A stretch of 64,000 bases of DNA from Pegea sp. RAD2-039 (Eukaryota; Chordata; Thaliacea; Salpida; Salpidae): assembly GCA_034620365.1 (NCBI GenBank), contig JAQGEQ010000380.1:1798001-1862000 (forward strand), read 5' to 3'. Positions 1 to 64,000 of the stretch are shown here, piece by piece (position 1 is the first letter of the stretch; each line of letters begins with the position of its first letter). Below the pieces are notes generated by a model that did not search any database, was not told the origin of the DNA, and saw only the letters and a list, made by a program, of their open reading frames with translations. Both the position numbers and the translations under genes were made by a program.

Positions 1-1390
1 TCTTTCGTTTAAAGAGTTTGCTTGTTTTATTCAAAATATAAACCATATTCCGTGTTTATATAAAACTTTTTGCTTTGTACGATTCGACTAATTACATTTA
101 AGTAAACAATAGCTTTACATTTGTTTTGAAGATTAATCAAGATGAGAGTTGATACTTAGAAAAATTTTAAATGGCTGAAAAGACAAAACTTATACAGAAA
201 TCGATGTTGTATACGTAGATCTTAAAGGCCACCATCTGGTGATTACCTCTTGTTGTTGACTGATCAAGTAATAAGTCTAAGAACGTCTTGTTGTTAATGC
301 AACCAATATTAGTTTTGAGGTAAGCTCTCAGAAAGGTTTATTCAAGTCCACGACTGATAGAAAAGAAATAACGATAAACCATGAGAGATAAATGAGAAAA
401 AATGAACTCGAGTATGTAAACACGAAACTTGAGCATATATAAACAAACACAGGTCATTCGCTGTGGTATTTTCTTATACACTTTCAGCTTAGTGACAGTT
501 CAGGTCTAACTTTTAACGGACATTATATTCAGTAAGCAACTAATGTGATAGATATATACAAGTTATTTTATTTTCAAAAATAACTCTTGTAAAAGTAGGA
601 ATGATTTAAAAAAATATTGTTTACCTGCCTAAGAAGTTTACGTAAAGCTTATGAGTTAATAGAATAATAAATCACAGTTGTTTGTTAGATGTAGAAGCTC
701 GCTGATAACTTTCCATGTTTGTGATAACAATAATTTTATATATATAGCTAGCATGAACTGACATCAAATTTATCATTCTATATGACATACAACAGATCTA
801 GCTCTTCTGTTGTCGCCACTATGATATCAGGTGATATACTTAAGGAAGAATTGAGGTTTTTCCAGAGTAGATTAGATGCTACAACATCATAAGATTGTAA
901 TTTTGTTTTTCAAGTTGTTTGTTTGTTATGAATTTAAATGAAGTTCTATCATCTAACTGAAAAATTATAGTTTGTAAAATTAAGTAGAAAATCTTTAAAA
1001 CTGAAGCATATTGTTGATTTTAGACAAATTAAAAATTTGATAAAATCTTTATTATAAAGAAATATAAATAAGTAAAAGTAAATCCTGTTTAGAAATAGAA
1101 TTTAATTATTTATACAGAGTTTACAAATATTGACGAGTGTTTACGTTCGATCGATTTACTATTTTATCGTTAGAGAGATACCATAAGATATATTTGATAT
1201 AAACAAATTTTATTTTTAGATATTGAAGTTAAAACTTTAATTACTGACTTCTCATGCTAGCACACCTTTAGTGATGAAAGGTTAGAAGAATATTTTGTTT
1301 AAATTAAAAGATATATCTCTTATAGAGTTATTTTACTTTAGCAATTGATTCACTGTTGATTCACAGATAAAAGTTACTGTTCTGGAATCG
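1..1390. other. Upstream flank of kinase gene, no gene seen
   Basis: A/T-rich sequence with stops in all frames and no recognisable exon. If the kinase starts at 1391, this holds its promoter and 5' UTR. An upstream coding exon is possible, because an acceptor-like CACAG at 1362-1366 leads into the ATG frame without a stop. No repeat or RNA gene was recognised. Confidence 0.4.
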
Positions 1391-5707
<4,317 letters not shown>

Positions 5708-5955
5708 AGTGTTTAACCTAAGCTGCCGAAAAATCTTCCTTATTACTCATTCTTCTGCCTTTCGTTTTTTTCTATCTAGAGGTTATTGAACAAAGTTATT
5801 ATTTATTTATGTGAAATTACCTAAGGAATTACCGATAAAAACAGCTTGATTATTTGACAATACTTTATTACTTTGTTGTTATTTTTATTGAAAATTATTT
5901 TCATTCTTTTGAAATTAATGGATTTTGTATTTGTAGCAGATTTTCACAAAAAAAA

Positions 5956-5961
5956 AATAAA
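5956..5961 (+). terminator. Candidate poly(A) signal AATAAA of kinase gene
   Basis: AATAAA about 250 bases after the TAA at 5705-5707. In such A/T-rich DNA this hexamer is frequent by chance. Confidence 0.35.
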
Positions 5962-7515
5962 AACTGAAATCAGATTATGAAAAAAAGTTTAAGGTAGTTT
6001 TTGGAAGTTGTAATCAATTGTACTAAATACTTTAGTAAAATAAATAATCAAAAATAATTCAAATGTTTCAAATTTGGTAGGTTCTTGTATCAAAATGATA
6101 TAAAAATAGATACACAAGCCATAAGAGCTTTGCTGATGCAATTCTAAAAACAGTTTTGTATCTAAATCAATCTAATATATTAAAATCTACTTATAAGGTA
6201 TATCTCATATTAAAACTTTGATTATAACTCAGATTAAAAAATTAGAAGCTACTTAGCAATAAATAACAAGCAACCACAATACTCAGAAAGTATAACCTTC
6301 TACTGAGTGCAGTTGGAAGTATACCAAACGGAAGGTTTGTCTACAAGATAATTTTTTTGATCTTATAAGTTAGCAGAGAAGTTTTTAAAGTCAAGGTATT
6401 AAATCAATTTAATAAAGATATGCGTTGATATTAAAATTAATTAATTATCATCACTTGATTATTTAATGATAGTAAATAAAAGTTTTTATCCCGCTACAAG
6501 TCAGCAAACATTCTGTTTAAAATTGTTAGGATAAAAATTCACAACTAAAAATTTCTTAAAAGGCTTTTTCTTGGTTTTGGCTTAGTGATAGATTTCAATT
6601 AAAAAAAGTTTCAATCAACAAACTTTTGTTGAAACACAAATTTTTATTTTGTAACAAATAATTCTTCACCAGATTATCAAGTCAGCATTAGGTTAAAGAA
6701 CAAACTATTGCAGTGACCGTTTGCTAAACAGCCTTATGAAATCGATAAATAATTCAGACTAAAAGAGAATTTAATTCATATAAAACTTTGAATCAAATTA
6801 ATTTGAAAACATTTATATCACTATAAAAAACAAACTCTACTTTGAGAGCAGTTTAAATTTCTTTCACAGAAGTTACGATTATCGACTGTAGCTCAGTTAA
6901 AAAAAAAACTATCTGTTGGTTTGTTCATCAGAAAAAATTTTTTGCTGGAACTTTTATTGACAAATTGTTGATAAATTACTTAAATAAAAAAACCTCTTGA
7001 TAAAAAAACTTGACAACAAATCGTAAATATTTTGTTGGTGTCGGAAACCAATAAAAAGAAGACAGATAAATACTAGAAGGTATTCGAGTAATTACATTAG
7101 TAAACGTAATAATTTCAACATAAATTTTACAAATACTTCAGTAGTTTCAACTTTACATCAGTCGTTAAAACTTTTATATCTTAATTCCAAACTTGTTGTT
7201 TATCTATTGAATTTTCTATAATAAATCCGTTGTAATATAAAAAGTTAGAATTCGCCTGAACTGATTTATTATTAATCCTGACAAATAAATAAACTAATTG
7301 ATTATTCTCTTAAAATGTGACTTCTTACAAAGTTAACCGAAGAATTGATTCAATTTGAAAAAAGATCTTGAATTGTTTTCTGAACACTATTGATAAACTT
7401 TGTAGCTATTATGTGAAGAGGTAGAAACTCTAATGATTGAAAGAACTAAACAAAAAATATTCTCTAAATTTTATTTCGATTTTATAGAAAACTTTGTTAT
7501 GAAATCAAATACAAG

Positions 7516-7521
7516 TTTATT
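7516..7521 (-). terminator. Candidate poly(A) signal of THOC1
   Basis: TTTATT on the plus strand, i.e. AATAAA on the minus strand, about 50 bases past the THOC1 stop at 7572-7570. The position is plausible; the hexamer is common by chance here. Confidence 0.4.
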
Positions 7522-7569
7522 GAGTGATTAGATTTACAACATTTCAACCAATCAGAAGACCTTAACAGA

Positions 7570-10500
7570 TTATTGAAGAGCTTTTACGGCATCACTAAAT
7601 CCAGCAGATGATAAAATACCAATAAGAGAAGTTTTAGTAGCTGCTTTGTCATTAAAATCTTGCCAAGTCACTAAAGCTTGTCGAGCCTGAAATGTGAATT
7701 AGAAAAAACTGATTTAGTTCAAATATATTCCAAATTATAGATCTTTAAATTGTTAAAATTGAAAATATTTAGTTTTAATTGTTTGCAAATTCTTACTCTC
7801 ATAACACTGTCATCTGAATCTTCTTCTATTTCTTTAATATCTTTCTCCTTCAATTGTAACATTGAAGCCAACTTCTTCCAGTTTTCAGCCACTTTTGTAG
7901 CTACGATATCTATTTCATCTCCAGTAACTTCATCAGCCACTATAAGCAAAATGTAGATTTTCATCAATACGAATTTGAAGGTTGAAAAAGACGAAGAAAA
8001 TGAAGATACATCTCTGTACCTAAAGAAGAGTTTTTATCTCCACTTTCAGTTTCATCTTCTAAGCATTCTTCATCATTTTCATCTTCTAAATCATCTCCAT
8101 TATTTTCTTCCAAAACATCTACAAAATGAAACGATCTTTGTGAACTACTACTGAACTGAGTAATCAACTTTAAAAACATGAAATAAAAACCTGTAGTCGA
8201 ATCATTCCTTCCATTTTCTTCACCACCATTATCAGTAGATGTGTTAGATGCTTGCTGCATGAGTTCATCATTATCTTGCTTCGCTGATTTCTAAGTAGAT
8301 GGAAAGATCAAATCTCACAAAATCGTCAACTTAGCAATTAGAGGATAACTTACAGGGAAACTTTTTGCCAGCTGATTAACAACAGTGCTGAGATATTTTG
8401 GAATTATTTTAAACTGTTGAAGAACAGGTTGAATTGTGAAGAACATCTCACTTCGCTGTGAGAGTAGGCGAAGAGCTTTCCATTGAAAAAAGGGATTCCT
8501 GGTGAGTCTGTTGATAAAGTAAAGTTGAGTCACGTGAGTTTATTACAAGCAAGTTTACTTGTACTGGTCTTCAATTTGATTGACTGTGTCCTCTTGTTCT
8601 GCACTTTCGGAGAAAAACTCATGAAGAGTAGGAAGATATTCTCTTTCAATAGAGCTACAAGCTTCGAAATTATCGGGACAAATAGACCAGAGTTTGGTTA
8701 GTTCAGAGCTAAAAATAAAATAAAATGAAGTGTGCCGCCTGGTGAAGGAAGTGTTTACCTTCCTAAACCCAAAGCTTGGTCGTTTATAAAGTCATCTACA
8801 ATCGATGTTTTTTCGTTTTCAACTTTTATTTTTTTAGCAGGTGGCTCTTCGGAAGATACAGGAGCAGCAGGTTTAGGATCACAACTCTTCATAAAACTTT
8901 GACATCCTTTATTCTTCCATTTCACCCAAAAGTCTTCTCTTGCAAGCAAATGCTGAAATATTGATCGAAATAATAAATTACATTATTCTTATCGCATATT
9001 GTAGTTACTTCTAAAAAAGCTTTGAAAGATTAACATTTTTAATCCAAAAAATAATACTAGGTGAGGTGGGCCAATATAGCGGCCTCAACTACAAAAACTT
9101 CTGAACCAAAATGTTTCTCAGGGTAGCTCTCTTAAAGCACCAACTTTAATTGCAAAATTCTCAAGATTATATTCAGCTATTAAAAAACGTCTTAGAGATT
9201 TGATGATTGAAGTTTGATGAGGTTGTGGTGAATTCTTCAACTTATTAAGTTAGATAAAATGCTTTTAGTTTGATGCAGATAAGTAAAGTAATTGAAATCA
9301 GGATCATTTTGTCTTTAATCGAAATCATTTAGAGACAACGTGGCAGCAAAAGATCTTAACAAGGAAGTCTTCATCATAATTTATACCACATTCAGCACAA
9401 TCGAAGCAGGGCTCTGCTATTATTGTGAATAATCACAATAAATATGAAGAAATGTAAGTTCTCTTGCTTACATATTGAAAACAAGAAGAAATAATAATAT
9501 CAACTTTATAATCTAATATAGTTTCAAATATTTTAGATATATTTCCATCTTCAGACCTTATAATCAGCAACATATAATTAAAAACTATTAAAGTGAACTC
9601 ATTAATATTGCTTCAAGGTCTGGAAAACTGAGTTTAAATGATTGTTGCAACGAGTAACTTTAGTTCGAATGGACAGTAAAACTTGGAAGTCTTATTCTAA
9701 TTCAATAAATCACTTTTGTATATATTCTAATTGCATTTAAGAATTAAGACATTAAAGAAATATATCTAAAAATGAGAAGGAATTAAATGAAGTATTTAAT
9801 TTCGAAATAAAACATATTTTACTTTAATATAAGCGGCAAATCTCTTCCCCATTGGAGGAGTTTCCTCTATTAAACTGTAAACTTGCGTTTCAGTTTCACT
9901 AATCCACTTCTTTTGATCATCATCCAAGACTAAGTTATTTCTGAAGATCATAAAAATTTAAATATTAAAAAAATCAGTAAATAATTTACGAGTAAATATC
10001 TTGAGTCGTAAAAATTATTCAAAATCAAAAAGTACCCCTTAAATTTGATAGTTCCAGTCAGATAACGAAATAAAATAAGAATCTGGATAAGAATTTGTCG
10101 TCGGAACATAACATCACTCAACTGTAGGTCCGTCAGTTTTTCTGATGTTAAAAACTTTGGAAAATATGATCTGGAAACAGAGAAAGCGTCTAAATAGCTG
10201 GTTGAGAAATGAGATTTGTTTAATAGTTTATGAAACGAGGCACAAAATTACGTTTTGTGTTTTGAGTTTGAAATATTTCCAACTGCAACAACTTCAATTT
10301 TATAACTTGAAAGAACTTTTAGAACTGATTCAGAATTCTACAAAAATAAATTAATATTTTTAATTTTAACAACATATTTAAGTATAATCAAATTTTGCAT
10401 ACACTAAAAAACAAATATTTGAATTAGATCAACTTGTAAATTGGATTTATTCAGATTAAAAAATCAGCTTACTTCAACAAAACTATCCCATAAATCTTTA

Positions 10501-11834
10501 GTATAGCATTGGACTGGATATCGAAAGATGTCTTGCAGATTCCAAATATTTGAATACAGTTTATAATCAACATTGCTAAATAGAATTGAAATTACTGAAG
10601 GTTAAATTGACTTTGTTTATAATGAAGATAGCAAACAGGTGACTTCATCTTTTATTTGTACCTAAGTTTTTCTTGGCAACTTTCGTCCGTTTCCATTTCT
10701 TCTTCATCTGTTGCAGTGTTATTTAAGGTAGTATCATTCTTACTCTTGTTGAAAACAGTTATATTTTCCACATTAAACTGACTAACCTGAACAAACATTC
10801 AGGTTTAATTGCAATAACAGGATATGTTAATTTTATACACTAATATCAATTTATGACTTACCAGATTCAAAGCAGATTTCTCATCTAATGGAAAGAGTCT
10901 TGCAAGAAACAACTGAATTCGTCCACAGAAAACTGTATTTCGTGACTGAGAAAGTCTTCTTAAAAGATCATTGCACATTCTTAGCAGATAGTTCTTTCCT
11001 TTTACATATAATCAATATTAAATATATACTTCAGCTAAATAATGTTTTTATCAATAAATAAAAACTCATCTGTTTAATACATCTAATTTAACTAATGTTT
11101 TTATAAAATATCCAATTATCCTGATATAAAGGCAAAGTTTATTCATTTGTCTAAACTTTTAGAAAAAAGTGAAAATAATGAGTCTGTTAATAAAACTTTA
11201 GTAAATTTTGCTCAAAAATACCTGCATTATAAAAAAAAGGAGATTTCCAAACAGATACACCTTCTTCAATATAAGTAAAAACTCCATCACATAAATCTAA
11301 AGTTAGACAGTCCAAAATATCTCCAAGTAGTACAAATGGCATATTAGGGGAGCAAGAACCTTTCATAAGATAAATACTAGCTTAGAAAAACTTAAAGAAT
11401 AAAATTGTATTTGAAAAAAACAAGAATGCTACTTATAAAAATTATTTCTAAGTTTCAACAAACCACATTAAACTGTGATAATAATTTTATTTAAATTACC
11501 ACTTTTTGCTACATTGATGCAAAGTGAAACAATTTTTAAAGTTTCTTCTTTCAGGTCTGAGTCATCTTGACATTGCTCAATTTTACAACGTGAAAGATCA
11601 CGAAGAATTTGATCAACAGCAGTTCTTCTTTCAAGATCTGCACCAGTGTAATTTTGAAAAAAGTTTGTAAATGAAGACAAGTCCTCAAAGTTATCAACGG
11701 AAAGTAATTTTTCAAGTTGAACCTACAAAAATGTTAAATATTCAACAAAAAGATGATAAAAGAGAATATATTCCAACACCAACTTTGAACTTTTGTCTTG
11801 CAATGTTGAATATGAAAGCTGTTGGTTCTGACAT
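7570..11834 (-). CDS. THOC1: THO complex subunit 1 (THOC1/HPR1) with C-terminal death domain, 16 exons, 692 aa
   Basis: Exons, 5' to 3': 11834-11778, 11722-11500, 11359-11222, 10998-10862, 10786-10662, 10575-10473, 10337-10252, 10170-10036, 9940-9823, 8952-8759, 8708-8559, 8507-8354, 8290-8191, 8118-8020, 7939-7797, 7686-7570. All phases fit. Length is close to vertebrate THOC1 (about 657 aa). Recognisable family blocks: PFVLLGDILDCL, NYLLRMCNDLLRRLSQ, FCGRIQLFLARLFPL, YSNIWNLQDIFRYPVQCY, LTSEKLTDLQLSD, KLWSICPDN, WKALRLLSQRS. A basic PAKKIKVE segment (about 412-419) may be a nuclear signal. An acidic linker covers about 540-606, and a death domain about 609-692 (WKKLASMLQLKEKDI...). Known: THO/TREX couples transcription to mRNA export and limits R-loops in the nucleus. 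The exon 1 donor could lie a few bases either side. Identity is firm. Confidence 0.95.
8953..9822 (-). other. THOC1 intron 9 (870 bp), no gene
   Basis: Longest THOC1 intron. A short G+C-richer stretch near 9060-9095 (GTGGGCC, GCGGCC) may be repeat debris but is not recognised. The rest is A/T-rich. Confidence 0.5.
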
Positions 11835-14800
11835 TATTCTAAATTGAAACTTCTGAAAATTGAAATATGATTTTATAATAAAAAAAATTATATTATTATA
11901 ATATAAACATATCAATTTTATCATGCAAAATTGAAAATGTTTGTTGGATAAATAGATGCTGCACTTTTTATCAAATATATTTCTAATAATTTGTGGAACA
12001 TAATTTAAATTCTTTTAAAATAACTATTGCCAAATAAATAGTCTTTATATAAAGTAACATTACTACTAAATATTATATATCACAAATGAATACATAGTTA
12101 ATAAAACAAGGATTATTTGTTACAAAATTATAGTTAAATAAAATTTAATTTTAAAGTAAAAGCTATTTATAAGATTTCTAGGGAAAAAAATTTTCACCAT
12201 ATTTTTGGTGTTATAAAAAATTGCTTTGACTATAAATTGACTTATTAATTTAGATTTTGAAAAAATGATTCTTATTAAAACTTATTATCAAATGGATAAT
12301 TATTTTTCACACTAAATAATATTGTAAACTGAAAAATTGTTTATTTATGATAATTTAAAAACATAAGTTTTTACTAAAACCCTAATACAATAAAGCAAAC
12401 AGTTTATATGCCCAGCTTAATAAATTAAATATCTAATCAATAAATGCTGTAAGAAGATAATTATTATAGCTTTAAAAATAATAAGCTTTAACTCAATTTG
12501 AAATTCGACACATTCATTTTTAACAAACTTGTATGATTAAATACAAAATGATAAAAATTGGCTTATCGAAAAAAGTCAATGATTATTTCGCCATTTGTAA
12601 AACTCGTTTTATAAGTTTTTTGTTAAACAAAAACTATATTTTTAACAAAAAAAATATGTAATAAACAATTTATAGAAAAAATAAAGTTGTATTTATGACT
12701 CTGTCTAATAATAAATGATGAAGTTTCTATTTACTTGTTTATTAACGATCTACAATCTGAACATAATAATAAATTGCCAAAAGCGAACATGGCTTACATG
12801 ATAACTATACAGTTGTTAGGAAATAAACATTAATGAGTATTAAGCACTCTTTTCTAGTAACTTATCAAAAGAATCACAGTATAAGATTATAATAATTTTA
12901 AATGATCCAGCATTTTTTGAGCTGAATTCAATAATTTTGACCGGAAAGAATCTTCCAACAACAGTTGATGGATTTCAAAGAGCCATAAAAGTAATTTGTT
13001 TATTCATTACTACTTTGAAAATTTAATGACCTGACTTTCATTCGGTTTGGTTTTGATAAATTAAGTAGAAGTGACTTTCTATTAGATTTGTTTGAATTAC
13101 TATTTTGCAAATAAAAGATACATGTAGTAAGAGTTATTGAATTAACTGAGCTACTAGCAGTTTGAATTATTTTTCTCATGATTTATAGCCACAAACTTCC
13201 TTCTAAAAGTAATATTTTGTATCTCTTCAATATATTATTCATAGGTCACTTGCGTATAGTATACAAAATAGCTATTTATAAGTATGGCGGCCAAATTAAT
13301 TAGTGGCGAAAGAAATTGGCTAAATATCAATATCAATTTTGCTTTCCACGCGTGAGATAGAAACCCATCTCGATGTTAAAGATATGATACACCGCGATAT
13401 GTAACGTAACTTTACGACCACGGAAAGTATCTTTCCATTTATGCATAAATCGTGTCACTGTCTTGTGGTTACTTTGGGCGAAACAGAGTCCGTGGGATTA
13501 AATCTAGACATAAAATCTATAATATGCTGACTTTTATATCAATGTCCCAAGTCACTAGATCATGTCACCAAACATCAGGCTTAAAGATCCTCTAAAGATG
13601 CACTATATTGGAATCTCTTTCAAAATCCGAAAAAGTCTGTTAACTTTCTTTGGCTTATGAAGCTCAGTCAAAAGTTATGTTAATTAAAAATAAACTAAAC
13701 GCTCTTATTTACGCTTTTGCAAGTAAGAAGTTTCGATTGCACAGCTTTTCTATACTTTTTTGATTTATTTAAAGCTTTAACAAAATTTCACCAAAACCGA
13801 ATATTGATAGAAATTAATAAAAAAGAACTATGAAAAGAATAAATGACATTCAACTTTTATCTAACTTAGAAACTCTAATAATAACGCTGAAATAAAAATA
13901 TTTTGATTTGCGTGAGAAAATTGAATACAGGTAGGTAGCTTTATTGTTAGGAACCTTGTTTCGTAATTCAAATATTTTATTATTATTGAAACTGACTTTA
14001 ATGTATTTACAATTATGTAATAATAATATAATCGGGTTTTAATTTATAAAAACCACAAATGTCTTTCTTTCTACATATACTCAAATACAAATCTTGAAAT
14101 AAACTCGTTAAATTGGTCAAGATAAGTATTTTGACTAATAGCAACAAAGACTTGTTCGAATAAACAAGTCAAATCATTGGTGAATTTACAATCAGATAAA
14201 AACTTGATAAACTTTCTGTGCGAGAAAATTTTTTTTCTAATTATTCAAAATAAATAAAAAATATTTTGAAGCTTCTTATAATGTTTAAGTTTTAAATTGA
14301 ATTTTTGATATCCTAAAGGCACAATATTTTTTGCTTGAAATAGCTTCTAAGTATTAAGTATTAAAAATAAAATAATTTTCCAAATCAGTTTATTCATTTA
14401 TAAAACTGTTTCGTCAATTCAATAAAAAATTATGTTTTTTTTAGTTCGTGACGCTTTGTAGTTCGCCAACTTTAGTTGTAATATGTTGCTTGCAATCATT
14501 TCGGATAAGGATGATAAAGTCGGCTGAATAAGTTTGAAATACTGTTGTAATCGATTTTACTACAAAAAAGAACTTAAACAGAATTTATACTTTTATTTCG
14601 GTGAAAAGAAGTTTTCTGATTTTACTGTAATTTGAATTCCATTTAAAAAGAGATTTTTTTCATTACTCTTCCATATATTTACAACATTTTGGTTTAATTT
14701 GAAGAAGAACCACCAAAGGTTTTGAAATCTATCAAAATGATATTCATAAATCTTTGAAGAATTTATAGACTTCCAGTGAAAATAATATATTTCTGAAATA

Positions 14801-15939
14801 AAATCTCCACTGAGAAAGCTTAATATTTTGAAATGACTAAAAACTGTAAAAAAATAAATTTTAAGTATAAAATATTAACGAGCACAAAAGAATAAACTAC
14901 TTCAGGCCAAAATGCTTTATCAAAATTTAAATATTTCAAGGTTTAACGGTTTGAAGTTTCTATCTTTAAGATTAAAAGATTTAAAAAAAACTTTAAGTAT
15001 TTGATTAAATAATTAAAGTTAAGAATTTTGAAACAATTTTTTTTGACAATTTTGACATGAGCTCAATCGTAGAAACTTCTTAAGAGTTCTTTCTTATTAA
15101 AAGTAGTTTTTATAGCTGTCAACATATCTCATTTACTGAAACTGATTTTACCTGAAAGTATTTCAAGCAAGATTAAAATATACTTTTTCGCTTACCTAGC
15201 AAAAAAGATTTTTAAAGTAAATAAAACATTAGAATTTAAAACATACAAAAAGATTAAGAAAGGTCAACAAAAGGTAGAATAATTTGAAAGATTTTATCAT
15301 ATTAGAGCCACGTTTAGATCATTTTTTAGCTAAAATTTAGTTTCTAACTAATTTTTAATTTCTAAACTTTTGTGAATACTAACAAAATTTCGAGTAATAA
15401 TTTTTTTCAATCAACTATTATAACTTGTTTACTTTATTTTGTAGTTATATTCTAATAATATTTACCAAAGATGTATTAACAAATGTAGAACTTGAAGTAA
15501 CAAAATTATTTTAAAAAGTCAAATTTTGCTTGACAATTTAATTGATTAATGATTAAAAAAAATGTCAGCTTTTGATTTGCAAGCATATCTCATACTCAAG
15601 AAAAAATAAAAAATATTTCAAATGAAACCTTTAAATGGAATTTTGAAATCCAAAAACTTTTACATTTTAAGATTGATCAAATCTCCAATACTTAGATTTT
15701 AAGTAATATTTCAGACTTGAATAGTAAACCACCAACGCTAGGTGCTGGTAAAGAGTCTGAGATAAATGCAAGTTCAAAATTTCAGCTTAAATCGAAGAAA
15801 AAAGAAGGCAAAACATTAGAACAGGTTTTGAGCGTAGAAGTTAGCGAGTTTTACCAAAGCAAGCTCATTGTTGCTATATGTTCTAGTAGAGGGAAGACTA
15901 GAAATTCTACTTAATTCATTTATTTGTTATTTGTGTACG
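11835..15939. other. Upstream flank of THOC1; intergenic, no gene supported
   Basis: A/T-rich sequence with stops in every frame. About 13250-13520 is richer in G+C and CpG; it holds an ATGGCGGCC start at 13284 that stops after 23 codons and has no convincing splice donor. This could be an old repeat or a regulatory island. Nothing else recognised. Confidence 0.5.
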
Positions 15940-16036
15940 ATGGTACTGAATCGAAAACAGTCTAATACTTTTCAATCTACATCATTTATTTTTTGGCTTT
16001 GTCTTCAACTTATATTGGGCAAAAATACTTACTCAG
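15940..16036 (+). CDS. Possible alternative first coding exon (signal peptide) of the DCBLD-like gene
   Basis: ATG at 15940 has A at -3 and G at +4 (favourable start context). It opens 32 codons with a hydrophobic stretch FIFWLCLQLILG, then ends CTCAG|GTTAGT at phase 1. A phase-1 acceptor (TTATTTTCTTGCAG|CT, ending 25137) lies inside the 5' part of the exon that otherwise starts at 25056. Joining the two gives GKNTYS-ASSPCSYF, a secreted-type start directly followed by the first CUB cysteine, for a protein of about 1012 aa. The alternative start at 25056 also encodes a plausible signal peptide, so this may be an alternative promoter or a coincidence. It is about 9 kb from the next exon. Confidence 0.35.
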
Positions 16037-18565
16037 GTTAGTTTATTGATTTGTATATCAAATTCTTATATTATTTAAAAAGGTTTATTTTGAGACATAT
16101 AAAATTAAAGGAGATCTAAATGTTTGTTTTATTTGTACCAAAATCTTGGCGACATTTAGTAGTGAGTATTGATAACTTGTCAATTTATTGAAAGCTTTGA
16201 AAAATAAGCTTGGTTTATTGTTCGACATTTAGTTTTTACGAAAATAAAGCTGTAAACAAGTAAATGTAATCCAACCTTTTCCTGTAACTTTCATATAATT
16301 GTGACATGGTGTTATTTTTAAATTGTTTATAAATGAGTAAAACTTTTCCAACTTTAAGCTGTAACATAAAAAGTTTATTCTTTATATATCAATGGTAATG
16401 AATGTTTAGAATCCTTCAATGCTAAGTATCTTGAATACTTTAGGTCAGATACTAGTCTGCTACAATTATTACTGTTTGTAAAACTTAGCCCTAAAGGCGT
16501 TTTTATTTTTACTTGTCGCTCTTGTAATTTTTCTATTCAATAGACTCAATTCAAAAAAAAGTTAATTATGTGTTATCAGTTGCTAATAGTACTAAATGTA
16601 GACTTAATTTATTGATTTTGAATTATAGGTGAAACATATACACACAAAATACTGAAAAGAGTCAGCTTTACCATATTCTATTAAGAAATTTACATAACTA
16701 ATCACAAAATTAAATTTAACATTTTTAAAAAGCTGTTAATTCATTATGTTAGAATTTCTAAACTATTGCTTTGTAATACTAATATCCTACAAACTAACTT
16801 AGTCAATACATTTCTCTGTGAAAAATGATATTATGTCATGTATATGATCATTATAAATTACAGTTGACACAATGAAAAATTAAACAAACTTTTGTAAATA
16901 ATAGTTTAAAGAAATTAACGTGAAACCAAATTTGCTTTTTATCGAGAAGTGACCCAGTTTTTGTCGGAATTATATTTTGAACGTAAACTAACTTAGAGTC
17001 ATTAAATAAGAAGTTACTTTATCGTGAAAGAATAAGAAAAATATAAAATAAATAAAAAAAAAGTTCTAAAAATCCAGTTTTTATTTAAACAAAATTTGAT
17101 TAAAAAATTTATTATAAAGAATTTCACAAAACAATTTGCTCTTTTTTAAATCTTTAGAAATTGTGGTATTTGTATAAAACATCAATAATTTAATATTTTC
17201 TTATTTTTTACGGTTGATATCACAATTGTAGGATATATTTTGAAAACTCATGATTCATAAATGAAATAACTTTTTTTATTAAATTAAACTTTTTTGACAA
17301 AAGTTTTGTAGATTTTCATGTAATTACAATATTTATGAAAATGTTATCTTTTCGGGTTTGTAAAAAGTTAGAGGGTTTTAGATTTAATATAAATAAATAA
17401 TTTTTTAGTTGATTAATAGTTGCCGAATTAATTGATTTTATTTTATTTCATCTTTCTATATTATTCAAGCTATGAATTTTAAGTATAAACTTGACATATA
17501 ATTACAAAACTACTGAATGCTTGAATAAAACTGCTGAGATTTTAGTCAAATTTTCTTTGACATTTTTTAATAATGGATGTAAAACATTTCCAACTTTGCC
17601 TAAACTTAGTGCATGATTATTGGTTGAAAAAAGCATTACTGTCATAAAACGACACTAGTGCTAATCTAACGCAAGTACAAAAATATCAAAAATACAATAT
17701 CTCAAGCTAAGAGATACTATTGATTTTATTTTTTCTACACTTATTATCGTTTTCAAATCTTTAATAAACATATATATATTGTACCTTTGAGAAATTTAGT
17801 TCAATATTTTTATATTTTAGTTTTGATCAGAAACTATTTGAGAAGTGTATGTTTAGATATACGACTTTGACAAAAATGTTGACAGTGCCTTAGATATAGT
17901 TTCTATCATCATTAAAAGTAATTGGTTAAGTTCAAGATGAAGATATTCATTAAGTTACCTTAAAAATTTGACAGAATAAACCAAGTTTAGTATTTATGTT
18001 TATATATAAGTTTTTTGATAATTATTTAGTTCAAAACAAATAAAAAAGTCTCAGAGTTCCTTTTTCAAAATTAAAAAAAGTATAGTGGTAAAAATTAAAA
18101 GATTTTACTTAATAATCATTCATACTTATACAAAGAAAGAAAGATTCTATTTAAGTTCAAAACTCATTTAGATGATAAATGTAAGTAAGAACGTTCTTCT
18201 TAGACATCATCATTTCTTTGACTATTAAAAGTTGATTGAAGAGTTATCATATTCAATTATCATATTTTTATCGTTATAGTCAAGCTCTATAATTGTAAAT
18301 TTAAAAATCCAATTAATTAAGATTATCTAAAAATTATCTAAATTTACTACAAATGCTTAGTAATGCCAATTCAAAACAAAGTTTATTTAAACAAAATTAT
18401 TGTTTAACCTGAACTAAATTAAATTATTCCATTAGTATAATCTTGAAAATAAAAATTGCCTGCCTTAAAAACTAGATAATCATTTTTAACTTAAATCCCT
18501 AAAGTATTCGTTAAATTTAAAGCTACTTGCTTCATTAATCAACAATTACTTTTATGCTACTATGC
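16037..18565. other. Intergenic, or first intron of the DCBLD gene; nothing recognised
   Basis: A/T-rich sequence with frequent stops and no exon, repeat or RNA gene recognised. It would be intronic if the exon at 15940 is real. Confidence 0.5.
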
Positions 18566-20033
18566 AGTGGAGTAAACCAGCAAGCACTTTTACCAAATCA
18601 GCCCGCGGCTAACTGCAAATCGTAATTTGGCCTTTAGAAAACCAGCTTTAGCTAAGCTTGGAAAACCAGTCATCACTCAATGTAATGCTCTTTTAAATTG
18701 CTCAAAAATTTTCCACTGAATTAAGTTAGGCAGTTTAAATAAAGTCTTATGGTAAAATTTGTCTTCCGGAAATTAAATATTACAGATAGGAACATAATGG
18801 AAGGTCAAATTCTTTGTCTTAGCAAACTTCATAATCTTTCTTCCTTAAATACATTCTGTTTGAAAACGTTGACTGAGATTAAAGGCTTTGTAGCCATGAA
18901 AAAAATTCACTTTGCTTGAAATTGTCTTACCATGAGGTTTAAGTTATTAAGTTTAAAGTAATCTCTTAGAGGTAACACTAAATTTTTAAGCAAAAAGAAC
19001 TTTTTTACTTAGGTGTATAAACAGAATTGCTTTTAGTCGTCACATCTGTTTTTGAATTTCGTTCTCGTAGGCTTTTATTCACTAACAGAAGATTAGACTT
19101 ATTTAAATCGTGTGCCTGTAGGCAGAGCTGAATAATTTAAAGTTTCAAAAACGTCCAAAGCTGACCAATTGTTAGACTCGTGGGTCGCTAAAGGCTTACA
19201 GCTCTAATTAGAATCCACATAACTTAAATTATGATGAAAAATTTATTAGACCTCTCTTGTTCAAAGTAATTTTTGAAAACAAAAAAATTTAGAAATAATA
19301 ATAAATCTTCGAATTCACAGTGACAAGCGTAAACATTTTTTTCTTTTATCTAAAACTTAAACTGTAAAGCGTCAAACGGAGTGAAAAGTATTCATTGTGT
19401 CATTTAAAATTTAATTTATTTAGAGTCTTTGAGAAGCATATAAGTTTAGTTGATAAGGAATTTTGATACTGGAAAGGGAAAGAAGGGGTAATGAACGTGT
19501 TGAAGTTATATTCAATTCACTAAAAGGTACAGAAACTCTTTACAAAGGGATTATCACTTATTACTTACTAAAAGTGCAATTTCAGCCCATTTAACACACA
19601 AAAAGCTACGAACATACAATAGAAGCTTGTTGATAACACTAACTGCTCAATGATGCTAAAAATCTGAAAAAGAAGCTCTTCAGAAAACTTTCAAGCATCG
19701 ACAATTTCAAAATAAATAAATCAAATCTTTCCAGCTTTCATATTACAAAGGATATTGGTGTCAAGTATTTAATCGGATCAAACCAAGATTGTTGATAGAC
19801 CTATGTTTGCACAACCTATTAATTTTCATTGAGTAATCAAGTAGCTGCTGTGAGCAAACTGTTCTCTTCAATTTTACGTTTTCTTCGTCGGCTATCAACA
19901 AATACATATTACAAAGGAGTAAATATCACAACCATCAAGGTGTACTTTCTAGTTTTTCTGTGTGCTGTGTTAACATTCTTATTCACTTTGAAACGCTTTT
20001 AGATGACATAATACTTAGACTTTTACTCCACTG
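18566..20033. mobile_element. hAT-like non-autonomous or decayed DNA transposon (about 1468 bp)
   Basis: Begins CAGTGGAGTAAA (18566-18577) and ends TTTACTCCACTG (20022-20033), a perfect 12-bp terminal inverted repeat. CAGTG ends suit the hAT superfamily. The interior is richer in G+C than its surroundings, has several ACCAG motifs close to the left end, and shows no open transposase frame. Target-site duplication is unclear: the 8 bases abutting the two ends match at 5 of 8, while CTTTTATG at 18550-18557 and CTTTTATT at 20034-20041 match at 7 of 8, but the former is 8 bases outside the inverted repeat. It could be a long MITE or a deleted autonomous copy. Confidence 0.6.
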
Positions 20034-23000
20034 CTTTTATTTGTTATGTATTTGCCAAAAAGTTGGCTTTATAAAGTTAAAAGTTTAATTACGATTTAGC
20101 TTCAAATTTATTCTATCTTATTTCTATTCTACGGATGTAGAAAGCAAAGTAAAATAATCTAAAATTTTATTTTGTTGCCATAACTTTTCTATCAAACTCA
20201 ATATTTATATAAAAATATAAACGAGACTCGATTTCAAACATTATAATTCCACATAACATTAAACACCTGCACTAGTAAATTATCATTTTTGCTTCTCAAG
20301 GCTGATGACATCTAGGATAATGATCTCTTTTAAATGAACTTTACGTTGCGGATTTTCCGCTTAAATATCTGCGTTTGTATGAATAAAAGTGGTTGACAGA
20401 CAGTAAAAATTACAGTGTAGAGAGCTCATTACATTGACATCAAAGATGCCTTAGGGCAAGAAGGAAGCTAAACCTATAATTTTTTGAGATCATCAGCTTA
20501 AGCGGTACTTGATACCTCTCAAAATATGTAAACAAACATTTAATAAAACGGGCGTGATTAGATGGTAGAGTCATATCTTTTAAATAATCTACTGCAACTA
20601 AATATTTGTTTCAATTTCATCGACTGTAAGGTCTAGACCGGAATTCATTTTAGTAATCCTATTCTCTTAACAAACAACCCATTGTCTAGCTTTTCATGAT
20701 TTTTCGGTGGTAATAAATCGATGTAAACCAGGTTTGGTCCTGTTAAGCCAGAAATCAACGTAAAGAAACTTCTTTGATTGAACTTTTTAAACTGTTGATT
20801 ATCTTTAGTCTTTGTTGTACATATTGGTTTGAGAATTTTCATCGTGTGCAGCTTCAAATAAATTTTATGAATTTTGCAATAACGACAAAAGATTTCAAAT
20901 TCTTAAGAATTAGACTTTACATTTTGAAAATTGATCCATGTAAATCAAAAGCAAGGCGAATATTTCATAAGTGATTACTATTCAAATTTGTTAGATGTAA
21001 AGTTTCAAATTTCATCAACTACTTTTTGTGAAAGTTTAAGGTTTACTTGATTAAGTAACCTTTACCTTTTCTTGAAGTTTTTTCGTTGCAATGAACTGTG
21101 TAATCACTAATTAATACAAAATTTTTGGTTGTTTCCATTTAATCAATAACTTTTGAAAACTCTAAGAATAATTTAACTAAATAATGTTTATTAAATATCA
21201 ATTCACGATCTTCTTCTTGCTTCCTATATTCAAACTTTTCTTATCATTTCAACTTATTCTACTACTTTCAATTTTTAAACACACTGGCGTCGTAGACCGA
21301 AAATTAGTAACTAGATTATGCCTATCAATCAAATTTTCTTTGTGTTCCGCTGTTGAAAGCAATCACCTTAAAATTATAAAACTGTGAACTGTTTATCAGA
21401 TATCGATTTAATTATTTAAAGCTTTAAATTGTCTGATTAACTTTAAAAGAATTTTGCAGGTTCAATTAATTTCTTTGAACTTTAAAAAGTTTAAAACCTT
21501 TATTGGCAAACAGCTTTGCTTTTTAGTTATAAAGATTTGACTACGATAAATTTTAAATTAAACAAATTATTATAAATAAATCATCTGCGTCATTTAAAGA
21601 TTTCAATATTGGTTAAATCTATTTTCATTTTAGTAAAAATATTTTTTTAATATTTCTTATTTCTTTTTCTGACAACATCTAAACCATTTTTGACAATGAG
21701 TTTTTGGTTTAATGAATATTTGATTTATTCGAATATTTATTAGCAAAACTGCAAACAAAAGTTGTAAACAGGAAAGCAAAAGCTAACAAGTCTATTTTAA
21801 TAAATTGAAATTCAATATTATTGCTTTCCACAAAAAGTGAACAATTTTGTACTTTGCTAACTTTTAAATGATTACTTTTAAGTTTTAAATTTTTGCGTTT
21901 AAAAACTCATAGTGTATTTAGTATATCATAGTTCTATTTTCTAATTTTTGAGATGTTATTTAAACAAAATTTAACAAAATTCGACTTTTATTCAAACAAA
22001 TTTAAAATTACCGTCATTATGTATAGCCATTTTAAGTAAAAAACCAATTAATCAGATTATATGTTTATTACTAATCACAGAATTTAAAAACTTACATCTT
22101 TGTTATTGCATAAATTTTATATCTGTTTTTAGCTTATATCTGATAAATTTTCAAACTTGAAAAAATAGTTTTTTTAATTATCAATGCTTTGATAAGATAT
22201 TTCTACTTTGATATATCCAATACATAATCCACTTCTATAAACAGTTTGTCTTAACTATAAAATGTTGTTATAAAGTTTTGATATCAAACTAACTCAAAGA
22301 ATAAATGTTTTGAATTTTATTCTAAACTTTTTATTAAATGCTTAGTATAGATATCAAAATAAAAACAAAGTCTTAAAGTTTCTAATTTTTGTAAACAAAT
22401 ATTTTTGCTTTTTATCACTGCTTTTAGGATTATTTTCGAGAAAAACATTTCGCAGTTTTTCATAGTATCAAAGATCTATTCCATTAAAATAGTTTTGTGA
22501 AGAGATTTAAACGCCCTTGTCAGTAAATAGAATGATTCATCTCATTTCAAATTTAATGCCATCGAAACTTGTCTTCTAGTTTGTTGAAAATTTCTTTCAT
22601 TCGCTCCTTCGGCTTACTTTTCTTAACTTTCTGATTTCCCCGTGTGTTCAATCACTACAATTTAGAATTTGGTAGATAATTAAATGTAGTAAAGTTCTAT
22701 AAATCGTGTCTAATCTTACCTTGTCATCCACTAAACGTCAACTTTATACTTACAACTCTTGTAGGTTGTTATTGATAAGACAAAGCTTAGAGGTCATCTC
22801 TTATAGAACTTTTCACATGAACCTTTTTAGTGAAAATCAACTTTAAAATTTAATTACATAGTTAGTTTCCTTAACGAAGACACATGGACAGAAGCTACAT
22901 GAATATTTCAAAAGGATCTGCAGGAAAATGATTTAGTAAAGTTGGCAGATATTTCATTAAGATTATAAAGTTTAGTGAAGCTTTAGTTTCAGGTGAAGCT

Positions 23001-25055
23001 CTGTTTTAAAGTTCATATAAACCCCATGCACTAAAAGAAAATATATTAGAGTTTGCCAAAGGTCGGTACTTACTATGTAATATAATATGATTGATCTTGT
23101 GAAGACGAAGCATTTACAACTTAGGTTTTCGTATTGAAGATTTGTCTTTGACAATTATACCTACAAAGTTTGAAACTAATGTAGCGTTAAAAGTGTTTAC
23201 TAAATTGTATGTTTTAAGTTATCTTTTGCATGTTAAAGTTGTTAAATTCTATAAAACAATTATTATAAATAGATCATTATAAACCATATGCTATACGCCA
23301 ATGAAAATAGTAGTTGAATTCATAATCGAGTTTATAGAATTAACAGGTTAGTGAGGATATCGATTAAAATCAACTCTAAAATTTTAATTTCTGCTTTCAA
23401 AGAATGATTAGTTTGTATAAAAGAGTAGAAAGACGAATCATTTAAGTTTTGAATGCTCCTCAGCATGGTTTCACAAAATAAACTTTTTAAAGTAATTTTA
23501 TATATTTCTTTTGTTTACTTTAAATCATTTAGACAGAAACTTGGACAACTTTCTTTAATTAAGAGATCTTAGGAGATTAAGATAAATATTGCAAAGTATC
23601 CAAACTAAAAAGCAATTCCAATTTTGAATTTATTACCTTCATATTTCCTCAGAATTTTCTGCTGGAAACGCTCTTATCATTTAGTGAATACTCTTTAACT
23701 TTGTATTCATGTTCATTCATCCCATAAAATCTGGCTTTATTTTTACAAAGCGAATTTTATAAAGTGCTGATGAAGTTATTTTCAGCAACCTATACGCAAA
23801 ATATAAGTTGTTTTGGTGGGTTGGTCTTCCTTTATTAAAAATATAATCTTATTTAGGTTTTACGTCATATATAAAAGCTATATAGCAATAATAAAGCAAG
23901 TGTAAAAATTCTGAAGCGTCGACAAAAAAACTAATAACAAAATTTGACAGAAACTTTTGATTTGAAGAAACTCAGCAAAAGTTCTAATGATTTAGGTCAA
24001 GTAGAAAAGAATATTAACTTATATTCTACTTCAAGCATTTGCTCAACTATAAAAAGTATTTAAGCAAACGTAAGAGGTTTAAGATACACAAAACTCACTT
24101 ATAAGTCGTTAAAACAGTAATACTTTCACATTTATTTGTAAAGTCAATATTAAAAAGTCTTCAAACTCTAGTTTTATGTGCGAGTAAATATAAGTGAAAA
24201 CAAGACAAGTTGACTTTAGAGATTTTATTACTGTTTCACTTTTTTGAATTACTTATACATTTTACGCTGTTTAAACTAGCCTCACCTTTATTTGAGGAAA
24301 AGAGCGATTATTACCAAAATCTGATTTAAAAATTGTAATAAGCAAACTTGGAACAAAATGCAAACAAAAACAAAAATGAAATGAAACAATCTTATTGATA
24401 TTATAAAATGAATAAAAAAAGCTAAGGTGTTAGGTAGTTTAAGATCTTATTCAAATGTTTGATTTCCATTTTAATTGAGCTCATTTAAAAACATTTTGAA
24501 CAAAGTACAAGTAACTCAACCTAAATATATTTTATTTTTATTAAAATTTTGTGAATATGTATTACAGTGATGATATAGTTAAATGAGACGTAAAAAAGAT
24601 TAAAATTTACTCATGATGTTAAAGAAAGACATGAAAATCCTCGCGTTCAAGTAACCAACAACTTTATTTAAGAGTTTGCCTTCAGGCTTATCGGGAAAGG
24701 AGAAGTTCAAAATAACCAAAAAACTCTTCCATATATTAGCTCAACTTTGGTTCTTGTTCAGTACTCACTGTTAAACAGAATGCTTTTAGAATTTGCCTTT
24801 GCGTGTGAAAGTTATAAGAGATATAGCCAATCGTCTTACACTGTCAAAATATAATGTATATCCTCTAAAAGTAGTTTCTTGCAGCCCAAAGAATTGAGTG
24901 AGCTGCGAAAGCCAGCTTGTCATGCTTCAGTAAGTTGAGTTTAACGGAGCGTTAAGAAGTCATTTTGCTGTTCAGTAGATGCGTGCTTAAAAGAAAGATA
25001 TCTCTAAACATTTTGTGATTTCAAAAGGATTTTTCGACTAAAACTGATACCGGAA
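20034..25055. other. Upstream flank of DCBLD-like gene (or intron); no gene supported
   Basis: Mostly A/T-rich with stops in all frames. About 24640-25055, just before the ATG at 25056, is richer in G+C and may be the 5' UTR or promoter of that start. Scattered short open frames at 20645-20974 and 21184-21387 look random. Confidence 0.5.
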
Positions 25056-28000
25056 ATGCATTTAATGAAGTCTGCCATTACATTCTGGATCGTAATTTTT
25101 GAATTCTTGTCACTAAACTGGAATTATTTTCTTGCAGCTTCCTCCCCATGCTCCTACTTCCTTACTAGAAACTCTGGGACTTTTACATCACCCAGGTACC
25201 CCGAAAAACCTGAAACCAAACTCAACTTCTTGTCTTGTCAATGGGAGATTAAGGTAGAAGTTGGAAAAGAAATCCATATGCATTTTGGTGACTTAGACCT
25301 CAAAGGACCAAAAGACGATTGTGGGAAGGGAAATGTGGTTTTCTATGAAGGAATCGGAAAATCTCGTGAAAAAATGGGTTTGTTTAGCTTTTCTTTGTTT
25401 TATGTAAATTTAAAATACCTTCATCTGTCAAATTATCATCAACTAATCCTATTTAAACGGAAAAATTCATAAAAAATCAATCACTACTAATTTTAGCATA
25501 TGCGTTTTTGTCAGTAACAGATGGAAATCCTTTTCGTTACTCTTCAAGCAATTGAAATATTTAACAGTTTTCTCTTCCAAGCTGTCTTTAAATTATTAAT
25601 TCTAATCTTAGGTCATTGTAGCAGTCAACCAGGCATTAACACTATTTATTAAAGGCGAAGTTATCAGTTGTTACTTGTATACAGGCAAGAAACATGATAT
25701 TAAAAGTTAATATGAAGATATCTGTTTTTTTTAGCTCTGTTAATGGCCTTTAATTCCCTTTTCATGTTTTTACTTAAATGTTACACACTTATAGTTTGTG
25801 TCGTCAACACAAAATGATTGTCAGTTAGAGACCACTGCAAATAAATCTAAGCAAACACTTTTTAGCCCGAAATAAAATATAAATTGTTATTTACTTTTAC
25901 AACTTCATTTCAATAAGACTTAATGAAACCACTCGAGCATAGAAATCTCCTAAACTGATATGAAAAGTAAAAAATTAAATCTTAAGTCTTTTTTGACTGT
26001 ATTTTTTCAACAGGAAGCCAAAGTTGAATTTGATTGACCTTTCAGAATCTACTGTTAGTCAATCCTATTTCATTAGCCGGAATAGAAGTAATTTTTACTG
26101 AAATCACAACGAAATGAACTCTAAAGTTCTTTGAAATCTTTTTTTTATAAAAATTCAACGTTTTCACTAAAACAATTGCTGCTATCAGAGCAATAATTGT
26201 AAATTTCCAAACTTCTAATGCGAGGTATTTTCATTGAAAACTGACAAATAATTTTAAAGTATTTGTGTAATGTATTTAACTGGTGAAATTGTATTCAATT
26301 AAACCCGTCTTTTACCAAGTCTTCTGCAGTCGCATCAAACTTTTGTCATGGTTCTATTATAGACAGCTGTTGGTGAGAGATATAAAATGGATTTTAAAAT
26401 GGGCTTGTCGTCTCAAGCTTCACAAAGGTTCTCCGCCACTCAAATCCACTTTTAGCTAAATTTTCTCATACAAAATTGTTTTAAACTTATATAAGAACAG
26501 TCTCTTTTACTAGCGCAATGAATAATCTCTAATGATTAAATTATACTGGATAAAAAATCACATAATTCCTCAATCATTTTGCTTAATTCGTCAAATGAAA
26601 ACTTCAGTATATTTGGCAACTTGCCGAAGTATCAATTTTATTTCAAAGCTTTTTTTGTGAACTAAGCTTTGCCAAGAATAGAATCTTGCTGTTAATTTAT
26701 TGATTGGAACTTTATTTGAAGATTTTCAAAGTTTTTAAATTAGACGTTCCAACCAGGAAATTTTAAAGCGTTACAAACGATAGTCTCTCAGTATGTAAAA
26801 ATATTGCCTTCTAAATTGAAAATAGATCTTATGCATTTGGTTGAATAGTTTTAAGGTTGTTAATATTACCGCTTTATGACTACTGGGTATTTCTTAATCT
26901 GAATATTATCTAATATTTAAAAAATACTACATAACTTGGGTTAAATTGTAAACATGATTTATTTCAATGATTAAAACATTGTAAAATTACATAATTAAAA
27001 TAGTTCTGTAAAGATCAGTTACTTTAGAATGCTTCAACTATTACGAATAAAATTTGTTTAAAAACCCTTGATATTTGCTCTTTAAGTAATAAAAAAGCTT
27101 TGATTGAAATCTTTGTTTAAACAAAACAAGTTTTTGTTTTGAAAATTATCAAATTATGAATAGAAAAAAAGTTTACACAATAGCTTTTAAAACCACCCTT
27201 TCAATAAAACCAATTGTTTCAGTACTTTATTCTAATTGATAATTTAATTACTACTGATTAAATCCGATTATGGTTCGTATCTTGGTTTTACTTAAGGCCA
27301 CCCGGATTTTAAATTTAATATTTCATCTTCTAGTTGTACTTAAAATTACAAAAAAGGTTATTTGGCTGCATCGATTATTAACTTGAAATTGAACAGTACT
27401 AGACATATTATATTTTCACCTACACAACTATTCTTTTATGCTTCAGCTCAAATTTTAAGTAATAAAAATAGAAGAATGTTTCCAAGTAAGCTTAGAAGTT
27501 TAAGAATTGTAAATTGATCTTAATGCTTTTAATAAATTATTAGTAATTTTTTAATGCAGCAATTGCTTGATGTAGCTGTGTGAGTGTTTTAAAAACATGA
27601 TAAATTTATAGACTCGAAAAATACCCAATAATGTTGTTCAAATATAAAGAAATAATTTAAATCTATATCTAATATTAATTTTCTTAAATTGATTATAATC
27701 AGCTGTCGATATTTCATTTTTTATTATAATACTCAAGGTTGCTTCTTGAATTCAACCCGCTTATAGCTTAGATGATTCTATCTTCAATTCAGTACTTTGA
27801 TCTCACCGCCAGTTGAAGATACTTGCGATAGAAAAACCCCACCTTAATATCTCATCTTAACAAGAGTTTGCTTTGATCATTTGCTGTATCTTTTTAACAA
27901 TCACAGTACACAGTTACCGTAAACTTGATGAAAAGTATGCAGAATTAAAGTTGAGTATGTTTGAGAAACACCGGAAGAAAGCAGTCAGGATTTTGTCTAT

Positions 28001-31000
28001 GATCGTATATTACAGTTAGATTAAATTCACTTTTTAATTTCCTCAACCAATTTAAACTTTGCTGCATGTCAAATCTCTACTAATCATTAAAATTGAATGA
28101 ACTTCTTTCTTTGTTTTGCTACGTTGTAAAAAAGATGAATGAAAAAACACAGTTTCTTTAACTCTGTTGTAACCATCCAAAAAATTTAGTCTCGCGTATT
28201 AAAACTATTAATTAAAAAAAGACCAATACAAATAAAACTTTGATTATTTAGTCAATAAATAAAGAATTTAAATCAAATCAGTTTTCTGTTTGTGTATTTT
28301 TTAAACTTTTTCATTTAATGTATCCAGCGCGTGAATTAAAAAATTGAAGGATGCAAAATCTTAAAGATCTCTTTGCAGAACTTTTGATACAATCTTTGTA
28401 AAAGATGATTTATTTTTTGCTTTATTCTTCAGTTTATTATCTAAGTTTAAGCTTCAAGTTTTTTTAAGCAAATCGAATCTTTAAGTCAATCAATTAATTT
28501 TTATCAATTTAATCATTGACCTCAAATTGAAAAGTGGATAGATAAAAACCATATCATAATACGATTGATTTTGAAATTTCAAAATCAATTTTTAATCTAA
28601 TTTAATATTATATCAGTTTGATATTCAAACCTAAACTTCAGTTACAGAAAATTATAACAGCTGTCTTTGATGATTTGCAGTCAGTGAAACAGATTAATTC
28701 TACCGCTTCGTTTTCTTAACTCAAATTTCTCTTTTTCAATACATTGAATATGCACAGTAGCAGCTATGAGTCAGAAAACTTAACCAGTAAAAGAGCTTAT
28801 TACAAATTTAAGCCCCTGTTAAAACAGCTGACTTTTATTTGAAGTATCTAGGGCGGAGGTGGAATAGAAGGATGAGTTTAAAGTATAAGGAACATCAGCT
28901 GTTAGCTGCCACTCTTATTAGTAGTCTTTGAGGTTTCCTTTTTCGATATAAAATTAAAACTCCTTTTAGATTAGCAGTTAAAAATATTATTACCTCTTTA
29001 TAATTAGGCTAATTTTAAACCGACTTAGTCATATTTTTCAACTTTTTGATTATTTGTTTGATTTTGAGAAGTGATTGGCTGTTTCACATTTTACGGTTTT
29101 CGTCATCTTATGCTTGGTTTTAAGTTACAACAGTTTTAAAGATTATCTTTTGATTAAAGTATAAAAGATGAAAAGCATACCCTTCATAACTATCATAATA
29201 ATCATAATAAACATATCCTTCGTAAAAATTTAATAAATAAAATACTTTTCTTTTTACTTTAATTTTAAATATTTTCCGGTTTTTCGTTTTAATAAACAAA
29301 GCAAATCATTACTTGTTTAAATATAGTTTTCAATTTGTCAAAAATCCAAATTTAATTTTCTTTTAAACACATTTCTAATGTTATTTAGCTTACAAGAAGT
29401 ATTTTAGCAAATGAAGATCCCGAAAAGATTTTGTTAATAAGTTTATACTAAAAGCTCATTGTGCATATAATAGCATTACATTGCGGAAGCCGCAGCCTAA
29501 CTATTTTACAAGAACATTTCAATTATGTCTTCAATTCAAATTAATAATGAAAATATTTAACGAGAGCAACAAATCTATAAAAATGATTATTCTCATGAAG
29601 AATTTATTCTTTTGTGTTTAAATATTTTTGTTGAAAAAGTTTTTGAGAAATTTAATTTGAGCAGAAAACTTTTATTACAGCCGACCACCTACTTTGACTT
29701 TTAGGTGCAAGATAAAAAATAATTTCTATGGGCCTTGAATTAAGATTAGGCTTTTATATTCATTAATCAGTTTTAGAGGTAAGTAACTTAACAAAAAGTG
29801 TGTTGACTTAGAGTCCAAAGCTTATCAAAAAGTATTTTACAATTTAGTTTTTCGGTTGTAACTTAGAAAAGAATATTTCTTAATGATAAATCAGTAAGAC
29901 ATAGAAAATTTTAAACAAGATATAAAAGTCCGATAAATCATAAAAATGTTCGCCTAACTTCTTTATTCTAATTTGTCTTATAAAAGATTCAACCATATTT
30001 TCAATGTGCTGAAATAAACGCTGTCAAAGCTGTAAGCTTTTAAAATCAAGAAAAGGATAAATAATTTTGCTCTTATCAAAGTAATAAATCAAAACTAATC
30101 GTGTGTAAAGTATAAGTACCACGTTTAAACTATGATTTTCTGATTTCATTAAAACCCTAGTAGCTTAGAAAAAGATTTTTATAAACAAACAATCGTTCAT
30201 ATTTTTTTAACAAACATCAATTATTCTTAGCTTAGATTTAGCAAACAAATTTCAGTAAGATCTTCACAAACTTTGCAAGGAAAATTTGTAGCCTAATCTT
30301 GATGCTACGTTCTTATTGACTTATGAAGTAATCATTTTTGATAACAGGCTATCACTATTTCATTATTTAATGATTTGATTACCATTTTAATAAATAGAAT
30401 TCTATTTGTTTTGGTATTCTCATTTAACTTTTGTTGATTAAACAACTTGCTTTTAAACTCTTCAAAGAAAAAATATTTGCTTCTTCAAGTTAATTTTGTA
30501 GATATTTTTTGTAAACAAAAGATCTTAATGTCTCTTCTCTGGAATAACCCATTTCTATAATATCTAACAACTACAGAAAAACGTTTGTTGTACCTAAAAT
30601 TATGTTATTTGAATTTTTTTTTGTAAATTTTGATGCATCATTTTCATGTATTAGCGGATGATGACTGAACTAAAAGGCTTTTTGCTTCAATGCACTTTGT
30701 ATGGTTCAAAAACTAGAAAAAACATTGTTTTGAAAGGTTATGTTCGCTGACCAATTGGGCATAAGCTTTGCAAGTTACCAAAATTACAGCAGAGTAACTT
30801 TATATAACTCCCCGCTCAACGTATCATTAGATTAATTACATAAATATGTTGCAAGTTAAAACCTTTTCAGTTCATACATTTTAGTTTAATTCCTTTTTAT
30901 TATTGGTGATAAAAATGTAAGAAGTCTTTTGTTTGTTTCTAAAATTTTTTGTATAAAAATGTCTTTTGTAATTTGCTAAAAGCGTTTTTTTGTTATTATC

Positions 31001-34000
31001 AGTCATGATATCTCTAATGCAGTTTCATAGATAGATCTTATTCATTACTCAAACTTGATTTTGGAGTTTTTTATGGTTTTGATTATGCATACTCAAACTA
31101 AAAAGAAAGGTCATTAGATCGGGATGAATGAAAACAGAAAACAAAATTGTGAAAACTATCGTCACGCTTCCTGGTTGTGCTTGCTTTAGCTGATTTAATA
31201 GAAAAAATTAAGTTTGTGTTGAACTGGTTCAAAAAGTAGGATCTTTTAATTTTGCATTGATTTCAATGTTCAAACGATCATCATGAAAAATATAGCAATT
31301 TAAATTTATATCTTTTCTTAAACTGTATAAAAACAATTTAAACTTTGTTATAAAAAGAAACCTCATGAAAGAGAGCTGACATTATAGTTAAAAGCTTAAA
31401 TTCATCTTTTCGACCCCTTACTTTTTATAGTAGTTCGTGTCTTAGTAAAACGATTATTTAATAAGCCACAAAAATGAAAAGTTTTAGAAAGCAGTAAACA
31501 TTATTACTGATCAACATCATTGATAAGGTTTTTAGTTCTTTTTATCATTATTTTAAAAGCTTATCAGCAGTGAGATCTCAACTTACTCCTGTTTCAAATT
31601 TTATAAGCATTTTTGCATTATAGAGCCTTTGTTGTATCACATCTAGTTTCAACTCCTCTGCCACCAAGCTTAAATTGAATAATAATCTATGATCTTTAAA
31701 AAAACTATTCCTTAATTTACTGAAAACTTACAAACGCCTGCTTTGTTGTTTCGCTTGTTATTACCTTAATCAATAATGTTTTTACAATTGTTCGTTAAAA
31801 AAAGCAAATTCATAAATTTAAAGCACAAACAGTTCACAGTGTTTTTCTAGAAAGCAAAACACTGAGTTATGTTTAGGATAACCTAAAAAGGGCTACCTAC
31901 AAGCGTTCTGTTGTCTTCAAAAGAGACTACTTAAATATTTTCAAGGTTAAATCTTAGAGTCTTAAGAACAGTAAAACTTACTTTGCAATTTTAAACTCAT
32001 AAGTTATTTTGAAGTTTCTCTATACACTTTATTCAAATTACTTTTTGATATTTAAAAAATGCAGTTAAAAGCTTTCTGCCGGCAAATTTGTTTAAACTTT
32101 TTAATTTAACAAAGGCATAAAAGTTTTAACTTTGAAATGAATTTTTATCTGGTGACATTTTTTTCACATATATTTGTTATAATCACTTAGTTGTTCTCAA
32201 CATATTTACCAGTGTTTGAAAAATAAATATGTTTGTTTAAAATATTAGCTAATTTTTTACAAGGATTTTATCACTTAAATCAGTTAATCTCTATTTCGTG
32301 TCAGTCTGATTTATATTGACAGTTTAACTTTACAGTCCAATAGTTTTTCTCATTCTGGTTTCTACTGATTAATTGTAAACTATTCTCTCATACTAAAGAT
32401 AACACAAACAAAATGTTTTTCCCACGATATATTAAAGATAAATTGAAGTTTTCGCAAAATAATATTTGTGAGGTTTTATCTTCTTACAGAGATTATTTTT
32501 GATTTGATAGACTAGTTCATAAAAAAATAAAAATAAAGCGCTATATCTTCCATGATTTTTTCTAAGATCAAAATATAAACTCCAGAATTTTCTATGTTCT
32601 TTTCATGTACTCTACCAATCAATTAACTTCTTGTTTTTTGATGAAATTAGATTTAATTTGGAAGATATTTATTAGTTTTTCACAGAGCAAAGTATTTTTG
32701 TGTAGTATGAAAAATTAATTAAATAAATATTTTATAACACAAGAAATAAATCCTTAAATCCTACTTTGAATCACAAATTAAAAATAACTCTTTGATTCGT
32801 TTGACTAAAATGAATCTCAATTCAAGTTGAAAAAGTTTCTTGTCTACAACAGTCTTGAAATCAAAAAAGGATCTTTCAGATAAATGTCTTTTTGCTTTCA
32901 TATGTTTGATGTTGGTAATAAACTTAAGTTTTTATTTTATATAAAACGTGTCTATGAGCTCCATATTGATCTTCTGTCTGTCATGCTCTAATGATTTCTA
33001 CGGGACGGCTTACCTATCTTACTGAACAGCCACCCAAGTGAAACACTCAATCCTTTTATCCTGTTTTGATCCGATGATGTTTGCATCGCGGTAAAAAAAT
33101 AGAATAAGCCTTGAGAAGGTACAGGAGATAATTGATGGCATAAGAACCACTGTTGTCTAGTGAATGTACAAGGCTTGGGTAGTGTTTAGTGATTGAATAG
33201 CAAAAATTCGCCATTTCTTTAAGTGATTCTTTTATTTTAAGATTCGTAGTAAAATCTCAACTCGTAGTTTAGAAAGATTATTTTTAAATCTTTCAAATAA
33301 TTTTTCTGCTACTTTTAATAACTTCTCTATATTATCAGTTAAACTTTATTATTTACTAAATTTATATTTTTTTAGATTCTTACTGTCCAGGAGATTCGTA
33401 TAATGATGTCATAATAAAAAACGATTCAGCAACTGTCATATTTCACTGGCCTCGTGATTTCAAAGGCAAGGGCTTTCTGATATCTTACATCGCAATCACA
33501 CCTGGTGAAACTGTGCATGGTAAGTTAACAACTATCACGTGATAACCAAATATGTCGGTTTTCGAATTTTGAATTTTTGTAGGCTAATAAATAAGTCACA
33601 TTTGATATATTCACATAAATGTTGAAATTATATGAAAAAGTTTTTAAGATAATATCTTTTAGTGCACTCCTTGTATAAAATATATTTGATTGCAACATTA
33701 CATCAACTAATTAAAACACACCGAAATCTGGTTTATTTAAAAAATAGATTCTGTTAACAGTTTATCAGAAAAGCAAAACTTTTCAAATGCTTTTCATCAA
33801 TCTGTTTAAAATCGATGTTCTTTAAACAAAATGTCGAAAAAATAAATTTGAAATATTTTAAGCTACAAATTATTACTTAAATATGAAATTTGAACCTTAA
33901 GATTGACAAGTATCTCGTTGTGATATCAGTAAGCAATATTCAAACATGCTGCCGATTATTTCGCTTCATTTAATATAAATATGAAACTTAAGAAATATAA

Positions 34001-37000
34001 TCTAATAAAAAGTGGTTCTTTACCAATTTAAAAAAATTCTTAAGCCTTATGTTTTGATTTTTAATTATCTATCTTTGTTTTTTTAGCAAAAAGCTATTAT
34101 CAGTTTATTTATTTATTATTTACCTTGATTTATATTGACTCTAAAAACCTCAAAACGCTTATGTTGATATAAAATAAAGGATTAAAAAACAAAACAATTT
34201 TGTACTGAATAATATGCTGACCAATCTCTGTACAAAGATAAACCACTAACCACAATATTGGTTGTTACCATTTAAGCTAAACAAGAAACACAAGCTTAAC
34301 AAATAATTTTCCAAAACATCTAGACTTAATTTCGTAAAATAGCTCATTATCTAGAAAAAAAAGCAAATGAATTATTTTAAAGATGTTTTTTTAATATTTT
34401 AATGATGTTGTTAATTGACAATATTAAATTGACTGGTTATATACCTCTACTTATTCCTTGAAAAATGTAATTACAAAAATAATTCTTAGGTTATCTTCAG
34501 TCTAATGCTACGTGATCAATTCATTTTGTGTTTAGATCGACGAAAAGCCTTTCATCAAATTATTAGCAAATAGAATTGATGAGTGATTTATTCATAAACT
34601 TTTTTACTTTTATTCATCTATATCAAACCTTTATTTTAATGTTTGTTAGAGCTACGAAAATAGATAAAACCCTTTCTTAGTATTGACGTAAGTTATGATG
34701 CTGGTAAACACCTTATAGATTAATTTGGTGGTAGCTATTAGTCACCAAGTTTGTTAAAACCATTTTGTAACTTCCACTCGTATTGTAGTAAAGAATTTTC
34801 GAACTTTCCAAAATTTGTTTTGCAGCTTGACAATAAAGTCTAGTGTCTGAGTCTAGATTGCAGTAAATAAATTTGAATTAATAAGTAATAAATAGAAGTC
34901 ACAAACCTTATAACATTACTTTCTATTTATAAACTTCTAATCTAGCAGTACTTTATTAAAATATTAAGCAAACGAATTAGTTTTGTTTTCACAAAATTGT
35001 AAATAATTTCATCAAATTGTTTTTCAATTTATAGATTTGAGTTTGTAAATAAGACATCTAAGAAGAAAAAAACAGCAAATAAATGATAAACAGCAAATAA
35101 AGAATTCAAATACACAAGATTATTAGAACACAATACAAAAAACCTTAAATCTATGTGTAGTACTTTTATGTACCGCGCGAGAAATTGTTTTATATAATGT
35201 AGATAAATTTTAAGCAGTGCTTTCACAGTTTTGAAAATTCTAGTCTCATGAAACTTGTTTGGATTAAATAAAACTTTATCTTGGTGTTCCATTCTGACTG
35301 AAAAGATGACTTAATAAAAGTTATGCTTATGTTTAATATTCATTCGGCCAATAAAAGCTCAATGCTATCTTTTATCATTTAATGTTTACTTACTAAAGTA
35401 ATCTCATTATAATCTTCTCAATTGAATTATATCTAAATGTTGAAGTTTTATTACTACTTCAGACTTTAAAAATGATTAAAAACTTGTTTTGTAGACTTTG
35501 TTGCATGTTCAAAAACTGGAGAACAGAAGCCAAACGTTAACACGTACAGGTTAGTTGAGACCTTCTTACGTAAAGTTTGAAAAGTAATTTGATAATTGAT
35601 ATTCACCAACTCATGTTACACTGATGCTTTTTGAAAAATAGATTTAAAAAAATTGATAAAAAAAACACTTCTCCAAATCATCTGATGTTTCAAATCTCAT
35701 TGAAAAGCAAATATGAAAAATAAACAAAAGAACTTTGAGAAGATGAAAGACTTTTCAATGATTCAGAAATGAACTAGTCATATAATAGCACAAGAATTAC
35801 AAATTAATCGTTTGAAATTTGTCGATGAGTATTTCTATTTGTTTAGTGGTTTTATTTAGAAAAAATAAAAACATTTTTATTATCCTTATAATATCCGTAT
35901 AAGTCCTCTTTTAACCTGTATCTATTTCAATGAAATTTATTTCAAGGAAATGGAACCATGGGGCCCTTTAGACGTTCAGTTTTATTTAGGGGAATTTTAT
36001 GCTTAAATGCACATGAATCATTTTCATATATTTGCGATAACAATTCAATGCAGCTTACCTCTTATGTTTGACTTTTGAAAGACTTTTATCAAAAAAGACA
36101 GTCAGATAGATCAGTACATTATAAAAATGAAATAATATTAATCAAAATGTAGGCTTCATCTTACGTCCTACTTGTCGAATTTACACCAAGCTTTGACATA
36201 AAATATTGATTAGATCAAAATCAATAACCTTGTTTAGATAAAAGTTAATCTTTTCAATTTCGTTGCTGAATTTTTTCTCTACATCTTTTTTTTCTTAATA
36301 CCTTCAACTTTTCAACTTATAATCAAGCTCTTTAGAAGTTTCAGATTGCATAACTTGCTTTTTCATCTGAGATGACCACGTCAAACCTAACAGAGCTAAT
36401 CCAAAAAGCTCTGAATTATACTTTTAATGAACTTTTTGTTGTATTCACAAAATCAGTATTGAAAACATAGGCTAGAAGAAAATTCAAACCTTCACATTTT
36501 TTTTAGCTTTGTTGAAATGCAAACAAGAATTTTTTCAATAAATATTTTTCATTTATTAATCATCATAAGGTCGGAAAGGATGTTTTATGATGAGCTTGTT
36601 TACTATTCCAAGTTTTGACCATATCGTGGTATATATATTAATTTTGTTGAAAAATATCATAAAATCACAATATGCTGTAAATCAAATCAGCATCAAACCT
36701 TTATCTTGTAGATACATAATTAATTTTTCGAGGAAACCTCTTTTGTGTAGCTATAAATTCGTCAAATAGAAGATTTATTTTCAATAGAGAACAAAAATTA
36801 ACCACAAACTGTTTTTCCCAAACTATTTTTCACATATCAGAATAGGATTATTAACAGTTTTTACAATTCAGTTTTGACCTCATAATTTAAAAGTCTTTTT
36901 CTTCTTACTACAAATTATATTTTATAATGAAATATTTAATATATGACAAGCTCTAAAAAATACTTTGTTTAATTTTTGGAAAACAATATTTGTTTTTTAA

Positions 37001-40000
37001 AACCTTTTATATTTTTAGCTCTTAGAGATAATTATGAATTTAAATTTCATAGTTAACCTCCAATGACTTGAACTACTATTAAAGTATCACACAAGGTTCA
37101 GCTCACTCTAAATCCATTTACTTTGAGCTAAAGTTGACGATTTCTTTAATTAAGCTAATATTTAATTTAATGCAGCTCAGTCTAAACCTATCAACTTCTC
37201 ATTAAACTTTCAGTAGTTATAATAATTCCAACCGACAAACGAAGAAATCTAAATGACTACATTTGAGCTGGTTTTATTATTGATTATGACCATCAAGGTG
37301 TTTAAGTTTTTATTTTGATTCTGTGTGATTCCAAATATTTTCCCAACATAATCAAAGTAAGAACTGTAATTTTAATAAATTTGTTTTCTTTTTTCTTTAT
37401 TTTTCTCTCAGCTGACCTTTATGCAATATCGTCAATTTAAAATAGTAGTTTTCCTTAATCTTGCCACAGTATCTATTTTCGTTTTAAAAATCAAAATTTT
37501 ATTTTTTAAAGTTTAATTTTTTTATGCATTGACTTTTATTGTTTCCAATTGAGCTCTAATCATCTACTATTTCATTTAAGCTCTCTTACTGTCAACACCA
37601 TCAAAATGGTTTGATAAAGCTCAAGCGCTGCTACAGTAAAATTGATTTAAAACAATTATAAAATTCGTACAGGATGATAATTGGTCAAAAAAATTATAAA
37701 ACAGATTTTTGCTTCAACAATCTATCAACTTTTTGAGTAACAAACAACATGACAAACTTTCCATTATTATTTCACTTCAGCATCCACTTCAACTTTTGAC
37801 CTTGCACATACACTAAGCGCACTATCTGCTCCACTACCTTCTAATCGGTTGTAAACTGCTTTCGTCTTCGGATTCTTCCTTCTTTTTACGCCTTTCTGCC
37901 TCCAGCTTTCATCAGTGACTTCGACGAGTGATTTAAAAAAGATGTCAGTTTAACTGCGCAAATAGTCTTGAAGATTTCAAACAGCTTGAAACTGTGAAAA
38001 TTGTTGTATTCATTAAACTAGAATAAGAATTTAATTAAATTAATTACAAGACTAATAGCAGAAACCTAATTTCTAGTCATCAATTCACAAAGCATTTTCT
38101 TTAAGTAGTTATTCTGTTTTGAGAAACTTTTTGTGGAATAATCAGTAGAGCTACTCGTTCATTGTTATCAGCTCTGTATATGCCTTTACAGCGTCGTATG
38201 CGCGGGAGGTTGCGGTGGAATCGAAACACATGACGTATGGGGCGGTGGATGCAATGGAGATGCTTGCACTGACTCACAAACGCGAATTTATCGCGATGTA
38301 AGTTTCTGGAAAGCTTTTTATTTGTTCACTGCGCTACCTAGCGTTTGAAATATGGTATTTTTAAACTGCTAATATCTATGAACCAGCAGATGTTAAAAGT
38401 TTAAAAATTAAAGATAATTATAAAAATGGAAGTCTAGAAAAAGTATCAATTTATTTTATAAATTAATCTTTTTATTAATTTGAAACTTTGTGCCATTAAA
38501 AGACAAAATGTAAATTGATAAGTTGAAGCAATCTTTGAATTTCTATCTCATTATGAAACTTAATCTTTGATCTTACTGCTTGTGTCATAAGTAACTGAAA
38601 CTGAAACAAATAATTTTGATCTACTTAAGCTTTAATAACTTTAACGACTTTTTACTTAAATATTTTTTTTTAATTTAGTTTGTCATTATAAAATTTAGAT
38701 TTGAACTTATTTTATTAATTTGTTATAGAATTCATATCTGTGTAAAGCAGCAGTGCACGCCGGAGTAATATCAGATTTAGAAGGAGGAAGAGTTAGAGTT
38801 CGTTTAGTATCTGGATTTGAACTTTACTTTCGAGCCAAAGCAAATGGAATCATGACTCAAACGTAGTTTAGCTGATTTATATTTAAAGTCCTTAATCCAG
38901 TATCTTATCTTTTAGAGGTGCTCTTTCTAACTGGGCATTTAAATTCCCTGATTCAGAACGATGTAGAAAAAGTATTCCGATAGGAATGGATGCTTTTACT
39001 GCTTCTTCTTATTGGAATGACAGTATCAGTGATCTGTGAGTTTTTCACAATCATTACATACATCAGTTAGATAAAAATTCAATATTTGTAGGACTAAATG
39101 GCAACCACATCGAGCTTGGTTCGACAAACAATCGTTCAGTTGGTCACCTGACAACCCAACTGTAGAGCAATGGCTTCAAGTTAAGCTTCCTAATCTATTC
39201 AAAATTACTGGTAAGAAACAATTTGAGATAATTAAAGCATGAAAGAAGCAAGAGGCTTCAATAGGTGTTTATATTTCTACTTAATTAATTATTTCTTTAT
39301 TTTGTAGCAATTGAAACTAAAGGTAGTAAGCACCCTGTTCATTGGATTGAATATTACTGGGTGAAATACAGTTTAAATGGCAAACTTTGGCAAGATTACA
39401 TACCAAAAGGAAGTGATGAACCAAAAGTAATTACTTCTAATCGATATCTAATATCCAGAAATGCCTCAAAAGTGTAGAATCAGCAAAAAATAATTTTCAT
39501 TGATGTTTTTTGTCGATTTCAGCTGTTCAACGGGAATTTTGATAGCTTCACAGCTGTCATGAACAATTTTGTTTCTCCGGTTATCATCGCGAGGTACATT
39601 AGAATTTATCCGAAGCCGACTACTTCGAGAAAACTTCGATATGCTTTAAGCGTTCAGTTTAGGGGTTGTCGTGGTTAGTTGAATTTGAATAAATCTGTTA
39701 AGACAATCTAAACTTAATCAAAGTTTTTAAGCAAACTATTTTTGAATATTTTGAATATTTTTTTTAAATAATTGAAACAAATTCTTTTATTTTTTAGTTG
39801 GTAAGAATGAAATACCTTTATTACCAACTACCACTACAGATACTACTGTTCTGTTAACTCCATCGAAAAAATCTTATAAAAGTCAGTAAAAACAGACAAA
39901 TTCTCTGAAATTTATATTAAATAGTTGATTTTTAAGTTTAAGTATCGAAAATTATATTCGTAATAGTTTCAACTGATAAACTATTTCTAATAAGCAGTTT

Positions 40001-43000
40001 TCTTTTATTCCAGCCAAACCTAATCTGGACTTAAACGTACAAAATACAAGCTCTGATTCTAACATTGTTAAAAAGGTAACCACGATTTAAATAAATTCAT
40101 ACCATATAAAACTTCTTTATTTTTAAATATAATATTATGGGGGACAAAAAATTGCATTTTTTAGCTTTTATTTTAAAACTATTAGTTCCTAAAGCATTAT
40201 TAATAAGAATCTAGGAAATGAAATATTAAAAATCGTTAATTCTCAGGTTACTATTACACAAGACTCCAGTGACAACAACAGTATTTCAGGTAATTCTTAA
40301 ACTCATATTATTCAGCCGTACAAAATTGAAAACCTCTGATAGGTATTTTATGGTCAAAATAATGATATACATAACAGAATAATGTAAAAATTGATATGGC
40401 TCAATATTTTGTATATAAAAATTAAAATTTCGTTTATAATCAAATATTAAATTTATGTCCGAATCTAATTCATTTTTTACTTTTTAATGGTCAAAAAAAT
40501 TATAAAGAGTAAATAGTCTGTATAAAGTTTGTCGTAACAACAAAATAGTGTACTATAATCTTATTGAAAGTAATGCTTAAAGCCATTAATTTTTAATTTC
40601 TTTAATATTCCAATGTTATACCAAATAGTAGAAAATTTCAGTTAAAAAAGTTAACTTTAAATCAAAATTTTTATCAAAGTTTTACAAAAGCGATTTCTTA
40701 TATGTACCCAGAAAATATTTTAACTGAAAAACATCGTTTGGCAAAAAACCTTAATAAATCTTTTTTTTCTTTTAAATAATTAGTTTGATTTATTACCTAA
40801 AACTGATAATTTGATTATTTTTATGATTTCTTTCCACTTTAGGGATTTGGCTCATTTATACTCTAAAATTGTCAGAAAGATAATAAAAGCTTGTAAAACA
40901 CAACAAAAAGCTAGTAATTTTTATCAGCTTGGCATATAATAAAAAAAATTGAAGTAATCTTATTTGCATCAGCATCAAAGACCTATCAGTACCATATAAC
41001 TTTAGTAACTTAACGAATTTCATCATTTTTAATATTTACTTTCTGAATAGAAATGTGGTTTTAACTAACCTTTTATTTGCTGATAACAGGGACAAATGTG
41101 ATCGTTATCGTAATAACCTTCAGTGTGTTCATTTTTTTGCTGGCAATAACTGTACTGTTTCTTGTCCGCAACCAGTAAGTATTATTTAGTTGATATGTTT
41201 GTGAAACTAATTCAAAAGTTATAATAATAAATTAAATATTTAATAATTTAGATTTTGTTGATAAGCTTTAAAAAATGTTTCATTTCTTATTTACCAAAGT
41301 GTGTAGCATTTGTGCTTTATATAGAAATAAGAATGGAAGTCCAGCCAACTCAAGCTCACAGTCAAACTACATGTACTCAGCCAATCCTGGAATGCCAGGT
41401 AGAAAAAAAAAATTCAGTAAAACTAAACATTTAAACCAAAAAAAAACTCTTTCAGTTCGATTTATGCCACAATCTGATCATGGTTGCAACAAGTTATTGA
41501 CAACTAGCGGACCGCCAACTATGAGTAGTACGGCTTCAGGAAACAATGGTGCTAGAATCGAATATCAAAACAAACACTATCGCGACGCCAATATGATTCA
41601 AAACTCACGTGGAGTAGTATCTATGATGTACAACACACACCACCATGAATCATCACCAGCTACTTGTATAGCTGGCTCAATTTCAATGCGTCATTCTATC
41701 TCACAAAAGGTTAACAACTCTGAACAAAGTCAAATGTTAAGGCAGGGTTCTGATAGTTTTGAATCAGGTAAATTTAAACGATTTAAGTTTTCTCATTGAT
41801 TTTTTTTTTGACGTTAACGAGCTTAATTCAATCCACTTTCACTAGATGCAGTTTTCGATGATGAAGAGGATGATGATGATCATGAGTACCAAGTAATTCC
41901 TGATTATGACTTACCAACAACAGGACAAATCCAAATGACCACGTCATCTAAAGCATCAACCGGATCTAGTTTTGGTCATCCAAGCAGAACAGGAGAATGG
42001 CCGCAACATCAGCCCCAAATAATCCACACGAACGCAGGAGTTGGAGTTTGGAATCAAGAATCTAACTTCTCACCAACATTTTCCTTGGACCATTCCACAA
42101 ATGCGCTGCCACCACTACCACCTACTCCTCAAGCTTACAACCATCATATACAAGCTAATATGTCACGTGGTCAGCTTTGTAGCACCTTTCCACATAACAA
42201 CACAGTCGAAGTCTCTTCCCAAGTACCTATTCCCTCCGGACAAAAGCACAGTTTCGAATCTTTCACAGCTCCAAGACCTACAAATGCACATCAACAAAAA
42301 CGTCATAAACCAAACCGGCCTCCTCATGGCTTAGTCGTGACGTCATTAACAAAGCCTTTCCACCACCCGGCTACCAGATCACCTTCTTCTGCATCAACTG
42401 TTTTAATGGAGTCTTCCACATCTCCTCTTCCTCATGAAAGCTCACATCCATCAGTGACTGAAGAAAATATGGCTTACTACTCGGCAGTAGCCAATGAGAA
42501 GAGCGAGTCACAATTGAACTGTTTCTATGGAGGTGAACCGCAAGCCTTGTTACGTCATGGGTCCTACAATGTTACAATGTTCCTGTTAATCTTCCGATGC
42601 AAACATTTGGAGCAAATGAAGCACGGCCATCGTTTCATCACCAGAATTATCCACCTGAAGCTCAACTCAATCAAAGACAACCATCGCATCATTCATCACT
42701 TGGAAGGGAACCTCGGACAGGTAAATCTATCTTCACGCTAAATTTGACTTCTTATCAATTGAAGCTGCTTCTATTTCAGCTGACGTCACCGACTTAGCTG
42801 GGTACGGACCTTCGCGACCATTTAGATCAGAGTCACAGAATTATGCAAAACAGCGAAATGGTTATGATCATCTATCACGTGATCAGTTTCGAAACAATTT
42901 AAGAGTCACTGAAACTTCTTCAAGTATAGAAGCAAATGAAAGATGTATTCCATCAACACCACAAATTAACACTTATAATCAATTAGATTTAAACTCAAGG

Positions 43001-43006
43001 GTGTAG
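25056..43006 (+). CDS. DCBLD1/2-like receptor: CUB, LCCL, F5/8C discoidin, TM, long Tyr/Pro-rich tail; 17 exons
   Basis: Exons: 25056-25377, 33376-33519, 35495-35549, 38192-38297, 38729-38862, 38916-39035, 39092-39210, 39308-39426, 39523-39673, 39798-39881, 40014-40075, 40247-40289, 41090-41174, 41325-41398, 41456-41767, 41846-42720, 42780-43006. Phases agree. Signal peptide about 1-27; CUB 32-153 (GTFTSPRYPE, CQWEI); LCCL about 156-258 (CKAAVHAGVI); F5/8C 270-422 (WLQVKL, ARYIRIYP, final Cys422); Thr-rich stalk; TM 490-513; then a tail of about 490 residues, more than twice that of human DCBLD2. The tail has an Asp-rich run, PPLPPTP and YDLP (664-667). As given, an 8-bp tandem duplication (42565-42580) shifts the frame at residue 886, predicting 940 aa; without it the frame continues to TAG at 43004-43006 (1007 aa). 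Known: DCBLDs are transmembrane scaffolds whose phosphorylated YxxP motifs bind CrkL. The start is uncertain (see 15940-16036). Confidence 0.9.
28564..28589. repeat. Perfect 26-bp palindrome
   Basis: ATTGATTTTGAAA followed directly by its exact reverse complement TTTCAAAATCAAT, with no spacer. It could extrude as a cruciform or be the fused ends of a lost element; no function can be assigned. Confidence 0.75.
32950..33200. repeat. G+C-richer island, probable relic of an unrecognised interspersed repeat
   Basis: Composition stands out from the A/T-rich intron (GGGACGGCTTACC, GCATCGCGG, ACAAGGCTTGGG). No open frame, splice signals or terminal repeats were found, and it does not match the SINE-like copies. 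It sits just upstream of the second CUB exon, so a regulatory role is also conceivable. Confidence 0.3.
33520..35494 (+). other. DCBLD intron 2 (1975 bp), nothing recognised
   Basis: GT-AG, phase 1, between the CUB and LCCL exons. An 87-codon open frame on the other strand (35292-35029) has no domain or splice support and is treated as chance. Confidence 0.55.
35550..38191 (+). other. DCBLD intron 3 (2642 bp), nothing recognised
   Basis: GT-AG, phase 2, within the LCCL domain. A/T-rich; a slightly G+C-richer patch at about 37800-37930 shows no exon features. Confidence 0.55.
40290..41089 (+). other. DCBLD intron 12 (800 bp), nothing recognised
   Basis: GT-AG, phase 1, between the last stalk exon and the transmembrane exon. 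Very A/T-rich with no repeat recognised. Confidence 0.55.
41399..41455 (+). other. 57-nt in-frame, stop-free intron (exitron-like) in the DCBLD tail
   Basis: Begins GTAGAA, ends TTTCAG, phase 1, length divisible by three, with no stop in the coding frame. If retained it would insert 19 residues rich in lysine (KKKFSKTKHLNQKK) about 25 residues after the membrane segment. Splicing is the default reading because both sites match consensus. Confidence 0.65.
42565..42580 (+). repeat. 8-bp tandem duplication (TACAATGT x2) causing a frameshift in DCBLD exon 16
   Basis: TACAATGT at 42565-42572 is repeated at once at 42573-42580. Upstream frame and downstream coding frame differ by 2, exactly what 8 extra bases produce. 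With one copy the frame reads SYNVPVNLPMQTFG, and the exon then ends at phase 1, matching the last exon. With two copies YNVP becomes YNVT and translation ends six codons into the last exon. Confidence 0.9.
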
Positions 43007-43627
43007 AATGATTTACATGTTAGATAAAGCAAATAGCCAGCTCTTATATAGTTTTCTAACCACTTCTTCTGTTTCAAATGAAACTGTGATAAGAAGCGAT
43101 GATAAGAAACTGTTTAAAGATTTGGTTTACAAACTATTTTCAAGAAACTAGATTTTACTTTTATATACTCGCTTATGCAGTCTTAAAACCGTGTCAACAC
43201 GAAATATTTCTTTTAAAGTTGTTTTTGTTACACAATTAATTACTCTGATTTATTTCGGAGCCCCTACACTTTCTGATTTCATGTGAACACTTCTACGACT
43301 GCCTTTTTCAATTTCGACTTGCCGCAAATCTTTAAGCTCATAAGGTGTCTCCTTGTACACTTTTATTATAAACAAGCTGCATTTTGTATCAAGTCTTTTG
43401 CTACTTTGTAAAAACGTTTTTGTTAAATTATTAAACTTTTCATAAATAAGTAAAGATAGGCCATTAAATCCATGCATCAGAACAAATGCTACTACGAAGC
43501 TCTACAATGCCAGCACTAAGTTTACACTATATTATATATACAATATAATTTTGCAAGTATACCTTCATTTAACTGAATATTTTTAGTAATCTAGTCTAAG
43601 TTTGAAACATATTTTAATTATTTGAGG

Positions 43628-43633
43628 AATAAA
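43628..43633 (+). terminator. Candidate poly(A) signal of the DCBLD-like gene
   Basis: AATAAA about 620 bases after the stop at 43006. Several A/T-rich variants lie nearer, so the true site is uncertain. Confidence 0.3.
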
Positions 43634-45837
43634 AATGGAAAAACAACTTATTTTGCCAAATCATTAAAGTATTTTAACCTACTGTTAATTTTGTTCTGTA
43701 TTTAACAGTGTTCTTTGATTGATTTGAAGATATTTTTTATAAGTTTCATTTGAAGTTTTATTAAAGTATAGAATTTAGAAGCTTTAAGCATATCCTCTAT
43801 GCTTCAATTGCTGCTTACGTTTTCTTAGAACTTGTTGAAATTCTCGAATCAATCTTTTATAAGCTGCTTTCTTCTTTTAATTACTTGTTTAGAATTAATA
43901 TACCAGTTTAGATAAAATCAAAACTTTCTGGTAAACTTTTTTTATTTTTCATCAATTTGCTTAAAATTTCCTTTTTTTAATTTTGATGTGCATTATACAG
44001 CTTAAAGGCATCGATTTATGCGAATAAACTTTAAAAAAATGAACGCTTAGTTGTTTAAGAGTATAAGTATCTTCATTCGCTATAAAAGCTTGGCTTTAGT
44101 TATAATTTCTTTTAAGATGAATGAATAAAAACTTAAAATTTATAACTTACTTCTGAAAACTAAATGAAAACTAAATGTTTTATCATATTTACTTAAAATT
44201 CATATCTTGATGAAAAATAAGTAAAAATTGTTTGAATGAATGAAATAGGGTTTTGCGTCAATTATTATCTCAATAATCATTAAATAGTAGCTCAAGACGA
44301 TATGATATCTACTAAAGGATGAAAATGAAAACGGTAAATTAATCCAATTTTCTTTTACAATTAATAATTACTTTTAATCTAGATAAAATCTAAAGTAGAA
44401 AACACGAAAGCTTTAATGTGAACATCTATCGGATATTACATCAGTAAGCTACTTTCCAGATATTTCAACAAAATCCACCTATCTAATCTCACTTCTTTTA
44501 CAATATACAAAACCTGACGAAGCACTTGAAGCAATAAAACGCTTATCAAGTAGATAATGGTGACTTCAAATGCGGTACTTACACAATGTAATTTAGTGAA
44601 AACTGATTCTTAAAAAATGAAGCAAGTTTTCCATCTAAAAGCAAAAAAACCAGAAAATCTTTAATTATTACTTATTACATTACTAGATACTGAAATATAT
44701 TTTGAACATTCTGTAATGCTAAGAACTTTTTGCGTAAAATAATAAAATCGAAGTTTTAGTGGTTCTTCTTCAATGATTTGTGATAAATAGCTTCTCTGTT
44801 GCAAAGATACTTATAGAAGGTAGAAGAGAAGAGAGGATTGACAAGATATTAGTTTATTAATTCCTGCGGTGTTACAGAACAAGACTTCTAAAGTGGAATT
44901 GACGCTCCCTGTGACTTTTTGAGCAGGAACAGGTAAGCATTGAGTTAGAAAATTTGTAGTTGAAAAATTGAGAAAGTAATCTATGTATGTCTGCCAACAA
45001 ATAAAGATGAATATTTCTTGTACTGATAACAACATTACAGATGACAGATAGAATTACAGCGAGATATGAAGACATAAAAACCTGATTTCACATTTCAGTT
45101 AAGAAGATAACTTCGAAAGTGTTTTTGGAAAGCAAAAAAAAAAACAAAGTAGTATGAACCTGTTGAATCTTTAAGTAACTTCTAAAGAGTAAGCATTACC
45201 TCCTCTGGTGTCAATGCAATCATGTCTTATGATATCATAACCTTATAGACAAACCACTGGGCTCAAAATGTTATCACATAATTAAGACTCGATTAAAAGC
45301 AACAGATCGATTTGGTTAGAAATAAGGTAGAGAGATTTATCTTGATCGTCGTAGACCTAATCTCACAGAAATTACTTGACAAACTATGTAAGGTAGGTGG
45401 GTTAATAATGTTGGTAGCATAACTATTAGAATCAATCCCAAAAAATTTGGGGTTTTATACAAAAGGGTTCAAGCTTGACAACCGAGTCGTAGATAATGGC
45501 AAATTTATCATCACTATTTCCTTTACGGAGTTTCAGTAGCTTATTTCTGATTGAATGATTAGATAGCTTTATGATAGTTTGTCTGCATTTAGGTCTTAAA
45601 CAAACTCGAAAAGTCATAGTGCAAACAGTGTGGTTCAAAGTTTTGCTGCACATTCAATTGACGCTTTTTCTTCATTAGCGTCATCTAAAAAACACCAAGT
45701 TTTATTTTCAAAAATTCATCGAAACTTTATGATTAAAGTAAACTAAAATTTCTAATAATTGATAAGGGAAATACTTTAAAAAAGAACGTGAACAAAAATA
45801 TAGTCAAAAATAATTTGAAACCCCTTGAAAAGATTTT

Positions 45838-46150
45838 CTATTATTTTTTATTATTTTTTATTATGTACATACTACAAATAATAATATCATTATTACAAGG
45901 CCTGTTTCGGCCGAGAAGGCTATGCTGAAGGTAGGGCAGAAATTATGGTGACTCAGTTATTGCCCATGCAGCATAATTTCACTCTCCACGCCAATAAGGT
46001 ATACAGCAGAACAAACGGACTGATGCAGCTATGCCCAGCTGCCAGAACGACACTGAGTACAGTAAAAAGCTGCCTAAGAGACTCCAACTCCGTATCGAAT
46101 TCGGAGTTTTGCAGTGATTCACGCTACACTACCATCACAGAAACATAGTA
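45838..46150 (-). mobile_element. SINE-like interspersed repeat, copy 2, with A/T-rich 3' tail
   Basis: Reverse-complement homolog of the element at 4365-4680. On the plus strand the shared blocks are AATTCGGAGTTTT (46098-46110), CCAGAACGACA (46042-46052) and AGGGCAGAAA (45933-45942). Read on the minus strand, it ends with TCTCGGCCGAAACAGGCC, which can pair as a small hairpin, then short repeats of AATAAAAAAT (to about 45838). Such simple-repeat tails are typical of LINE-mobilised elements. Short open frames inside are not genes. The family name is not known to me. Confidence 0.7.
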
Positions 46151-48622
46151 AATTAAATTTAGCATTAACCTCAGTCTTTTAATTTAATAATACTTCTTCA
46201 CACACTGATCCGGTATAATTCTTGTTTCACGGAAGCCGTAAGAATCTTCAGACTTCAGACCCCAGAAAAGACGAAAGTGTTTCGTCTAAATGCTTTATAT
46301 AACAAATACCATCATTGTTACAATATTATCATCAGTAAGAGACTCGGGTGCAACACTTCGGGCATCGAGCTACCATTTAATGTCATGGCGATAGGGAAGT
46401 AGACAGGAAGTTAGCAATGACAAATAGTACCTTTGGTTGAATTCAGAAAAGAGTTTGTAACAAAAACCAGTTCAAAACCTAATCAAAAATCAGCTATTGC
46501 AGAGTTTTCGTTCTGACTACACTTCTGTACAAATGTATTTCTTGATTCTCATACTGTCGTCACTTGTGACTTCAATCATTTTCCATCAAATTTCACTTCG
46601 ACATCAAACCACGCTTACGAGATTGAGACTTTGTTAGGTCGGTCATATCTTCAGAATGAGTAATAACCGTTCACGCAAAGTTATATCAAATGATAATTTT
46701 TTATCGAGCTACAAAAGCAGAGGCGCTCCAAAACAAAATGCAATAATTAAGTAAAAACTTTTTTTAATTAGCTGCCTATCTAACACTCTCAGATGTCTTA
46801 ACTTACAACGGATTGTGCAGCTTTTAGAGAAACCATCAACAGTACCTTAACATCTTTCAAAAGCCTTGCCACAGCTGACGTTGTAGATAAAAATGAAAGA
46901 TGAAGATTCCATAGTCATCCAGCAATTTAAATTGCACTTGTAAAAATATAGTTGTATCTGTAATCAATTAGCTTATTTAGTCACAAGTGTGCCTACCCAA
47001 AAAATCGTGATTCTATGATGATACCCTTCTTTTTGTTGCTCTTTCTTGGTGATCTATTCGTATTTACTTTCTTTTATTCCATGTCCCATCATAAAGATTT
47101 GGAGCCAATATACATTTCCTTCTAAGAACTCTCATTTGTAACAACCAGTAAGATACAAAATTATTCTATTGCTAGCTGACATTTTAAAGCTATCTCTAAA
47201 ATTGAGATGAACATAACCAATTTAATTTTGCTAGGATTATGAATTTCACTTTTAATAGGAGGATAATTTTGGCCAATATATTTGCCGTAAGAATTTAGTC
47301 TCACAAGAACGTTTGACCTTTGGTAGAAAATAAAGCTTAATACTTTCATTTCTATAAATCTATGAAGCTTTAAATGCTTATTGATATTAAGATAGCAAAA
47401 TCAAAATCTGCAATAACTGAGCGATAGAAATTTTTTAAAACGTAAGCTATGAAGACAAAATATATCAACGCTTAATTTTATGTAAACTTAAAGACATAGA
47501 AATAAACTATGAAATGAAAAAAACGAAAATAAACATTTTAATAAAACAGTATTAGAAAATTTGGTTCCATTTTTTTATAATCTTTGTTATGTTCGTTAGA
47601 AAATATAACACTTTTATATTCAAACTAAGTTTTATAAATTTTGGTAATAGCAGCTTGATTTAAGTTCAGTATGATGAGCTTTTATTACGTTACCTAGCAA
47701 TAATTTGTTTTGTTAAATAAGTCCTTAGGTATAGTGGCGCGGACTTCTCATTGCTAGCTGCTGAAGTCTATTTATAAAATTTTAGCAAAACTTTATTTAT
47801 ATTTCTTTTTAAAAGTTCGTATAATCTATCAATTAGCCTTATAATTTTCATCTCTCTGTATTCATCTCTTCATCTCAATGTAACTTTATTTTTCAAATTT
47901 GTAATTGTTATTTTTTTTATAGTGTTTATTAGATAAACATACTGACCAGTACTTTTTTGTTCTTTATATTTACAGATCTTCATCTTATTTATTATCATTT
48001 TAATTTGCTTATTATGTCATTATTATCTGTCTATCAGAAAATTATATAAATCTATTATCACTTGTTATATTTTAAACTATTAATTAATTTTGAGGAGTCT
48101 TAATTATTTTTTATCATATAAATAATATAATATTTTCATTAGATAACAAAAAAAGACCTAATTTTTTTATAATCAAAATAAAACTGCTTATATTCTATCC
48201 TAGTTATGTATGTTTTTCAATGTTATTATATCTATTAGTCACATTAAAACTTTGAATTTTTTCAAACTTAATGTGTAGCATTTAAATACAATACTTTTGT
48301 AAAGATCTTTCTCCAATTTAGATTTCTTATCAATTATAAATATGAGTTTAAACTGTGTATAAGCTGCATATTTATATTTAAACTGCACAGATAATTAGAT
48401 TGTGAATTTCTTATTTAATAATTCTTCTGCCATTTTTCATTATTAAAAATAAGAATGCATTTTTTAAATAAAAGTTTAAGTCTTTCCTCAAAACTAAAGT
48501 TTAATTATGGATAGCTTATCAAATATTGATAAATAATTGAGTTTATTTTTTAGAGATTAAGTTTTTTATTTCTGCTTTTAATAATAAAGGGGTTGTCTTG
48601 TCAGTCAAAATATTCAATAAAC

Positions 48623-49812
48623 ATGTCCGCAGCAACTTACAGACAAACTGCATCTGGGGTTCCTGGTTTTACCTTAAAAGCAAACATGAAAAACACCAAG
48701 GTGAATAGCAGCCATTAGACATTTAAAAAACATTAAATTGTTAATTTTTGAAATAAAAAGCTTGTTACCTCAGCTATCATCAAACTTTTTTTATAAATAT
48801 TTAAATGTTGTAATATTTAAGAGGTCATCATAAAAACTATTTTTAGATATATATCGTTGGTGACATATTGGTTCATTTATTTTAGGTTTCCCAGCCACCA
48901 GTAGCAGGTGCTTTTGTAGAACGACCAATCAGGCCAACTTCATTTCGGAAATTCTATGAGCGTGGTGATTTCCCAATTGCAATTGAACATGATACAAAAG
49001 GAAATCGAATTGCTTGGAAAGTTGGTCATTTAATTGGTCTCAAAAACTATCTCAAAATGATAATGGTTATTTTTGGTTAGGTTGAAATTGAAAAATTGGA
49101 TTATCATCACTACCTTCCCTTGTTCTTTGATGGTTTATGTGAGACTGTACATCCTTATGAATTCTTTGCTAGGCAAGGAGTACATGATATGCTTGAGCAT
49201 GGTGGTTCTAAGATACTTCCTGTAATTCCACAGTTGATTATTCCAATAAAAAGTAGGTTAGATTTCTTACTTGTAAATCTTGTTTAAAAGTCACAAAGCT
49301 TTTTAGTCCGAAATATTTCATAATTTCTTTTGATCAAAATTTATTTTTTTATTAAAACTCAAAGCTTTGATTTCTCACTTTTTAATTAAATTGTTGACTA
49401 CTGAAGCAGTGCTAACATTCAAGTATTTGATTTATTAGATGCGCTGAATACAAGAAAGAAGTCTGTGATTTGTACAACTCTTAAGGTCCTTCAACATCTA
49501 GTAGTCTCAGGTGAGATGATTGGAGAAGCATTAGTTCCCTACTATCGTCAAATTCTTCCAATTCTCAACATTTTCAAGAACAAAAATCGTTAGTTTGCTC
49601 ATCACTTGCTCTTTTAAATATCTTCTAAGTCTTGACTTATAATTTTTGAAGTTAATTCTGGTGATGGTATTGATTACTCTCAACAAAAACGTGAAAACAT
49701 GGGAGACTTAATTCAAGAAACTTTGGAAGCATTTGAAAGAAGAGGGGGAGAAGATGCTTTTATCAACATCAAATATATGGTCCCTACATACGAGTCTTGT
49801 ATGTTAAATTAG
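48623..49812 (+). CDS. PACRG: Parkin co-regulated gene protein (PACRG), 5 exons, 231 aa
   Basis: Exons: 48623-48700, 48886-49020, 49081-49252, 49439-49588, 49652-49812. Phases fit and the sum is 232 codons including TAG. Highly conserved family blocks are visible: [99 protein letters not shown] and the C-terminal [12 protein letters not shown]. Known: PACRG is an armadillo-like protein at the inner junction of ciliary and flagellar doublet microtubules, acting with CFAP20. The N-terminal extension is short, as in other invertebrate and protist forms. Introns are 60 to about 190 bases, unlike the huge vertebrate introns. No parkin gene precedes it here. An acceptor-like TTTTTAG lies about 70 bases upstream, so a 5' non-coding exon is possible. 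Confidence 0.96.
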
Positions 49813-50227
49813 AAAACACTGTATCTTTACTATTGTTCTTTCGCCTCCAGTAAATAGTGTGCAACATTATATGTTAGTTTGTCTCTTATTTCTTTATTTC
49901 ACATCTAAATCTACAAAGACTTAATATAAATTATTCATAAACTTTTCCAATTAATAATTCTTGATGAAATTTTCTCTACTATTTGAAACTATAAATGCTT
50001 GTGACATGTGTACAGCCCCTTTTTCGATTTCCGTCTATTTCTACGTTAAAAACAACTAAACTAGAAATTGAAGTTTTGAAATTAAAAGCAAAAACTCTCT
50101 CAAATTTTGTTGATATTAAACATTTTAAGGTTAATTTAAACGTATTTCGAGAAACAAGTCCTACTGAAATCCATATAGATCCTTAAAGTATTATTTTATT
50201 GACTTTTTATAAAGCTAACTTCTCATA

Positions 50228-50233
50228 AATAAA
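50228..50233 (+). terminator. Candidate poly(A) signal of PACRG
   Basis: AATAAA about 415 bases after the PACRG stop; chance occurrence is likely in such DNA. Confidence 0.3.
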
Positions 50234-52468
50234 ACTCGGTAAATATCAAAATGTTTTTCATTTATATCAGCAAATTGCTTATATTTAGTAAATGATAATT
50301 TAGCATTTTTTTATTCAAATTGGAGATTTATATTTCTTTTGATGATAGACTAAATACAAAACTGCAACTTCATCTGATATAAATAATAGATTGATAAGAA
50401 TAAATGAGAAGTATAAAGTTGACACCAACAACAATTTTGTTAAATAAAATTTACATCAATGTTGATATAAACTTAATTTTAAACCAAAGTTTTCAGAAAT
50501 TTTAACAAATTCTTTTAGTTAAGTCAACTGTATATTTAACTGTTCAAAATAAATCATCTTGATTATTTCGTCGGCTATGTATAAATGCTTAGTTTAAAAT
50601 ACTATTTCATATATTGAAAAATAATCAAAACTAAAATTAATCATTTCAGAATTTTTATGAAATCCATTTTTTTTTCCTGTAAATATATCAAAGTTATTTT
50701 ATTCAGTAAAATTTTAAGTTTTATTTATTAATTAAAGTAATATTTTGTTGTAACCAAACTTTATAACATTGTGTTTATATTGCGATAACTATTGAAAAAA
50801 CATCAAGTGTTTTTTATCTAATTTTTTCCAAATATATTGTTTTTGCTAATTAAGTCAATTAATTATTTGTTTTATACATTTAAATCAATCAATTTTATAA
50901 ACTGATATCTATGTTTTGATAAAAAGATTTTTTGCTAATTTAGTAATACAATAAATGATGATTATTAAAAACAATTTTCTAATGAGTTAAATTAGTTTTT
51001 AAGAAATATATTTATACAGAAACAAGATAAAAGTAAGCATAGTATATTTAATTATCATTTCAATTATAGTTTAAACCGATTTAATTAAAGTCATAACAAA
51101 TTTACAAAAACATTTTTGTTATCCTTGTTTTATAAAATTTGTTTACTTTAAAAAATAATTCCAAATTATAAATCATTTGAAGATTTTTTCAAATTATTTT
51201 ACTTTAAGAAGAGCAATTAATAAAATAGCATTTTTTGTTATACAACAACTATATTTTTGTTTGTTGAGAGAAAACTTCAATTTGCTCAATAAAAGGATCA
51301 AATTTATTCTGGAGTCAGTAAAAGGAGAAAGGATTTAGTAAATCTACTTTTTATATTTAGCATTTTCAGTTTTGCTCCCAACAATAAATCAGATTAATAG
51401 TTTTTCACATTTGAGAAAAGCGTCCTCAAGCAATATTTTTTCGGATTTTAGAACTTTTTGGAATTCAGAAAACTTTCTACAAAAAGTTCTCAAATTAAGT
51501 TAACTGCTCAGTTAATATACATGAGAACTTACGATTGATGGCTTTATTAAAATAATCTTTTTTTGACAATTACATAATAGAACAAAAAAAGGAAAGTTGG
51601 AAAAAATGCTGGCTCCTAAAGTAGATTCATTACTCGTCACTTGAATTACCAAGCATAGGATATGTCGATATAGTAAATATTTCTTGAAATAATCCGTTGC
51701 TTGAAAAATATTACATACCAAGGTACTAAATAGACCCAATCAACTTTTTATACTTTACAGATACTGAAAATATCACAGTTTTTAACATTCTGTCAGATAA
51801 GCGCACAAATAACAACATTAAATTTGTTTGAGATAACTTGAGACTTTGAAAAACAAGTTAAAGCTACAAGACAGTTTATTTTTTCGATTCAACACATACC
51901 ATTAATTCATTAGAAACTAATATAAATTGTTGAATCGCTGGCCTACCAAAAGCAAACATTTAGTTTCTAACTCGTGACTATCAAAAGTTTGCTAATCTCT
52001 AAATTAAAAGATCGAAAACTTTTCATGACGGTTTGTACAGCGCTAATTAGTTTGGTTTATGTTTTCAAAATAAAACTAATTATGATATATTGCCTTTTTA
52101 ATTCTTATACGAAAGCTAGTTCCATAACTTATGATGATGTTGGTATCTTACTTCGATATACTAAATAAGTACAAGTAATTAAAGCCAAACTTTTTAGAAA
52201 ACTTTAAGAACATCAACAACACTTCAAGCTGAGAAAAATTGTTTATTATTTCGAGCATATAAATAGAAAAAGACAAATTTGTTGCACTTGTCAGTCATCA
52301 TTTTTGGTGTTTATTGTATTTTATTCGTTCAACGCTTCAAAAGATTGTTTCTGTATGATTGATGCTTTCATCAGTTCAAAAACAATCAAAACAGGTTTTG
52401 GTACAATTTTGAAATGAGCTAAGTGTTCATCTATTTAAATACAACTTTAGAAAACAACGTCTGACAAG

Positions 52469-52474
52469 TTTATT
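52469..52474 (-). terminator. Candidate poly(A) signal of the adhesion GPCR gene
   Basis: TTTATT on the plus strand (AATAAA on the minus strand), about 225 bases past the stop codon at 52702-52700. Others lie further down, near 52310-52325. Confidence 0.3.
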
Positions 52475-52699
52475 TTAACACGAGCTCGAGCACTTTCTCA
52501 ATCAAGCTCTCTAAAGTCATTAACTAGAGCAACAAATAAAAAATTATAAAACAGTTATTTAGTTTTTTTCATTACAAACTTTAGGACTTGCTTGCAACTT
52601 TATATTTAGGTTCAGATTTTTTCTGTATCACTAAATTATACTCTACCAGTATCGGTAACCTCCAAGCAACTTGATTGATTGAATGGTGAACCTCTTATA

Positions 52700-55600
52700 C
52701 TATATATTAGCAAATTTATCCAAACTTGTGTTGATGCACCAATCTGGTTTATCAGTAAGATGCAAATCAATCATTGGACGAGGGGGAAGTACCGGAGTTG
52801 GTGTCGGAGATGCATCAGAAATCTTATTTTTTCTTATTACTTTAATTGCCATATTGGAAAGCGTTTTTCTTATTGACAAAGTAACTGTTGATTTGTCTGT
52901 GTTCATCGTAGATGTTGCTGAATCTGTAGAAGGTAGTGGTGTACGGAAACTATTTTTTGAGATATTGCTGGAGTTGATACTTCTTCTTCTGTATCTTAAC
53001 TCCACCGTTTTCACTTTACAGCAGCACATCCAACATCTTTCGAGTCCCATACCACAATAAGGAATATTTACAAGTAACCGTGCAAATGAGGTAGCCCATA
53101 ACTTGCGAGCCATCTTATTTCGAACACAAAATAAGTAGAACATCACAATACCCTTGAAAGAAGAAATTCTTAGGATTTTGTCTCAGATTTAGGAGAGATA
53201 TCTTATTTTTATTTCAATTACGTAATCTAAAATTTGTTTAAGCTGGATTCAACTTACTTGAATTGAAATAAGAAGAGAAACAATGTAAGAGATGGATTCA
53301 GTTAGAAGGGGAATATCTCCTAAAAGATCTAATGGTATTGCAATAATCCAAACTAACCCAAGTAAAAATGTGATTGTAAAAATGACACAAACTTGCTGCA
53401 GAGGTTTCATCGTCTTTTTATTTGACTGTATCTGAATAATTTTAAAAATTTCACCGCTTTGCATGAATAAGACTTTTTTATATTTGAAGAGATCTTAAGA
53501 AGAGAGTTAAAATCAAAATGTTCATAAAATTAAAGTTAAAGTCGCCAAATAATTGTTTATAAACATTCAGTCACCTTTCTTCTTCCCCATGTTATTGATC
53601 GAACCACGAGAAAACAGATTAGAGTATTAGCAGCAGCTATAAACCCTTGTATTGTAAAATATCCAAAATACAAAGCATCACCTTTTATCCAGCAAAAAGA
53701 GTTGCTTACATAATGTGACTCATATACTCCTTTAGCTATAAAATTCACAACAGTTTATTGAATAACTTACTAAAAAACTTCAAAATTGACAATCATAATT
53801 ACAAAGTTCAATTTCATATAAAGTTTTGAAATTGTACATAAGGATAGATATCAAAGATTTAATCTTTAAGTGGAGATTGATGCATTAAAATGTTCAACTT
53901 ACTATCAAACCGAGTCCAGTTTTTGATTAGTTGTCTTTGGTCAAAATATCCAACAGTTATTCCAAGAGTTGTTCCAACCACGATACCAGGTAAGAAGTAA
54001 GCGAACATTGTTGCATATGTCAAAAAGCTTTCATCAAGTGATTGATGTTTTCGGACTAAAAGTCTGTTTAAAATTTCAAAAGAATTGAAAAATCTGATTT
54101 ATAAATTCTGATAGAAACAAGAATAAGAAGAAGAACTGACTTGTACATGGAGACACCGTGAGCCAGCATCCATAACCACCCAGCCAGCATAAAGTAGTGT
54201 ATTGAGGCAGCAATAGCTATACAACGGTTTTTATTATCTGTATAATCTGCTCCTATCATCATTGCAAGAAATCCAAACAAAAGACAGATTGAAAGATGAA
54301 TGTGTAATGGACCAGGAGGACTTTGTCGTAACTCTCTAATAAATTTAGATAATTTTATTTATAAACAAAAAATAATTGTTTTTAAACACTTTTTAGTTAT
54401 TTTAAAGTTATTAGTTAGTGTAATAATTATTTTCTATATGCTTTAAAATATATTTTTATCAGAAGCAAAGCTTATAGCTATTTATTTAATTTTTAATTAA
54501 CTATTTATTAATTGATTATATGTTGTGGTCATCAAATTATTTTCAAATATAGCTGCCACCACGTTAACAACACAACAATTGATAATAAATGTTTTAATTT
54601 TTCTAATAAAATTTTATCATTAAAGAAAACAGAATGAATAGACAACTAAACAAAAGATTTTTTATAAACAAGATCTTAATATTATCATCGATTTAGATAA
54701 GCTATTAATAAGTTTTAAAGTTATTTTGTAAATAAACTTATAAATACAAAAATGGCAAAAATTTACCGGTAAGATAAGAATATGACCGCTGTTAGGAAGA
54801 AGCCGACACAAGATACTGATCCAATGATTGAGAAGATTCTGTTGAACAGAATAGTTGGCTTTATTGGTCGGTGATGTATTTGCTGAAATAAAAATAAGTG
54901 TGTCAATAAAAAAACCATCAAAATTTTAAAGTTTCCAGTCACTAGTTTAATTTAAAAAAAAGTAAGCCTGTGTTGTGTTTTAAACTCTAAAATAAGATTA
55001 AGAGAATTAAAATAGTTTAAAGTGTAAAGAACTGTTCGATTTTAATTAATTTTAACAATTTTAAGACTTTAATAAGCATCTGATAAAAAAGTATTGCAAT
55101 GTTTCATATACCACTAATAAAGCAAAGTTCGTCAGATGATTGCAATGGCAAACAGGTATGGTCATGTTTTGATCAAGACTACAGCCATCGTTAGACCAAG
55201 ACAGATTATCATAATTCCAGGAAACACATTGTAAAAAACGAATTTCCTAAAAGCACATTTATAGAAAATTATTTTGAAATCATTGTATAATTCTAAAATA
55301 TCTAAACAATGTAAAATATTTGAGATAAAAACAAGTTTGTTATCTTTGCATGTTCTAACATTCTAATTCTAGAAAACGATTTCTAATTTTTGTATAAATT
55401 TTATTTATAATTATTGAAAATACTTCTAAAGCGAATAATAAAGTTACTCTCAAGACTTTGTTATAGGACTTATTAAAACTTATATTTGTTGTGAAATGTG
55501 ATAACAGATGGTAGTTTTCAAGTGATCACTAATACTATATTTCACTTACTTTGTTTGAAAACTTTTGCTTTAAACTAAATGAATATGTAACAGGTGTTTT

Positions 55601-58600
55601 CAAGCCAGTAATTGGTATTTGATCAACTTGTGCAGAAATCACCTGTTTAAAATGTGATGTCAACCAGTTTTATTTTACTAGTTATGATTTTGACTGCTTA
55701 AAATCGATTTAAGTAAGTGAAAGTGAGACGAAATTCTCAATTTATTTCTAATTGTAAAATTATAAGTAAATTATAAAGATGAATTTATTTTTTGTTTCTG
55801 TTTACAACTTATATATCCTTATTTTTCAAATCTATAAGTTTTTTTAGCAGTAGTAATATATAATTTTACACTTACTCCAACAGCTTTATGAGAAGATGGG
55901 AACAATACATCTGTGTTGTAACTTATAAACGTCACTTTAGTTTGGTTATTTCTAGAAACCAATTCTGATCGTCTTAGAGCTTCAGCGGGTATCAAAATTT
56001 TAGTTTGGCCGTCGCTTCTGACAAAACTAATATCCTCAGTAGTATTTGAAACATAATGAACCTACAAATTGAACAAAAGTATCATTAAAATTGTAAACAG
56101 ATAAGTTTAAAAGGAATAGTGTAAGGATGATGCAAGAGTGTTGTAGATAAGGTTAGTAAAACTTAATGCGATGCTTAAAAACTATAAGCCAAAAAGAATA
56201 TTTACAGTTTTTTCTAAATCTTGTAGAAAATCAAACTCTTAAAAGTATGATTTTTATAGTTAACTATTTTCAAGAATAAACTTAACCACAAAAATTATAT
56301 ATTTTTATAAATTACTTCAGCAATTAAACTTTTTGTTGCAAATTTGGCAACAGTTGAATTTGCACTGGTATTAACTCTGCTTAGTAAATTTTCCAGTGTC
56401 TTCGTAACCTTTGTTGACTGTTTAGCCTGTACAAGTGTTTCTAAGCTTTCACTAGGCTTGGTGTGATAGGTTAGATTTCCATAATGTTCATATAAAGTCT
56501 GGGCTATCTCTAAAGCCAGCTGAAATGTTGATTCTGATACCCTAATATTCTGTGAGACAAATTAAATGTCAAAAAACCTTGGTAGCAATAAAGAGCCTTT
56601 TTTTAAAGTAGTTTATATCATTTCTTATCTCAAAAACAACATTTTGTTTAAAGCTATTTTAATAAGATTAATTAATAATTTTGTTTTTACTAAAACTAAC
56701 TTTATTCATATAAATATTCATATATTATTACTATGAAACCAATTAAATTACAACCCTACAATATGAATAAAAAAGCAAATTTTTTAAGTTAGTTAGCTGA
56801 ATATTAATACCAGGAACTACTTTTGTATTCATTTTTGTAAATTGTTTAATCATTGTACTTACCATGTCATGTGAAACAATACGTGATAATCTGGAAAATG
56901 AATTCAAATGCTTTTTGATATTGTTTTCAAATAAAGTCTCCGTTTCATTTTTAATAAGATTGAACAGAGTTTTAGTTTCGACTTCAAGTATAGCTGACGA
57001 ATTTGTTCCATTATTGCTAAACTAGTAAATAAAAACCAAAGTTGCTCTTATCAGTCAGATTGCGTTTAATGATATTTGTTTGATTAGCCTAATAATGTAT
57101 TTATAAAGTGATAATAACTTTGATTTCTCTTAAAATCTTCCATGAAACACAAAAAAACTCAGGTAAAATCTTTTTAGCCAATAAAAGTAATCCTTAGTAA
57201 CTTGTTTACAGACATATCTTGTGCTTTGTGGTGAAACATGCTTAGAAAACGAGCAACTATGCGTAGCAAAGCACCTACTTATATAGAGTAGTTTGTTTTT
57301 TCTCAAAAAAAAAATTAATCACTTGATGCATATGTAGAGAATGATGTTCTTCTTTGTGATTTGTATGGTTTTGATGAGTATGACTTTCTGTAAATTAGAA
57401 AATAAGCATTTTCAAATACAAATATGCAAAATATTTCATTCATATAAACAAAAAAGACTTTGAAAAAGTTGTTTTAGCAAATCTTTTGTCTTGTCTCTTA
57501 TTTAAGCAAATGACAAATTTAGTAAATAGTTTCTTTCAATGTTCAAATAAATTGGATATTTTCAGTTCTTTAATTCAAAACTTTTGAACCAGTTGTTTTG
57601 AAAGTTATCTAGCAGCCTACTAGTTCAAATTTGTTTAACAAACACCTGATATAATAGGTTGCTGAAACAAATTGCTCAATTATCACATTATTATAATATT
57701 TGTTTTGAAAATCATTAAATATAATGATTAATTAGTTTTTTTTATGAATTGAATTAATCTCACCATTTCGATATCGTTTTTCGCATATAATTGGAAACCC
57801 GTCTTCACAGTCATCATGAAGCCAGGATAATGTACAGTCATCAGAACACTGATAAGATAAAACTACACAATTTTCCATCTCATCATTCGTGGGATATCCA
57901 TAATCCCAAGGCTGATAAACAGGACTTTTTTTGGATGCAAGAGATACCCAGCCATCGTGAGGATCTCTGATATATTCTTTGAATTCTCTTCTCACAGCTT
58001 GCCAGTACATAACTGGTTCATGGTTCCAAGAATCAAATCCTACTCCCTGTTGACGATGGTGTTCATCTGACATACTAGAATTTGTAGGCTTAAATCTTTT
58101 CATTAACTCCATGAACTCAGCTGCTTCTTCTTGACTAGTGAGTGTAAAAAGACCGTCAAATTTTAATGACTGACATTTCTTATTTCCTTCGTCAAACGTG
58201 TATTTGTCGTTTCGATTGAAAAAGCCAATTTGTTTTTTGTTTGTAGAAAGTCGATGAACTATAAATTATAATAAGAAGCTTTATTGATGCAAGTCTTAAA
58301 AATTAGTTTACTAATTTATAAGTAAAGTCTGATAAATAATATTAAACTTATAATGAAATTATAAGTTTTGCAAACTAGCCAACAACTTCATAAAATTTTT
58401 ATGTGTCGTAATTAAAAGACGCTTAAAGATTATTGCTACTTCAGATGATCTTTCAGGATTCTTATTCCCTTGACTGTAAATAGCTTTCCAAAGTGAACAG
58501 TTTTCATGTGTCTCTTTAAAGTTATTAATCTTAAGAATTTTATCAAAAAATGTGAGAATTAGTTTTCGAAGTATAAAAATATGAAAAAGTTATTGTGTGA

Positions 58601-59243
58601 TGGTAGCAGAATTTAGATAACGAAAAATTATTTCATGAAAATCCTCTTCAAGGTTTATTCAAGGCTGAGAGCGCTGGCTTCAATCATCAATTATTAGTAA
58701 AATGAATAAAAATGGAATGTTCTTGGAAGCTTTTTTCCCTAAATTTCTAGAAGGTATGCCCAGAGTTGAGAGCTGCTGGTAAAGGTGAGTATTAAAACCA
58801 TTAGATGGTTATAAAAAATCCAATCATCACTTGTGCTGTTGTAATATTAATTTGAAATTTATAATAATTGAAACCAAAGTTGAAAAAAATCTAAACTGCA
58901 TCTTAAAATCTAAATTTAAAGACATTTTTAAATAACATTTCTTAATTCGAACGACTTTCTGATAGTTTCAAAGTAAGAAAAATCAATCAATTTTAGCTGA
59001 TCTAAAGTAAGCTTAAAGGTTCCCTAACTACCAAACTCATTTTCAATTTAATCTAGGTTAATTAGTTTTAATACTTAGGAAAATTTCTTACAAGTATTTG
59101 TGCTGCTGTTTCATTTATTCAAAGTTATTGTATCTATATATATATAAGTATAAAAAAATATTATTATTCTTACCCATAAAGCCAGTTGTAAGTGTGTCAA
59201 TCTGTAGAAATATTAAAACAACAGTCGATGTGAGTTTTCTCAT
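52700..59243 (-). CDS. Adhesion GPCR: signal peptide, C-type-lectin-like domain, His-rich linker, GAIN/GPS, 7TM; 14 exons, 898 aa
   Basis: Exons, 5' to 3': 59243-59174, 58258-57764, 57387-57323, 57021-56863, 56549-56316, 56061-55876, 55642-55550, 55246-55112, 54882-54767, 54335-54141, 54063-53903, 53735-53575, 53431-53258, 53152-52700. Phases agree; 899 codons with TAG. Signal peptide about 1-22. C-type-lectin-like domain about 41-184 (Cys52, [14 protein letters not shown], Cys174, Cys182), lacking EPN/QPD and WND sugar-binding motifs. His-rich segment 189-210. GAIN 211-479 with intact GPS: Cys441, Cys456, Cys467, Cys469, then H471-L472|T473, so self-cleavage and a TNFALLV tethered agonist are expected. 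Seven hydrophobic helices about 490-760, with NSFCWIK in the second extracellular loop and [11 protein letters not shown] in TM7. The cytoplasmic tail (about 761-898) has CWMCCCK, arginine clusters and VLPPRP. The 3' acceptor of exon 11 (AAACAG|ACTTTTAG) was chosen because the other AG gives a stop. The ligand and the closest named subfamily are unknown. Confidence 0.93.
54336..54766 (-). other. Adhesion GPCR intron 9 (431 bp), nothing recognised
   Basis: GT-AG, phase 2, between the TM1 exon and the TM2/TM3 exon. A/T-rich. Confidence 0.55.
57388..57763 (-). other. Adhesion GPCR intron 2 (376 bp), nothing recognised
   Basis: GT-AG, phase 1, between the lectin-like exon and the His-rich exon. 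Both flanking exon junctions are phase 1, fitting a shuffled lectin module. A/T-rich. Confidence 0.55.
58259..59173 (-). other. Adhesion GPCR intron 1 (915 bp), nothing firm
   Basis: GT-AG, phase 1. A slightly G+C-richer patch (about 58650-58790, GAGAGCGCTGGCTTC) may be repeat debris. No exon recognised. Confidence 0.5.
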
Positions 59244-62200
59244 AGTTTGTTGACAACTTAGCACCAGAATTAGATAAAGTATTAAATAAAAATAATTTAT
59301 TTCGCTTGAAGATCTAAATTAATGTAAAAATATGTTAAGTTAAGTGATCAGAATAAGAAGTTAGAAAATAAACTTTTATACTTTTGTCTTGATCTTCTAA
59401 TTATCGTCAAAAGTGTTATATAAGTAGTATTTTTAAGATTACTATCTTATATTTCAACAAATAAATTGACACAACAATAAGTTTGATTTTGTATCTTTAA
59501 AGTAATTCCCCAAAGCTATTGTGATTTATGATATTCTTTAACACTTGAAAAATCATTTAAGCAATGTATACAAAACTTGTCAAAAAGAAATATTTTAAAG
59601 CTTATTATCAAACGTTGAAGTTTCACAACACTGAGTTTTTGCTTTACAAACAGTGTTTTGATTACAGCTAATTTATTGTAGCTTCAGTGATATTTTAAAA
59701 CAGATGGTAAATGATTTCTGTGTAAGTTTTACAAATCATTTAGCAATTAAATACTCGGTTTCAAACGTCTTAATATGTTATTATATATCATACATCTGAT
59801 ACTTTTGTGAATTTTAAAAAGACAAGTGTAATTAAAAGAATACTTCATAAAATAAGTTTTAAAAATATCTGCTTATATTAGAAAGAATGACATCATATAA
59901 AATAAAAAACTTTTAGATAAAATAACTTAAATAATGTAATTTTGTTAACTATTAGCAAACCCTGAAATTACTTGCTATAAAATCAATTATAAATTTGTAT
60001 TAAAATAACAAATCTGACAGATAAGTAAAATGATAACTTTAAAACTGTGCGATAAACAGCAGTGTTTTCCTGAAATATATTAAATCTAAATTCTTTAAAC
60101 CCTATCTAACTGATAAATACTTTCGAAATTTATTAAATTTTGATATTATAATAAAAACTCCTTTTTATCTACTGACGCTAATATGATTTGTAAGGAAGTA
60201 ATATCGCTACAGCGTTGCATTTCAAAACACAGATATTCGCCAGCGGTAAAAGAAATCTGTGTTATTGGCATTACTAAAACAACTAATCGGACCTACGAGG
60301 TTTTATTGTTGCCTTTGCAAAGTGTAGGGTGGCATTTGGCATTCACAATTTGACTAAAACTTTTTGGTTATTTTTGATCTCTTATTGATCAGAAACAACT
60401 TTAAAACTTCAGTTTTTAAATTAATTTCTTTTATAAACGTTAATACTTTATCATAAGTATTTAAACATTAAACTTTTTTAAAGAAGTTTATTTAACTAAA
60501 TGGCTATATGATAAAAACTATACAAGTATAAACAACAATTTAGGAAAAAGTATCAAATATAGATAAATTCTTTCACTTTCTCTAAAAGATTATTTTCAAA
60601 CTCAACTATTAACTCAACTAATTAACTTTTATCATCAATCTTATCGCTTTAAAAAAATTTTAAACGTGGAAGTTAAAAATTTAGATAAACTTTTTAAGTA
60701 TTTATCATTCTTAATACCTTCAGGTTATTTTAAGACTTTCAAAATATTTATTTAAGTAACATGATCGAACACTTTAAAAAATTAAGTTAAGACTAACATC
60801 AACCAATTTTTTTTCATTTAAAAATGCTAAAATATCTGGAAATTTTCTTTAATTTGCTCACGGAAACATCTGGAACTAATAAATTGTATATTGTTAAACC
60901 AATTTCTTATTAAAAAAAATAACTGCTACTGGTGAGTTAGATCCGATAGCTACTATTAGCTTATCAATTGCAAGAAAAATATTTTTTACTTGCTGCTAAG
61001 CTCACAGTTGATCTTATATAGTCGGCTCATCAACAATTAGAACGTATTGAAAGGCAAAAAAACATTCATTTTACTCTGGCGCCAGTTGTGCACGTGGTTA
61101 CGTTGAATAAAAGTAGTTGTGAGCTCAATAGGAAGCTATAGATATCTTCAGATGACTTGTCTAAAATAATTTATTATGTGAACTTCAAATCTCAGTGTTC
61201 ATCAATCAATCTTAAACATTAATCTGAAATTTGAACAAGAGTTTTAAGTAAGCTATGTTCAAAGGATTAAAAATTTTTATCAAAGACTTACTAAGTTATC
61301 AATGCTTATATAGAAGTAATAGCTAAAAGTAAAGTTTAAAAACTTCCTAATTTTTACTTTAAAATGTTAACTTGAACTTTTTGAAATTATTTATAAATAT
61401 TGTATAGTTCAATTTTTCCAATAACACTTTTATGCTTATAAAACTAAATAATTTATATCAAGTTTAAGAAGATTTGTAAGAAGATTTTAAATGCCTTTTA
61501 ATTAAAGGTTTTAAAATTTAAGAGATTTTTATTGAAGTAATAAAGATTTTTATATAATTTTTGTAAAAGCACAGGAGAAAAAACATAAATTAATAAAGTA
61601 CTTGGAAAGTTACATAATAACGGCGCTGTCTCCAAAAAAGTGAGCATAATATTTATCAGAAATTATCGTGGAAATTTTATGTTGAGCCATAGAAATTACC
61701 CTTTAAAAATGAATAATCTTATTTATATCTAATAAAAAATGTTTGGAAGTTTTTTCGAAAACTTCTTTAGTTCTGCAAAATAGTTTTAAAATGTTTAATC
61801 GCAAAATATCATACATTTAATTGCTATTTCAAAATACTTACTGATTAAGGCAAGTATTAAATTTACAATTTGAATTTATATTTACAAGTATGTAGAGCTA
61901 CTTGGTCATCTACTCAGTGACAAATACTACCGAAATACTTCCTGTTCAAGATATCAGAAATACATCTGTAGTGTGCATACAAGAACATAAGCTTTAAAAT
62001 TAATCTTACAAAAATGTCAGTCTTAAACAATTAAATAGCAATAAACATTGTAGGTGTTCTATTTTTAAAAAATGGATTAGTATTTTTATTACAGTTGTAA
62101 AAAAATTATTTTAAGAAATCAGTTGAAAAACAAATAAAGAACATATAAGCTTAATTAATGTCTTTATGATGCTTATAAAAACATTGTATTTATTCCTTAT

Positions 62201-64000
62201 AATTTAATTTTTTTAATCATTTAATTTTTCTTAGAACATCACAATCAAGTAGTATAATTTCTGCAGCTTAAAGTTTTATAATTTCAAAACAGAACAACAA
62301 ATTAAAAAGATTTATCTTTCAAGAGTAATAATAATCATACAATTTTAAGCTAATTTGTACGTTACTGACTTGTTTCTTCATGATATTAAAGTACAATCAG
62401 TAGAAAGATGTTTTTAAAAAGAACAAATGAACTTTTTTTTGCTCAAGGTGGAAAATATTTTGTTAAAATTGCAAATTAGAGTTATAATACTCGGAATTTA
62501 AAAGTTATTTAAACTTAAAGTAGTGAACTTTGTTGTTAGTTTTATATTACTTAAGTAATTAATTTAGTAAAACTCGATGTAATAAATAAACTGTATCTTC
62601 TTCAACTTTATTTTGTTATCTCTTTTATTTAGATCTTACTAAATATTTTTTTCAACTTTTAAAACAAATTATAGGTTGAATAAAGTCAAGTAAAAGTACT
62701 CTATAGCAAATAAGGCTTTTGCTAATTAGATTGCAACAAATAGCAATTTGAGTAGAATTAGTTTTTCAATTAGAATGAACTTTTAGTTGATAAGTACCTA
62801 ATCTTTAAAGCTCTTTTAATTTTTTTAAATAAAACACTAATTAAGATCTAAGTTCACGTTTAAACGGCTTCACTTTGTATTTTAGCTAAAAACAGCAAAT
62901 AAATTTATATTTTAATGAGTCAAGGTGCAATTTCTCTCGTTTTGTTTATTTGATCTTTTAAGGAAGTAATTACTAATCTATTTTAACACAAACAATTTTA
63001 TTGCTTACATCAATTTCCGTTTGATAGTTTCCCAGATAATCAAGTAAAACTCAAGTCTAGATTATAATGTCAAGATTTATTTAAGGAATTATCGTCACCT
63101 TAAACCTATTTAAATAACTACTTATTTAAACTTTTTCCGACTTACTACAATCTTTCAATTTCAATTTTTTTCTAAAAATATCAAATCATTTTAATTGGTA
63201 ATTGTTTCGTAAACTCTTTTCCTTTGATTTAATGTTAGAAGCAATCAAACACTTTTTGAAAAGTTATAAGCAATTGATGTTAATAGTATAATTGATGACA
63301 ACTAGCTGTTGTTGTTTACAAGCTTAGGACGATGCCAATCAATAATACTTAGTTTTTAAGAAATTCTATTTAAGTTTACTAATAAACTTTAAATGAATAT
63401 TGTTATATATCCTGATAAGATATCTAGTATTAATACCAAAGCTTTTTTAGTAACTCTAAAACATGTTTTTTTTTATAATTTAGAAAACGTTTTTTTTGTA
63501 TAAATCGAAATTAATAAACAATTATATTTTTATGATGTATCATAATCACAATTTGATAAATCAATAAAATAATATTTAATTTCCCAACTAACTAGATATA
63601 GCTCAATAAATTTGTGACAAAATAAATGATGACAAATAAATGAAAATATCTTTAAAAATAGTTAATAAGTTTTACTAAAACTACTTTACTAAATTTTACT
63701 TAAAATACTTAAAGATACCATTGTCATCTCAGTATAATTTTATTAGCTTGTTTCTATTTGAGTTACAAAGAAGACTTATGTAGTAATGAAAGTTATTGTT
63801 AGTTAAGAAAAGCTTAAACAATTATATATTTTTGACAAACAAGTCATAAATTCTACTGAAAAAATATTAAAAGAATGAAATTGAAAGAAAAATCAAACGT
63901 AAAAGTAAACTGATTAAGTTCACAAGTAAGCTAATTCAAGTAAATTTGTTTAAGATAAATATTTACAAACGCTTAAGATAAACAAAAGTTATATTTATAT
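59244..64000. other. Upstream flank of adhesion GPCR gene, no gene seen
   Basis: A/T-rich throughout with stops in all frames. Small G+C-richer patches at about 60190-60360 and 61020-61140 (the latter with the palindrome CTGGCGCCAG) may be old repeats or regulatory DNA. No exon, RNA gene or terminal-repeat element was recognised. Confidence 0.5.

Follow-up and report, generated by a model that had tools for sequence, protein, structure and literature searches.

The window, that is, the whole 64,000-nucleotide stretch of Pegea sp. RAD2-039 DNA analysed here (C6:1798001-1862000 in the assembly; GC 27.5%), carries on its forward strand a gene with a putative ATG start codon at 25056, read from the sequence, and ectodomain exons whose boundaries were placed by eye within 25056-39675. 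Joined by eye, these exons encode three Pfam domains in succession. A CUB domain (PF00431; E 1.9e-17, 64.0 bits, cut-off 21.4) comes from two exon pieces at about 25140-25375 and 33376-33520. It is followed by an LCCL domain, also from two pieces, at about 38193-38298 and 38729-38863 (PF03815; E 4.3e-14, 52.9 bits, cut-off 22.6, profile positions 23-87 of 96), then by an F5/8 type C (discoidin) domain from pieces at about 38916-39675 (PF00754, F5_F8_type_C; E 2.9e-17, 63.4 bits, cut-off 28.2). An exon-by-exon search of the genome lists the LCCL domain of this window and gives no F5/8 match inside it, presumably because the latter domain is spread across several exons. A hydrophobic stretch at about 41092-41174 (start approximate), TNVIVIVITFSVFIFLLAITVLFLVRN, picked out by eye in the translation and followed by a GTAAGT donor, is a probable transmembrane segment, with the tail exons next to it. 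CUB, LCCL and F5/8 type C domains in the order of DCBLD receptors, together with a hydrophobic segment and a long cytoplasmic tail, make a DCBLD-type label reasonable by architecture. The DCBLD identity put forward in the original prediction thus holds as a domain order, with all three Pfam matches above their cut-offs.

The best PDB matches of the gene are the factor VIII light chain (E 3.2e-27), neuropilin-2 (1.2e-22) and, for CUB, cubilin (1.2e-13); a DCBLD-named chain is absent from the best 60 of 70 matches. Neuropilins, coagulation factors V and VIII and cubilin each share F5/8 type C or CUB domains with the gene. Neuropilins and clotting factors are not known to contain an LCCL domain. 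Among the literature matches listed, no title or opening of an abstract concerned invertebrate DCBLD.

Further LCCL matches occur in the assembly, two of them on contig C71. Matches at L002, L004, L005, L006 and L010 were translated in three forward frames, and that at L027 on the reverse strand. L002 (G000:C15:648335-651505) and L027 (G000:C83:690001-700000, minus strand) show adjoining F5/8 type C-, LCCL- and many C-type-lectin-like exons, with kringle- and fibronectin-II-like pieces at L002 as well; both are perhaps large mosaic genes. The LCCL and F5/8 names come from family searches and the others were given by eye; the F5/8 match nearest to LCCL on C15 lies below cut-off. By eye, we rejected both loci as DCBLD-like, as mosaics with many C-type-lectin-like exons. 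Separately, G000:C18:222724-230395 (L007-L009, L026) holds tandem F5/8 type C genes or exons with a period of about 2,436 bases and near-equal scores. A search for COX1 gave no match.

The cytoplasmic tail continues in exons whose boundaries were again set by eye. Tail exon 1 (41307-41767) lies within an open frame at 41272-41799 and is delimited by GT/AG sites; tail exon 2 (41846-42720), located from the open frame at 41827-42741 and from codon scores, holds the duplication described below. The last intron (42721-42779, GTAAAT...TTTCAG, GC 0.32) leads to the last coding exon at 42780-43006, which ends on a TAG at 43004-43006. The introns between the tail exons measure 78 and 59 nt and both preserve the native frame. 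The four tail pieces have a GC content of 0.37-0.45 and show no Pfam match at E 0.1.

At 42565-42580, read directly on the forward strand, two identical copies of TACAATGT stand head to tail; Tandem Repeats Finder extends the period-8 match to 42581 once the next base is counted. The doubling originally reported at this position is therefore borne out by both readings. The 16-mer made of the two copies occurs once in the animal's own assembly (105.7 Mb in 387 contigs), where a control pattern, the same letters read backwards, occurs twice. A target-site duplication or footprint of a hAT-type transposon was considered and rejected. Such 8-bp duplications have the consensus nTnnnnAn and flank an element; in TACAATGT, positions 2 and 7 are A and G, in the rotated unit ACAATGTT they are C and T, and no sequence lies between the two copies.

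Two reading frames meet at the repeat. The frame upstream (codon starts equal to 1 modulo 3) runs from 41845 through 240 codons with no stop. Continued through both copies, it reads ...HGSYNVTMFLL..., crosses the 42720/42780 junction and ends at TAG 42795-42797, just inside the final exon that starts at 42780. Entered from the second copy, the other frame gives YNVPVNLP..., passes that junction too and reaches TAG 43004-43006 after 124 codons without a stop, 121 of them past YNV; its end reads ...INTYNQLDLNSRV. One copy thus gives YNVP and a continuous frame into the last exon, and two give YNVT: when doubled, the first copy still codes for the tyrosine, and the proline alone is lost from the motif. 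By translation, 121 native residues after YNV are lost and 54 out-of-frame residues gained beyond it. These translations agree with what was originally claimed for the site, namely the two alternative readings, the early last-exon stop, the loss of 121 residues and a gain given there as about 50. Since the downstream frame is free of stops over 124 codons, the duplication seems to be young, or else an artefact.

To score the frames, we used a codon-usage model built from 23 long open frames (6,998 codons) found in 200 kb of this genome. For the stretch beyond the repeat it gives -1.3 bits in the downstream frame and -17.4 bits in the shifted frame, each over 49 codons, and -4.5 bits in the third frame, which has 3 stops. 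In the last exon, the downstream frame scores -0.8 bits with no stop, the other two -11.6 and -17.7 bits with 5 and 8 stops. The native frame scores -0.5 in tail exon 1 and +11.3 over the 240 codons of exon 2 before the repeat. Its absolute support is modest: the scores are weak, being near zero in tail exon 1, the post-repeat stretch and the last exon. Stops are found at 66 of 1014 off-frame codons in these exons, which puts the probability of 123 open codons arising by chance at about 0.0003.

A change-point scan over 42460-42714 has its best point at 42546-42548. Points within 6 bits of it define an interval, 42534-42584 on the forward strand, over which the preferred frame changes from 1 to 0; on the left, this interval is bounded by frame-0 stop codons. 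Change points inside the repeat score 0.8 to 4.9 bits under the best (-0.8 at 42576-42578, -4 to -5 at 42565-42572). In 60-base windows just upstream of the repeat, from 42460-42519 to 42520-42579, at least one other frame outscores the one in use. With moderate confidence, codon usage places the frame switch around the repeat without pinpointing it to the repeat. The frameshift proposed at or near this site is supported to that extent, as the repeat lies inside the switch interval.

An 8-base tandem repeat is by itself not beyond chance in this window, which contains 5 exact tandem pairs of period 8, not counting lower periods, against 3.05 expected (s.d. 1.6) from 100 first-order Markov sequences. 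What makes this one notable is its position inside the 51-base codon-usage switch interval; from the period-8 counts, the chance of such a coincidence is about 0.2-0.4%. We also scanned 264 kb, made up of the window and 20 further stretches, some of which were picked near domain matches. Among 1,384 tandem pairs on both strands, with units of 4-30 bases that are not a multiple of three, two were found that restore an open frame, namely this repeat and one in L030; a wrong-frame control gave one match, in L025. The L030 pair, at 6827 on the minus strand, is a 4-base unit, TCACTCAC, lying between two high-scoring open frames. It was not accepted as a tandem-duplication frameshift, as no gene is recognisable there, nor was the control match, which resembles an intron in a lectin-like gene. 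This repeat is thus the only tandem-duplication frameshift accepted in the 264 kb. The pattern is rare in that sample, and the statistic of so small a scan cannot alone separate the repeat from noise or introns. Within the assembly, a 261-base DNA query found only the locus itself, with neither a second haplotype nor a second copy among the best candidates scored; likewise, a 232-residue tail query found no similar tail elsewhere among the best candidates scored.

Most likely, these observations reflect either a recent mutation of an ordinary kind or a mistake in the assembly, rather than a new biological mechanism. We favour, at a probability of roughly 0.55, a recent 8-bp tandem duplication truly present in the animal's DNA, which puts a DCBLD-type gene out of frame towards the end of the part encoding the cytoplasmic tail. 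An error of assembly or consensus, with one copy and an intact gene in the animal, is a distinctly less probable reading that nonetheless deserves serious consideration. It would fit a downstream frame that is fully open and copies that are identical, as if no real time had elapsed, and a single copy of the locus was found, so that the assembly provides no internal cross-check. However, such an error would have to double exactly 8 bases within exon-like sequence that is not repetitive, unlike a homopolymer slip, and similar breaks are uncommon in the 264 kb scan. Exact 8-base duplications are not the commonest type of error in long reads. We weighed a real frameshift against an assembly error on general knowledge of error types.

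The remaining alternatives are less probable still. Splicing, normal or alternative, would keep the mRNA frame unbroken if an intron of length 3n+2 spanned the repeat. We find 23 GT...AG pairs of fitting length, for instance 42454-42644 and 42571-42644 (with a CACCAG acceptor), and at least one by-eye donor of this gene is also weak (GTTTGT). We nevertheless consider this unlikely: all 23 candidates have an exon-like GC of 0.397-0.449, against 0.16-0.32 in ten introns of the gene (a subset with ends placed by eye, several 1-2 bases off, the two longest represented by their first 501 bases). Moreover, no candidate donor scores above 4 of 7 where four donors of the gene score 6 or 7, and the candidate introns would excise sequence in which the native frame is open. 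It is highly improbable that the protein has long and truly ended at the shifted stop, with the downstream open frame arising by chance. The shifted frame is likewise open to the end of the exon, but over 49 codons the native frame beats it by 16 bits, and the alternative frame crosses a good splice junction and runs for 124 codons without a stop. Programmed ribosomal frameshifting, finally, is barely credible: by arithmetic a -1 shift would yield the right frame and restore the tail, yet no X XXY YYZ heptamer occurs in any frame at 42536-42715.

If the duplication is both real and recent, as we favour, it could have originated by slippage or by end-joining fill-in with 1 base of microhomology. 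It resembles known short tandem-duplication frameshifts, being a small, identical, head-to-tail copy, not a multiple of three in length, within a coding exon, and as far as the sequence goes it differs from them in nothing. The mutant transcript would exchange the last 121 residues for 54 unrelated ones, with its stop early in the final exon. A stop there generally escapes exon-junction-dependent decay, and this transcript would probably do so. The predicted product is a membrane-anchored receptor with a shortened tail, and the native C-terminal end may well matter to its function. That end is NSRV, which would also be lost in the shifted frame; it fits the class I PDZ-ligand pattern, one that is common by chance. 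A further proposal, that a segregating allele switches a DCBLD-type receptor between a long, NSRV-ending tail and a short one, as a standing signalling polymorphism, is very unlikely. With the stop in the last exon, the two forms would each be stable. As a function, the tail-switching raised in the original prediction is not supported, the codon usage of the out-of-frame stretch being poor (-17.4 bits over 49 codons).

The interrupted YNVP also drew attention to YxxP motifs, suggested earlier to give the site importance through CrkL. According to PMC6029619, vertebrate DCBLD2 and DCBLD1 have seven and eight intracellular YxxP motifs, respectively, conserved among vertebrates and required for CRKL binding. 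The tail here differs: in about 512 residues with 17 tyrosines, it has two (YDLP and YNVP). Over 10,000 shuffles of the tail, the mean is 1.45 motifs, and 44% of the shuffles have at least two. The multiple motifs of vertebrate DCBLD receptors are therefore not seen in this tail, and the importance attached to the motif is not upheld, as YxxP is no commoner than in shuffled tails. The landing of the duplication on a YxxP is a coincidence until shown otherwise, and the vertebrate YxxP/CRKL picture should not be transferred to this animal without evidence.

If real, the duplication likely means a loss or change of tail function in a receptor with no further tail of its kind found in this assembly, and it provides a ready genotyping marker. 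Should it prove an error, the gene model needs correction. Either way, the current view of DCBLD receptors and of mutation is unchanged.

Two other features of the window lie downstream of this gene. At 52683-53182, long open frames overlap on both strands, encoding 125 aa on the plus and 160 aa on the minus strand; the latter has no Pfam match. At 57735-58265, on the minus strand, an open frame is C-type-lectin-like, with a Pfam Lectin_C score of 18.2 bits, under the cut-off of 22.6.
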